Below, one piece after another: positions 1-57,878 of a DNA stretch of 57,878 nucleotides (within the stretch, counting starts at the first letter, position 1; every line of letters begins with the position of its first letter). Location of the stretch: positions 1,650,573 to 1,708,450 of the forward strand of contig NZ_MQWA01000001.1 in the NCBI RefSeq assembly GCF_002954445.1, read 5' to 3'. A program made the translations under genes and the position numbers. Below the pieces are notes generated by a model. It ran no database searches. It worked only from the letters and a program-made list of their open reading frames with translations, and was not told the DNA's origin. This stretch comes from Rubritalea profundi (GTDB lineage: Bacteria > Verrucomicrobiota > Verrucomicrobiia > Verrucomicrobiales > Akkermansiaceae).

Positions 1-2
1 AG

Positions 3-140
3 CTTAACGACCGCGGCGGGGCTTCATCGTCCCCGCTTGCAGGATGAAACGGATCTCTACCGCGAAAAATGCGAAAGCGACGAAAGGCCTGCGTGATGAA
101 ACGTTTCTACCACGAATGACACGAATCTCACGAATAGGCA
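3..140. repeat. Dispersed repeat, copy 1
   Basis: The first 100 bases of this copy recur almost unchanged at 390-490. Both have the core cgcgaaaaa-cgcgaaag-acgaaag followed by a shared end at gatgaaac. The tail at about 106-140 (taccacgaatgacacgaat) recurs in looser form at 10596-10627. It is non-coding, GC-rich and of a kind I associate with verrucomicrobial intergenic regions. Bases 141-389 hold further low-complexity GC-rich sequence and no gene that I can support. Confidence 0.75.
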
Positions 141-389
141 GGGACGTTTCTCCGAAAACGTCCGGCTAGGTTGACTTCCATAAAAACCTAGATCCGAGAC
201 AATTCCTAGACCCCCAACAGCTCCAACAATCCGTCTCAGGGTCAGCACACGGAAATGCCTAGAGCAAAGCCACCCACGCATCAACCCCGCCGGACGCCTC
301 GGAGAGGACGTCCCTACCAATCGAACGTAGATCAAACGCTCCCCTCTTTGGACTGCGCGTGGCTTGACACCGCTTTGCGGCTGGGTCGG

Positions 390-490
390 CTTGACGACCG
401 CGGCGGGGCTTCAGCGTCCCCGCCCGCAAGATGAAACGGATCCCTACCGCGAAAAACGCGAAAGCCACGAAAGGGCCTGCGTGATGAAAC
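390..490. repeat. Dispersed repeat, copy 2, abutting exbD remnant
   Basis: This is a direct repeat of 3-102 with about ten substitutions and one extra G. It ends at the shared gatgaaac. The very next codons (from 492) encode the ExbD transmembrane segment, so the repeat sits exactly where the ExbD N-terminus should be. No in-frame ATG or GTG is available within the repeat. Confidence 0.75.
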
Positions 491-491
491 C

Positions 492-845
492 CTGATCATC
501 TTCTTCCTCGTCTGCGCCGCCGTGCAACCGGAAACCGGCCTCTCCAAGATCCTGCCGAAAACCGAGGAGCAAGCGGAGAAACGCGATCAGAGCAAAAACA
601 TCGAGGTCACCATCACCCCCACCAGCATAGTCCTCAACGGCAGCCCGCTACAACTCCCAGCATTCTCCAAACGCATCACCGCCGCCTTGAAACAAAAGAC
701 CAGCGAATCCGACCGGATCGTCGTGGTGAAGAGCTCGCCAGACACCCCGTATCCACTCTGGATCGCAGTCTCCCAGGCAATCGAACAAGCTGGTGGCATC
801 CTCACACTCGAACTCGAAACCGAAAGCGTCATCAACGTCGAATGA
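492..845 (+). pseudogene. ExbD/TolR-like biopolymer transport protein, 5'-truncated
   Basis: From 492 the frame reads LIIFFLVCAAV and then a polar region ending in ESVINVE. ExbD/TolR proteins have a short cytoplasmic N-terminus, one membrane helix ending in a LIFF-type motif, and a periplasmic domain that works with ExbB/TolQ to use proton motive force. Here the membrane helix is present but everything before it is replaced by the repeat at 390-490. The only usual start is GTG at 522, which would remove the helix. No exbB is visible upstream. The stop overlaps the next start by 4 bp (842-845), so this was the head of an operon. I treat it as a truncated gene. A chimeric assembly is the alternative. 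Confidence 0.65.
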
Positions 846-1258
846 AACTCCCACGCAAAAAACTAACAGCCTCTGTCCCCTCCTTCGCGATGGGCTACAT
901 CGGCTTTTTGCTGCTGATCTTTTTTGTCATCCTAGCCCGCGCCCAAGACGACAGCCACATCCAGTGGCAGCCCGCCAAGCTCAAGGATGTTGAAATGGCG
1001 GCAGCCCCACTGGCAAGCGTTGCCATTGACACCGGCTTCAAGACCTATCTGGACGGCAAGGAAATCTCGCCGGACGAGCTAGCCTCAGCGCTCACCACCC
1101 TGCTCGGCGACACGCCATCCGGCCAACGCAATGTCTTCCTCAAAGTCCACAAAGAGGCCAAAGCCTCCCACTTCGAACCCGTCATCGCCGCGATCAGTGA
1201 AGCTGGCGGAGATCTCGTCCACATTCTAGAACCTGAAGAAAATTCTACCAAACCATGA
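842..1258 (+). CDS. ExbD-like membrane protein
   Basis: A 138-residue protein with a basic N-terminus (MKLPRKK), one transmembrane helix at about residues 15-36 containing FLLLIFF, and a periplasmic domain of about 100 residues. This is the ExbD/TolR layout, and the usual length is 130-150. It overlaps the preceding exbD remnant by 4 bp and the following gene by 4 bp, which indicates translational coupling. Two ExbD-type genes in tandem followed by DUF4159 and TPR genes is a layout seen in Planctomycetota and Verrucomicrobiota. The expected role is energy transduction from the inner membrane to the periplasm. No ExbB partner lies in the window. The family call comes from topology and the LIFF motif, not from an alignment. 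Confidence 0.6.
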   Translation: MKLPRKKLTASVPSFAMGYIGFLLLIFFVILARAQDDSHIQWQPAKLKDVEMAAAPLASVAIDTGFKTYLDGKEISPDELASALTTLLGDTPSGQRNVFLKVHKEAKASHFEPVIAAISEAGGDLVHILEPEENSTKP

Positions 1259-1758
1259 AAGGCCCATCAGAAAACTCCAATCCAGCCCACACCGCCATGG
1301 CCAGCACCAAGGCTGACCTGCGCGTGCTGAAAAGCAATTCCACCGCCACCGTCCAAGAGCTGCAAGAGCTGCAAGAGCTGCAAGAACTGCAAGAACTGCA
1401 AGAACTGCAAGAATTCTTGCGCGAGCTCAGAGGAAAGAGCCCCCAGGAAATGCTCGGCGTGGTCGCCTCCAGCCAACTCATCCGAGCCACCATCCTTTCC
1501 GTCGTTCTCGTTACCGGAGCCATCTTCGCCCTCACCGCCATCCCCTACTTCTTCGGAGACGAACCCGCTCCAGAGCCCGTTGCCACGGCGACACCCGCAG
1601 TCGCGGTCCCGGCAGCTCCCGTCGCTGCCACCAAAGCCACCCCCAGCGAAACACCCGGCCCGCTGGCCCCTCTCGGCGTCAACGAGACACTTCCCGCCGC
1701 TCCGAACACGAATCCTCTCGAGGACAAAGGTGAAAATTTTCTAAAGGATCTGGAATAG
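1255..1758 (+). CDS. Membrane protein with Gln-Glu-Leu repeat and Pro/Ala-rich tail
   Basis: A 167-residue protein of no recognised family. Residues about 34-54 are a perfect QEL tripeptide repeat encoded by the 9-bp tandem array at 1354-1416. It is likely to form a charged helix. A single transmembrane helix follows (about 83-103, rich in I, V, A and L). The rest is a Pro/Ala/Thr-rich periplasmic stretch ending in an acidic LEDKGENFLKDLE-type tail. Start and stop arrangement (4-bp overlap upstream, 18 bp to the next gene) places it in the Exb/DUF4159 operon. The Pro-rich tail after one helix recalls TonB-type spanning segments, but no TonB C-terminal domain is present. Confidence 0.6.
   Translation: MKGPSENSNPAHTAMASTKADLRVLKSNSTATVQELQELQELQELQELQELQEFLRELRGKSPQEMLGVVASSQLIRATILSVVLVTGAIFALTAIPYFFGDEPAPEPVATATPAVAVPAAPVAATKATPSETPGPLAPLGVNETLPAAPNTNPLEDKGENFLKDLE
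1354..1416 (+). repeat. 9-bp in-frame tandem repeat (three plus three plus one units)
   Basis: Three copies of caagagctg are followed by three copies of caagaactg and one degenerate unit (caagaattc). All are in frame and encode Gln-Glu-Leu or a variant. The two synonymous variants occur in separate blocks, which suggests expansion by slippage after a single GAG/GAA change. Confidence 0.95.
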
Positions 1759-1776
1759 CCAGAATTTACCACCCTG

Positions 1777-3144
1777 ATGCCCACTAAGCCCAGACTCCTC
1801 AACGTCCGTGACTGGCTCCTCCGACCGCTCGTCTGGACTGGGGCCTACGCTGTCGTCTGGTGTCTGCTTTGGATAGATGCCCATGCGTGGTTTCGGCTGG
1901 GTGTGTGGTCGCTGACGATCGGCTTCCTCTCCGCCCTGCCAGTTTGTTACTACTGGATCCGCCGCCGCCGTCATTCCTCCCTTGTCGTCCGCCGCGCCGT
2001 CCTCAGCATTTCCTATATCCCGCTTTGGCAGCTCGCCGCCCATCTTCCCCACCACAGCTTTTCCTACGCACTCGCCGAAACCATCAACCAGATCGGCACC
2101 GCCGTGGCCTTTTTCCTCGGGCTTGGCTGGGCGGTTTGGTGGATCGACCGCGAAACAAAACGCGCCCCCGACCCGAACTCAAAAAAGCACATCTGGGACC
2201 CGCGCCAACTCGTGGCCTGGTATTTCGGCCGCAAGAACAACAAGCTCCACCAGTCGATTTTCACCCTGCTTACCTACACCTGCCTGTTCGGCACGATGGC
2301 GCTGATTCTGACCCGACTTTCCGGCTGCAGCATCTACGAATCGCCGATCGGTGGTGGTGAAGAAAAGCAGCTCAGACAGATCGTCAAAATCCAGAAGGTC
2401 ATCAATAAGAAGTATGTCATCAACCCCTACAGCAGCATCCTTTTCAACCCACCACCGATCGATGACATCGAACTGCAGGTCCTCGAAGTCACCGAGCACC
2501 TCTACAAGATTGGCCAGGGCAAGGGCGACGGTGCAGGGTTCTCAGCCGGCACGACCCGTGGTAAAGTTCGCTTCATCCGCTTGAAATACAACGGCGGTGA
2601 CTGGCAACAGGACATGGACCGCGGCTCCGACCTCAACCTCCTCACCGACGGCCACCCGGTCAGTGACCGACCCGAGCCGATGGAGATTGGTCGGCTCAAG
2701 AGCTTCCCCGCACGCAAAAGCCCACCGATGGTCTACATGACCGGACAGCAAAAAATAAGCCTCAGCGGCAAAGAAATAAAAATCATGCGCAGCTACTTGC
2801 TAGAGAACCACGCCATGCTCTTCGGCGACAACGGCGGCAGCTCCGGCTGGGAAGGGCAATTCATTTCGATGATGCAAAAAATCCTGCCAAAAGTAGAACC
2901 GATCTCGGTCTATCTCGACCACACCATCCATCGCATTCCCTACCCACTGCCGCGTCTTCCCATCGTTGCCCCCCATGGTCGCTCCGACGCCCTTGGTTGG
3001 GTCGTTGACGGTCGACTCGTCGCCTACTACCACCCCGGCGACATCGGCGACGCCTGGGCCGACGGCCACTCCGGCGTCCCGCGCGAGGTCTGGGAATCCA
3101 GCTACCAACTCGGCGTCAACATCATCTACTACGCCCACTCCTAG
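1777..3144 (+). CDS. DUF4159-type membrane protein
   Basis: A 455-residue protein. The N-terminal 190 residues carry about four to five transmembrane helices (near 15-35, 40-60, 75-90, 100-120 and 165-185). The C-terminal half, from about residue 255, begins with RFIRLKYNGGDWQQD. It continues with a PPMVYMTGQQ segment, LFGDNGGSSGW and DIGDAW, and ends in YQLGVNIIYYA. These are hallmarks I recognise from DUF4159, a flavodoxin-like or ThuA-like fold often encoded near MoxR/Exb-type operons. The biochemical role is unknown. It lies 18 bp after the QEL-repeat protein and 8 bp before the TPR gene, consistent with one transcript. The reading frame is intact, unlike both flanking ends of the operon. 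Confidence 0.7.
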   Translation: MPTKPRLLNVRDWLLRPLVWTGAYAVVWCLLWIDAHAWFRLGVWSLTIGFLSALPVCYYWIRRRRHSSLVVRRAVLSISYIPLWQLAAHLPHHSFSYALAETINQIGTAVAFFLGLGWAVWWIDRETKRAPDPNSKKHIWDPRQLVAWYFGRKNNKLHQSIFTLLTYTCLFGTMALILTRLSGCSIYESPIGGGEEKQLRQIVKIQKVINKKYVINPYSSILFNPPPIDDIELQVLEVTEHLYKIGQGKGDGAGFSAGTTRGKVRFIRLKYNGGDWQQDMDRGSDLNLLTDGHPVSDRPEPMEIGRLKSFPARKSPPMVYMTGQQKISLSGKEIKIMRSYLLENHAMLFGDNGGSSGWEGQFISMMQKILPKVEPISVYLDHTIHRIPYPLPRLPIVAPHGRSDALGWVVDGRLVAYYHPGDIGDAWADGHSGVPREVWESSYQLGVNIIYYAHS

Positions 3145-3152
3145 TACAACAA

Positions 3153-4790
3153 ATGGCTCGAAAGAACCAAGAAGTAAGCCGACGCCTAACAACTATCATG
3201 CTCCTGCGCACCATCACCTTATTGCTCTTCATGGCCCTCTCCCCACTTTCCAACGGAGCCCGCTCCAGCCTGCAACAAATCCAGGTCGAGACCTTCGAAA
3301 AGATGCGCTCGATGGAACGCTACCAGATGAAGATCGCCGAGAAACATTTCCTCAGCGGCAACTTCAAAGTCGCCCTCGCCGAGTACGAGAAATTCCTCAC
3401 CCTCTACGAAAAGAGCCCCGGCGCACCCTACGCCCAGTTGATGTGGAGCTACTCGATGATGAAGTTGAAAAAGCCAAAATCCGCACTGCGTGGCGGGTTT
3501 CAGTCGGTCATCGACTACTGGCCAATGTCCCACGAAGCAACCATCGCCGCCTATTGCATGGGCGATTCCTAGCGCACCATGGGCGAAGTCAAAAGCGCCC
3601 AAAAAGCCTTCCGCTTTCTCATCAGGGAATACCCAGATCACAAAATCGCAATCCGCTCCCGCCATGACCTACTGCACTACGCCCGTCTCCATCAGGACAT
3701 GGAGGAACACCTCTCCCTGCTCAACGAACTCACCTATAAGGTCAAGCGCACCGACACCTCCAAAGCCGCCTGCATCAAAGCCTGTCACGAACTCGCCGAG
3801 CTCCACTGTATGGCACAAAGGCTTGACGAAGGCAAAAAAGCTCTCGCCACCAGCTACACTGGCCCCGCCCTCTTCGACCAAGTTTACAAACTCTCCTTAA
3901 AAAGCCTGCAAATCCTCCTCAAAGACCCCAAAACCAAGACTGGCGCACACAAGCTCGGCGACCAACTCATCGCCACCCTCAGAGCTGAAGCAGTCGCCCG
4001 ACCAGAACTGGCCACCAACTTCCTCTATCAAGCAGCCGGCCTGCACGCCACCCTCGGCCGCCACAGCGACACGATGAAAATCTATCGGGAAATTGGCGAA
4101 CGCTTCGGCCTCAACGATGCACTCCGCGGGCGCATGGCTAGCTGGTATAAAGCCCGCGACAAACTCCACGAAGCCTGCCGGATCTTCGGCGAGTTCGACG
4201 ATAAGGCAGCCGGCCAGATAGCCCTTGCAGCTATGCTGCGGGAGGATGGAAAAATCCTAGAAGCCATTAAGGTTTACCGGAGACTGATCGAAACCGACAG
4301 CGACCATTCCCTCGCCCATTTATCGGCTATCGCCAGTTGCTATGAGAATCTCTCAGACTGGAATAAAGCCATAGCGATCTACCGCGAAATGCTCGAAATC
4401 GATGGCGACCACTCCGGCGACCACTTCTGGGCCATCGCCAGTTGCTACGAGAAACTCAGCGACTGGAATAAAGCCATCGCCAGCTACCGCCAGGTCGATC
4501 GCTTCCCCAGCGACTACTTCGCCATGGCCAAGTGTCACCGCCGCCTCGGCGAACAAAAGGAAGCCATCGTCCTCTACAACCAAATCAAGATCATCGATAA
4601 ATCCGCTCCCGAGGCGTCATTTCAAATTGGCTTTACCTACGAGGAAGCCAAGGACAAAGAAAAAGCCATCCGCACCTTCCAGCTCACCTGCAAACGCTAC
4701 CCAAAATCCAGCCAAGCCAGCCGCTCCCACTCGCACCTGCAGAATAAATACAACATCAACGTGACGCTCGGCGGAACGGAGCAAGAGTAG
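3153..4790 (+). pseudogene. TPR-repeat secreted protein split by an in-frame TAG
   Basis: One continuous reading frame of about 545 codons is interrupted once, by TAG at 3570-3572. Sense coding resumes immediately in the same frame (RTMGEVKSAQKAF). A single C-to-T change from CAG (Gln) would explain it. Residues 16-36 (from ATG 3198) look like a signal peptide. The body is made of tetratricopeptide repeats, with clear helical pairs such as YEKFLTLYEKSPGAPYAQL upstream and two near-identical units at about 4290-4480 (SCYENLSDWNKAI and SCYEKLSDWNKAI). TPR proteins of this kind are the usual last gene of the Exb/DUF4159 operon and probably scaffold periplasmic complexes. Readthrough, a downstream restart at 3579 or a sequencing error cannot be excluded. 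Confidence 0.7.
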
Positions 4791-4863
4791 CGTGGCCGCG
4801 GATTTCTCGTGTTTAGTGCGCTTGCAACGTAAAGTTTTGAAGCTGACGAGACGCCAGTGCTAC

Positions 4864-5397
4864 TTACTTTACTACGAAAAGGCTGGTTGCATTGATGAGC
4901 ATGTTGGCCTCGTTAGAGCCTTCTGCGACTTTGCCGCTGACGACTAGTTTAGAGAGCTCCTTGATACCCCCAACGTTGCGGAATCCTTGTTTGAGCGGTT
5001 TTCCGTCGGCGTCGACAACCTGTACGGTCACGATCGAGTTCTTTATGACATCGAGGTCATCACAACAAACATCCCAAGGAGTCGTGCAGCTGTCTCCTGG
5101 GTGGAGATCACATGAGGTGATTTTCTCCGGATCCCCCATGACCATGATGGCTCTACCTTCGATGAAGACGGTGGCGCTACCGATGATTTTCCCCGAGAAG
5201 ACGACATCATCCCCTACTTTTGCTGAGGTCCTTAGCTTGGCAATGCTGAACGCATCGGCTTGAGCATCGGTGACGAGTAATGAGGCCAGTCCTGTAGTAG
5301 CTGTAGTAACTTCAGGTGCATTGGCTTGTTCTGGCTTTTCTGAGCATGAGGCGAGCCCTAGTGCTAGAGCGAGTGCGGTAATGTATTGTAGTTTCAT
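4864..5397 (-). CDS. Secreted lipoprotein, possible OB-like fold
   Basis: The start at 5397 is chosen over an upstream ATG because it gives a clean lipoprotein signal (MKLQYITALALALGLASC, lipobox LASC). The mature part of about 160 residues is predicted beta-rich (DDVVFSGKIIGSATVFI, NSIVTVQVVDADGK, KLVVSGKV). It has a cysteine-rich loop, SCDLHPGDSC followed by DVCCDD, that might hold a metal or a disulfide pair. I do not recognise the family. It is the last gene of the efflux operon, 19 bp after the second permease. An accessory periplasmic or outer-membrane role in export, perhaps with a metal, is an inference from position and the Cys cluster. Confidence 0.65.
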   Translation of the reverse strand: MKLQYITALALALGLASCSEKPEQANAPEVTTATTGLASLLVTDAQADAFSIAKLRTSAKVGDDVVFSGKIIGSATVFIEGRAIMVMGDPEKITSCDLHPGDSCTTPWDVCCDDLDVIKNSIVTVQVVDADGKPLKQGFRNVGGIKELSKLVVSGKVAEGSNEANMLINATSLFVVK

Positions 5398-5416
5398 ATC
5401 AATTTTTTTTGGTTTT

Positions 5417-6565
5417 TTAGTGTGAACGAAGTGCACTGGGCAGTGCGGGAGCGAGACAACGGAAGGCTGGCGGCAATGTTCCCAAAGTTCCTAATAGGAA
5501 ACCGGCGACAAGGCCAACACCAATCACCATTGGTGTGAGAGTGAGCGAAAATGTGCCCACGGAAAAAGGGATGGTAAGACCATCTAACAAGAAGTAAGCA
5601 GTGACAAATGCCACCAAGGTGCCAGTAAGCGTGGCCAACAAAGACTCTTGAATCAGCGAAACAAACAAGGCTCCACGGGTAAAGCCGATCGACTGCAAGG
5701 TTGCCATCTCAGTCACCCGCGCGGCAAACGCCGCATAGAGCGTATTGAGTCCGCCGAACACTGCGCCAGCCGCAACCAGAGCTGCAGTCACCCAAGTCAT
5801 CATCTTGATAGGTTTGTAGAAGATGCTGAGCTTTTCGTAGTAGGAATCCTCACGGATAGCCGAGAGCTCTAGGTCATTGCGCTGGAAGGTAAAGATCTCG
5901 ACATCATCAAACTCAGCCGAATCCATCCGCAAAGTGATCGACGACAAGGTATCTCGCTGGGTGATAGCTGCTAGGTCATTGCGGTCGAACCAGATTTCTG
6001 ACTCAAGCACAGTAGAAGGAGCTTCGAAAATCCCGACGATGGTAAAGCTCGCGTCTTCAAACTTCAGTATTTTACCTATCGCTGTTTGTTCGGCATCTAC
6101 TCCGAGCTTCCGATGCGCCAGATGACCGACCATGACTTCACCCGACTGGGGGAAACGCCCCTCTAACACCCGTACTGTAGAGTGCACTAGCAGAGCGCTT
6201 TCCAGCACACCTCGGAACAAGGCTTGCTCGACATTTCCCGATTCGGTTTCGAGCGGGGCTTGGTAGAAGATCTCGCCTGAGATGGCGCTGACTCCGAGTT
6301 GGGAATCGAGCCCACGGATGGAAGTGGCAGCAGCGGCTTCGGCCTCGAGGTGCACCTCTGAGCGCTCTATCGATTCCTCTGAGCCTTTGCCCATAAGAAT
6401 CACATTTTTTGAGGACCCCGAGGTGGCTAGGACCCTGTCCATTCCTTGGTTTAAAGCAACAGCTGCGACGAGCAACAAGACGACGAGCGCTGAGCCACCG
6501 ACAGTCTGTGCGAGCCTTGCTGGATCGCGGAACAAATTTCTGAGTGCGTATGAAAATGGTAACAT
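5417..6565 (-). CDS. MacB/FtsX-type ABC transporter permease (second)
   Basis: A 382-residue permease starting MLPFSYALRNLFRDP at 6565, 4 bp after the stop of the first permease. A longer upstream start exists but adds an unlikely leader. It has the MacB/FtsX layout: an N-terminal helix (about 20-40), a large periplasmic domain of about 200 residues, and three C-terminal helices. The conserved MATLQSIGFTRGALF segment before the second of these is typical of FtsX-like permeases. MacB-type systems do not pump across the inner membrane directly but drive periplasmic substrates outward. Together with 6570-7706 it forms a split pair of permeases served by one ATPase. Confidence 0.85.
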   Translation of the reverse strand: MLPFSYALRNLFRDPARLAQTVGGSALVVLLLVAAVALNQGMDRVLATSGSSKNVILMGKGSEESIERSEVHLEAEAAAATSIRGLDSQLGVSAISGEIFYQAPLETESGNVEQALFRGVLESALLVHSTVRVLEGRFPQSGEVMVGHLAHRKLGVDAEQTAIGKILKFEDASFTIVGIFEAPSTVLESEIWFDRNDLAAITQRDTLSSITLRMDSAEFDDVEIFTFQRNDLELSAIREDSYYEKLSIFYKPIKMMTWVTAALVAAGAVFGGLNTLYAAFAARVTEMATLQSIGFTRGALFVSLIQESLLATLTGTLVAFVTAYFLLDGLTIPFSVGTFSLTLTPMVIGVGLVAGFLLGTLGTLPPAFRCLAPALPSALRSH

Positions 6566-6569
6566 AGAA

Positions 6570-7706
6570 TTATGCGTTAAGTGACTGTACAAGTGGACGA
6601 GAAGTCGCCTTGTAGGCGGGGTAAATAGAGGCCAACAAACCGAGCGAAACCGCAACGAGTAGGCCAGTGACAACAACCATGGAAGAAGGTGTGAGGGCTA
6701 AGGTCAGTCCCTCGTTGCCCAGCGTGAATGATTTAAAGTGGAAGAAAAGAGCGGAGCCAAGCACCCCAAAGAGTCCGCCGATCAATCCTAACAAAGCGCC
6801 TTCACAGACAACCATGAAGCCGATAGCGCCACGAGAAAATCCGAGGGTTTGGAGAATTGCCGTTTCTTTCACCCTGCCGCGCACGATGAGTAAAACGGCA
6901 TTTGCGACGAGACCTAACACAGCAGCCACAGCTCCAAGTCCAAGCCAGCGGGTAAAGCTGATGAGCTCGATCATTTGCTTGGCAGTTTCAGCGAAGAATG
7001 CTTTCTCTGGGCGGGTATTTGTCGGTTGTTGGTCCGAGCGAAATGTCTCATCGATCGCGGCGGCAACAGAGTCCAGCATATCTGAGGACTCGACCTTCAC
7101 ATTGAACTGAGTGACCACACCTAAACCAATTTTTGAGGCTTGCTGGAGGAAGGGCAAATGGACATAGGCTACATTCATATCCTGAGGTGAATCTGATGTG
7201 ATAATCCCCGCCACATGGACATTGACCCCCACGGCCTCGAACTTGTCTCCCGCTGATAGCCCACGGCGTTTGGCAAAATGCTCGCCGACAAGGGCCGCAT
7301 CTGAGCGGCTAGTGAAATCCTTAAACGAGCCAGAAAGAACTTTCAGGTCTGGGCTGTACTGCTGCAGGGTTTCTGGTGGCACACCTCGGAAGGTGATGAC
7401 ATCGAGCGAGGCTCCGCAGTTGTTGACGGCAATTTGAATTGGAATCACTTCGCGCACCCCATCAATTTTACTGATCATCGGAGCATAGTGCTCGGGAAGA
7501 CGGGAAGTCATCGGGCAGAAACGGTTCTCACGGTAAACCACTAGAGTGGTGTCCGCAGCATTGGTCTCGGTGGCAACTGAGAGCGAGTGCTGCATTGTCT
7601 GCACCGAGGTGTAGAGAAACATCCCCGCCGCAACACCTAGGATAGTGAACAAGGAACGCATCCGGTGGCGCGTGAGATTCTTTAGAGCTAGAATAAATAT
7701 TTTCAT
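6570..7706 (-). CDS. MacB/FtsX-type ABC transporter permease (first)
   Basis: A 378-residue permease starting MKIFILALKNLTRHRMRSLFTILGVAAG, the standard opening of MacB/LolC-type permeases. The periplasmic domain spans about residues 45-255. It is followed by three helices, with a KETAILQTLGFSRGAIGFM segment that contacts the ATPase. It lies 3 bp downstream of the ATPase gene and 4 bp upstream of the second permease. Two distinct permeases in tandem suggest a heterodimeric exporter. The substrate is not indicated by the sequence. Confidence 0.87.
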   Translation of the reverse strand: MKIFILALKNLTRHRMRSLFTILGVAAGMFLYTSVQTMQHSLSVATETNAADTTLVVYRENRFCPMTSRLPEHYAPMISKIDGVREVIPIQIAVNNCGASLDVITFRGVPPETLQQYSPDLKVLSGSFKDFTSRSDAALVGEHFAKRRGLSAGDKFEAVGVNVHVAGIITSDSPQDMNVAYVHLPFLQQASKIGLGVVTQFNVKVESSDMLDSVAAAIDETFRSDQQPTNTRPEKAFFAETAKQMIELISFTRWLGLGAVAAVLGLVANAVLLIVRGRVKETAILQTLGFSRGAIGFMVVCEGALLGLIGGLFGVLGSALFFHFKSFTLGNEGLTLALTPSSMVVVTGLLVAVSLGLLASIYPAYKATSRPLVQSLNA

Positions 7707-7709
7707 CCT

Positions 7710-8405
7710 TTAGTGGCTAAGTAAATGCCCCTCGCCTACAAGTTTACCCTTCTCTAACTGCAATGCACGGTGGGCGGCAGCCGAGGCTTTCGGGTCGTGG
7801 GTTACCATCACAATCGTTTTCCCATGCTTCTCAGCTAGGTCACCTAGCAGCCTCAAAATTGAGTCGGCAGATTCCCGATCAAGATCGCCAGTTGGCTCAT
7901 CGGCAACCAACAACTCTGGGTCGTGTACAATCGCTCTGGCAATAGCGACGCGTTGCTCTTGGCCGCCAGAAAGCTCTGATGGTCGGTGCTGGGCACGGTC
8001 GGAAAGTTTCACTAGATCCAGAGCGGCCATCACCTTTGCTTTGCGCTCAGCCTTAGTCCACTTTCCTAATAACAGCGGTAATTCGACATTCTCGTAGGCT
8101 GATAAAATCGGCACGAGGTGGTAGAGCTGGAAGATGTAGCCGACATGCTGGGCGCGCCAGCGAGTGAGCTGAGACCTTGAGAGCTTTGCTATGTCATTGC
8201 CATTGATGAGAATCTCGCCCGAAGTCGGAGAATCGATCCCAGCAATCAAATTGAGCAAGGTCGTCTTGCCCGATCCAGATGGCCCCATCAATGAGAGAAA
8301 CTCACCGCGACCCACATCTAACGACAACTTGTCGAGCGGGGTGATGGTTTCTTTATTTTTGTGAAACGACTTTGTCGCGTCTTTGATTTCTATTAAATTT
8401 TTCAT
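7710..8405 (-). CDS. MacB/LolD-type ABC transporter ATP-binding protein
   Basis: A 231-residue ATPase starting MKNLIEIKDATKSF at 8405, 1 bp after the adaptor stop. It contains Walker A (GPSGSGKTT), a Q-loop (YIFQLYHLVP), the signature LSGGQEQRVAIARA, Walker B (LLVADEPTGDLD) and the switch histidine (VMVTHD). This is the MacB/LolD/FtsE subfamily that partners with FtsX-like permeases. A longer start at 8450 would overlap the adaptor by about 44 bp and is less likely. Confidence 0.92.
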   Translation of the reverse strand: MKNLIEIKDATKSFHKNKETITPLDKLSLDVGRGEFLSLMGPSGSGKTTLLNLIAGIDSPTSGEILINGNDIAKLSRSQLTRWRAQHVGYIFQLYHLVPILSAYENVELPLLLGKWTKAERKAKVMAALDLVKLSDRAQHRPSELSGGQEQRVAIARAIVHDPELLVADEPTGDLDRESADSILRLLGDLAEKHGKTIVMVTHDPKASAAAHRALQLEKGKLVGEGHLLSH

Positions 8406-8406
8406 T

Positions 8407-9798
8407 TTACTCAGGGGTGTTTGATTCTTGAATACGCTTGCCATCAGCAAGCTCGGTGTGAGGTGGGAGGATCACTCGCTCACCGGATTTGACACCAGAG
8501 AGCACACGGATGTGGTCGTCTCGGTGGTCTTGACTCAGCTCGATGGTGCGGAGTTCTGCTAGATTTGATGAATTCACTACCCAGAGCTGTGAATCGCCCA
8601 CCATGGCGGACTCTGGAACGTAGAGCGACAAACTCCCAGCGCTGGCAACTCCAGCATTATTTCCACTTGGAGCGGAATAGAATTTAGCCCGCACGAGCAT
8701 GTCTGGACGCAATCGAGTGTCAGGATTTTCGATCGCTACCTTCGCTTGCAGCGTATTGCGCTGGAGGTCGGCTTGGCCACTAATCCGAGTCACTACGCCG
8801 TGGAGTACTTTATTAGATAACAAGTCACTTACCATCTCGACCTTCTGCCCAACTCCCAGCCCAGCGGCTTCAGTAAGAGGGACATCAATGCGCGCCTGGA
8901 GTTGCTCTGGGTCATACAATTCAACAATTACTGAAGAGGTCGGATCGTCCATTTGGAGCATGCGCTTTTTGCCGGGTGCTGCGTGAAGGTGGAGCACAAC
9001 ACCATCGATCGGCGCTGTGATTCTAGTCCGATCTAAGGCCAACTGCGCCTGGGCTTCTTCGACTTTGAGTTCACTCAGAGAAGCGAGCATCGATTCTTTT
9101 TCCGCTGTAATTTGTTCGATCTTGGCGGTGAGCTCTGGCACTTCAGTTTTGACTTGCGCCAAGAGTGCTTCATGCCGCGCCACGCTAAACCTAGCTTGCA
9201 CGATACTTTGCTCAGAAACAGCATTCTTACCAATCGACTCAAGTCGTTTGAGATTATCGCGTTCTTGATCGAGCAAGCTCATGCCTGCTACGATTTTCTT
9301 TTCCGCAGCCGCAATTTGAGCCTCCACGATGGGAATTCCCATGCAGTGGGCGTCGATCGTTTTCTCCATGCTTTGGTACTTTTTCTGAACGGCTTGGAGG
9401 GTGAGTTTTTGCTCGTCATCGATCAAGGTGGCTAAGAGTTGCCCTTTCTTTACAGACTGGCCTTCGAGCACCTCGAGCTTATCGATGATGCCATTGATCA
9501 AGGCTGGGACGTACGTGGTGTAGGGGTCTGGTTCGACCCAACCGGAAGCTTGGAAGAGCATTTGACTGCCGCCGCCTGAGGTGACTTGTTCACCCTCTGC
9601 TGCCCGCACCGTAACCACTGGAGCAGTCTGCACATGAGTGGCTGGCATGAGCCTAGAGCCAAAAAGGAAGGCTAATATGAGGATGAATCCTAGGAGTAAT
9701 CCCAGCGGGAGGAGCCAAGTCAGCGAAACTCGCTTGTTGGGTGTCATGCTGGTGGGAGAGGAGTCCCCTCCACTTTGAGTGAGTATATCTAATGACAT
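8407..9798 (-). CDS. MacA/HlyD-type periplasmic adaptor
   Basis: A 463-residue membrane fusion protein. The start at 9798 (MSLDILTQSGG) is preferred because it places one transmembrane helix at about residues 29-50. The biotinyl-lipoyl half-motifs lie near ILEVLEGQSVKKGQLLATL-type sequence and DGVVLHLHAAPG. Between them is a long coiled coil of about 170 residues (rich in E, K, Q and A). A beta-barrel follows. Such adaptors link the MacB-type inner-membrane complex to a TolC-like outer-membrane channel. No TolC gene is present here, so the channel must be encoded elsewhere. It is the first gene of the exporter operon. Confidence 0.88.
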   Translation of the reverse strand: MSLDILTQSGGDSSPTSMTPNKRVSLTWLLPLGLLLGFILILAFLFGSRLMPATHVQTAPVVTVRAAEGEQVTSGGGSQMLFQASGWVEPDPYTTYVPALINGIIDKLEVLEGQSVKKGQLLATLIDDEQKLTLQAVQKKYQSMEKTIDAHCMGIPIVEAQIAAAEKKIVAGMSLLDQERDNLKRLESIGKNAVSEQSIVQARFSVARHEALLAQVKTEVPELTAKIEQITAEKESMLASLSELKVEEAQAQLALDRTRITAPIDGVVLHLHAAPGKKRMLQMDDPTSSVIVELYDPEQLQARIDVPLTEAAGLGVGQKVEMVSDLLSNKVLHGVVTRISGQADLQRNTLQAKVAIENPDTRLRPDMLVRAKFYSAPSGNNAGVASAGSLSLYVPESAMVGDSQLWVVNSSNLAELRTIELSQDHRDDHIRVLSGVKSGERVILPPHTELADGKRIQESNTPE

Positions 9799-9975
9799 TG
9801 AATTGAATAAATTGTGATGAAAAAAATGGTGAGTCTGCGCGGCGGGAAAGCTCAACATGGGGGCAAGCTACGCAAGAGCGTATCCTAGCACAGGGAAAAC
9901 TAACGGATTGTTAGGCCTGGCTACACATATCGCCACGTATCCATCAAAACGGATAGACGTCGTGGCTGTTCAATA

Positions 9976-10425
9976 TCAAAGTAAAAAGACAGAATGCCTT
10001 ACAAAAAGAGGCACTGAAGCAAGCGGTGGCGGAGACTCTGGGCTACCACGCGTGTGGTACACCTGCTCCGGCACGAAATGATCTACAAGTAGGTAGTCGA
10101 CAGGTGGAAGCAAGACAAGCGTATCAAGCGGTGAGAACTCGAAATTACTTCCTTGGTGATACTCTCCGAGGTCCATTGTGAAACTCAGTATACAGTCCTC
10201 TTTCTCACCATGCGTTTTACAATCGGGTTTGGTGACTGGCTCGACACTACAGCATGAAGAACATGAAGTTTCCTGCGTCACGAGTTCATCCTCACAGGCA
10301 CAATCGCTCATCACAAAAGAGCTGTCACAGAGGCAGTACTTAAGCGCAGGCGTCTCCAACGCGACGACGATTGTCATCACGCAGAATAGAAAAATACCTG
10401 TCAGCTTTTTAGTCACTTCTCTCAT
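9976..10425 (-). CDS. Cysteine-rich secreted protein of unknown function
   Basis: About 149 residues from MREVTKKL at 10425 (a start 7 codons earlier is possible). The first 25 residues form a signal peptide or N-terminal helix. Then come closely spaced cysteines in three clusters: YCLCDSSF, DCACEDE and SCSSCCSVEP, plus DCKTH and DC further on. The C-terminal half is Pro-rich and ends in RHSVFLL. Cys clusters like these suggest metal binding or disulfides. The gene is oriented with the exporter operon and ends 178 bp before the adaptor start. A link to metal sensing or metal export is therefore plausible but unproven. Confidence 0.55.
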   Translation of the reverse strand: MREVTKKLTGIFLFCVMTIVVALETPALKYCLCDSSFVMSDCACEDELVTQETSCSSCCSVEPVTKPDCKTHGEKEDCILSFTMDLGEYHQGSNFEFSPLDTLVLLPPVDYLLVDHFVPEQVYHTRGSPESPPPLASVPLFVRHSVFLL

Positions 10426-10538
10426 GAGAGGATTTGATGCTCCCATTTATTCCACGGTTTGTCAAATTATAGCCGTATCGCTGAGTGATCCATGCCTCTG
10501 AGCTCAGACCGCGAGCCAGCATGATGGAACGATCTCAA

Positions 10539-10627
10539 ACGCGAAAAACGCGAAAAACGCGAAAGATTCGAAATTCTGGAACGAAGAAACTTCTCTACCA
10601 CTAATCCGCACGAATCGCACGAATTGA
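10539..10627. repeat. Dispersed repeat, copy 3, in a 407-bp intergenic region
   Basis: Three consecutive cgcgaaaaa units are followed by gattcgaaa and, 30 bp later, by ctctaccactaatccgcac with acgaatcgcacgaat. These are the same two blocks as in the copies at 3-140 and 390-490. The surrounding gap (10447-10853) otherwise shows only the palindrome at 10670-10687 and no supportable gene. Confidence 0.65.
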
Positions 10628-10669
10628 GAGGCTGTGGCGGGCAAGCTGCACCACTCCTTCGGCGAGCCT

Positions 10670-10687
10670 TGATTTCTCAAGAAATCA
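10670..10687. repeat. 18-bp palindrome
   Basis: tgatttct-ca-agaaatca is an exact inverted repeat with an 8-bp arm and a 2-bp centre. It lies 166 bp upstream of the membrane protein at 10854. The size and symmetry suit a dimeric DNA-binding protein. There is no poly-T, so it is not a terminator. Confidence 0.5.
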
Positions 10688-10853
10688 CTCCAGCATTAGT
10701 CTCTTTTCAAGCTCTAAGTGGTATAAGTGAGGCAATGCTACTTTTGTAGTGCAGTGTGAAGAGAAGTAGAACCGAGGACTGCGACTATCGCTATGAGATT
10801 GGCTTGCACTGGAATAGCTCTACTCGTATAAGTCGCGGCAACAAGCAACGCAT

Positions 10854-11222
10854 ATGACTATCATCGCATCACTAATCGACTTCAACGTCTACAAGCTAAT
10901 CCACATCGTCGGCATCATCACACTCTTCATGGGCTTCGCCTACGGTATGAAGTCTTGGAGCAAAGGCGCAGCCATCGCTCACGGCATCGGCCTGCTACTC
11001 ATCATCATCTCCGGCTTTGGACTCATTTCAGCAAAATATAACAATAATATGGCTCCATGGATGTTTATCAAACTCGCTATCTGGCTCGCACTCGGTGGTG
11101 CGCTCGTCATCGTCAAGCGCAAGTTGCTACCTGACCTCATCTCCTGGATCATACTCCTCACTTTGGCCACTGCAGCCGCATGGACCGTGCTCTACGGTAA
11201 GAACATTTTGGTTTCCATCTAG
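10854..11222 (+). CDS. Small integral membrane protein, four helices
   Basis: A 122-residue protein, nearly all membrane: helices at about 12-30, 40-58, 67-87 and 95-115, joined by short loops with Lys/Arg mainly on one side. It has a His in the first helix (IHIVGII). The architecture resembles small SirB-like or cytochrome-associated membrane proteins, but I cannot assign a family. It is monocistronic. Its own terminator follows 26 bp after the stop. Confidence 0.65.
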   Translation: MTIIASLIDFNVYKLIHIVGIITLFMGFAYGMKSWSKGAAIAHGIGLLLIIISGFGLISAKYNNNMAPWMFIKLAIWLALGGALVIVKRKLLPDLISWIILLTLATAAAWTVLYGKNILVSI

Positions 11223-11247
11223 AGCCCAACACACCTTTCAAAGCATG

Positions 11248-11280
11248 AAAAAGCGCCGCTGTCATAGCTGCGCTTTTTTT
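11248..11280 (+). terminator. Rho-independent terminator after the membrane protein
   Basis: aaaaagcgc pairs with gcgcttttt across a 13-base loop and runs into seven T residues. It is 26 bp past the stop at 11222. Because the arms are A/T flanked on both sides it could also serve the opposite strand, where the FadR-type gene ends at 11313. Confidence 0.8.
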
Positions 11281-11312
11281 ATCAAGTGATCTGGCGTTTG
11301 AATTTATATCTA

Positions 11313-12041
11313 TTATTTTTTGATTCTTAGTATCTGGGTTCGCTCTGCAGCGGCGCTCAAATGCTCTTCCAAAGCCTCGCGTGCGGCATCTGCATCAGAG
11401 TTTTTGATCGCCTCAACAACAGCGGAATGCTCAGAGAGTGTCTGTTGCCGCATCCCTTCAGTTGCACCTATGTGCGCCTGAGCAATGTAACGTTGGTACT
11501 GCGCGTGCAACGTCTGACCAATCATGTTGATGAAGGCATTGTTGCATGTCTCTAGGATGACTAGGTGGAACTTGGAATCCAACTTTCCAAATTTTGCTGT
11601 ATCTTTTGCATCATGCATTTGGTCGAGCACATCGATTAGCAGCTGGAGTCGTGTCGCCTTGTTCCGCCGACTACGAGCCAAGCGCCCCACTGCAGCGCCT
11701 TCCATCAACACTCGGAATTCCATCAAATCTTCAGTCGCCTTGGCGTCTGTCGTGAGGCTCGAGTAGGCAGTCATCGCCTTGGAAACCATTTCCAGATTTC
11801 CGCCCGACACGTAACTTCCGCTGCCGTTGACAGTTTCAATAATCCCTCGCCCTCTCAGCTCGCGTAATGCTTCGCGCACCGCGGTACGGCTCACACCAAA
11901 TTCTTCACAGAGTTTACCTTCAGAAGGCAACTTGTAGCCCTGTAGCCACTGACCAGACAAAATACGTCCCTCAAGCTTGCGCTCGACGCCTTCACTCAGG
12001 GGCGCTTGGCTCACTGCTGCAGGGATACGATTCTTACTCAT
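11313..12041 (-). CDS. GntR family regulator, FadR subfamily
   Basis: About 242 residues. An N-terminal winged helix (SGQWLQGYKLPSEGKLCEEF, then GVSRTAVREALREL and a GSGSYVS wing) is followed by an all-helical FCD effector domain from about residue 95. Metal- or ligand-binding positions expected for FCD are visible: FRVLMEGAAV, KFHLVILE and SEHSAVVEAI. FadR-type regulators respond to small organic acids and often control sugar-acid or carboxylate catabolism. The target is not obvious, since neither neighbour is catabolic. It could act on its own promoter region at 12051-12206 or elsewhere. Confidence 0.9.
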   Translation of the reverse strand: MSKNRIPAAVSQAPLSEGVERKLEGRILSGQWLQGYKLPSEGKLCEEFGVSRTAVREALRELRGRGIIETVNGSGSYVSGGNLEMVSKAMTAYSSLTTDAKATEDLMEFRVLMEGAAVGRLARSRRNKATRLQLLIDVLDQMHDAKDTAKFGKLDSKFHLVILETCNNAFINMIGQTLHAQYQRYIAQAHIGATEGMRQQTLSEHSAVVEAIKNSDADAAREALEEHLSAAAERTQILRIKK

Positions 12042-12206
12042 TACAGCCATTTCTAAACTGTCACACAGTCACTAGCAATACTTACCTCGGCTCGTTCAGC
12101 CACACTCTTGGGAGCTGGGAGTCTTGCAACATCTTCTAAACATATGTTATCACTATTACTTAGTTGGGATTGTTAGATTCCAAAGAATAACCAAAAACTA
12201 AATACA

Positions 12207-12751
12207 ATGAAAACTCCAATTCAATGGGCGACTGTTGCGCTCTGTGCATCCGTTATGTGGCTCGGTACTGCCACAGAGTCTCCAGCTAAAGGCAAAGATG
12301 GCGGCAAAGATGGCGGCAAAGATGGCGGCAAAGGGAAAGCGCTAAAAAAGGGAAAGTTGATAAGCCTAAATACGATAAAAAGGATTTCGATAAGAAATCG
12401 AGCAAGGATCTAGACAAACATCTAGATAAGAAATTCGACAAGAAAGTGGATAAACTAGATGACTGGAAGTTTGGTGATGCAGACAAAAAGAATGTGCAGA
12501 ATTTTTACAAGAAGTATGCAGATAAAGACGGAGGATTGCCTCCAGGTTGGCAGAAAAAGGTGAAGCCAGGTTGGCAGATCGACGACGAATGGTTTGGCAG
12601 GATGAATCCTCTTTCTTCCGCAGATCTCCCTGCCGGATTCAAGATTTCTGATGATGTTGGAGCTTACCTTCTGGGGGACAAAATTCTCAGGGTCGATAAG
12701 AAGAGCAAGAAGATGTTAGACTACGTGGATGTTCCTAGCATTAAGCTCTAA
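12207..12751 (+). CDS. Lys/Asp-rich secreted protein in two frames with a slippery heptamer
   Basis: Frame 1 (from 12207) encodes a signal peptide (residues 1-28) and then a KDGG repeat. It runs into A6G at 12344-12350, where it would end 20 codons later in an unrelated Arg/Ile-rich tail. Shifting by -1 exactly at this point continues with a sensible Lys/Asp-rich sequence (KKDFDKKSSKD, DKKFDKKVDK) and a C-terminal domain with YLLGDKILRVDKKSKKML, giving about 181 residues in all. That last motif resembles RcnB-type secreted proteins. The sequence at the join is A_AAA_AAG in the zero frame, the canonical -1 slippery heptamer, with an AGGGA 8 bases upstream. A missing A in a seven-A run would give the same picture. 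Confidence 0.6.
12291..12326 (+). repeat. 12-bp in-frame tandem repeat, three copies
   Basis: Three exact copies of ggcaaagatggc encode the Gly-Lys-Asp-Gly repeat right after the signal peptide of the Lys-rich protein. A fourth unit is degenerate and leads into the slippery run. Confidence 0.9.
12344..12350 (+). promoter_or_regulatory. Candidate -1 ribosomal frameshift site A_AAA_AAG
   Basis: In the frame starting at 12207 the heptamer reads (ct)A AAA AAG, the strongest bacterial -1 slippery arrangement (known from dnaX and insertion sequences). A Shine-Dalgarno-like AGGGA lies at 12332-12336, eight bases upstream. I see no strong downstream hairpin, which weakens the case. Confidence 0.35.
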
Positions 12752-12789
12752 AAGAGCCCAGTTCCCAACGCTGGTCGGCTAGGCTGGAT

Positions 12790-14685
12790 TTAGCTTTCGT
12801 AGTAAGTATAGCCGCTGAGGCCGTTACGATAGGCATCGACAATGAGCTTACGTTGTTTAGCGCTGATTTTACCTTTGCTGACGGCTTTCTCTGCAAAATT
12901 GCGGAATCGCTTTTCCAGATCTTTGGGATCGTATTCTACGTAGGAAAGTACGTCAGCTACGCTATCACCTTCGACTTCGTGGGTGTAGATGATTTCGCCT
13001 TCTTCGATACCGACAGATACCACGTGAGGGTCACCTAATAGGTTATGTAAGTCACCAAGAGTTTCTTGGTAAGCCCCTACCAGGAAAGCAGCGATGTTGT
13101 ACTCTTCGCCAGGTTGGCGGTCGTGGACTTGGAGATAGGTGGTGGTGCCGTCTCGGTTGATAAAGCGGTCGACTTTACCGTCACAGTCGCAGGTGATGTC
13201 GGCGAGAATTGCGCGATGCGTTGGCTCAGTATCGAGCTTATGAATCGGCATGATGGGGAAGAGCTGGTCGATCGCCCAGGAATCTGGAAGCGATTGGAAG
13301 ACCGAGAAGTTGGCGTAGTAAAAGTCAATCAGGTTGGACTGGAGTGTCTGCAGGTCCTCGGGAATGTGGTCGAGGAGTTGCGCTTTCGCAGCAATTCTGG
13401 TGCAGACGTGCCAGTAGATCTTTTCTGCGGCGGAGCGAGCCCGAAGGTCAATTACTCCGTGGCGAAATAGGTCGCGGACTTGATCGCGATAGAAGAGGGC
13501 GTCGTTGAAGCATTCTTGAAGGTCGTTCCTATCGATGCGGTTACGAATTTCCCAAAGGTTGTGCAGCATGTCGTGGGCGTCTTTTGCTGGAGCGGCAGGT
13601 TCCTCAGGTTGGGAAAATCTTGTGACATCGAGGATATTGAAAACGAGGACCGAGTAGTAGGCGACAACGGCGCGGCCAGACTCAGTGACGAGTGTGGGGT
13701 GGGGGATGTTTGTTTCATCACAGTGCTGTTGGACCACTTCGATCAGGTTTGCAGCGTATTCCTTGAGTGAGTAGTTGCAGGAGGAGGCAAAGTTGGAGTG
13801 TGAGCCATCGTAGTCGACGGCGAGACCGCCACCCATATCGAGAATTTCCATGGGAGCCCCTTCTTGAGCAAGGCTGACGAATACCCGCACCGCCTCAGTC
13901 GCTGCTTCACGGATGGCACGGATATTCGGCAGCTGAGAGCCTTGATGGTAGTGAAATAGTGTGAGGCAGTCTAGAAATCCTTCGGACTTGAGTAGGTCGA
14001 TGGCGTCGATCAACTGCGGTGAGTTGAGGCCGAATACCGAGCGGTCACCACCAGATTCAGCCCAGTGGCCTTCAGATTTGGTAGAGAGGCGGAAGCGAAT
14101 GCCTAGCTCGGGACGGATGTCGAGTGCTCTAGAGCGCGCGATAATGGCTGGGAGCTCGCTGGGCATTTCTAGGACCATGATCACCCGGATGCCCATCTGG
14201 ATGGCTCGCAGCGCGAGGTCAATAAACTCGTCGTCTTTATAGCCATTACAAATGAGGTAGGCATTGGGATCCTGCATGTAGGCTAGGGCCGCAATGAGTT
14301 CAGGTTTCGAGCCCGCTTCTAGACCGTAGTTATATTTCCTGCCGAACTCAGAAATCTCTTCGATAACTTGTTGCTGCTGATTGACTTTGATCGGGTAAAC
14401 GCCGCGGTAGCTTCCTTGGTAGGATGTTTCTTTGATTGCTGTGAGGAAGGACTCGTTGAGGTCTTCGATTCGTCTGTCTAGCAAATCACGGAAACGTAAT
14501 AGCTGTGGCATTGCGGAGCCTCGGTCGGCTAGGCCCTCAATGATTTTTTGCAGTGAAACGGGAACCGTAGAATCCCCGTCCCGCAGCTGGACTACAACAT
14601 CACCATCGCTGTTGATGTCAAAATAGCCATTGCCCCAGCGCTGCACTCCGTAAAGTTCGCGGGCGTCTTCGATGTTCCAGCTCAT
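12790..14685 (-). CDS. speA: Biosynthetic arginine decarboxylase
   Basis: About 631 residues from MSWNIEDARELYGVQRWG at 14685. An upstream ATG at 14742 adds 19 residues unlike the family. The PLP lysine region reads YRGVYPIKVNQQQQV, the classic SpeA motif. LGIRFRLSTKSEGHW, FHYHQGSQLPNI, EILDMGGGLAVDYDG and TESGRAVVAYYSV follow in the expected order. The C-terminal DPHVVSVGIEEG block is present, and the length matches SpeA (630-660). It converts arginine to agmatine, the first step to putrescine. The frame is intact. No agmatinase or agmatine deiminase lies next to it. Confidence 0.95.
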   Translation of the reverse strand: MSWNIEDARELYGVQRWGNGYFDINSDGDVVVQLRDGDSTVPVSLQKIIEGLADRGSAMPQLLRFRDLLDRRIEDLNESFLTAIKETSYQGSYRGVYPIKVNQQQQVIEEISEFGRKYNYGLEAGSKPELIAALAYMQDPNAYLICNGYKDDEFIDLALRAIQMGIRVIMVLEMPSELPAIIARSRALDIRPELGIRFRLSTKSEGHWAESGGDRSVFGLNSPQLIDAIDLLKSEGFLDCLTLFHYHQGSQLPNIRAIREAATEAVRVFVSLAQEGAPMEILDMGGGLAVDYDGSHSNFASSCNYSLKEYAANLIEVVQQHCDETNIPHPTLVTESGRAVVAYYSVLVFNILDVTRFSQPEEPAAPAKDAHDMLHNLWEIRNRIDRNDLQECFNDALFYRDQVRDLFRHGVIDLRARSAAEKIYWHVCTRIAAKAQLLDHIPEDLQTLQSNLIDFYYANFSVFQSLPDSWAIDQLFPIMPIHKLDTEPTHRAILADITCDCDGKVDRFINRDGTTTYLQVHDRQPGEEYNIAAFLVGAYQETLGDLHNLLGDPHVVSVGIEEGEIIYTHEVEGDSVADVLSYVEYDPKDLEKRFRNFAEKAVSKGKISAKQRKLIVDAYRNGLSGYTYYES

Positions 14686-14741
14686 ACGGCTAAATATAGG
14701 ATTGAAGTAAAAAGATGCTAGTTTGAAGTAATGTCTGGGCA

Positions 14742-14776
14742 CAAAAAAACCGAAGGGGGTGATCCCTCCGGTTTTG
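14742..14776 (-). terminator. Rho-independent terminator of the pseudopilin gene
   Basis: Read on the minus strand, aaaaccggaggg pairs with cccccttcggtttttt (one bulge), followed by a T run. It lies 20 bp past the pseudopilin stop and inside the leader of speA, so it should insulate speA from the upstream gene. Confidence 0.8.
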
Positions 14777-14796
14777 AGAATTATGACTAAGCTAGT

Positions 14797-15468
14797 TTAG
14801 CCGCCAGGTACGAGGACATCAGCATCATCTATGTTTTCAACACGCTCAAAGATATCCTTGTCGTTTTCTTCGATTGGTCCTTGCTGCGATTCGCCGGAGC
14901 TATCGATCGCTGGGCCATCATATGTAATTTTCATTGCCTGCGCTGAACCGTTGATTTTAACCACGATTGCTTGACCTTCCCAAACTGCTGTATCAAATGA
15001 TCCCACACCTGAAACGGAGTCAAAGATGATAGGGATATTGGTACGAGATGAAGTATTGAGGCCTACGACATATCCCCAAGCATTTTCACCAGATACCAGC
15101 TCGCCGTCTTCTTCAGGAGGAGCGGTACCGCTTACAACTCCGAGAACGCTATTTTCTTTGTTCCAGAAAGTTACTTCTTCGTCAATCTTGCCAGCTTCTA
15201 GTAGTTGGGTGAAGCACTCTTCGGCAGTGCTTCCATCTTCACCTGTGTTTTCATTAGGGAAGATTCCGTTATTATCTGAAGCGAAACTAAACAGAGCTAC
15301 GTGGATCTGTTTGGCATTGTTGAGCGCGGTGGTTTTAGCTGCGGCTTTTACCTGCTTCATAATAGGACCATAGGACATGGCCGCGAGACCCGCGATGATC
15401 GCAATCACCACGAGGAGTTCTACGAGGGAAAATCCCTTGCGTAGTCGAGTTTTGTACTTAATTTTCAT
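14797..15468 (-). CDS. Type IV pilin-like / type II secretion pseudopilin
   Basis: A 223-residue protein with the prepilin motif KG|FSLVELLVVIAIIA starting at residue 12, with Glu at position 5 of the mature chain. The leader is 12 residues long and basic. The N-terminal helix (about 13-35) is followed by YGPIMKQVKAAAKTTALNNAKQ, typical of type II secretion pseudopilins, and then an acidic globular domain ending in DADVLVPGG. Many such single pseudopilin genes occur in Verrucomicrobiota and Planctomycetota genomes. The role may be a minor pilin or secretion pseudopilus. It is monocistronic with its own terminator. The leader contains AT-rich sequence without a Shine-Dalgarno. Confidence 0.88.
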   Translation of the reverse strand: MKIKYKTRLRKGFSLVELLVVIAIIAGLAAMSYGPIMKQVKAAAKTTALNNAKQIHVALFSFASDNNGIFPNENTGEDGSTAEECFTQLLEAGKIDEEVTFWNKENSVLGVVSGTAPPEEDGELVSGENAWGYVVGLNTSSRTNIPIIFDSVSGVGSFDTAVWEGQAIVVKINGSAQAMKITYDGPAIDSSGESQQGPIEENDKDIFERVENIDDADVLVPGG

Positions 15469-15588
15469 TTTTTGATTTGGTTTGATTTTGTTTTGTGCCG
15501 ACGCATCGGCGAGTTATGATTTGCGTCTGTATGGTGCCTGATGGCAACGCGGTATGGATATGTATGGAATCAAGCCTGTCGCAACGAC

Positions 15589-15669
15589 GAGCTTGATGAG
15601 CTTGATGAGCTTGATGAGCTTGATGAGCTTGATAAGCTTGATAAGCTTGATAAGCTTGATAAGCTTGAT
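15589..15669. repeat. 9-bp tandem repeat, nine copies in two variant blocks
   Basis: Five exact copies of gagcttgat are followed by four exact copies of aagcttgat (81 bp). It lies between the divergent pseudopilin and dnaK genes. It can be translated in several frames as Leu/Ile/Met/Ser repeats, but no start, leader or downstream domain supports a gene. The block structure of the two variants mirrors the 9-bp array at 1354-1416. Confidence 0.95.
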
Positions 15670-15791
15670 GAGCAAAGTTAACGAGCGTCTCTGCTCTGGC
15701 AAGGGAAAAGAACACAAGATCCGTGCTTTCTTGGTGTCCATTTTTGTATCGTTCCAGCTGTTGGAGCCCAATTCTGGTGAATACCCAGAAA

Positions 15792-15845
15792 TGGCACGAT
15801 CGTGTCAAAATGGCATGATCGTGTCAAAATGGCGCGGGTGAGTCA
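15792..15845. promoter_or_regulatory. Three 16-bp palindromic sites at exact 19-bp spacing
   Basis: tggcacgatcgtgtca (15792-15807), tggcatgatcgtgtca (15811-15826) and a degenerate tggcgcgggtgagtca (15830-15845) have starts spaced exactly 19 bp apart and share tggc...gtca ends. The first is a palindrome with one mismatched pair. The array lies about 100 bp upstream of the sigma-54-type element for dnaK and 320 bp upstream of the pseudopilin start. The layout fits an operator or enhancer-like array for a dimeric regulator. It does not match CIRCE. Confidence 0.6.
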
Positions 15846-15943
15846 CACTTGGCTGCGTCAAAGTGACCCAATGCAGGGTTTTTATTTTTATGAGGTAGAC
15901 TTAGTTGACTGATATTCAAGGGGTGGATGACATTTATGGAAGC

Positions 15944-15959
15944 TGGCACGAATCTTGCA
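15944..15959 (+). promoter_or_regulatory. Sigma-54-type promoter upstream of dnaK
   Basis: tggcacg-aatc-ttgca matches the -24/-12 consensus TGGCACG-N4-TTGCA at every conserved position with the correct spacing. A start point near 15970 would give a leader of about 68 bases. No CIRCE element and no sigma-32-type pair is evident. The palindromes at 15792-15845 sit where an activator would bind. Confidence 0.6.
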
Positions 15960-16016
15960 AAAGGAGAGGTAGAAAAGAAAGCTCTCTCTGAAAAGCAGTG
16001 GGCCGAAATCATTTAA

Positions 16017-17957
<1,941 letters not shown>

Positions 17958-18044
17958 GCTTCGCCGTCAAGAGTCATAGGTCATTAGTCAAGGGGCTAGG
18001 AAGATGCTCCGGCTAGTGACCTTTATTACTTTGCTATTTATAAG

Positions 18045-18422
18045 ATGAGTCAATCAATCAACGATCTAGAAATTTACCGTGAGGCTATGAGTCTCGGGGA
18101 AGAAGTCTGGTCGTTGGTTTTAGCTTGGGACTATTTAGCGAAGGACACTCTTGGCAAGCAACTGATTCGCAGCGCGGATTCAATTGCTGCAAATATTTCA
18201 GAAGGTTACGGCAGGTATCATTTCAAAGAGAATCAGAAATTCTGTTTTTACTCCCGAGGCATTCTCTTAGAGACTCAGACTTGGATAGAAAAAGCAGTTC
18301 ACAGAAATCTGATAGAGAAAGAAAAAGGCAGAGTATTATATGTTCAACTAGAGCAACTAAAACGTCGCCTCAATTCTTACATAAGCTCTATCGGTCCAAG
18401 ATCTGAACCTATTGACTCTTGA
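18045..18422 (+). CDS. Four-helix-bundle protein (23S rRNA intervening-sequence type)
   Basis: A 125-residue protein with the family signature GKQLIRSADSIAANISEGYGR and an N-terminal DLEIYREAMSL. This matches the S23/intervening-sequence family, which forms pentameric four-helix bundles of unclear function. Members were first found in rRNA intervening sequences but often stand alone and seem to move within genomes. It sits between dnaK and groES. It is flanked by gtcaagagtcataggtcatt on the left and a loosely inverted gactcttgacccc on the right, which suggests that it was inserted. Confidence 0.85.
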   Translation: MSQSINDLEIYREAMSLGEEVWSLVLAWDYLAKDTLGKQLIRSADSIAANISEGYGRYHFKENQKFCFYSRGILLETQTWIEKAVHRNLIEKEKGRVLYVQLEQLKRRLNSYISSIGPRSEPIDS

Positions 18423-18448
18423 CCCCTGTCCTTTGACCAAAATATAAA
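18419..18448 (+). promoter_or_regulatory. Housekeeping-type promoter for groESL
   Basis: ttgacc and tataaa are separated by 18 bp, 33 bp before the groES ATG. The -35 box overlaps the end of the four-helix-bundle gene. No CIRCE inverted repeat lies between it and the start. Confidence 0.5.
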
Positions 18449-18480
18449 TCATACAACAAAAATAGAAACTAATACTAATT

Positions 18481-18768
18481 ATGGCAATCAAACCAATCGG
18501 ACAACGCGTGCTGCTTAAGCGCGTAGACACTGAGACAGTATCTGCAGGCGGCATCGTTCTCGTAGATTCTGCTCAAGAAAAACCACAAGAAGCACTTGTT
18601 ATCGCACTCGGTACAGGTGGTAAAAACGAAGACGGCTCAGCATTTGAGTTCTCCGTTTCTGTAAACGACAAAGTACTTATCTCTAAGTATGGCGGCACTG
18701 ACGTCAAAGTAGACGGAGATGAACACCTCATTGTTACTGAATCCGACATCCTCGGAATTATTAACTAA
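18481..18768 (+). CDS. groES: Co-chaperonin GroES
   Basis: A 95-residue Hsp10. It starts MAIKPIGQRVLLKRVDTE and has the mobile loop region around TVSAGGIVLVDSAQEKPQEALVIALG and the usual end KYGGTDVKVDGDEHLIVTESDILGII. It caps the GroEL folding chamber. It is followed 33 bp later by groEL, the standard order. The leader is A-rich with no Shine-Dalgarno. Confidence 0.97.
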   Translation: MAIKPIGQRVLLKRVDTETVSAGGIVLVDSAQEKPQEALVIALGTGGKNEDGSAFEFSVSVNDKVLISKYGGTDVKVDGDEHLIVTESDILGIIN

Positions 18769-18798
18769 TTCTCAAATCACACTTTAAAACATAAATAA

Positions 18799-20427
<1,629 letters not shown>

Positions 20428-20510
20428 TCGCTTCGCTCTAGTTAGAAGTTTTCAGTTGGCAGTTTTCAGTGCCGGCAGGATGAAGCCTTTGACTAAGCCA
20501 CCAAAAATTT

Positions 20511-20545
20511 AAAGCCGAGTTCGTTCTCCCGAACTCGGCTTTTTT
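20511..20545 (+). terminator. Rho-independent terminator after groEL
   Basis: aaagccgagttcg pairs with cgaactcggcttt around a short ttctcc loop and leads into a T6 run. It is 84 bp past the groEL stop. Nearly the same arms are reused on the minus strand after the L,D-transpeptidase gene (56047-56081). Confidence 0.92.
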
Positions 20546-20707
20546 ACGCCGTAGAAGATGCTTCCAGCTTCTTTTTTATTCCAAGAGGTAAACAACCCAC
20601 CATCGACTGTTTACCGGGTGCGCAGACTCTGCGGATTCGCCAGATTTCTTCTTTTATGTCCTAAATTGGGAATAGAAGTAGCAGTTCATTCTTCCTATAA
20701 AGCAGAC

Positions 20708-21151
20708 ATGGTTATCCTCAATAGTCATAAAGCATTTGGTTCCTTCCTCGGGAGGGGGACACACGTGTGGCTGGAGGTACATCCTGACGACCGTGAAAAG
20801 GTAACTTTCTCAGGTGCAAAGGTTGAGAGCTTGCTAGCAGTGGTTGAGAACCTCAAGAGAGATTACCACAAGCAACCGACGCGCGGTTCAGTTATGATTC
20901 CTCCGCCAAGTGGCATGGCCTGTACTGAATGGGCGAATCTTGTAATCAAAGCTGGCAGAGAGGTGAAAGACTCAATGCACAAAGAGCTCGGATTCAGCGG
21001 ACTTTTCCCGTGGCTTCCAGGGTACGGCAATTGTTGTTCCGTTGCTCAACTAATAATCTCTAGAGCGGGTGGCGAAATTCCAGCATTTAGGCCAACGGGC
21101 ATAGCTCCAGGTCTTCGAACTTCGTCTTGCTCTATAATGGCGCAGTTCTAA
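20708..21151 (+). CDS. Putative permuted NlpC/P60-like or papain-fold protein
   Basis: I prefer ATG 20708 (147 residues). An ATG at 20558 would add 50 residues, starting right after the groEL terminator, that look less protein-like. Two motifs stand out: GRGTHVWLEVHP near the start and LPGYGNCCSVAQLIISRAGG near the end. A His followed by aromatic residues and a later Asn-Cys at the start of a helix is the order seen in circularly permuted NlpC/P60 and DUF4105-like enzymes. This is a weak analogy. It has no signal peptide. No operon partner is present on this strand. Confidence 0.45.
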   Translation: MVILNSHKAFGSFLGRGTHVWLEVHPDDREKVTFSGAKVESLLAVVENLKRDYHKQPTRGSVMIPPPSGMACTEWANLVIKAGREVKDSMHKELGFSGLFPWLPGYGNCCSVAQLIISRAGGEIPAFRPTGIAPGLRTSSCSIMAQF

Positions 21152-21197
21152 CAGGTGGATTCCTTTCATGCTATCCATGAGAACCAAGCCTCATCCC

Positions 21198-22043
21198 CTA
21201 CCACGCCCAGGAATGCTTGTTCCAGAAAGAGCGAAGTTGGCCTTCTGATCCATTGAAGCCACTGCGCTCGATCGGGCGGTCGAGGTTACCGAAGTACGCT
21301 GGCGTCTTCCAGTTGCCTCCTTGGTAGTGGTGGATTTTCGAGCGACCACCTTGCCAGAATACCCCACCGTATTGCCACATTGCCCAGTCGTGCCATACGC
21401 CTGAGGCATGGGCCAGCTTGAGCGGGGTTTCTAGACCGGTATTTCGATTTGAATAGAGTGCTAGCCAGTATGGGCAGTGCCGAAGCTTTGCTTTCTGCGC
21501 GGGAGTGGCGTGGCGCAGGGTGTTGCGGATCGTCGAGCTGTTTTCTAGATAGACGACAGGATGAATGCCCGTGCGCTGGTGGATCTCGCTGACGAATCCC
21601 GCCATCAAGCTTGCGCTACAATGGGTGTCGAAATCGGCCACTAACAGGACCTTAGATGTGCGCAAGCCTCGGCTCGATTTGATGCTGCGCAGGCGGCTGA
21701 GGTAGCGGTCGGCTTGGCGGCTCGCTGATTCGACAGGGAGGACGTAGTAGTAGGAGCCTAACAGCATTCCTTGACGTTCGGCTCCGACAAGGAAGTCGGC
21801 GCATTTGCTGTCAATGTAGCCACCTTTGGCGCAGCGGGCGATGAGTGCCTTTGCGCCGTTAGCTTTGAGGGCAGACTGATCGTTAGGGCTATAGCTGTTG
21901 CCGGATCGCTGCTTTTCCTTCGGGTCCCAGTCGGAGACATTGATGACTTGAGGGGCGCTGGAATAGCTGACTTTGCCGTAGTCGCTCGAGCTACAGCTGG
22001 CGAAAAAAGGAAGGATGAGTGATATTGGAAAAAAGCGAAACAT
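21198..22043 (-). CDS. GH25-like lysozyme lipoprotein
   Basis: A 281-residue protein with a lipoprotein signal (FFASC at residues 13-17). The fold markers of GH25 muramidases appear in order: VINVSDWDP, ALIARCAKGGYIDSKCADF, GMLLGSYYYVLP with a Gln-containing helix, then VLLVADFDTH, HPVVYLE and YWLALYS. It ends in WAMWQYGG. GH25 enzymes cleave peptidoglycan with a D-x-E pair. The corresponding segment here reads D-F-D, so the usual Glu is replaced by Asp, which may alter or abolish activity. It is monocistronic and convergent with 20708-21151. Confidence 0.7.
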   Translation of the reverse strand: MFRFFPISLILPFFASCSSSDYGKVSYSSAPQVINVSDWDPKEKQRSGNSYSPNDQSALKANGAKALIARCAKGGYIDSKCADFLVGAERQGMLLGSYYYVLPVESASRQADRYLSRLRSIKSSRGLRTSKVLLVADFDTHCSASLMAGFVSEIHQRTGIHPVVYLENSSTIRNTLRHATPAQKAKLRHCPYWLALYSNRNTGLETPLKLAHASGVWHDWAMWQYGGVFWQGGRSKIHHYQGGNWKTPAYFGNLDRPIERSGFNGSEGQLRSFWNKHSWAW

Positions 22044-22096
22044 AGCAAATGCGCATATTAGATCAGGAGAGGAGAAGTGGAAAGTCGCAATCTAGA

Positions 22097-23190
22097 TTAC
22101 TGAGCATTTTCCGAAGCTTGCTCCCACGGCCAAATACTCTCAGTCCATTCGGGCGCGCGACCAGCAATCCGTTCTTTGAGCTGCTTTAGCTGGGAAATGG
22201 CTTTCTTAAAGTCGAGTTTTGAGCGGAAGGATACTTGGCTTGAAGTGACTTTCCCTTGCTCATCGACGCTGAGTTTCCATACGAATGGTGGAGCTTTGAC
22301 TGTAGTGTTCTGGTTGGGCTGACGCATTTCTCCAAAACGCATATCGATCAGGTAAATGCTGTTCGGTTCATCAGACTGCTGCACGACTTTCCACCATCCC
22401 TGACTAAACCAATCTAAGGTTTCGAATGCTTTACTGCCCAGGAAGGGGCTCGCTAACTCTGGGGTGCGCTCTACTCGGTCGAGGTGGAAGGTCCGATCAG
22501 CAGAATCCCACACCGACCAATGACTCACATAGTAATTTTCTTCATCACGTGCAACCATTCTCCAGAGAAAAATATTGGCTAGCTCGGGGAGACGAGAATG
22601 TTTTTAGTCTCGATGTTAGCTTTTGTGAGTTCATTTCTAAAGTGATCTTGAGCGCGCCCTAGCATGATGAAGCTGGCCAATGTGTAGAGGCTGATCCAGG
22701 CAGTAGTGGCCCAAACGACCCATGTGCATTTTTTCCCATCGCGAACAAGAAACAAACAAATGAAATTCCCCACCACCATCGGCACGGTAAAGAGTGGATC
22801 AATGATCGACATGTTATTGAGCGTGACCCGATAGTCGCTGAAAGGTACAAAAATCTGTGTACCGTAGCTGTTGAAGCAATCGATCAGCACGTGGGTGGAC
22901 CAAGTGAGAAGGACAAAACTGGTGCCTCGCGCTACGCTGACTTTGCTGTGGAGCTTGCCCAACAAATAGCCAAACAAGGGGCTGACTAGCAGCATGAGAA
23001 AGAGTGAATGCGACAGGCTGCGGTGGGTGCGCAGCCAGTCCATAGAATCGACAAAGGGGGCGATCACAAGGTCGAGATCTGGTAGAGTGCCGAAAAAGAC
23101 GCCCCACGCCGCGCCCTTCCAGCCGAGTTGTTTGCGCAGGAGAAGTTCGCCACAGAGTCCGCCGAGAGCTGCTTGGGTGATTGAATCCAC
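22097..23190 (-). pseudogene. YdjM-like membrane-bound metal-dependent hydrolase, frameshifted
   Basis: The N-terminal part (from 23190) begins MDSITQAALGGLCGELLLRK and has the PDLD motif and HRSLSHS with following helices. These are typical of YdjM/DUF457 membrane-bound hydrolases. The frame stops at 22579. In another frame, beginning exactly at that point, the family's C-terminal soluble part continues (ANIFLWRMVARDEENYYV, then a DRTFHLDRVERT region). One missing base near 22580 joins the two into about 360 residues, the full family length. The mutation or sequencing error is a single base. Confidence 0.75.
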
Positions 23191-23270
23191 GGCGGCACGC
23201 TACACGTTTTTGAGCAGATTACAAAGCGATAGGTCGTGACAGTAGACGAGGAGTGTGGATGCTGAGGGGA

Positions 23271-23504
23271 ATGAGCGAAAAACGTGAGCACCCGAACGCC
23301 CCCCTCCATGGAGTTACCCTTGAGACGATGCTCAATGAGTTGGTCGATTTTTACGGTTGGGATGACATGGCTTGCCGTATTCGCATCAATTGTTTCGCCA
23401 AGGACCCGAGCGTTAAATCGAGCCTTAAGTTCCTCCGCAAGACCCCATGGGCTCGCTACAAAGTAGAAGACCTCTACAAGCATTTCAAGCAGGTAGAAGG
23501 ATAG
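23271..23504 (+). CDS. VF530-family small DNA-binding protein (DUF2132)
   Basis: A 77-residue protein starting [18 protein letters not shown]. It carries the compact family signature [29 protein letters not shown] and [21 protein letters not shown]530-type proteins are small helical proteins thought to bind nucleic acid. It stands alone between two divergent or convergent neighbours. A start six codons earlier is possible but lacks support. Confidence 0.85.
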
Positions 23505-23573
23505 AGGCTACAGCGTGACTGAGAGTCCGTTTTGCTAGATAGGCAAATTAGAACGGTGTCGGAGGCACTCGTC

Positions 23574-25283
23574 CTACTTTACGATGAGGGCACTGAGTGT
23601 GAGGCCGGAGGGATTCCCTGGCTTGGCTTCAGTGGTGGTGAGCTCGAGAAGGAAAGATCTGTGATCATCGAGCAGCTCTTTATCCAGCATGATTGTGGTG
23701 CGAAAGGAGGTGTTCTCGCTGTCGCTTTTATAATCGTAGGCTGGGATCAGCTCTGTTGTTCCATCTGCGGAGAGGATGCGGAGTTTGGCATCGCAGTTCC
23801 ACGAGGTGAAATGGAGTATAAGTTCGAGCGTGGTCTTGGCTTGCTTATTGGAGATTTTGATTCTCCAGCCATCACCTATGTCGGAGGACTCGGCGTAAAG
23901 GTTTGGATTTATCTTCGTTCCCTTGCGGACTAAGAAGGTGAGGTTGCCGGCTGGTTTTTTTGAGTCTAATGCTTTGCCTATGAGAGATGGCTTCTGGATG
24001 AAATTACTCTTTGCGAGGCTAAATTTATCCCAATCACTGAGTGGGGCTTTAAAAACAACCCAGTCTAGCTTCCCGTCACTGAATACCTTGCGGTCCTTAT
24101 GGCCCTTAGTGGGATGCATTCCCTCTATAGAAATGATGTCAAAGCTGATGATTTTGGAGGATTTTAGCTTTGCATTGATTGGCTTAGTCTCAGTCTTCTC
24201 AGCTTCCTCTTGGTAGAATGTCTCCGCGTTAGAGTCCTGAGGTTCAATGTAAGCTATGCTAACACCCGCAATGAGTAACAGAGGGAGTATGATGGCGAGG
24301 ATCAGCTTCTTTTTACCCTTTGCTTGTGGAGCGCTGAGAGTATTGATAGAGGGCGATGCGACTACTGGGGCCGAGCGGTTGGCTGCCGGTGGAAGTGGTA
24401 CCTGAACTTGGGCAGAGGGCTGTGGCGCGGGTGGGGTAGCTGACACAGCTACTGTGCTTTTTTTAGGAGGAAGTTTGGGAAGCGTCTTGAGGGCTTCTGC
24501 CGCTGACTGTGGGCGTTTGGAAATATCATAGTGAGTGAGACTTTTGAGCCAGTCAACAAATGCAGGTGTGATATCCTCTCTGTAGTTAGAGATGGGTGGA
24601 AAGGCTCCAGATTTATGTAGGTCTTTGACTTCGTCGATGGGCTTGAACGCAAATGGATGGCCACCAATCAAGCTGAGATAGACCAAGTGGCCGAGCATGT
24701 AGTAGTCTGAGACCGCAGTCGCAGGCTCGCCGTCGAAAATCTCTGGTGCTAATAGTGCGGGGTCGGCCATCATGGCGTAGCTGGAGTCGGCTCCCTGGAT
24801 CAAAGGAGCGAGCCGTGATAGGCCCATGTCCATGATGATGTAGCGGTAGCCTCCGCGTGCGCGGCTAGTGAGCATGATAGAACCCGCTGTGAGAGCCCCG
24901 TGGATGAAGCCGGCTTCGTGCGAGTAAGTGAGAGCGTCGAGCAACTGACTGGCCATTTCGTGAGCCTCATGTTCCTCAAAAGGAGCTTGGACAACGACAT
25001 CAGAGAGACGCTGTCCCTCAAGTAACTGTGAGACGAGAAAGGCTCCATCTTCGTCCACTCCTGCATCGAGCACTGTCAGCAGGTTTGAATCTTGGAGGTT
25101 GCCTAACTTTTGAGCAATTGTCAGAAATTCTTCTTCCCAGTCCGCGGATGAGGTGTCTCCACCAGCGGAATAGAAGCGGCGAACAGCAACGGTCCTACTC
25201 ATCTGAGTGTCCTCAGCTGCATAGACTCCGCCAGTGCGGCCTTTCCCTAAGAGGGAATTAATTTCGTATCTTTCTTCGTCCAT
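23574..25283 (-). CDS. Transmembrane Ser/Thr pseudokinase
   Basis: A 569-residue protein. Residues 8-275 are a Hanks-type kinase fold with a glycine loop (GKGRTGGVY, 13-21), a helix C, an APE-type segment (LLAPEIFDGEP) and the C-lobe. Key catalytic residues are missing. The ATP-anchoring Lys in VAVK is Arg35, and HRD is H128-G-A, so the catalytic Asp is lost. The following LKPEN-type Lys and Asn are Thr and Ser. Only the DFG Asp (D152, as DMG) remains. A Pro-rich linker follows (about 280-320), one transmembrane helix (about 328-348) and a C-terminal domain of about 210 residues, probably periplasmic. It may sense envelope signals and act as a scaffold. It is monocistronic and the frame is intact. 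Confidence 0.85.
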   Translation of the reverse strand: MDEERYEINSLLGKGRTGGVYAAEDTQMSRTVAVRRFYSAGGDTSSADWEEEFLTIAQKLGNLQDSNLLTVLDAGVDEDGAFLVSQLLEGQRLSDVVVQAPFEEHEAHEMASQLLDALTYSHEAGFIHGALTAGSIMLTSRARGGYRYIIMDMGLSRLAPLIQGADSSYAMMADPALLAPEIFDGEPATAVSDYYMLGHLVYLSLIGGHPFAFKPIDEVKDLHKSGAFPPISNYREDITPAFVDWLKSLTHYDISKRPQSAAEALKTLPKLPPKKSTVAVSATPPAPQPSAQVQVPLPPAANRSAPVVASPSINTLSAPQAKGKKKLILAIILPLLLIAGVSIAYIEPQDSNAETFYQEEAEKTETKPINAKLKSSKIISFDIISIEGMHPTKGHKDRKVFSDGKLDWVVFKAPLSDWDKFSLAKSNFIQKPSLIGKALDSKKPAGNLTFLVRKGTKINPNLYAESSDIGDGWRIKISNKQAKTTLELILHFTSWNCDAKLRILSADGTTELIPAYDYKSDSENTSFRTTIMLDKELLDDHRSFLLELTTTEAKPGNPSGLTLSALIVK

Positions 25284-25365
25284 CTAATAAAAGCTAAGCA
25301 ACAGCTATAGGACTGATATACCAAAGGCACTTCAAGGCAATCTTCGAGTTTAAAATGCCCGAAAT

Positions 25366-25965
25366 TTAGAGGTTCTCGTTAATCCATGGGAGTGCAGCCT
25401 CAAGAGCCATAGAGCGATGGCTGAGCTGATTTTTTGCGCTGATAGGGAGCTGAGCGAAGGTCTGATCGTACCCTTCTGGAATGAACAGTGGGTCGTAGCC
25501 GAAGCCAGCATCACCGCTCAAGACGTCGATGATGCGCCCTTCCACTGCGCCTGAAAAATGCGCCATTCGTTCGCCATTTTTTGCCAACACAATGACACAG
25601 CGAAAGCGTGCTGCTCGGCTGCATTCGCGGGGTAGTTTCTTCAGCTCTGCAAGTAATTTAGCGTTGTTGGCAGCGTCATTACTATCCTCACCAGCATAGC
25701 GAGAGGAATAGACACCTGGGTCTCCGTACAGGGCATCTACCTCGAGTCCCGAGTCATCCGACAGCACCCATTGGTCGGTGAGTTTGCTGATTTCGACGGC
25801 TTTGAGCGTGGCATTTTCTAAGAATGTGGTGCCAGTCTCATCGACTTTTGCAAAATCTTTCCTAGTCAAATCATCGACCGCATAGTTACCTCCGAGAATA
25901 TTTTTGATCTCTTCTGTCTTATGGGAATTGCCAGTGGCTATAAGGATTTCAGTCGATTGGTTCAT
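25366..25965 (-). CDS. rdgB: Non-canonical purine NTP pyrophosphatase (RdgB/HAM1)
   Basis: A 199-residue protein starting MNQSTEILIATGNSHKTEEI at 25965. The family motifs are clear: ATGNxxK at the N-terminus, DETGTTFLENATLKA, LSDDSGLEVDALYGDPGVYSSRYAG, and FGYDPLFIPEGY near the C-terminus, then a LSHRSMAL end. It hydrolyses dITP and XTP to keep them out of DNA. The size is normal for the family. It is divergent from the thioredoxin gene across about 67 bp. Confidence 0.95.
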   Translation of the reverse strand: MNQSTEILIATGNSHKTEEIKNILGGNYAVDDLTRKDFAKVDETGTTFLENATLKAVEISKLTDQWVLSDDSGLEVDALYGDPGVYSSRYAGEDSNDAANNAKLLAELKKLPRECSRAARFRCVIVLAKNGERMAHFSGAVEGRIIDVLSGDAGFGYDPLFIPEGYDQTFAQLPISAKNQLSHRSMALEAALPWINENL

Positions 25966-26032
25966 ACGTTCTTTTTGCATTTTATTTCAGAGTTGGGAAT
26001 AAAATACCTTGCTCGTGCCGCTTATGCTTATG

Positions 26033-26485
26033 ATGAGTCCAAAAAAAACACTACTAAGCGCCATTGCCACTCTCGCCGTCACCGCTACCAGCCTGTTTGC
26101 TGGTGAAGGCTGGATGACTAATATAGACGAAGCGAAGAAGCTCAGTAAGAAAGAGAATAAACCTCTCTTTGTTGAGTTCACCGGCTCCGACTGGTGTCCT
26201 CCATGTATGATGATGGAGAAAAAAGTTTTCTCAAAAGAGGCTTTCAAATCAGGTGCCGAGAAAGATTTCATTCTTGTAAAAATCGATATTCCTAATGGCG
26301 ATAAAAAACTGAAAGCGAAAAATCAGAAAGTTTTAGAAAAGTATCGCGTTTCTGGTGTACCCACAGTAGTTTTGTTAGACACCAAAGGAAAAGAGTTTTC
26401 TAGGTTCACTGCTTCGAAGTTCAACTCGGTTGATAAGATGCTAGGTGAGCTGAAACAACAGCTTCGTCTGAAGGACATGTTCTAA
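26033..26485 (+). CDS. Secreted thioredoxin-fold protein
   Basis: About 150 residues from MSPKKTLLSAIA at 26033. A cleavable signal peptide (ending near SLFA|GE) leads to a thioredoxin fold with the active site DWCPPC at residues 53-58 and the cis-Pro loop VSGVPTVVLLD. The pair of Cys and the FVEFTGSDW strand match secreted disulfide reductases or DUF255/thioredoxin_7 proteins found beside sulfatase clusters. It is the last + gene before the sulfatase region. The terminator at 26526 separates it from the convergent sulfatase. Confidence 0.9.
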   Translation: MSPKKTLLSAIATLAVTATSLFAGEGWMTNIDEAKKLSKKENKPLFVEFTGSDWCPPCMMMEKKVFSKEAFKSGAEKDFILVKIDIPNGDKKLKAKNQKVLEKYRVSGVPTVVLLDTKGKEFSRFTASKFNSVDKMLGELKQQLRLKDMF

Positions 26486-26525
26486 AATTTTCATTGTGTA
26501 GTTAATGTGGTTGTTAACATGATTG

Positions 26526-26561
26526 AGGAGGGTGTGTACGTCAAAGTACATACCCTTCTTA
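26526..26561. terminator. Bidirectional terminator-like hairpin
   Basis: aggagggtgtgtac pairs with gtacatacccttctt (one G-U pair) around gtcaaa. It lies in the 107-bp gap between convergent genes ending at 26485 (+) and 26593 (-), so it probably serves both. Confidence 0.7.
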
Positions 26562-26592
26562 TTGTTTAGAACGGATTATTTGGATGAGTGAA

Positions 26593-27993
26593 TCATCCTT
26601 CGAACTTTGAATTCTTCTCAGTCGGAACTGGAGCATTGAGTTCTTTCCGCCAATTATTGAGTTTGGAGTAAAGCTCTTGCAGCTTTTCTGGATGCTTCTT
26701 GGCGAGGTTGTTTTTCTCGCCTACGTCCTGCTTTAGATTGTAGAGTTCGAACTCACCATTCTCAAAGTACTCGATGAGTTTCCAGTCGCCGTGGCGAATA
26801 GCTGAGCCTGGGCGAATGCGGAAAAGCGTGTCCTGAGCTTCTTTCATTCCGGGGCTGTCAGCTTTTCCATACCCTTGTAGGTAGATAGGGAAGTGCCAGA
26901 AGAGTGAGCGCTCAGCCAGTACTTTCCCCTCAAACAGAGGATTGAGACTTAGCCCATCTAGGATCTTGCCTTTTGGAGCTGAGGTTCCAGCCACATCACA
27001 AAAGGTGGGGTAGAAATCGAGATTACTGACAGGGGTGTCGCAGCTGGATCCGGCCTTGATCTTCTCAGGCCAGCGGATGAAGAAGGGCTCGCGAATGCCG
27101 CCTTCATAATACATGCCTTTACCACCACGCAGCGGCCATTGGAGGCTGGAGACATTGACACCACCATTGTCGGAGGTGAAAATCACGAGGGTGTTGTCAG
27201 TGATGCCGTTAGATTCTAAGGCGTCGAGCACGCGGCCGATGTTTTGGTCGAGCGACTCGATCATCGCTGCGTAAACGGGGTTGTTCTGCGCCTCGGTGGC
27301 TTTTTTATTCTTATACTTTTTGACTAGCTCAGGCTTGGCTTGGAGCGGGCTGTGGACGGTAAAGTAGGGGAGATAGAGACAGAACGGGCCGGCTTTATGC
27401 TCGCCAATGAACTCGATAGCTTTGTCGGTGAGGACGTCTGTTAGGTAGTGGCCCTTTTCTTTGACTTCTAGGTTGGGGTATTTGAAGGGGGAATGGTAGC
27501 CGCCATTGTACGGTCCACCAGCAGCGGTTCCTCCGACATTGATGTCAAAACCATTTTTGAGCGGATCCTTGGTGACGTGCCATTTCCCCATGGTGGCAGT
27601 GGTGTAACCAGCAGCTTTCAGAGCGTGACCAAAGGTGAGATTGTCCTGTTTAAGGTGCAGGGTGTTCTTGGTGGGAATGAGCTTGCGGGTGCTGGACTTT
27701 CCGCGATCCGAGTTTTTCACTGTGTAGACTCCGTGACGCGGGGTGCTCTGACCGGAAATAGCACAGGCGCGCGAGGGCGCACAATTCGCAGCAGAGGAAT
27801 AGCCATTGGTGAAGATCATGCCCTCCTTGGCGAGCCGATCGATGTTCGGCGTTTCGTAGTATTTCGAACCATTGATAGAAACATCAGCCCAGCCGAGGTC
27901 ATCGATGTTGATGTAGAGAATGTTAGGCTTCTCAGCAGCAAAGGAACACAGGCTGGTGAGCAAGACTGAAAGTAGGGTCAATGGATATTTCAT
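26593..27993 (-). CDS. Type I sulfatase (arylsulfatase family)
   Basis: A 466-residue protein with a signal peptide (1-20) followed by KPNILYINIDDLGW. The formylglycine motif is C71-A-P-S-R. The GKWH block (K137) and a conserved FTSDNGG near residue 277 are present. It ends with the NLYxL-type DxxE layout of S1 enzymes (NGEFELYNLKQDVGEKNNLA). Such enzymes remove sulfate esters from algal or host glycans in the periplasm after oxidation of the Cys by a formylglycine-generating enzyme, which is not in this window. It is intact, unlike the three broken sulfatases nearby. Confidence 0.92.
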   Translation of the reverse strand: MKYPLTLLSVLLTSLCSFAAEKPNILYINIDDLGWADVSINGSKYYETPNIDRLAKEGMIFTNGYSSAANCAPSRACAISGQSTPRHGVYTVKNSDRGKSSTRKLIPTKNTLHLKQDNLTFGHALKAAGYTTATMGKWHVTKDPLKNGFDINVGGTAAGGPYNGGYHSPFKYPNLEVKEKGHYLTDVLTDKAIEFIGEHKAGPFCLYLPYFTVHSPLQAKPELVKKYKNKKATEAQNNPVYAAMIESLDQNIGRVLDALESNGITDNTLVIFTSDNGGVNVSSLQWPLRGGKGMYYEGGIREPFFIRWPEKIKAGSSCDTPVSNLDFYPTFCDVAGTSAPKGKILDGLSLNPLFEGKVLAERSLFWHFPIYLQGYGKADSPGMKEAQDTLFRIRPGSAIRHGDWKLIEYFENGEFELYNLKQDVGEKNNLAKKHPEKLQELYSKLNNWRKELNAPVPTEKNSKFEG

Positions 27994-28168
27994 GAGGTCG
28001 CTGAAAGGGTAGTATGATTGAACGTGCTGGATCTTAGCTTCTTTTCAACTAACACTAGTTGGATTCAGCTAACTAACGCAACTTTTTCTTCGTTAGCTCC
28101 TCTTCCCAACTATGGCATGGATGAATTGGTAATGATTCTAGTGCGTGGTTGTTTGTGCCGCAGGTTCG

Positions 28169-28193
28169 AAAATGGGTTTCCTAGACCCATTTT
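28169..28193 (-). terminator. Hairpin terminator overlapping the end of the lipase gene
   Basis: aaaatgggt and acccatttt form a perfect 9-bp stem with a 7-base loop directly at the stop of the minus-strand hydrolase. The 3' arm ends in four T residues only, so it is a weak intrinsic terminator. Confidence 0.6.
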
Positions 28194-29205
28194 ATTTGAG
28201 TTGGTGTAGCCACTCTGAGATATCGGCAAAAATTTTATCGCGCTCGTGGTCGTACATCAGGAGGTGGTAGGAACCGGGGTATATTTTGATATTTTTATCC
28301 GTGCCCCCTGGGAATCCAGCATAAAACTTTCTGACGCTGCTGTCCGAAGTAAAGATGTCTTTCCCGCCGTGAAGCACCAGCACCGGGCAGGCGACTGTCG
28401 AGGCGGGCCGGTTGAGAGATGCGGACATATTCCCGAGCTTAAGCAACAAGCGCAGGGTGTATTGTTTGATATACCATTCATTCTTTAAGACTTGGTCTTC
28501 GTGGATATCATCTTCGGTCACCACAACGGACTGGCCACCGGAGAGAGATTCGAGTGAGACTTTTAGTGTGGGAAAAAGCAGGGAGGTAGTTCGGACCATG
28601 GTGTATTTCCATGGTTGCAACTTGTCATTCACATCCACAATAGGTGAAGAGATGATCATTGCATCCGGTTTTTGTGCGCCAGGGGGAGTATGGACATAGG
28701 AATGCATCGCGATCAGTGAGCCCATGCTTTCACCAAACCACACAATTTTCGCCTTAGGGTGCACCTTCCGAACGAGGCCGGTAAAGGTGTAGAGGTCATT
28801 GTACCAATCATCGACATGACAAATATCCCCGCGTCGGCACAGCTTAGGGTCCATACCTTGACCACGTGTTTCAGCGGCGTACATCGCCGTGTCCGGGTTG
28901 TTTTTGAGCAGGAATTTAGCCAGATTTTTATAATCACCTGAATATCCGGAAATCCCATGAATCCCTATGATGACCGTTTTCGGCTCCCTTTTGCTGGGCA
29001 GCCATTTGCGGTATCCTAGCGAGTCACCATCAAAAGATGTGTAGCTGTTTTCCGCTAGCTGTGGCTGTGCCGGTAGTGCTTGGCTTGGCTGGTTCACCCA
29101 GGTCGGGGCTGAGCAGGATGCTAGCAAGGTGGCCACCGCGATCGATAAAATCCACCGTGGATCCAAGCAAAAATAGAGGGTTTTCCTGGATGATTTATAC
29201 TGCAT
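28192..29205 (-). CDS. Alpha/beta hydrolase lipoprotein, monoacylglycerol-lipase-like
   Basis: A 337-residue protein with a lipobox (LLASC). The fold shows IIGIHGISGYSGDYKNL (oxyanion loop), the nucleophile elbow GESMG, VLVLHGGKDIFTS (acid) and GSYHLLMYD (His), in the order of lysophospholipase/monoglyceride lipases. Substrates could be lipids or acylated sugars. It lies between two sulfatase genes and is co-oriented with them, 45 bp from the broken sulfatase downstream of 30381. A role in de-esterifying a glycan is possible but not shown. Confidence 0.85.
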   Translation of the reverse strand: MQYKSSRKTLYFCLDPRWILSIAVATLLASCSAPTWVNQPSQALPAQPQLAENSYTSFDGDSLGYRKWLPSKREPKTVIIGIHGISGYSGDYKNLAKFLLKNNPDTAMYAAETRGQGMDPKLCRRGDICHVDDWYNDLYTFTGLVRKVHPKAKIVWFGESMGSLIAMHSYVHTPPGAQKPDAMIISSPIVDVNDKLQPWKYTMVRTTSLLFPTLKVSLESLSGGQSVVVTEDDIHEDQVLKNEWYIKQYTLRLLLKLGNMSASLNRPASTVACPVLVLHGGKDIFTSDSSVRKFYAGFPGGTDKNIKIYPGSYHLLMYDHERDKIFADISEWLHQLK

Positions 29206-29249
29206 CAGCGTCCGTAATTATGACGCCAATCCCCCTCTATGTCACCTTA

Positions 29250-30381
29250 TCATTTTTGCCTCGGCAGAGTGTTGACCTTACGATTTTTGAGCGGGTACCA
29301 GCCGTGGATCAGGCCGCTGAGTTCCTTGAGGAGTTCAGGTTTTTTGGTGGCTAGGTTGGTTTTTTCGTGGGGGTCGGATTTGAGGTCGAACAACTGTGGC
29401 TGGGGGTCCGTGGGTAGTACCCGTCGGCCGTATCCAGAGCCTGCAACGCCATCGTAGGTGAGTAGAAGTTTGTAGTCGCCGCGGATCACCCAGCGGTTGA
29501 GCAGAGACGCTTCCGGGTCCTCGATGTCCTCGATATTGTGGTCGAAATTTTCGCCAAAGAGGGTGTTGCGTTTGATCGGTTTTCCCTCTTGTAGGTTGGC
29601 GAGCAGGTTCAGGCCGGGCAGACGTTTCGGGATATCGACGCCGGCGACGGCGAGGATGGTAGGCACGATGTCGATGCTGCTGCAAAGCTCAGGTCGGTCG
29701 GCGGGTTTGATTTTTCCGGGCCAGCGGAACATGATGGGAGTGCGGGTGCCTCCTTCGTAGGCGGTGAGTTTCGAGCGGGCGGCAAAGCGCGAACTCTTCG
29801 GGTCCTGGATCCGTTGTCGGTGAGGTAAATGACGAGCGTGTTCTCGGAGAGGCCTTTTTGATCGAGGCCGTCGATCAGTTCGCCGCAGGTTTCATCGAAC
29901 CACTCACACATGGCGTAGTATTTGGCGACTGAAATAGGTCGGTCGGCTGTGGCGTATTTTTTCAGCAAACGCTCCGGCGGAGTGTGCGGGGTACGGTCGG
30001 GTTTTTATCGACGTTGGAAATCAACAACTCCCTAGGATCCTTGCCAGTTCTTTCCGCGTGTTGCTTGTTTTTTGCAGTTCTTCCAGGGTCATTGCCGGTG
30101 ATCATGTTCTGGTGCGAGTAGAGGCCAGTTGCCAGAGTGGTCAGTGCGGGGCGGCACAAGGCGGTGGGCACGTAGCCACGGCGGAACGTGACACTCTGCT
30201 TGGAAAGCTTATCGAGCTGTGGTGTCTTGATGACTGGGTGTCCCATAAAGCTGTAATCCGTCCAAGACTGGTCGTCGGAGAGGATGAGGACAATGTTAGG
30301 CTTTTTGTTTTCCGCGCTGAGCGGGCCGGTAAGCAAGAGTGCTAGAACAGCTAGGGGCTTGATGATTGAACGATGTTTCAT
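29250..30381 (-). pseudogene. Type I sulfatase with internal deletion and frameshift
   Basis: The N-terminal part (30381 to about 29995) has a signal peptide, KPNIVLILSDDQSW and an active-site segment TALC76RPALTTL. It is cut at NVDKNPTV. Sequence after about 29990 continues in another frame with TPHTPPERLLKKYATADRP. In similar sulfatases some 75-90 residues, including the GKW block, lie between these two points, so a large internal piece is missing. A second break at about 29810 (four bases missing after LTDNG) restores to IQDPKSSRFAARSK and then EGGTRTPIMFRWPGK in the last frame. The Cys motif is C-R-P-A-L rather than C-x-P-S-R. The gene is non-functional as read. Confidence 0.8.
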
Positions 30382-30536
30382 ACTTGTTGGAAAAATGATG
30401 TCGAATTTCTTCTAGAACTCCAGAATCTAATTTTATTTATTTCGTCGGTGGAGCCCTATGCCTAAACGCATTCAAAAAGCAAACTCAGAGCACTCAAAAT
30501 GATTTACATCACAAGCGCGCTTGAATAAGTTTCCGC

Positions 30537-31563
30537 ATGCTCCAACGCTCCTTTTCTCGCCGTAACTTCCTCGCCACCACCGCGGCAGCTGCAGCCTTCC
30601 CCACCATTCTCAGTGGAAAGGAAGCCGTCCTCGGCCAGGGCGATTTCAAATACCGTCTGGTTCCAGATTGGGGAGTCCTCGGCCCCAAGACGCCAGTCAA
30701 GAACTGCCACGGCATCGTCTGCACCCGTGAAGGTCACATCATCTTGCTCACTGATGAAGTGAAGAACAACGTCATCGTCTACGACTCTAACGGTAAGTTG
30801 CTCCACAAATGGGGCCACGACTACCCCGGCGCCCACGGCCTCTCATTAGTCGTCGAGAACGATCGCGAAGTCCTCTACTTCACCGATCTCGGCCGCGGCA
30901 TGGTTTTCAAAGCCACCCTCTCCGGTGAAATTCTCAACCAATGGGCGTGGCCCGAGGCTTCCGGAAAATACGAAAAGTCCCGCCAATACCGCCCATCCTG
31001 GACTCTCCATACCCCTAACGGCGACTTCTTCGTGCTCGATGGCTACGGCCGCGACTACATCATGCACTACGGCGCCGACGGCTCGCTCAAGAAAACCTTC
31101 GGCGGCAAAGAAGGCGGCATCAAGCACTGGGGACCGCACGGCGGCATCACTGACCTGCGCGATCGCCAACCCCGCCCTACTCATCGCCATGAGCGACCAG
31201 CAAGAACTCCTCCGCCTAGACCTCGACGGCAAGATTCTCGGTTCCACCCCGCTGCCCGGCGGCAACCCGCGCCATCTCCACCAAAACGGCAAGCACTTCT
31301 TCGTCCCCCACCTCGCCGACAACTGGCCAGCCGACCGCAAGAGCCGCGGCTTCATCTCCATCCTAGATGACGACCTCCGCGTCGTCGCTAACATCGCCGG
31401 CAGCGCTCCGCAATATGATGACGACGGCAAACTCCAACCAATGAAAACCACCGACCCAATCTTCATGCACCCACATGATCTAACCGTCGGTAAGGACGAC
31501 AGCCTCTACGTCGCCCAGTTCGACTCAGGAAACACCTATCCACTGAAGCTCGAGCGCATTTAA
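30537..31563 (+). pseudogene. NHL/6-bladed propeller protein with Tat signal, frameshifted
   Basis: The N-terminus has a twin-arginine motif (FSRRNFLATTAA), then blades with GIVCTREGHIILLTDE, YFTDLGRGMVFKA, FFVLDGYGRDYIMHY and ending GPHGGITDLRDR at about 31166. There the frame is lost. Adding one G after gatcgc continues as ANPALLIAMSDQQELLRLDLDGK. The rest runs to HPHDLTVGKDDSLYVAQFDSGN, giving about 342 residues. Such secreted propellers with Tat signals are common in Planctomycetota and Verrucomicrobiota, often near sulfatases. Function unknown. It is the only plus-strand gene in this cluster. Confidence 0.75.
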
Positions 31564-31612
31564 ATCCGCCTGCAGCCGATGAGGATGGCGACCGGCGTGG
31601 ACTAGCCGACAA

Positions 31613-32299
31613 TCAATTTAAATAATTCACCAGTTCTGGGGCCGCAGCTTTGAGTTCCTTGATGATCAAATCAGCAATGGCTTTGGCGCCTTTCTTGCTG
31701 AAGTGCGTTGTATCAGTGTCCGTGAAATTGTAAGCCGCACTCGCGTCCGGCCCTATCTTGTTGTGGTGCTCAATACTGATAGAATTAAGATCAATAAACG
31801 GCACTTTGGTTTCTTTGGCGACGGCTTGAGCAGCCTGAGCGAATGCAGGCAATGATCGATCACCCTTTATGATTCGAGGTGCAATTTTACCATTTTCATC
31901 AAAATTGCGACGGGTGACCGAGCTCAAAACGATCGCTTTGCTGCCACCATCTGTGACTCTCTCCACATAATCTTTTAGCTTTTCGCCGTAAGCGTTCGTC
32001 TCATATCGTTTCATGTCGTTGTGGCCGAATTGAATCAGGACATAGTCCGGTTTCTGCTTGATTAGCGTATCCAGTTTTTTGGATAGCGAATCTAGAGTTG
32101 CCCCATTTTTTGCATAGTTCAGCACCTTCACGTGGTCATTGACTTCAGCCGCCAAGGCTGGCCCCCATCCATAGGTACTCGCAACGGTAGAGTCGCCTAT
32201 CAACCCGATAATCAAGGTTTTCTCTTGGGCTGCCACAACCTGCATGACAAGGATGTACGAGAACAATAGAGCGATTCTAATTTTTGATTTTCTCAACAT
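31613..32299 (-). CDS. SGNH-type carbohydrate acetylesterase (CE12-like)
   Basis: A 228-residue secreted enzyme. The SGNH blocks are present: IGDSTVAS (Ser), the Gly in block II (YAKNGATLDS), GHNDMKRY (Asn) and TDTTHFSKKG (Asp, His) at the C-terminus. The order and spacing match rhamnogalacturonan acetylesterases. It removes acetyl groups from pectin-like or other polysaccharides. The signal peptide is 1-24. It is intact and sits between a broken propeller protein and a broken sulfatase. Confidence 0.88.
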   Translation of the reverse strand: MLRKSKIRIALLFSYILVMQVVAAQEKTLIIGLIGDSTVASTYGWGPALAAEVNDHVKVLNYAKNGATLDSLSKKLDTLIKQKPDYVLIQFGHNDMKRYETNAYGEKLKDYVERVTDGGSKAIVLSSVTRRNFDENGKIAPRIIKGDRSLPAFAQAAQAVAKETKVPFIDLNSISIEHHNKIGPDASAAYNFTDTDTTHFSKKGAKAIADLIIKELKAAAPELVNYLN

Positions 32300-32401
32300 G
32301 ATCTGTTTCTTTCTGTAGCTACGTCAAAGGTGAAACACGGACCTTTATCTAGGTGTCTTTCAAAGGCCTTTTCTTGATGCTCGCGAATTCCGACCGTTGT
32401 T

Positions 32402-33770
32402 CTACTCACCAGCTTGTCCCCCGAGCGGGATGCTGTGTGCCTTGATATTGGCAAGGCGTGTTTTGGCGAGAGCCTGCATCTCCTGGACTTTCTCAGGGTG
32501 TTTGCGACTGAGGTCGGTGAGTTCCTCGTCATCATTGGCAAGATTGATTAAGACGAGGCCGGAGCCAGTGTCATTGGGGAGCTCGGCACCCTCGCGGTTG
32601 AGGAAGAGTTTCCAATCGCCGACGCGGATGCGTGGAAACCAGTTTTTCCGTGCCAGTAGAGAAGGTCCTTGCGCGGGTGAGATGCGCCCGCTTTTCCTAT
32701 GAGTGAGTCTAGGACATTAACTCCGTCGATGACTGGGCTATTATTGCTGACGGCCTTCAGGTCGATATCACAGGCGTGGCTCAGTGTCGGGAGAAAATCA
32801 ATGGCGCCGATGAGTTGGTTACTTTCTTTTCCGGCGGGGATGGTACCCGGCCAGCGGATAATACATGGAACGCGAGTGCCACCTTCCAGGGCACTCCATT
32901 TTTTACCACGGTAGGGTTTTTCCTGGGCCAGTTGTCCCCCCTGCGGTCCATTGTCGGATGTAAATATTACGATGGTGTTTTGATCGAGTTTTTCGGTTTT
33001 TAAAGATTTGAGTATATCGCCGATACGATGGTCCAGCTCCTCGACGACATCGCCGTAATCTCGTATCCTTGCCTTGATCCCCTCCCCTCCAAAGGCTGAC
33101 TTGCCTTTCCAGTCGGGATGCGACTGCACAGGGAAATGCGGTGCGGTGAACGGGAGGTAAAGGAAGAAGGGTTTGTTTTTGTTAGACTGGATGAAGCGAA
33201 CAGCTTCGGTGGTGAACTGCTCAGTGAGTAGGCGGTTATCGAAGGGTTTTTCCACAGCTTTGTCACCGCGCCAGATCGTCTTGCTCTGGTTGTTACTTTT
33301 ATTGATGTAGTAGGTGGAATCAAACCCTTGGCGGTGAGGGCGGAGCGGTTCGCTGTCGCGAGGTGCCATTTACCGATGAGCCCAGTGGTGTAGCCTTCGG
33401 TTTTAAAAACCTCGGCCATGGTCAGGGCTTTAGGGTTGAGTCCCTGTTTGGTGCTGATCAAGTACCCCACGACCCCCTGGGTCCAGCCGAGTCGGCTCGG
33501 ATAGGTACCGGTCAACAAGGCCATGCGCGAGGGTGTGCAAACGGTGGCGCCGGAGTAGAAGCTGGTTAGCCGGATGCCCTCCTTGGCAAGTTGATCGAGA
33601 ACGGGTGTCTTGATTTCAGAATGGCCGTAACAGCCCAGATCGTTGTAGCCCATGTCATCGGCCATGATCAGGATAACATTCGGTGGCCGGGCCTCTGCGG
33701 AGGCGGGTGACACCAACACAGAAAGGGCTAGCAAGGATAGAAAACAGACGATGATCGTGCAGCGGGTCAT
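32402..33770 (-). pseudogene. Type I sulfatase with two one-base deletions
   Basis: The frame from 33770 gives a signal peptide, PPNVILIMADDMGYNDLG, the active site C78-T-P-S-R and GLIGKWHL. It breaks at about 33360, where one missing G would restore GDSEPLRPHRQGFDSTYY. The second frame covers FFLYLPFTAPHFP, FTSDNGPQGG and EGGTRVPCIIRWPGT. It breaks again at the five-base run at 32643-32647, where one more A (on the minus strand) would give WHGKNWFPRIRVGDWKLFLN and then continue to a stop at 32402. Repaired length is about 456 residues, normal for S1 sulfatases. Both breaks are one base, so sequencing error is possible. Confidence 0.85.
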
Positions 33771-33821
33771 GATGAATAGATGTCGAGTTAGGGTGCTAAT
33801 GTCAATATGTTCCAGTGCAAG

Positions 33822-35255
33822 CTATTTCCAGTCGTCCGTCCGGAACGGGGAGGCGGGGAGGCCGTCTTTGTTCATTAAAGAACCGGTGGCTTGACTGGAG
33901 AAGGCGTAACGCACCGCTACTGGTTGTTTGACCTCGGGGGCTCCGACAACAAGTTTATCACCAACGATCGTGGCGGATGCTTTAACGAATTTTTTGTCGG
34001 CTCCGGCAATTTCAAAATCCTTTAATTCGTCGCCGCCATAGACGGTCAGGCCGCCGCCAACATGATCGAAATGCAGGATGGCTTTGCTGTCCTTGATTTC
34101 CATCACCTTCAATCGTGGGCCATCACAGGCGACTTTCATACCGTAATCGTTTGCCAACGCCTGGAGTGCGAGTCGACGTCCGACCTCCTGTTTGTTTTTC
34201 GGGTGGATGTCCTTGAGGTCACCGATATCCGTCGTGACGACCATACCGGATTTTCTGATCGAAAGCGCCTGAAGCTGTTGCTCGCGCAGGTAGGCGGCAT
34301 TTTGCTTGTAGGTAAATGGAGCGATCTGCACGTAATAGAATGAGAGATCACTTTTGAAGCCATCCCGCCAGTCGGCGATCATCGCCTGCATCAGTCGCTT
34401 GTAGGTTTGTGGCCTCGCTTGGTTGCTTTCGCCCTGGTACCAGATCGCACCTTTCAGGGTGAATGGCATCAGTGGCGCGATCATGCCATTGTAGAGTCGG
34501 CTGGAAATCCCTCTGGCGTTGGGTTGGTCTGGTTTGTCTTCGCCCTTCCTGGCAATCTCGTCGAAGCCGGCCTGGCTAAGGTGTTTTTTACCTATCCATG
34601 GCTCGATGGCGGTGCCTCCCCATGACGCATCGATGATGCCGATGGGCACACCGAGGTCCTTGTGAAGCTTTCTAGCAAAAAAGTAGGCGGTCGAGCTGAA
34701 GTGCTTGACGGTCTCGGGTGTGCAATTCTGCCACTTGCATGGCGGGACCTTGACGCCGTAGATCAACACACCTGGCTGGACATCCTTCTGCGGTTCCTTG
34801 CTCGCGATATTGCCAACCTGAAAGAGGCGGATTTGTGGGTAATCGGCGGTGGCCAGCTCCGACTCCCAGTCCTTGATACCAGTGTAGGCAGAGGATACTG
34901 GAGCGATCGGCATCTCCATGTTCGACTGGCCTGAATCAAGCCATACCTCACCAAATAGAACGTCCTCCAGCTCAATAGAGTTGGAGGATGTTAGTTTGAT
35001 GGTGTGGGGGCCACCGGCCTGGCCAGTTTTGAGTTTAGCCAACCAATTACCATCGGCACCCGCTTTGACGTTGATGGGTTTGTTAAGCCAGCTGCAGCTG
35101 ATGGTGATGGCTTCTCCTGGATCGGCTGAGCCCCAGATGGCGGCTTGGGATTCCCGCTGAAGGACCATTCCGGATCCGATTACTTTGGGTAGAATAATCT
35201 CGGCGTGGAGCGTGGATGCTAGCAACACCAGCGCGAGTAATAATCTTTTTATCAT
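33822..35255 (-). CDS. Sialate O-acetylesterase-like SGNH enzyme
   Basis: A 477-residue secreted protein. The signal peptide is followed by a beta domain (IGSGMVLQRESQAAIWGSADPGE) and the SGNH domain with EVWLDSGQSNMEMPI, IIDASWGGTAIEPWI, GAIWYQGESNQARPQTY and a C-terminal DIHPKNKQEVGRRLA. These match SIAE-type 9-O-acetylesterases, which in environmental bacteria act on acetylated glycans more broadly. It is intact. It precedes the remnant of another SGNH hydrolase and the transporter gene on the same strand, 52 bp upstream of the broken sulfatase. Confidence 0.92.
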   Translation of the reverse strand: MIKRLLLALVLLASTLHAEIILPKVIGSGMVLQRESQAAIWGSADPGEAITISCSWLNKPINVKAGADGNWLAKLKTGQAGGPHTIKLTSSNSIELEDVLFGEVWLDSGQSNMEMPIAPVSSAYTGIKDWESELATADYPQIRLFQVGNIASKEPQKDVQPGVLIYGVKVPPCKWQNCTPETVKHFSSTAYFFARKLHKDLGVPIGIIDASWGGTAIEPWIGKKHLSQAGFDEIARKGEDKPDQPNARGISSRLYNGMIAPLMPFTLKGAIWYQGESNQARPQTYKRLMQAMIADWRDGFKSDLSFYYVQIAPFTYKQNAAYLREQQLQALSIRKSGMVVTTDIGDLKDIHPKNKQEVGRRLALQALANDYGMKVACDGPRLKVMEIKDSKAILHFDHVGGGLTVYGGDELKDFEIAGADKKFVKASATIVGDKLVVGAPEVKQPVAVRYAFSSQATGSLMNKDGLPASPFRTDDWK

Positions 35256-35282
35256 GCCAACTTTATTCTTTTTTGTGCGTTG

Positions 35283-35430
35283 TTAATTTTTATCCGAAAT
35301 CCTGCGTTCGAGCGCTTGAGTAACGGCATCGCCGACGGCATTCCCCAGCACGGCTTGATGTTCGCCGCTCAAGAAGTGGACGTCGCTCCCTTTGAGCAGC
35401 GGCCTGGTCCTGAGTTGCGTTCAGTATTTC
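35283..35430 (-). pseudogene. C-terminal remnant of an SGNH hydrolase
   Basis: In one minus-strand frame this stretch reads LLKGSDVHFLSGEHQAVLG, then NAVGDAVTQALERRI and a stop. This is a characteristic end of SGNH/GDSL hydrolases, where D-x-x-H supplies the acid and base. No start or N-terminal part follows upstream. The bases to 35577 hold only short open stretches, a hairpin and a 15-bp near-repeat. It looks like a decayed second esterase between the transporter and the sialate esterase. Confidence 0.5.
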
Positions 35431-35496
35431 AACCAGAACCATCAGCCGATTCCACACAGGTGACCAGCATGAACTCCCCATCGACCGTCGCGAGAG

Positions 35497-35520
35497 CCCG
35501 CCGATTGGTGCATCGGCGGG
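35497..35520. repeat. GC-rich hairpin and 15-bp near-repeat downstream of the transporter
   Basis: cccgccga and tcggcggg form an exact 8-bp stem with an 8-base loop. The following bases (ggcgggtgttgcatt, then ggcgggtgttggtgc) repeat with a 15-bp period. It lies about 60 bp past the transporter stop on the minus strand but lacks a T run. Confidence 0.55.
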
Positions 35521-35577
35521 TGTTGCATTGGCGGGTGTTGGTGCAAGCGATCGGCATTACGCATGCGAGACCTTTCC

Positions 35578-37374
35578 TCAACTCTCGGTAGATCCTGCTG
35601 GCTGGAACATACGGCGGGTGGAAGGCAGGAAGGAAATGATCAGCATCATCGAGAAGAAGGTGGCATTGAGGATTAGACCGAGGTTGGCAAGAGTAACGGA
35701 AGACCAAGCGCTATCGGGAACCTGAATATCCACCTTCATTCTCCAGATAGTTGCACCGATAAGGATGACGGTGATAGGTATGAGTAAGACCTTCACCCAC
35801 AGGTTTCCATGGACATTTAAAGTGTGATTCGGTTTTTTGTTGGCGCCGTTAACTGCGAAATTGTAGGCGATGAGCATTAGCATCGATCCGAGGCCGATCG
35901 CCGCAAAAATCGACCACATGGAGTAAGGGGCATAGGTGTTCCAGAGAAGATCCGCGGCCCCGAAAGCGTCGGTTCCAGTCGCCTCCGCGAGCGTTGGCAC
36001 GACTTCCTGCTTAGGTAGGCTGTTGACCTTGTCCGCGCTCATTCCGAGTTGATCGATGAGATAGCGCTTAGCGAGCACCACCTTGTCGCCGCCGCTTTGG
36101 TAGAGGTGGCCAGCGATGAGTGAGCCGATCGACCAGCCGATGCCGACAGTGAAGTTGCCGTATCCAATGTAGAGTCCCTCCCGACCCGGCGGAGCGATCT
36201 CCACGATGTAACGTGCGGTGCCAGGGCCCGACAGCATTTCGCCCAAGGAGAAGAAGCCGATGGCACCGAGAATCCACCAGCCACTCATACTCATGCCGAG
36301 TCCATAGGTGGCGATGATCGCCATCACGATGCCGATGGTGATGGTGACCAGCGTGGGCACCTTGCGGGTGAAGTAACCCATCATGAAAGTGCCGAGGCTG
36401 ATCAGCAGGGCGTTGAAGTTGATCATCCACTCCTGGGTCAGGTTGCCGCCGTTGATCGTGGGCACGGCGCTCTCACCAATGATTGAAGCCAAGGCCGCCG
36501 CAAGGTGTCGCGAATCGACCCAGTCGTCGATGAAGTTCGGCAGGATGTCGAAGAGCTGGAAGGTCAGCAGCCAGAACCCGGCGAAGCTGATCGTGAAGAA
36601 GAACAGCCGCGGCTCGAGCAGTCCGCGCAGCGACTCGAAGAGCATCTGGCATGGTCCAGGCTTCTTCTCGCCTTCCGCCAGCGCCTTGCGGGCGGGTTCC
36701 TTAAAGAAGAATAACGGGATGAAGTTCAGAGCGACAGCCATTGAGCAGATGATGAACACCCAGTCCCAGCTGATCACCCGCAGGTATCCAGCGACCAGCG
36801 GCCCGAAGAAGCCGCCGATATTAACGAGCTGGTAGAAGATGCTCCACCCAAGAGAGGAGTTCTTCTTGTCGAGCTGGCTCGCGACCAGGCCTCCGATGCC
36901 CGGCTTGAAAATCGCGGTACCGAAGGCGACGAACATCGCTCCAGTGAACAGGACGCCGTAGACTTGGTCGATGCCTAGGGCGCGGGCTTCGGCCAGCGGC
37001 ATACCGACCAGCATCTCGGCCAGCGGCATGCAGTAGGCCATGATCATGTAACCGATGATCTTGAGAAGCGTCGCGCCGGCGATGTTGATCTTATAGCCAT
37101 ACCGGTCAGCGAAGCCGCCGGAAAGAATGGGCACGAAAGACTGCACAATAGCCCATACCGCGTATAAACTGCCCTTCTGGATCTGGTCAAGTTCGGGACC
37201 ACCATTGTCGATCGCGGCCACCATGAAAACTGGCAGTATCACTCGCACGCCGTAGTAGGCGAAGCGCTCGACAAGCTCCATCCAGCCCGCCAGCCAGAAG
37301 ACGGTACGGAAGGATTTGAACTGGCTGAGAAGTGAGTCGCTTTTTGTCGAGGGAGGTGGATCAGATGTCGTCAT
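35578..37374 (-). CDS. POT/MFS-type proton-coupled transporter
   Basis: A 598-residue membrane protein with about 12-14 helices. The POT-type signature ExxERFxYYG is present as ELVERFAYYG near residue 33. It continues with GGFADRYGYKIN, a large loop (about 225-245, KKPGPC) and a C-terminal domain. POT carriers import peptides or other small solutes with protons. Its place in a sulfatase/esterase cluster suggests uptake of glycan or peptide products, an inference only. The frame is intact. It is 448 bp from the phosphatase gene as read, or 292 bp from its repaired end. Confidence 0.87.
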   Translation of the reverse strand: MTTSDPPPSTKSDSLLSQFKSFRTVFWLAGWMELVERFAYYGVRVILPVFMVAAIDNGGPELDQIQKGSLYAVWAIVQSFVPILSGGFADRYGYKINIAGATLLKIIGYMIMAYCMPLAEMLVGMPLAEARALGIDQVYGVLFTGAMFVAFGTAIFKPGIGGLVASQLDKKNSSLGWSIFYQLVNIGGFFGPLVAGYLRVISWDWVFIICSMAVALNFIPLFFFKEPARKALAEGEKKPGPCQMLFESLRGLLEPRLFFFTISFAGFWLLTFQLFDILPNFIDDWVDSRHLAAALASIIGESAVPTINGGNLTQEWMINFNALLISLGTFMMGYFTRKVPTLVTITIGIVMAIIATYGLGMSMSGWWILGAIGFFSLGEMLSGPGTARYIVEIAPPGREGLYIGYGNFTVGIGWSIGSLIAGHLYQSGGDKVVLAKRYLIDQLGMSADKVNSLPKQEVVPTLAEATGTDAFGAADLLWNTYAPYSMWSIFAAIGLGSMLMLIAYNFAVNGANKKPNHTLNVHGNLWVKVLLIPITVILIGATIWRMKVDIQVPDSAWSSVTLANLGLILNATFFSMMLIISFLPSTRRMFQPAGSTES

Positions 37375-37666
37375 AGGAAAGGGCGTAAGAGGATGATAAA
37401 GAAGTGATTCTGCGGTGGAAATTCGCTCGCGTTATGCACGGAATTCGCTCACCAGGCGAACAAAAAACTGAAGTTTGTCAGTAACTTTGCTGGATTTCGC
37501 AAATGCCCGACTACTTTGATGTTAGCTCGCTCGGACAATTACTTATTGTCTGTGCTTCAGCAAGCACTTAAGTGGCGGCGATTGCTCTGAATCAAGAACA
37601 TCGCTTACACATTGACCGACCCCGAAACGAGCGCGTGGAAGAAACACTTCATGCTTAGTTAGCTCG

Positions 37667-38730
37667 CTATGGTAGAAACTTTACTTGCTTACTAAACAAG
37701 GGATCACCCTTGGCGTCGCATGCTTGTAATTCGATTTGTCTCTTTTCCCAATCGATCTCTAGCAATCCAAAATTGAGTGAATCTGATGGGCCAGCAACTC
37801 TGTACGAGTTTTTACATTGTGCTAGTAGGGATTGGTATGGGTCATTCCTGAGGATGTAAACTCGAGCAATCCTCCAAATTTTTTCGATTCCGAGATCTCT
37901 GTAAAATGGGCATTTCCGCTAAGGAGGATGGTTTTGGAGCCCTTAGTGGTGGAGAGAAGCTGGAGCAAACGTGCGCACTCGTGTGGGTAGTTTCCCCATT
38001 CATCCATCCCTTTTTCGTCTCGGATGACTTGGCTGCTGGAACATACCAATCTCAGTTTGGCAGGCTTCTTGAGCTCAGCATCTAACCATTGCCATTGCTT
38101 CTCTCCTAAGAGGGTGACAGAGGTGTCGGTATTCAGCGCGTATTTCCCCACGACTTTCCGTTCTTTGGCCGCCTCCTTACCCATCGTTCCTTTGATAAAG
38201 GCTCCTTTGTAGTAGCGAGTATCGAGCAAAATGACCTGAACCCGCTGCCCTTCAGGCCCAATGACTTTTGCATCATAAATCCCCGAATGGCTACGCCGTG
38301 CTGCCTCGGGCGCTTCACCAAAAAAATCGAGAAAGACAGCTTTGGATTGCAGTTTCAGTGGGTACTCCGCACCGCCATTGTGCGTTCCGTAGCCGAGGTT
38401 ATCCCATGTTGCCAAGAAAGGGAATGCCGCCTGAGCCGCTTGAAATTCAGGTTTATCAGCCAGCCTATTCCACTCGCCACGAAGGCTCTGTTCAGTCACC
38501 GACCAAGCCGACTTCCCATCGGTGTCCGCGTAGATATTATCCCCTAAAAAGAGAAAGAGATCAGGTTTCTTCTGAATGATAGCATTCCAGATCGGTTGCG
38601 CCTGCCAATGTTTGGCGCAAGAACCAAAGGCCACGCGAGAGATCCCACCACTCGGCAATGGCTGCCACTGGGCTTGAACAAAAACGGCGACACTCAAAAA
38701 GAGTGTCGCCGTTGCTAAAATTGATTTCAT
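37667..38730 (-). pseudogene. PhoD-like phosphatase, C-terminus frameshifted by a 10-bp deletion
   Basis: The frame from 38730 has a signal peptide, FGSCAKHWQAQPIWNAI, LFLGDNIYADTDG and VILLDTRYYKG, then LSGNAHFTEI and a stop at 37822 after HTNPY. Immediately beyond, another frame reads QSLLAQCKNSYRVAGPSDS, NFGLLEIDWEKRQIELQ and DAKGDPLFSKQVKF, ending at 37667. This is the family's usual C-terminus. The two parts join perfectly if the 10-base unit ccaatcccta is present twice, so one copy has been lost. PhoD-like enzymes are Ca/Fe-dependent phosphodiesterases. The catalytic half is intact but the C-terminal strand is missing as read. Confidence 0.8.
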
Positions 38731-38747
38731 CGAACCGAGAGCTTTAC

Positions 38748-40244
38748 CTACTTGAGTTCGTTTTTATAGACCTTGCCGCCCTTGATGATGAGCTTGAGGT
38801 GGTCCTTTGGCTTGGTGACGAAATCTATATTTTTCAATGGATTGCCGTCGTAGATCAACATGTCGGCCCAGGCTCCCTCTTTGATCACGCCAAGCGGCGC
38901 GGCCTTGTAGGGGTCACGCGAGTTGGAATGGCGCAACAGTTCGGCATTGGTTGAGGTAGCCTGCTTCAGCATCTCTAGCGGCGTGAAGAATTTCGAGCGC
39001 ATCTCGAACTCATAGAGGATAGTGTCCACCATCCCGGCGGCGGCGTCAGTGCCGAAGCCCATCTTGACGCCATGCTTCTTGGCCAACTTCATGGTGTTCT
39101 CGTAGCCGCTGAGAATTTCCCGACCCTTCCTGCGATTTTCCTCGGTAAACCAAGGCACATCCATCAGGCCAAAAGGTGAAGACAAGCTGCCGAGCCAGAC
39201 GTCGTTCTCGGCCATCATCTTGCCCACTTCCTCGCTGAGTAAATGGCCGGGCACGATATCTTTGACCCCAGCCTTGATGCATCGCTTTATCGACTCATCA
39301 TTGTAGGCGTGAGCCATGACGTAGGTATCGTAGTCGGTGGCAGCCTCCACCGCCGCACGCATTTCTGCCTCTGAGTAACCCACACTTTCAAGGGGGTCCT
39401 TCAGTGAGGCAACACCTCCACCGGCCATGATCTTGATCTGGCTAGCCCCTTGAGCTAGAGCCCAACGAGTCGCCTTGCGAACCTCGGGAGGCCCGTCAGC
39501 AAGAGTCATAAAACTCACTGTGGACGACCACTGAGCGGTGCTACCAGGATACATCTGTCCTTGACCAGGAGCCTGCCCACCAAAATCGCCGTGACCGGAT
39601 GTACAGCTAACTGCTGCACCACTAGAGTAGATGCGAGGACCATCCACGTAACCGGCGTCGATGGCCTTGCCCAGTTCAACCGATGGACCACCTGTGTCAC
39701 GAATGGAGGTCACGCCCATCATTAGCATGGTCATGCCTTGGGGAATCGCATTGTAAGCGGGAGTGTAGAGCAGTTGGTTGTTCAAGATGTCCAGAGGTCC
39801 AGTTTTTTTGGACAGCATGATGTGCTGGTGGGAGTCGATGATGCCCGGGATGAGATAACCACCCTTGCCGTCAATCACGGTAACCTTGGCTGCCACTTTC
39901 TCCACTTCCCCTTTGTCGTTGGTGACGTTGAAATTATAGGTTCCGCCCTCGAGGCCCGGCGCATCAGCGACTTGTTTCATCGTCTTGCGAACTGCGTCGA
40001 CCTCGACCGTCCCGCCGGTCGGGATGTCCTTCGCGACTTTGCGGATTTTGTCGCCGACGATCAGAACGTCATTGTCCTTTTTCAGTTTATCGCTCGTCCC
40101 ATCCCAGACGTGGACGTTATGAATGACGGTGACAGGAGGAACCACCAGAGTGGATTTTTCTTGGGCAACTATGGGGGACGCCATGCAGAGACCTCCGAGA
40201 AGGGTCAGCTTGGCTCTTAAGTTTGGATAGATTTGATTTTTTAT
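38748..40244 (-). CDS. Secreted amidohydrolase, start codon appears mutated to ATA
   Basis: About 478 residues from the only ATG at 40184. The coding frame is open further up to 40244 and encodes a perfect signal peptide: ATA AAA AAT then QIYPNLRAKLTLLGG and ASPIVAQE. With ATG in place of ATA it would start MKNQIYP. The enzyme part has GYLIPGIIDSHQHIML (metal-binding HxH), QIKIMAGGGVAS, YVMAHAYNDESI (His) and FGTDAAAG (Asp), and ends with ADMLIYDGNPLKNI. This is the imidazolonepropionase/amidohydrolase_1 type acting on cyclic amides or peptides. An ATA start or loss of export are both possible. Confidence 0.75.
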   Translation of the reverse strand: MKNQIYPNLRAKLTLLGGLCMASPIVAQEKSTLVVPPVTVIHNVHVWDGTSDKLKKDNDVLIVGDKIRKVAKDIPTGGTVEVDAVRKTMKQVADAPGLEGGTYNFNVTNDKGEVEKVAAKVTVIDGKGGYLIPGIIDSHQHIMLSKKTGPLDILNNQLLYTPAYNAIPQGMTMLMMGVTSIRDTGGPSVELGKAIDAGYVDGPRIYSSGAAVSCTSGHGDFGGQAPGQGQMYPGSTAQWSSTVSFMTLADGPPEVRKATRWALAQGASQIKIMAGGGVASLKDPLESVGYSEAEMRAAVEAATDYDTYVMAHAYNDESIKRCIKAGVKDIVPGHLLSEEVGKMMAENDVWLGSLSSPFGLMDVPWFTEENRRKGREILSGYENTMKLAKKHGVKMGFGTDAAAGMVDTILYEFEMRSKFFTPLEMLKQATSTNAELLRHSNSRDPYKAAPLGVIKEGAWADMLIYDGNPLKNIDFVTKPKDHLKLIIKGGKVYKNELK

Positions 40245-40468
40245 TGGGATTGTTTGTTGTCTGGAGAAGAAAAAGACTGTTAGATGCGTCTGTAGAAAAA
40301 ACGCAATAATTTAGCCATAGCTCAGATCCTGTAAGTGTCACCACTAAAACATTCTCATTTGCTGGCAACTCGTTTGGAGAGTGACCCGAGGACGATCTGA
40401 GAAATATTCATCCCAAATGTGCTTCTATTTCCTCGCCATTTTCTAAGATATTCCTAGTTTCTTAGCCA

Positions 40469-41140
40469 ATGAAGGGAGAGATAGCAGTTCAGCTCAATAA
40501 CCTACGCTTTGCTTGGGAACAAGAAGTCGTGTTGGAGCTTGATCGCTTTGAGGTTCGGCAGGGCGAAAAACTTTTCGTCGGTGGTCCCAGCGGTAGCGGA
40601 AAGAGCTCGTTGCTGAGTCTGCTTTCTGGAGTGGCTCAGCCGACAAGTGGCTCAGTGGAGTTGTTAGGTAAAAATCTCTCTTCAATGTCCGACTCTCAGC
40701 GTGACGTTTTTCGTGCCGACCACGTTGGCTATATTTTCCAAATGTTCAATTTGATCCCCTTTCTCTCGGTGTTAGAGAATGTGACCCTACCCTTGCGCTT
40801 TTCCAACCGGCGAAGTGCGCGGGTGAGCGATGCCAAAGCCGAGGGTCTCCGCTTACTCAGGCATCTCGGGATGGAAAAGTTCATCGAGCGTCGGGTGATT
40901 GATCTGAGCGTAGGCCAGCAACAACGGGTGGCTGCGGCGCGCGCCTTAATTGGTGGGCCTGAGATCGTGCTGGCAGACGAACCGACGTCAGCACTGGATG
41001 AGACCAACAGCCGAGCATTTGTTGACCTCCTTTTTCAGCAGTGTGAAGACACTGGAGCCACATTGATCTTTGTCAGTCACGACTCGATTCTAGCTGAGCG
41101 ATTTGATCGAAGCTATTTATTAGGAGGTGAGGAATCATGA
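40469..41140 (+). CDS. MacB/LolD-type ABC ATP-binding protein
   Basis: A 223-residue ATPase with Walker A GPSGSGKSS, a Q-loop with YIFQMFNLIPF, a variant signature LSVGQQQRVAAARA, Walker B VLADEPTSALDE and switch FVSHD. It begins the operon, and its stop overlaps the permease start by 4 bp. With 41137-42450 and the DUF3299 gene it forms a three-gene unit. No adaptor gene is next to it, unlike the other exporter at 5.4-9.8 kb. Confidence 0.9.
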   Translation: MKGEIAVQLNNLRFAWEQEVVLELDRFEVRQGEKLFVGGPSGSGKSSLLSLLSGVAQPTSGSVELLGKNLSSMSDSQRDVFRADHVGYIFQMFNLIPFLSVLENVTLPLRFSNRRSARVSDAKAEGLRLLRHLGMEKFIERRVIDLSVGQQQRVAAARALIGGPEIVLADEPTSALDETNSRAFVDLLFQQCEDTGATLIFVSHDSILAERFDRSYLLGGEES

Positions 41141-42450
41141 GCCCGTATAGTTTGTCGGTGAAAAGCATGAAGCACCGCATGGGATCGGTGGTGATCACAG
41201 TGGCCTCTTTGGCGCTTGGAGTGGCTTTATTGTTAGGGGTCGAGCGTATTCGAAATGAAGCGCGCTATGGGTTTACCAACACGATCTCTGAGACCGACTT
41301 GATCGTGGGCGCTCGCTCGGGTTCGGTATCGCTCTTGCTCACGTCAATTTTCCATATTGGCAATGTCACGGACAACGTGAGCTGGGAAACCTATCAGAAA
41401 ATAAAAACCAACCCGCAGGTGGCGTGGACGATTCCCATCTCGCTCGGCGACAGCCACAAAGGCTACACAGTTCTAGGCACTAACAATGGCTATTTCAAGC
41501 ACTATAAATACGGTCAGAAGCGAATGTTAGCGCTGGCTGAAGGCGAAGTACTCGCTGACACCTACGATGCGGTTCTAGGTGCTGAGGTAGCGGAAAGTCT
41601 AGGCTACAGTATCGGTCAGCAGATTGTGTTAGCGCATGGCTCGGGAGAGTTGAGTTTTGTAGAGCATACTGAGAATCCATTCACCGTGGTGGGAGTGCTC
41701 AAGCGAACCGGAACACCGATTGATCAGACAGTGCATGTCTCGCTGGAAGGGATCGAGGCGATCCATTTGGATTTCAACAACGGAGAGGGCCACGTCCACC
41801 ATGCGGGTTGCAATCACGCGAGTCACCAGAAAGAAGCCTCTAGCATAGATGCCTTTGACGCATTGCTCGCTGGCGAGGAAGAAGTGGATCTAACACCATC
41901 CGAAGTCACCGCATTTCTAGTGGGCATGAAGTCGCGCTCAGATGCCGTGATGCTGCAACGCGCGATCAACGTGCATGATGGCGAGGCTCTCACCGCCGTG
42001 CTTCCTGGTGTAGCTCTGACCGAGCTGTGGCAGGTGGTTGGCGTAGTAGAAAATATCCTTTTTGTAGTGTCTATTTTGGTGCTCTTTGTGTCGCTCGCCA
42101 GCATGTTTGGCGCGCTGATGATGAGCATCAAGGAGCGCCGCAGGGAGATCGCGATTCTCCGCTCTGTGGGAGCCCGACCACGTCACATCGTTTCTCTGGT
42201 GTTAGGTGAGGCGATGCTTGTGACACTTAGCGCTATAGTCCTTGGTGCCGTCTTGCTTTATGCCGCCTTGTTTGCTTTGCGGCCGCTTATCCAAGAGCGT
42301 GTGGGAATGTGGATCGAGATCACGCCTCCGACCTCTACCGAGTGGACGATGTTAGGAATCATCTTTTGCTCTGGCGTGGTCATTGCCCTTCTCCCAGCAT
42401 GGCGCTGCTACCGCAGTTCACTCTCAGACGGACTCACTATTAAATTATGA
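41137..42450 (+). CDS. FtsX/MacB-type permease with His-rich periplasmic loop
   Basis: A 437-residue permease with an N-terminal helix (about 17-36), a long periplasmic domain and three C-terminal helices (with EIAILRSVGARPRHIVSL before the second). Within the periplasmic part, residues 219-230 read HVHHAGCNHASH, five His and one Cys. MacB-type domains do not normally contain this. It could bind Zn, Cu or another transition metal. It overlaps both neighbours by 4 bp, so all three genes are coupled. I infer metal-related transport or sensing from the loop, not from homology. Confidence 0.85.
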   Translation: MSPYSLSVKSMKHRMGSVVITVASLALGVALLLGVERIRNEARYGFTNTISETDLIVGARSGSVSLLLTSIFHIGNVTDNVSWETYQKIKTNPQVAWTIPISLGDSHKGYTVLGTNNGYFKHYKYGQKRMLALAEGEVLADTYDAVLGAEVAESLGYSIGQQIVLAHGSGELSFVEHTENPFTVVGVLKRTGTPIDQTVHVSLEGIEAIHLDFNNGEGHVHHAGCNHASHQKEASSIDAFDALLAGEEEVDLTPSEVTAFLVGMKSRSDAVMLQRAINVHDGEALTAVLPGVALTELWQVVGVVENILFVVSILVLFVSLASMFGALMMSIKERRREIAILRSVGARPRHIVSLVLGEAMLVTLSAIVLGAVLLYAALFALRPLIQERVGMWIEITPPTSTEWTMLGIIFCSGVVIALLPAWRCYRSSLSDGLTIKL

Positions 42451-43130
42451 AATCACTTCTTTTCAATTCAGCCTTTGGTATCGGCCTAATGGCGTCAGCG
42501 GTGGCTGATGACGCACCACAGAAAGTCACTTGGGATGACATGAAAGCTGAATATAAGTTCGAAGATCCGTTCATCAAACTGAGGTCAGAGCAATTGCTCA
42601 ATCTCTCGATGGTCGCCAGAGTCCGCCAGCTAGAAATACGTGGCAAGAAAAATGGTAAGCCAGTGAGCGAGGAGATGGTGAAAGAGAAAATGGCTTCTGA
42701 AAAGTTGTTGATCGATCAGAGTATCGATATCGACGGATTACTCGCCAAGCGTGACGAGATCAAAGAACTGCGCAAAAAGCGTGCGAACCTAGGAGTCGAG
42801 AAGCTGAATGGAAAGTTAGTGACTCTCTCAGGTTTTGTCCTGCCATTAGAATTTGAAGATAAAAAGGTGAAGGAATTTTTGTTAGTTCCATGGGTTGGCG
42901 CCTGTATCCACACACCACCACCACCGCCGAATCAGATTGCTCTGGTCGTGGTCACGACCCCCTTTGAAAGCAAAGGGATGTTTGAGGCCGTCACAGTGAC
43001 AGGTAAAATTCAGCTAAAGACTCAGCTCCAGGAGCTCTTCCTTGTGGATGGCAAAGCCGACATCAATGTCAGCTATTCCTTTGAGCAAGCAAAGGTGGAG
43101 AAGTATAAGAAGCCTGAAAACTCTCAGTAG
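42447..43130 (+). CDS. DUF3299 secreted protein
   Basis: A 227-residue protein with a signal peptide (cleavage near ASAVA|DD). The C-terminal DUF3299 domain is recognisable from VTLSGFVLPLEFEDKKVKEFLLVPW, then GACIHTPPPPPNQI, with a Cys-Ile-His-Thr-Pro motif. A helical, charged region precedes it. This family is often found with MacB-type ABC genes and is linked in some bacteria to metal homeostasis. Overlap with the permease supports a joint role. The frame is intact. Confidence 0.85.
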   Translation: MKSLLFNSAFGIGLMASAVADDAPQKVTWDDMKAEYKFEDPFIKLRSEQLLNLSMVARVRQLEIRGKKNGKPVSEEMVKEKMASEKLLIDQSIDIDGLLAKRDEIKELRKKRANLGVEKLNGKLVTLSGFVLPLEFEDKKVKEFLLVPWVGACIHTPPPPPNQIALVVVTTPFESKGMFEAVTVTGKIQLKTQLQELFLVDGKADINVSYSFEQAKVEKYKKPENSQ

Positions 43131-43151
43131 TGTCTCGCCGTAAACGGAACA

Positions 43152-45415
43152 CTACTTACGCCGTTGCTGCTGTGCAATCTGGCGGATGAGATTCAGTGCG
43201 GGTTGGTAGTCGCGCTGAATGCCTAGTGCTGTGCGGCAGGCTTCGAAGGCCCTTTCGTTGTCCCCTTGGCGCATGTGTAGGGTGGCTCGGGCGTAGGGAT
43301 AATCCGGTGATTGTGGATTCGCATTTTCTGCACGCATGATCGATAAAATGGCTTCACCTAACTTTTCTTTACCAGCTAACAGAAGTCCTAGGTTGTAGTG
43401 AGATCTGTCATGGGTAGGGGCTCGTTTCACAATATCGCGCAGTAGAGTCTCGGTCTTTTCTGTATCACCCAGTTCAGCGTAGGTCAGCGCAATGAGGTAG
43501 CTGAATCGGATATTATCTGGCTCTAGTTTGATCGCTATTTCTAGCTGATCGAGTGCCTGCTGAGTCTTACCCATACGGCTAAGAAGAACAGCATATGCCT
43601 CATGGCCTGCTGCTGATGTTTGGTCCTGATGCACTGCCTTTTTCAGCCACTTTTCAGCCTCTTCTAACTGGTTAGAGTCCAGAGAAAGCTGCGCCATACT
43701 CATCGCGCCGGTCGGCTGATCTGCGGAAAAGGAGAGCGACTCCTTCAGCTCCTTGAACATATCTGGATACTGGGACAGACGCGCACGCGAGGCCCAGGCC
43801 GCTGCCACCCGCACTTCTTTGACTGGATCCTTGAACATCGAATCTAACACCGTACTGGTTCCCGTACCAAATGCTAGAATCTCACAAGAGGATGATCGGA
43901 CAAGTGGGTCATCGTGCTTCACGGCATCTAGGGCAATTTTTTGGACTCGGGGGTCTGTCGACCACGCCCGCATGACCTGCAGCAAAGTCGCTTGCCATGC
44001 TGGGTTGTCTTCATTTGAATAGGATTTCAGCAGCGCGTCGATTGCATTTTGTTGACCGTTGAATGCAGTGGCGATAGCACGGGTTCGTGCGCGTTGGCGC
44101 TCGCGCTCAGGTGTGTGCATTTTTTCGCCGAACAAGGCTTGAGTTGATTTGACCGCCCAATCTGTGTCTTTGTCCGTGTGGCACTTATTGCAGGCATTGG
44201 GGATGCCGAGTTCCTTTGTCAGCAATGGATCTGGGACGTGGAAGCCGTGGTCGCGGCGTGGATCGCGGCCCATGTAGGTGGTGTGGGTCATGTGACATGA
44301 GACACAGGAACTTCCGGTGCTGTTAGGTTCATGCTTGGTGTGGCTGAGCGGATTGATGACTGTTGCACCGTCAATCCTACCATTACTTCCTCCTCCGTGG
44401 CAGGACATGCAGAGAGTGTTGTTCTCTAACGGCAGTTTTAGCTTTGTTGTGTGTGGATCATGGCAGTCTAGGCAGTTGACGCCCTTGTGACCCATCTTGC
44501 TCAGGCGGAGTGAGGTCCAGACGTAGTCTTCATCTTTAATCTGGCCATCCGCATAGTAGAGGCGGTCTTGTGTAGGAAGTTGGAGCTGGAAGTGGTCGCC
44601 AAATTTTTCTCCCACATGGAAGTCTCCATCGAGCTGGCCACGCCGGCTATGACAGGTGGCGCAGTTATCAATCGTTAGACCTTTAGACTTCTTGGTAGTG
44701 TGGTGCTTTTTGAGATCGATGAGACAACCATTTTTAGCATCTGGAGCGGCTGCTATATCGCCGTGACACTGAGTACAGCCGACACCCATTTCTTTCCAGT
44801 TAGACTTATAGCTGTCTGTAGCAGCATCGTAGCCTTTTTTATAATCCGTCATGTGGCACCAGGCACACTGGGTGTTCCAGGTCATACCACGGCCCGACCA
44901 ATGACCCCAGTCCGCTGCGGTTCGGTCGTCGCCGTCGAGCACATCGAACCATTCTTTTTTAGCTGGATCCCATGCCACGCTGGGAGTCTGCCAGCGCCCA
45001 CCCTCAGCAGAAACAAGGTATTGAATCAATGGAGTCAGACCGATCGCCATCCCCGCATGGTGTTTTTCTCCATTCGCAGTAACACTAAATGAATCGGGGT
45101 CTTTGGTAAATTTCCAGTGGGCCGCAATGGATTTCAGCTCTTCGTTAGAAAAGCTTCGCCATCTAGCTCTGTGGACATCAAGCGGTTAGCTTGGCCGTGA
45201 TGGGACTTCTGCCAATGGTGGTGAATGTCCTTATGGCATTCGGCACAGCGGCTGGATAGAGCATTGGTGCCAGGCTGATCGCCGAGACTGGCGTGAAGCT
45301 CAGCATGCGTTTTCTCCTTTGTCGGTTTTACTGGGGAATCACTGAGGCTAGGAGTCTTTTCACCACAGCTACAAAAACAGAGACTGAGTAAGAGAACGAT
45401 GAGGAGTTTGTGCAT
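43152..45415 (-). pseudogene. Octahaem cytochrome c with TPR domain, one-base frameshift
   Basis: The N-terminal part (from 45415) is a lipoprotein signal (CFCSCGEK) with the first haem site CAECH. It breaks at the four-A run at 45149-45152. One extra base continues the sentence as FSNEELKSIAAHWKFTKD. The main part holds haem sites CAWCH, CTQCH, CATCH, CLDCH, CMSCH, CVSCH and CNKCH, making eight CxxCH in total. HEAT-like and TPR repeats follow (EKWLKKAVHQDQTSAAGHEAY, then ALDQLEIAIKLEPDN). Such fused cytochromes occur in aquatic Verrucomicrobiota and Planctomycetota, probably in electron transfer with a TPR scaffold. A missed homopolymer base is a likely technical cause. Confidence 0.85.
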
Positions 45416-45600
45416 AGAAAGGTGTGGCTTTGTGAACCAGCTCCCTACGTAGCAAAATCATCTTCCCTACACAACTCTACTAACGAAATTTAGCCATGCG
45501 TCAGAGCGCTTGCATCCGCTAACAGGAACGCCGAGTATCTACAGGCTTTGGGATTAGGGGGGGGGATGTCGACTCGCCAGGGGGAGCGCCTTACTCGCCT

Positions 45601-46383
45601 TTACTTTTTGATTCGCATGTGAAAGCCGGTGAAATCATACCGCTGCTGTAACTCCTCGCGCGACAACAATTCTCTTCCTCGCAGAGGGTCTCCAATGATG
45701 AACCGATCCCCCTGCTGGCCGAGAATTGGAATGAAATGCCCTATCGATTCCAGCCGGACACCCACCACTGCTGGAAGTCCGTCCTCTGGTGTGAATTCGG
45801 GGCGGAACACAAAGTCGACATCGAATCCTCGCGATCTTGCCGCCCTCGCCAAATACCATGCCTCCGTCCCTCCGCCGTACGAGTGGGCTTCTGCTGCTAT
45901 CTCTGACTCCTTCGCATCGACTCCAAATTGCTTCAATATAGTGGCTGTCGATGCGGCCCCACACGTCGACGGCGTGCTCTGAAGACAAACCTCACCATCC
46001 CACTCGTCCCGCAGCGTGCCACCTGGAATCGGACCGACGAAGGGCTTGATGATTGGAGCAATCGAGAACGCCGCTACTCCAAGAAGCGGTAGTACGAGAA
46101 GCATCCGAGGCAACAGCGTGGCTACCAATCCGCCTGCGATCCCCAGAAACACAATCAGCAACTCTGTTCCCCAAATACTGCGGAACTGGTAATACCAACT
46201 AGGCTCGGGAAGAATGTGCGCGTAATACGCCGCAAAACTCGCGCCCGGCATAGCGGCAAATATCGCGAGAATAGATAGGAGGATCTTGGACTTGATGGAT
46301 AAGCCCTTGGCCCCTCGGTAGACCACAGAGAAGGCTGCGAACGCCAGAATCGCTGAGATAACACCGAGCCAGTTAGGATTCAT
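45601..46383 (-). CDS. Membrane protein with C39-like peptidase domain
   Basis: About 260 residues from MNPNWLGVIS at 46383. A GTG start 8 codons earlier is possible. It has four N-terminal helices (up to about residue 115) and a C39/papain-like domain with the Cys in CLQSTPSTCGAAS, a GVRLESIGHFIPIL His and FIIGDPLRG Asp. C39 peptidases cut double-glycine leaders in bacteriocin exporters. Here there is no ABC domain, and a stand-alone membrane version may process another peptide or act as a signal peptidase-like protein. It is separated from the cytochrome gene by 185 bp holding a G9 run at 45557-45565. Confidence 0.8.
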   Translation of the reverse strand: MNPNWLGVISAILAFAAFSVVYRGAKGLSIKSKILLSILAIFAAMPGASFAAYYAHILPEPSWYYQFRSIWGTELLIVFLGIAGGLVATLLPRMLLVLPLLGVAAFSIAPIIKPFVGPIPGGTLRDEWDGEVCLQSTPSTCGAASTATILKQFGVDAKESEIAAEAHSYGGGTEAWYLARAARSRGFDVDFVFRPEFTPEDGLPAVVGVRLESIGHFIPILGQQGDRFIIGDPLRGRELLSREELQQRYDFTGFHMRIKK

Positions 46384-46446
46384 TTTTGAGATGAAAGTAA
46401 AGTTCACCGACCGCTGAGCAGTCAGTGCACTTAGGTAATTTAAAAA

Positions 46447-47166
46447 TTACTTCAATCGCTTCAGTTGAATATTTCTGAAGTCAACCATCATGGCTTCACC
46501 CGCGTGGAGCTGCAGGCCGATTTTTCCTTTTTTGATCCGGTCCTTGAAATTGTCCGTCAGGTCAATGGCGACCTTACCGTTCAGTTTGTGGATGATGTGA
46601 TTGCCTTTGCAGATTATCTCGTACGTCTGCCACTGGGATGAATCGACTTCCCCCGGCTTTTCCGATGACTCCACGGTTTTTTCCCCAGCCTCATCGATCA
46701 CCATTTTCTGGCCACGCGTGATGATGATGCCACGTTCTTTTTCGCCGTAAATCATCGCGAGGTAGGGTGCTTTCGGGTGAAGGTCACACTGGTATCCTTT
46801 CATCGAAAACTTCTTTTCATCGACGACCAGGCTGCGGTACATCACCCCGGAGTTATTACCTTGGCAGCGGGCTTCGTAGACCAGGTGGAAATCCTCCACA
46901 TCAGCGGCATCTAGAATCAGGAAGGTGTTACCTTTGATCTTACGACCGTGGGTCGTTCCATGAATCACGCCGTCTTTAACCGACCAAAGATCGAGGTTTC
47001 CTTTCCAACCACTTAAATCCTTGCCGTTAAACAGCTTTTCCGCGCCTTCGATTTTGACTTGATGCGTCTTGCTGTCTTCAGCTGCAACGAGAGGTGCCCA
47101 TAGAGCTAGAGGTGCCAGTAGCAGTGACAAACGAGCGACAGCGGTGAGTGATAGTTTTTTAATCAT
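46447..47166 (-). CDS. DUF1080 / 3-keto-disaccharide hydrolase-like secreted protein
   Basis: A 239-residue protein with a signal peptide (1-29) and the DUF1080 pattern: KLFNGKDLSGWKG, WSVKDGVIHG, DFHLVYEARCQGNNSGVMYRS, KGYQCDLH, a QTYEIICKGNHIIHKLNGK strand and ending KIGLQLHAGEAMMVDFRNIQL. This concanavalin-like family includes 3-keto-glycoside hydrolases and is very abundant in Planctomycetota and Verrucomicrobiota. It is monocistronic and intact. Confidence 0.9.
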   Translation of the reverse strand: MIKKLSLTAVARLSLLLAPLALWAPLVAAEDSKTHQVKIEGAEKLFNGKDLSGWKGNLDLWSVKDGVIHGTTHGRKIKGNTFLILDAADVEDFHLVYEARCQGNNSGVMYRSLVVDEKKFSMKGYQCDLHPKAPYLAMIYGEKERGIIITRGQKMVIDEAGEKTVESSEKPGEVDSSQWQTYEIICKGNHIIHKLNGKVAIDLTDNFKDRIKKGKIGLQLHAGEAMMVDFRNIQLKRLK

Positions 47167-47389
47167 TATTTTTGTAGATGGTTAGTTCGGATGATCCGAA
47201 TCCATACGCCAAGAGCCTGCGGGATTCTTGCAGGCTATTTTCGAGATATTAGGAGTCGAAATAGTAGGATTCCCATTGATTAGATAGATAAGAGATTACA
47301 GGACAAAATCTTTCACTTACTCAGCCAAAAATTCAAGTAAAGGGATCCTACATCACCAGCCTAATTATGGCTAACCATTTCACCTCGAT

Positions 47390-48473
47390 CTATTGAGGCC
47401 TCGAAAACGTAGGGGCCTCTTTCGTGATCGGCAGGATCGCGGCGCTTTGACTAGCTTTGACGATGCTGATGGTCTCTTCGCCCATGTGATGTTTGACTAG
47501 CTTGTCAATGTCATCCAACAACAGCTGCCTCACCGGTCTGTCAGCGATCAGGTAGATGTAAACATCGCCAGGTCGCTCGACACCCGCACGTATCGCGCGC
47601 ATCAGCTCCACACCCTTCTCTTCATCCACCCGCGAGTTCACGGCGTACCACAGCTCTTCGGCCAGAGGAAATGCTGCCGGCTTGGATTGACCTTCACGCA
47701 CTTGATCGATCAAACGATAACCCAGTGGAGCCATGGCCAAAACACCGGCGCCAATCAGTCCCGTGAAAATACGCTTCATCGTCAGCGCTACGCCTTCCTC
47801 CAAATCCTTGGTTTTTAGCCCATGGAGTCGGAAAACCAACGCGCTGCCGAGCACAATCATCACCAGGTTGGTCAGTAGTAAAATGAAGGCTCCCAATGCA
47901 ATCATCCAGTCCTGCGATCCGATCGCTATACCCGAAGATGTCAGAGGTGGGACCAATGCCACCGCGATCGCTACCCCGGGAAGCGCGCCAGACATCTTAG
48001 GCCGAGCCATCGCATAGGCCGCCGCCGCTCCAGCAAAAAAGGCGATAAATAGATCAAGGATGTTAGCAGATCCACGCGACTCGACTTCTTGGGTCAGCTC
48101 ACTTCCTGGAATGACGACTCGTAACAATATTCCTAAGATCAACCCGATCGCAACACCTCGCCACATCGACTTTGCCGCCGTTTGTAACAAATCAAAATTC
48201 CCCTGCACCAGCCCCAGACCCGTCGCGATGAGCGGAGTCATCAATGGAGCCACCAACATCGCCCCCGATAATTACCGCCACAGAGTTCTGTAGCAGCCCC
48301 AAGCCAGCAAGAATCACAGAACAACCTAGCATCACGCCGAAGTTCATGCTCCACGCAGACCCCTCGCGCAACTGGTTCTCTAGATTGACGCGCTCGTCGT
48401 CGTCCAGGTGTGGAAAGAGTTCGAGGTAGTCGATCGTGTCACGAACCCGCATTTTATGATTTTTCCCAGCCAT
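47390..48473 (-). pseudogene. DUF389 membrane protein, frameshifted in a C5 run
   Basis: The N-terminal part (from 48473) has a soluble segment and two helices, ending SVAVIIGG. The second part starts with AMLVAPLMTPLIATGLGLVQGN, the conserved DUF389/TIGR00341 motif, and carries the remaining helices and a C-terminal soluble domain to 47390. Removing one G (C on the plus strand) from the five-base run at 48262-48266 gives VIIGAMLVAPL in one frame, about 361 residues. The family is of unknown function. The error type is a homopolymer insertion. Confidence 0.82.
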
Positions 48474-48552
48474 ATAACTCCCACGTTAGAAAATCGCTGA
48501 TCGCACGTCAACGCTGAGATCGCCAAGCCTCAGACTGGCAGTCTGCAGAATC

Positions 48553-48893
48553 CTAGAGACTGGCAGCCACCTTCGGGTTAAGTGGGTCGTGTGGGTCGCC
48601 TAGAATTTCATGTTTCAACTTCTTGATGCCTTTCGCACGATGCTCGGCGCCTTTCTTTTTCTCTTCGGCTGGGACGCATTCCCATACTTGTTGGTAGACA
48701 CGCATTTTGTTGCCGCCGTAGATTTTCTGCAGGTCTTCGTTGGAATAGCCGCGCTTCCAGAGGTCATCGGTAATCGCCTCAAGAATCTTTGAGAGTTCAC
48801 CACAACCGGTCGCTCCCTTGTCAAAAGCATTCATCATGTAGCCGCGCCCATGATCAGCTCACAGGCTGCCAGTGTTATGAGTAGTGTTTTCAT
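48553..48893 (-). pseudogene. Membrane dipeptidase (M19) remnant: signal peptide fused to C-terminus
   Basis: From ATG 48893 the frame reads [19 protein letters not shown] and then TGA, a plausible signal peptide cut short. From 48837 another frame reads [38 protein letters not shown] and MRVYQQVWE. This is the C-terminal end of peptidase M19 (renal dipeptidase type), normally 330-420 residues. Only about 95 residues remain, so most of the catalytic domain has been deleted between the signal peptide and this end. Confidence 0.7.
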
Positions 48894-48951
48894 TTTAAAT
48901 GTGGGACATATTTATAGGTATACGGTTTTCGTCTCTCTCGTTGGTTCGACG

Positions 48952-50380
48952 TCACTCCACGAGCTCGACATTGTTCAGAGTAAATCCCTTGTCGAAGAGC
49001 CTCGGCTCCGGTCCATAAAAACGAGCGAGCAGAAAGAAGCGACGCTTCGGGTCGGTGGGCAGCCAGTTGCTCTCCTTTCCCTTTGGAGGCTTGGGTCCGA
49101 AGTAGATGTCCAAGGTTCCGTCGGCGTTCTTCTTCACGTCCTTCATGTTGGAGTCGATGCTACTCTTGTTCATGTTGCGGATGTAGGAAGCGCTTTCTAA
49201 GTCGTAGGTTGTGATCGCCCAGAAATCCTTCACTGGCACCTTGGCGGGCATCACTAGCTTGTAGTTCTTTCCGCCGTCTAGCCATTCACCGTCGGCTGTT
49301 TCCGCACAGTCCAGATAGTAGGTGGCGGTACCGTAGTTTTTTACGCTGGTGATAATCGCGTAGTACAGTGAGCCACGCGCGTAATAGTCGTAGTAGGGAG
49401 GATACTCGTAAGGCCACTCCGTCTCCCGCGAACCGTCGGGGACCAGCGCAGACCACTTCTTACCCTCGTAAACGAACGGGTTTAGGACGCGGTGGTATTG
49501 TTCGATCATTTACTCGAGCGCTTCGGGTCCAGCCTTGTCGTAGACGGACTGCAACTTTGCGTCTGGCTTGAAGGGCTCCCCCTTCTTAAGGGCCGATGCG
49601 GGCCAACAACCCCATCATCGAAAGATCCCGATCTAAGGCGACTTCCTGATCGATCATTTCGTGAATCTCTCGGTAGATCGTCCCGTCCATCTTTGAGGTC
49701 ATCTCAAGTAATTTCCCGTAGAGGTCGACGAATTTCATTTCCGGCGGGGCGGCGGCTTTGGACAATGGGTAGATCTTTATCTGCTTGGTCAGCGCTGTAG
49801 CCTTGGCTAGATTCTCCTTGGTGGCACCACCCGCCATGATCGGACGCAAGGCCACCCAGCCGTGATTGGTTTCCTGCTCGTAGACCAAAGCGTTCGGCAG
49901 CAGTGGGCCATCGTAATTGGGCGGGACAAGCAGGTATGTCGCACCGCGACCGCCATCGCGACCATTGGCACCCACATCGTCGAGCGGCCTCTGTCAGGCG
50001 TCCATGATGGTTCCAAAGACGCCGACCCCTTCCACCGAAGCAGGCATCTCGACCACAATGGGCCCGTCTTTTAAATTCCAATAGCTTAGGATGTAGGGCG
50101 TCGTGTTGTTCGGCGTAGCGGTCTGGAACTTCCAGTCCTGGAGTTTGGAGTAGTCGCCGACGTCGTTCGGCCCCACCCCCGCATCCGCAAGTGCGTCTCT
50201 ATAAAACTTGAAATTCATCAAGGGCATGGCCCACACCGCGGCATCGATCGCGCGATGGTGAAGCATGCGTTCGCCAATGGTTTGTTTAGCATCCTCAGCC
50301 AGCATGGGAGTGGTCAGGCTGGAACATACTACTCCTAGAGCGAGTAGTCCTAGGTGGGTGGTTTTGAATAATTTTTTAAT
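48952..50380 (-). pseudogene. DUF1254/DUF1214 protein with lost start, two stops and one frameshift
   Basis: The frame from 50380 opens with ATT (not ATG) and then AAA AAA TTA TTC, giving a good lipoprotein signal (LLALGVVCSS), followed by the DUF1254 domain (MLHHRAIDAAVWAMPLMN). An in-frame TGA at 49994-49996 replaces a Trp (FGTIMDA-stop-QRPLDDVG). A three-G run at 49590-49592 has one base too many (restored: ARIGLKKGEPFKPD). A TAA at 49510-49512 follows KAGPEALE. The DUF1214 part continues in frame to 48952. A second ATG at 50305 is internal. Four independent lesions in one gene make this the clearest pseudogene. Confidence 0.9.
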
Positions 50381-50402
50381 TGTTAGAATTTTTGAGTTTT
50401 AA

Positions 50403-51599
50403 CTAAAACACAATTCGCGCGCGCAATCCAGCTATAAACATCACGTCTTGGTCGGGGCGGTAGGATGGGTTGACGATCATTTGGACACTGGGGGTGATGG
50501 CTAGGTTTTCGAGCTGAACACGGTAGAACAATTCGTTAGACCATTGTTGGCCAGCGAGTGGATCTGAAGGCTCGCTCCAACTGAGGCCGAGACCGAACAC
50601 GTCTTTCTCGCGGAATTGTTTGCTCAATCCAGCCGAGATCAATTTCTCGTAGAGCGCGCCACCACCGTCTGACCAACCACCTCGGACGAAGGGCATCCAG
50701 CGCCCCTCATCGCAGTAGTGCGACCAGTTGAAGGCGACTCCCCAGCTTTCTGGCACGCCAGCGGCATCGCGTCTGTCACTGTGCCACACGCCCAGGTGGG
50801 CATTGTCGAGGTAGAGTCTAGCTTGCTCAGAGGTCCAACCAATCTCGAGGTTCTTGTAAAATTCTCCGTCGCTAAAGACATCGAGGGTAGGGTCAGATGC
50901 GCTGCCATTGGCATCGTGGATTCCGGCTTTGAAATAGAAATTTTCTCCTAGCATTCCCGCCCCTGCGATCGCCATTCCTGAGTCGGGAACCGAGACCACC
51001 CCGCCAGTGGTGAAGGCTAAGTTAGAGAAGTGGGTGAGTGGGTTTGCTAGAGCATAGGCGTGGAAATAATCGTCCGCAGGAACAAAGCCGACAGAGACAC
51101 CAACCCGTCCATCTAACAACGACTGCGTCCATTGCAGGTTCACCAGCCCCCACTCACGGCCAGAATAGAGCGAACCATTGATCGAGCTCTGGCCAACGGT
51201 AAATCCTGCATTCTGCGGTGCGACATCGGTGTAGCGATGGCGGTTGTCTATGCGGAAGGAAAACCGCCCCCAGTTCTTTTGCTGATGGTTGAATGGTGTC
51301 CAAGTCCCGTAGAACCGAGCTATCCCACTGGCGGTAAAGTCTTCACCCGCACCAGCATCTGTGTAGCCTTGAGCCAAAGAACTGTATTCAAAGGAATAGT
51401 GTAAGGCGGTCTTCTCCTCGACCTTCTTTTTGAGGTCATTCCAGCGCTTCAATCGCGTTGGGTAATCGTCGTCGGCTAGGGTGTTCTCAATACTGGTGGG
51501 CGAGCCAAAGTCACCACCACCGGCGGTTTCAGCGTGGGCTAAGGAATTCAACAAGAGAGCTCCAGAGATCGCCGCTAAGGGAATGAGAGTCGATTTCAT
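50403..51599 (-). CDS. OprB-type carbohydrate-selective porin
   Basis: A 398-residue outer-membrane protein with a signal peptide (ending SLAHA|ET) and beta-strand-rich sequence throughout. Typical OprB segments are ALHYSFEYSSLAQGY, the tyrosine/tryptophan-rich GLVNLQWTQSLLDGRVGVSVG, NPLTHFSNLAFTTGG and SWGVAFNWSHYCDEGRW. It ends in RARIVF with a terminal Phe, as required for insertion by the BAM complex. It would admit sugars or oligosaccharides. It is intact and follows the DUF1254 pseudogene on the same strand. Confidence 0.88.
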   Translation of the reverse strand: MKSTLIPLAAISGALLLNSLAHAETAGGGDFGSPTSIENTLADDDYPTRLKRWNDLKKKVEEKTALHYSFEYSSLAQGYTDAGAGEDFTASGIARFYGTWTPFNHQQKNWGRFSFRIDNRHRYTDVAPQNAGFTVGQSSINGSLYSGREWGLVNLQWTQSLLDGRVGVSVGFVPADDYFHAYALANPLTHFSNLAFTTGGVVSVPDSGMAIAGAGMLGENFYFKAGIHDANGSASDPTLDVFSDGEFYKNLEIGWTSEQARLYLDNAHLGVWHSDRRDAAGVPESWGVAFNWSHYCDEGRWMPFVRGGWSDGGGALYEKLISAGLSKQFREKDVFGLGLSWSEPSDPLAGQQWSNELFYRVQLENLAITPSVQMIVNPSYRPDQDVMFIAGLRARIVF

Positions 51600-51625
51600 A
51601 TATATTACTTTCTAGGTTTTTATGT

Positions 51626-52440
51626 TTACTTAAAAATTTTAGCCAGAGCGTTTTGCACCACAGGCGCGATGTTGAAGCTCACCATCCACTCGGCGCCAAA
51701 GGCATCGGATTTTTCGACGTAGTAGTTCACTTCAGCAGTGAGTTTCCAAGGAGTCTCATTCCAGATGACGGTTTTCCCAACCTGAAAGTTGATCGGGATA
51801 TTCCACTGTGAGTTAGTCCAATCGTAGCTAGAAATAGGTGACGATCCCACATTCCAGCCACCACCAGGAAGCCAAGTCGCACTGAGTTGTCACCCCATCC
51901 AGCGACATCCCATTGGTGGTTAGGGAAAGCACCAAGCACGTACTTGTCAGTGATTTTACCGACTAACACCCCAGGCCCAATCGACCATTTACCAGAACCT
52001 AGCGCACTGGAGCTTGCGGTCTGCAAGGTCGTTATCAAACCAAAGGCAGTCAACAGACCTTCATCGGATGTGGTTGAGTAGGCCAGATCAAAGGCCAGGT
52101 CACCGAGACCACTTTCGCTCTCGAAATCTAATGTATCAGCATTGAAGACCGGTTGATCGACAACGATCGGTAGTGCGGGTCGCCAGAGCAACAAACTCCC
52201 ATTGTTCAAAGCAAACGGAAGACTCGGCTGAAACAAGGCGGTATAGCCAGTCTGGCTTGAGGCATTTGGCAATGAGCCAGAGAAACTACGCACTTGGTTC
52301 TTTAGCTGCATACTTGCCAATGGCGTGTTGGGGTTTGCCAGAGATTTGGCAATATCATCAGCCGACTTGGCTTCTTCTGCTAGACTCATCTGGCTGAGGG
52401 CCACGCTGGACGCGAGCGCCAATATTGTTAGGTTATTCAT
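51626..52440 (-). pseudogene. Outer-membrane beta-barrel transporter (neuromedin-U-like), frameshifted
   Basis: The first frame (from 52440) has a signal peptide and the pattern [21 protein letters not shown] followed by amphipathic strands ([34 protein letters not shown]). It is lost near 51880. Adding one base gives [21 protein letters not shown] and then the rest of the barrel, ending in IFK. It belongs to a loosely defined barrel group, annotated in many genomes as neuromedin U or transporter. It lies beside OprB and DUF1254 genes, a grouping seen elsewhere. Confidence 0.7.
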
Positions 52441-52757
52441 TTAGAGAACATTATTATTCTATTGGAACGCAGATGGAAAACCCCTTTGCCGCAGATCAAG
52501 ATTTGATCAGAGAAAAAAGGATTCTGCAGCGGTATTGGATCATATTTTCTGTTCCTTGGCGCTTGTTAGAAATCGCCACGTTCACTCGTCGCTACCCACG
52601 GTCGCGGGGCCCTAGGCCTATCTGCCAGAGCAACGATAGCGACCCCGGTAAAATCACCTTGAACAAAACCCCTCTGACAATAGGACGCTCAAGTGAGCTC
52701 ACGCGATCTTCATTCCAGCCCTTAGGTCGATGGCATCGAGCTGTGGCGCCGGGAATT
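52441..52757. other. Intergenic region without recognisable gene
   Basis: 317 bp between the start of the outer-membrane barrel gene and the end of the sulfatase gene. A plus-strand open frame crosses it but lacks leader, domain or neighbours of the same orientation. I see no clear terminator. Confidence 0.6.
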
Positions 52758-54281
52758 TCATGGCGCTACTTGCGCTGGCTTTTTTTTCTTTCTAGGTGAT
52801 TTTTGGCTGCCCGCCAATTCTCCCTTTTCCGACCACGGGATATTGCGATCGAAGAGTGTGCCGTAGGGTTGATAGTTGTTGTAGGGGACGGCGTGTTTTT
52901 TCCACACGGCCAGCTCGGCATCATACTTTTTACGCATGCGTTTCAGCGTGGTGCTGTGTTCTGGATTCTTAGCCAGATTTTTCAGTTCCAGTGGGTCGTT
53001 CGAGGTGTCGAACAGTTCCTCGGCGGGCGTCATCCCGTCGCCGCCGTACCACCAGTAGGTGTACTTTGATTTCTTGGTGAGCGTGGTCAAACAATGGGTG
53101 GGTTTTTCACCCCAAACGTTGATCAATATCATCTGATCACGGACGTCTCCGGCGGGGTTTACGATGAGTGGTAGCAAGCTTTTTCCATCCATGTTTTTCG
53201 GCACGGGCAGGCCTGCTAGTTCGAGTAGGGTCGGTGCGAAGTCGATGTTTCCTTTCAATGCCTGGCTCCGGAGTTTTTTCCCCGATGTCTTGCTGCGCGG
53301 GTCAAAGATCATCAACGGGACACGCGAGGATTCTTCAAGCGGGAGAACCTTGGAGCCGTAGCCGTGAGAGCCGCAGAGGAAACCGTTGTCGCTGGTGTAG
53401 ATGATGACGGTGTTGTCGGCAGCACCCTGCCTGTCGAGCTCATCGCGGATCATTCCGAGCGAGACGTCGATGGCGTAAATCTGCTGATGGTACTTGGCCA
53501 TCACTCCATCGTAGTCGGTGTCGTATTTCCACTCGCTGAAACGCGTGTATTGCCGGCCCTGCTTACTCTGCTCCGAAAGGTGATCGGCGAATTTCCTTCC
53601 GTAGTTGGCGGGTTTGACAAACGTTTTACCGGCGTAAACGTGATCGAATTTAGGGTCAGGCGTGACCGGCCGGTGTGGTGCTTTGAAACTGATCGACAGG
53701 CAGAAGGGTTTCCCTTCTTTAGCCGCCCGTTTGATCACGTTCTGGCCGAAGGCTCCGTAGGCGCGGGTCGAGTGGGGGTAGTCCTTGGCGTAGCTGGCCA
53801 TGGATTTATTTTTGCTCGTCTGGTAATTTGTCTGTCCCGGCCCCCCACCCCAGGCGTCAAAATCCCTTTCGCAAAGCCGCTGACCCTCGACGACAAATCC
53901 GAACTTACCGGCAAAGGCTGTGAGGTATCCGCTTTCGCGCAGCAAAACCGGGTAGGATTTTTTCCAGGTTTCGGCTTTCATGTTGCCGTGGCTGAAGTTG
54001 GTGCCGGTTTTATATTCATACATCCCGGTCATGATGTTAGCCCGGCTGGCCATACAGATGGCGGAGGTGTTGTAGTGCTTGTCGAAGCTGATGCCGTCGC
54101 GCCCGAGACGATCCATCTGCGGCGTCTTTACATCCTTGTTGCCGTAACAACCAACGGAGTAGGTGCATTGGTCATCGGCGAGCAGGAAGACGATGTTAGG
54201 CAGTGTATCGGCCTGCACCGAGCCAGCAGTGACGCACAAAACTGAAAGTTGAGTTATGAGGAATTTGTGCAGGACATTCAT
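52758..54281 (-). CDS. Type I sulfatase with C-M-A-S-R active site
   Basis: A 507-residue secreted enzyme. Signal peptide 1-24, [21 protein letters not shown], formylglycine motif C76-M-A-S-R (the Pro of C-x-P-S-R is Ala, an accepted variant), [27 protein letters not shown] and [14 protein letters not shown]. It ends with a basic, Lys/Pro-rich tail ([13 protein letters not shown]), which is unusual for a secreted sulfatase. The frame is intact. It lies next to the broken sulfatase at 54345-55862 on the same strand. Confidence 0.9.
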
Positions 54282-54344
54282 GTTGTGGTCTGTTTTTAAA
54301 ACCGAAAGACGCTAAAGTGAAACTTGGTATTTGGAGTTTAAAAC

Positions 54345-55862
54345 TTACAGTTTCGGTTCAATCCACTTGGGGATGCCAGTTGATTTTTCTTGTTTGAGGT
54401 ATTGGTCGAGGAAGGGTTTATCAGTATCGAGGGTGGCGTATTCGTTGACCATCAGGGGTCGGACGTCGGTCCACCAGACGTCGAAGTTTTTGCGCATGGT
54501 GGCGGCGATTTCCGGGTGTTGTTGGGCGACGTCGGTGGTTTCGCCCGGGTCTTTCTCGATGTTGTAGAGGGCGTCTACGACGAGACGCCATGACTCGTTG
54601 CGGACGGCGAAGCCTTTATATTTGGCTTGATCCGGATCGGTGTTGCCTTGGCCCCATCTTCCTGCGGCGTCTTTTTTGTTCCAGCGTCCTTTGTGGAAAA
54701 CTGTGTAGCGGTCGGGCCAAGTGGCTTTGGGGTTATCGATCAGGGGAAGCAAACTGCGGCCGTCGAGGTCGAGGTCGAGGTTTTTTCGGATGGCGGCAGC
54801 GGCGATGGAGGCGAGTGTCGGGAAGAGGTCGTAGTGGCGGGTGAGGCGTGCGACATCGGTGGCTGGTTTTATTTTCCCTGGGAGCCGCATGAAGAGCGGG
54901 ACGCGGGAGCCACCTTCGTTGGCTGAGCCTTTTTTCCCTTTCATGCCGGCGTTGTAGTTTCCGGCGGAGCTTCCGTTGTCGGTCATAAAGATCAGCAGGG
55001 TTTTGTCGGAGAGCCCCCACTCATCGAGTTTCAGCATGAGCACGCCCATATTTTCATCGACGTTTGCAATCATGCCGTAGAAGGCGGCTGAGTTGTCTTT
55101 GCGTTTACCCTTTTTGCCATTGGCTGTTGCCCCTTTTCCGACATAGGGAACTTTATATTTGTCGGCAACGATGAACGGGCCATGGGGGCGTTGGTGGAGA
55201 TGTAGGCGAAGAAGGGTTTCTTTTGATCGCTGCATTGTTTGATCTATGCGAGGGATTGTTTAAAGAAAACGTCGGTGCAGTAGCCTTTGGTTCTCACAAA
55301 GGTGTTATTGTGTTTGATGGCGGGATCGAAGTAGCCGTTGTTTGGCGGGTTGCTTTCGGTTCCCGGGAAGTTTTGGCCGATACCGCCAGCACCGTGGATG
55401 AACGACTCGTCGAAGCCGCGGTTGTTAGGCTGGTAGGGGGCGGCGTCGCCGAGGTGCCATTTACCAAAGATGCCAGTAGTGTAGCCGGCTGTTTTGAGCA
55501 CCTGGGCCTATGGTAGTGGTCTTGAGCGCCATACGTTCGCGCTCGAGGATGGTGTGGGTGACCCCATTCTTAAAGGGGGCGCGACCCGACATCAGTGCGG
55601 CGCGCGTAGGGGCGCAGGTCGGGCTGGCGTGGAAATCGGTAAAGCGTATACTTTGGCCGTGAAGTTTGTCAATGTTGGGCGTTTTGAGGTAAGGGTGACC
55701 GTGGCAGCTGAGGTCGCCGTATCCTTGGTCGTCGGTCATTACCAGGATGATGTTGGGTTTGCTTCCCTGCAGGTTTTCTTTCGCAGCTTTCGCCTCAGAC
55801 GAAATCACCGCCAGAATTGCTACCAAAATCAACGCCCATTTGCTATTTAGTATATGTTTCAT
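54345..55862 (-). pseudogene. Type I sulfatase with frameshifts and a nonsense codon
   Basis: The N-terminus has a signal peptide, KPNIILVMTDDQGYGDLSCHG, C83-A-P-T-R and RERMALKTTTI. An extra G near 55507 breaks the frame (restored as [21 protein letters not shown]). A TAG at 55244-55246 interrupts VFFKQSLA-stop-IKQCSDQ where Trp is expected. A missing C in the run at 55184-55188 then breaks STNAPHGPFIVAD. The last frame carries FMTDNGSSAGN, EGGSRVPLFMRLPGK and ends at 54345 with IEPKL. Length after repair is about 500 residues, normal for the family. Confidence 0.85.
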
Positions 55863-56046
55863 GTTATTTATTTCCCCGGCTTCTAGCGGAGTATTCTAAT
55901 GATATAATCCATTGATAGATATACGATAACGCTTGTATGTCCAACATGATTTATTAGACAATACCGCAGCCAAAAATGTGCTACAGCGCTTGTGACATGA
56001 GACTTCCTCATTCAAGAAACTACCCTGCCTAGCCTTCCTGCTAAAG

Positions 56047-56081
56047 AAAAAAGCCGAGCTCGCGGGATGCGAACTCGGCTT
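56047..56081 (-). terminator. Rho-independent terminator of the L,D-transpeptidase gene
   Basis: On the minus strand aagccgagttcgc pairs with gcgagctcggctt (one mismatch) and is followed by a T-rich run. It is 18 bp past the stop. The arms nearly match the groEL terminator at 20511-20545. Confidence 0.85.
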
Positions 56082-56098
56082 GTTATGAAGAGTAAATT

Positions 56099-57070
56099 TT
56101 ACTGCTTAGCCTCAGGCTGGATGATGCCGAAGTCCGTCTTCGACATGGTGCTAGCATTCGATGACTGGCGTGTTGCAAGAAGTATAGTTCCTGGAGTCAG
56201 AATGTTGCGGATCTTGCCGCGGAACTCCGCTGGGAAGTTCACATTACTTGCAATACTACCAGCTGGGTCACCAGTGACCTTGCCGCCGTTGAGGCTAAGA
56301 ACCGACCAAGATGTCGGGCCTGTGCCGCCTTCAAGCTTCATGAACACACCTTCTGGTGGGTTAGATCCGGGTGCTATGCCCATTGGGCTCTGACCGATTT
56401 TCACACCATTGCGCCAGACGTAGGCAGTCCGGTCAGCATAAGAAAGAAGGACCGAGTAGGGGCCAGTGCGGCTCTTGCTCGGATTCCACATTACACGACC
56501 TGTTGGATCTGGAATCGCTTTGTTAGACACGCCACCTTTTGCATTGGATGCCATGAGAACACTCGCTGGCTTCTTAGAGTAAGATGGGATGGTTCCCTTC
56601 TTGGTGATTGCCACAGTGGATCCATTAGAAAGGACACCGTAGACTTTCTCAGAGAATGCGTAAGGAAGACGGATGCAGCCTCCGGATGCTGGATAGCCCG
56701 GAAGGTCGCCAGCGTGCATCGCGATCCCAGTCCATGTGAGGCGCTGCATGTAGGGCATCTTGGCTCCTACGTAGACATTGGATTCGTGATCCACCTTGCG
56801 CTGGAGAATGGTGAACACACCCGTTGGTGTCTCTTTGCCTGCACGGCCGGTACTGACAGTGGAGCGGGCGATCTGTACGCCATTGCGGTAAACGTAGGCC
56901 ATTTGATCGTCGATACTCACGACCATCAGCACTGGGCCTGAGGTCGAGCGCTCAGGGTGCCATTCAAATTGGCCTGGAGCTAGTTTTGTCTGAGTTGTCG
57001 TCGCACAAGAACTGAAGCAAGCAACAGCCGCCGCTAGTCCCACTAATAGGACAGGTTTCATCAATTTCAT
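56099..57070 (-). CDS. L,D-transpeptidase (YkuD) lipoprotein with duplicated, degenerate second half
   Basis: A 323-residue protein with a lipobox ending at C22. Residues 34-165 form a YkuD domain: GPVLMVVSIDDQMAYVYRNG, TPTGVFTILQRK, MHAGDLPGYPASGGCIRLP with catalytic H119 and C132 and Arg134. Residues 191-323 repeat the same opening (GRVMWNPSKSRTGP, YADRTAYVWRNGVKIGQ, PPEGVFMKLEGG), but the H...SGGCIR part is gone. L,D-transpeptidases cross-link peptidoglycan or attach lipoproteins. The second half may bind substrate or regulate. The frame is intact. Confidence 0.9.
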   Translation of the reverse strand: MKLMKPVLLVGLAAAVACFSSCATTTQTKLAPGQFEWHPERSTSGPVLMVVSIDDQMAYVYRNGVQIARSTVSTGRAGKETPTGVFTILQRKVDHESNVYVGAKMPYMQRLTWTGIAMHAGDLPGYPASGGCIRLPYAFSEKVYGVLSNGSTVAITKKGTIPSYSKKPASVLMASNAKGGVSNKAIPDPTGRVMWNPSKSRTGPYSVLLSYADRTAYVWRNGVKIGQSPMGIAPGSNPPEGVFMKLEGGTGPTSWSVLSLNGGKVTGDPAGSIASNVNFPAEFRGKIRNILTPGTILLATRQSSNASTMSKTDFGIIQPEAKQ

Positions 57071-57247
57071 CGCTCCGTTTCGAACATATTAGCTAAAGCC
57101 CTACAAGCTAAACTAACAAAACTCGTAATGCTACGGAGTGATGCTACTGGATGTATTTAAAGCAACTCCCCTTCTCATAGTCTTGATTTGTTTGACACTA
57201 TCGGGCTCAATTACTATGATTAACTTATTTTTTTAGATCTCCCATTT

Positions 57248-57878
57248 ATGGAAATTTCATCCCTCACGGTACTTTCAAGCATAGCAATCGCTCTCAATTG
57301 CCCTGCCGCTTTGATAACATCATTAAGCTCGTCAGTATCCACTGATGTAGGCAACTCAGTTCTAGTCAGTGAGACTATTCTTGGCCTCAGCTCCAATGAT
57401 TCGGCTGATTACAGTGCTTACGCAGATCCAATTCCCGAGCCAATACCTCAACCGGAAGACCTACCCACACCCACCCTCTTTCCAGTCCCTTTTGAATCCA
57501 CACAACTCCTCGATTTTGGTGATGCTAAGGATGGAAATATCACTAGCTCGGCTACCGAACTCACATTGAGTGCTCCAGTTGGTGGTGCATTTTCCTATAC
57601 TGGAGCCAACACTAACAGCTTAAATGTAAACGACAGCAATGACGACGTAACTTTATCAGACAAAAAAGCTTTTAGCTGCAGGAATTTCTCAATCCACCAT
57701 TGAATTTACTTTAGAGACGGGAGAGGTCATGCAAGCACTTTTTGCAATGACTTATAACATCGCAATCGATAGCGGTAATTCGAATAGTGCTAACATTTTT
57801 TGGGAACTCAGTGGCCCAGGTGTTGATAACGTTCTTTTCAGTGGAACTGCGGATGAACCAGGCCAAGCTATTAACCTG
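57248..57878 (+). CDS. Secreted protein, frameshifted at an A6 run, cut by the window end
   Basis: The N-terminus (MEISSLTVLSSIAIALNCP) is a weak signal peptide, followed by a Pro-rich linker (PIPEPIPQPEDLPTPT) and a Ser/Thr/Asn-rich beta region. The frame ends at 57703. Removing one A from the run at 57662-57667 continues with KLLAAGISQSTIEFTLETGE, and the open frame reaches the window edge with IFWELSGPGVDNVLFSG. The rest lies outside the window. I do not recognise the family. It resembles surface or anchored proteins of Verrucomicrobiota. A homopolymer error is a likely cause. Confidence 0.5.

Follow-up and report, generated by a model that had tools for sequence, protein, structure and literature searches.

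Conserved sigma-54-type promoter elements and putative activator sites in front of dnaK in Rubritalea profundi and other Verrucomicrobiota

In the textbook picture, bacterial heat shock is controlled by alternative sigma-70-type factors or by repressors. For several bacterial groups, the accessible text of published work also connects chaperone genes with sigma-54. In Chlamydia, tandem sigma-66 and sigma-54 promoters precede hrcA-grpE, and the activator serving the latter has no DNA-binding domain (PMC7482065, PMC8762339). Heat lowered rpoN and raised this activator (PMC8762339). In Rhodopirellula (Planctomycetota), heat induced dnaK and left the rpoN transcript unchanged (PMC2754498). For Planctomycetota and Bacteroidota, enrichment of predicted sigma-54 promoters has been reported at the DnaK, GroEL, GroES, GrpE, DnaJ and IbpA gene groups (PLoS One 2025, PMC12316311). 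A literature search, in which subscription journals were thinly covered, returned no report of dnaK being controlled by sigma-54 in Verrucomicrobiota.

The window considered here is the whole analysed stretch of 57,878 nucleotides from Rubritalea profundi (Table 1). At 15944-15959 on the plus strand it carries TGGCACGAATCTTGCA, i.e., TGGCACG-AATC-TTGCA, 94 bp 5' of the dnaK ATG at 16038. The sequence-only reading had placed TGGCACG-N4-TTGCA at this position before dnaK, and the element is present exactly as described. It contains a GG-N10-GC core flanked by TGGCAY and TGC and takes the top -24/-12 position score on both strands (16.4 of 16.4; the runner-up reaches 14.8); no other place in the window fits TGGCACG-N4-TTGCW exactly. 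When up to two mismatches are allowed, the pattern occurs 11 times in the window against 9.85 expected, so that the motif by itself is weak evidence and the case needs comparison. The element would act as a promoter for dnaK, with transcription expected to start near 15970, some 12 bp beyond the -12 element, as judged from the -12 GC at 15957-15958; the sequence-only reading had named the same position.

Table 1. Features of the dnaK region in the window and one activator gene elsewhere in the R. profundi genome; dyad positions are counted from the -24 T
Feature	Position	Strand	Remarks
Dyad GTGTCA-AAA-TGGCAT	15802..15816	+	142 bp before the -24 T; score 8.2 of 10
Dyad GTGTCA-AAA-TGGCGC	15821..15835	+	-123; score 9.2
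Degenerate half-sites GAGTCA-N4-TGGCTG, weak	15840..15855	+	-104; by eye, in register with the 19-bp repeat
Dyad GCGTCA-AAG-TGACCC	15855..15869	+	-89; score 9.2
-24 element TGGCACG	15944..15950	+	sequence and conservation before dnaK in relatives
-12 element TTGCA	15955..15959	+	sequence and conservation before dnaK in relatives
Predicted start (~15970) and dnaK leader	15970..16037	+	usual sigma-54 promoter spacing
dnaK (Hsp70), 639 aa	16038..17957	+	PF00012, E 2.5e-250
23S rRNA-intervening-sequence-type protein (IVP, four-helix), between dnaK and groES	18045..18422	+	PF05635, E 3.5e-24
groES	18481..18768	+	PF00166, E 4.8e-29
groEL, ORF of 541 aa	18802..20427	+	read as GroEL from its sequence
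L001-type activator L274	C1:1188-1190 kb		adjoins a uppS-like gene

HrcA was found in none of 17 and none of 56 genomes (70 different), the same search being positive in 7 of 14 control genomes. No CIRCE element with up to three mismatches occurs in the window, and the best match before dnaK in relatives (the named loci, the best 80 of 409, and the phylum loci) reaches 13 of 18 positions. A regulon of the HrcA/CIRCE type, with an hrcA gene and CIRCE before dnaK, is not seen here, in line with the earlier reading, which had found no such control visible. Two HAIR-like matches in the window are at chance level and lie away from the dnaK promoter. Known RNA thermometers were not detected near the promoter with Rfam, the SpR08 and HOTAIR_2 matches being far below the gathering scores and inside a 9-bp tandem repeat. 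This repeat, AGCTTGATR in about nine copies (15590-15673), separates a pilin-like gene from the dnaK regulatory region.

Most of the dnaK transcript could come from a housekeeping promoter unlike that of E. coli or from an ECF-sigma promoter, the sigma-54 promoter being minor and condition-specific. DnaK is generally required at all times, which favours such an arrangement. The tandem sigma-66/sigma-54 promoters before hrcA in Chlamydia offer a precedent in the accessible text of PMC7482065 and PMC8762339. Against this arrangement, a scan of 15470-16040 for sigma-70-like sites gave none where 0.9 were expected; the scan knows only the E. coli consensus. A dominant promoter of this other kind is unlikely, though it retains appreciable weight.

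Comparison with relatives bears directly on the sigma-54 element. DnaK was present in 60 of 60 genomes of the family; 54 had a full-length orthologue with a readable upstream region, and the six others were dropped. Compared with first-order shuffles, the top -24/-12 score before dnaK was better than 95% of them in 53 of these 54 genomes. The same held for 79 of 80 named loci, retained as the best 80 of 409, whose titles include Rubritalea, Akkermansia, Limisphaerales/Pedosphaera, Opitutales and Methylacidimicrobium. All eight Akkermansia sp.-titled loci among the best 80 of 409 scored at least 16.0. In the phylum sample, the site passed in 20 of 24 and then in 23 of 24 loci; G062, G063 and G071 had truncated or partial upstream regions, and no match at the threshold was obtained for G092 and G103. 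Pooling left 172 non-redundant dnaK upstream regions after 10 of 182 had been dropped as near-duplicates. A score of 14 or more was reached in 160 of them and missed in 12, compared with 0.8% of 1287 dnaK coding windows and 4.1% on the reverse strand of the same upstream regions. The GG of the -24 element is kept in 171 of the 172 and the GC of the -12 element in 170. Outside the family, the site was found in 83 of 91 upstream regions, the shuffle mean being 1.6 and the maximum 5.

The gene for sigma-54 accompanies this promoter. It was found in 55 of 56 genomes, that of R. profundi included (PF04552, E 8.8e-59; TIGR02395, 412.2 bits against a cut-off of 277.35), and the single miss is a 580-contig assembly. 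The sequence-only reading had named the absence of rpoN and the loss of the motif in close relatives as grounds for giving up its proposal; rpoN is present, and the motif is kept both in relatives and phylum-wide. A -24/-12 site also lies 92 bp before rpoN itself in R. profundi (L293, C1:2730144-2730159), suggesting autoregulation. Two members of one genus, G089 and G104 (loci L258 and L215), have two rpoN genes each, and the -12 element of their dnaK deviates from TGC; the sequence preference of the second sigma-54 may be shifted.

Among 6-mers upstream of the -24 element, the strongest enrichment is seen for GTGTCA, GTGACA, GCGACA, TGTCAC and TGTCGC. They combine into dyads GNGACA-N3-TGTCNC, which form a phylum-wide unit. 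Of the 172 regions, 133 have a dyad scoring at least 9 located 45-170 bp 5' of the promoter, and the other 39 have no strong dyad; the corresponding rate in 1989 coding windows is 0.8%. The preferred place is -101 to -104 relative to the -24 element, with 61 of 198 dyad starts. Outside the family, strong dyads occur in 57 of 91 dnaK upstream regions (shuffle mean 0.32). In reading these counts, it should be considered that the consensus was derived from family sequences and then scored on those same sequences, and that the weighted score was set after the named set (best 80 of 409) and the first 24-locus phylum set had been seen. The clean tests are only the last 24-locus phylum set, first scored after the score was fixed and showing dyads in 23 of 24 loci, and the Hsp20 site described below.

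In the window, putative activator sites of this form, which the sequence-only reading had not named, lie upstream of the promoter (Table 1). The half-sites starting at -104 do not make a dyad by score, though this is the position of the dyad in most relatives. Dyads scoring at least 9 occur at three further, unrelated places in the window. A 16-bp palindrome, TGGCACGATCGTGTCA, was considered as the upstream repeat and rejected, being out of register with the phylum-wide unit.

In the R. profundi genome, the sigma-54-like pattern TGGCAYRNNNNNTGCW was found at 36 sites, and its reverse, used as a control, at 9. Of the 36, no fewer than 13 are inside ORFs and are probably chance matches. A dyad scoring at least 9, for which the null rate is 0.8% per 140-bp stretch, accompanies two of the 36 sites, namely those of dnaK and of an Hsp20 gene (PF00011, E 2.1e-15) starting 43 bp downstream of its sigma-54-like site. 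A second ORF, lying behind this gene, appears Hsp20-like on reading. Sites preceding the genes for glutamine synthetase, P-II, a carbon-nitrogen hydrolase and rpoN carry no dyads; the names amtB-like and nirB-like were given to further genes by eye, Pfam having no match on the fragments. Among the sites read in G090 and G111 (12 of 14 and 11 of 12, respectively), only that of dnaK bears a strong dyad; in G038, 14 of 31 sigma-54-like sites were read. It seems that the same sigma-54 acts on both nitrogen and chaperone genes, with the dyads distinguishing the two sets, since only the dnaK and Hsp20 sites carry them. The earlier suggestion of a nitrogen link for dnaK finds no support, because the nitrogen-type sites, those of glutamine synthetase and P-II among them, are without dyads of the dnaK type. 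The signal is probably folding stress, as the targets shared by the dyads are chaperones.

Three genuine sigma-54 activators with the AAA+ domain (E < 1e-60) are encoded in the R. profundi genome. One of them, L002 (C1:3749-3752 kb), combines REC (PF00072), sigma-54 AAA+ (PF00158) and Fis-type HTH (PF02954) domains and has the GAFTGA loop. Its clade has 28 members (support 100/99), one per genome placed (17 from the family and 11 from the phylum), and the orthologue of G075, added by BLAST, brings the count to 29 of 29 genomes examined. The recognition helix LGI[SH]R[RK]T is found in 28 of 28 clade members. Loci were available for 30 of the 42 activators in the set including G004 and G017 (27 read, then three more) and for 30 of the 44 in the set including G090 and G111 (27 placed in the tree, three read separately). 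In the small genomes G004 and G017 (1.5-1.6 Mb, 90% complete) and G090 and G111 (0.9 Mb, single contigs), no activator other than the L002 type was detected at E 1e-40, and all four retain rpoN and the dnaK -24/-12 site with dyads.

Directly upstream of L002 in R. profundi lies a gene for a soluble-looking histidine kinase (PF00512, PF02518 and PAS). A PAS-type histidine kinase gene adjoins the activator of this clade in G000, G038, G004 and G075; none was found in the 3.5 kb surrounding the G090 activator. Against NCBIfam, L002 missed the curated cut-off for all 25 models among the matches listed, the nearest being AtoC (463.5 of 714), with NtrC at 429.8 of 558.6. L002 and the dyads are linked by co-occurrence alone, and L002 is most likely the activator of dnaK.

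A further conserved clade of sigma-54 activators, the L001 type, has no recognisable Fis-type HTH and is reminiscent of Chlamydia CtcC. It was rejected as the dnaK activator, because it has no HTH and was missing from the activators read in the small genomes G004, G017, G090 and G111 and in four g3 genomes. Activators of this type could serve promoters without dyads.

The sigma-54 promoter might also be real and be opened by a different activator, even one that does not bind DNA, the dyads being bound by a repressor or co-regulator. Such an arrangement is compatible with the co-occurrence that links L002 to the dyads, and the L001 clade indicates that activation without bound sites is possible. 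It is made rather improbable by the genomes in which the L001 type was not seen, all of which kept the dnaK promoter; of these, G004, G017, G090 and G111 have the L002 type only. Moreover, the dyads are at the usual distance of enhancer sites. A chance origin of the -24/-12 match, for which the unremarkable two-mismatch count could be cited, is hardly credible and is rejected, because relatives keep the site at the corresponding position in front of dnaK, far more often than it appears in the control windows.

The preferred reading, to which a probability of about three in four is given, is that a working sigma-54 promoter drives dnaK, and perhaps groES-groEL, with an L002-type activator acting on the dyads in a chaperone regulon responsive to folding stress. 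RNA polymerase with sigma-54 would wait in the closed state at the -24/-12 element before dnaK, and an NtrC-family enhancer-binding protein would occupy the dyads at 15802-15869, about 90-145 bp upstream. Hydrolysis of ATP by the bound protein would then open the promoter. The conserved response regulator L002 is the most likely candidate for this protein and would be phosphorylated by the PAS-type kinase of the adjacent upstream gene. The regulon would comprise the chaperones DnaK and Hsp20, the most likely signal being protein-folding stress, and the sigma-54 system would stand in for the absent HrcA/CIRCE. The unaltered rpoN transcript of heated Rhodopirellula and the lowered rpoN of heated Chlamydia count against this reading. 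As far as the compared sequences can tell, chaperones in Verrucomicrobiota are probably switched on by a dedicated activator and not by the usual heat-shock regulators.

The extent of the transcription unit is less clear-cut. Among 110 loci (duplicates included), groES lies 51-191 bp behind dnaK in 91 and further off in 10; it was not found in 8, and L037 was left out of the spacing classes. The IVP-type gene between dnaK and groES is found only in the window, L031 and L113 among the 110. A separate sigma-54 promoter for groES was looked for and rejected, the best score being 11.9 in the window (17958-18480) and 13.5 in 11 other loci; no dyad of its own was detected for groES in 17958-18480. 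The gene is possibly part of the dnaK transcription unit. Several loci have hairpins between dnaK and groES, and groESL may therefore not be co-transcribed.

If the preferred reading is true, chaperone expression would be strictly activator-dependent, and Hsp70 would be driven phylum-wide by an ATP-dependent enhancer system. Sigma-54 would gain a likely essential duty, including in the gut bacterium Akkermansia, the loci of which have the same promoter. This could also be a reason for the retention of rpoN in very small genomes. The proposal is directly testable, since it comes with a named kinase, activator and binding site as candidates. A wider proposal, tentative and slightly on the doubtful side, is that a single ancestral kinase-activator pair was inherited phylum-wide and replaces HrcA, the core heat-shock response of Verrucomicrobiota running via sigma-54. 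The 0.9-Mb genomes would then keep sigma-54 essentially for chaperones, and the system would perhaps be ancestral in the superphylum with Chlamydia and Planctomycetota.

The target genes here are the same as those under HrcA/CIRCE and sigma-32 control. Unlike HrcA/CIRCE repression, the control proposed for dnaK is positive and enhancer-dependent; HrcA was not found in the 70 genomes, nor CIRCE in the window. The E. coli systems AtoSC, ZraSR and NtrBC share with the present one a kinase and a REC-AAA+-Fis activator of sigma-54; they have other sites and other targets. The predictions of PMC12316311 likewise place chaperone gene groups under sigma-54 promoters; in its accessible text, chaperones are not linked to Verrucomicrobiota by name, and the activator and its sites are not assigned. 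Chlamydia, of a related phylum, resembles the Verrucomicrobiota in having a sigma-54 promoter at chaperone genes and an AtoS/AtoC-type kinase and activator; the best NCBIfam matches here are of this type too, for the activator below the curated cut-off. According to the accessible text of PMC7482065 and PMC8762339, Chlamydia has HrcA/CIRCE and a sigma-66 promoter, and its activator carries no DNA-binding domain, whereas in the present case HrcA was not found and the activator is equipped with a Fis-type HTH. Sigma-54 at chaperone genes is already known or predicted in Planctomycetota, Bacteroidota and Chlamydia.
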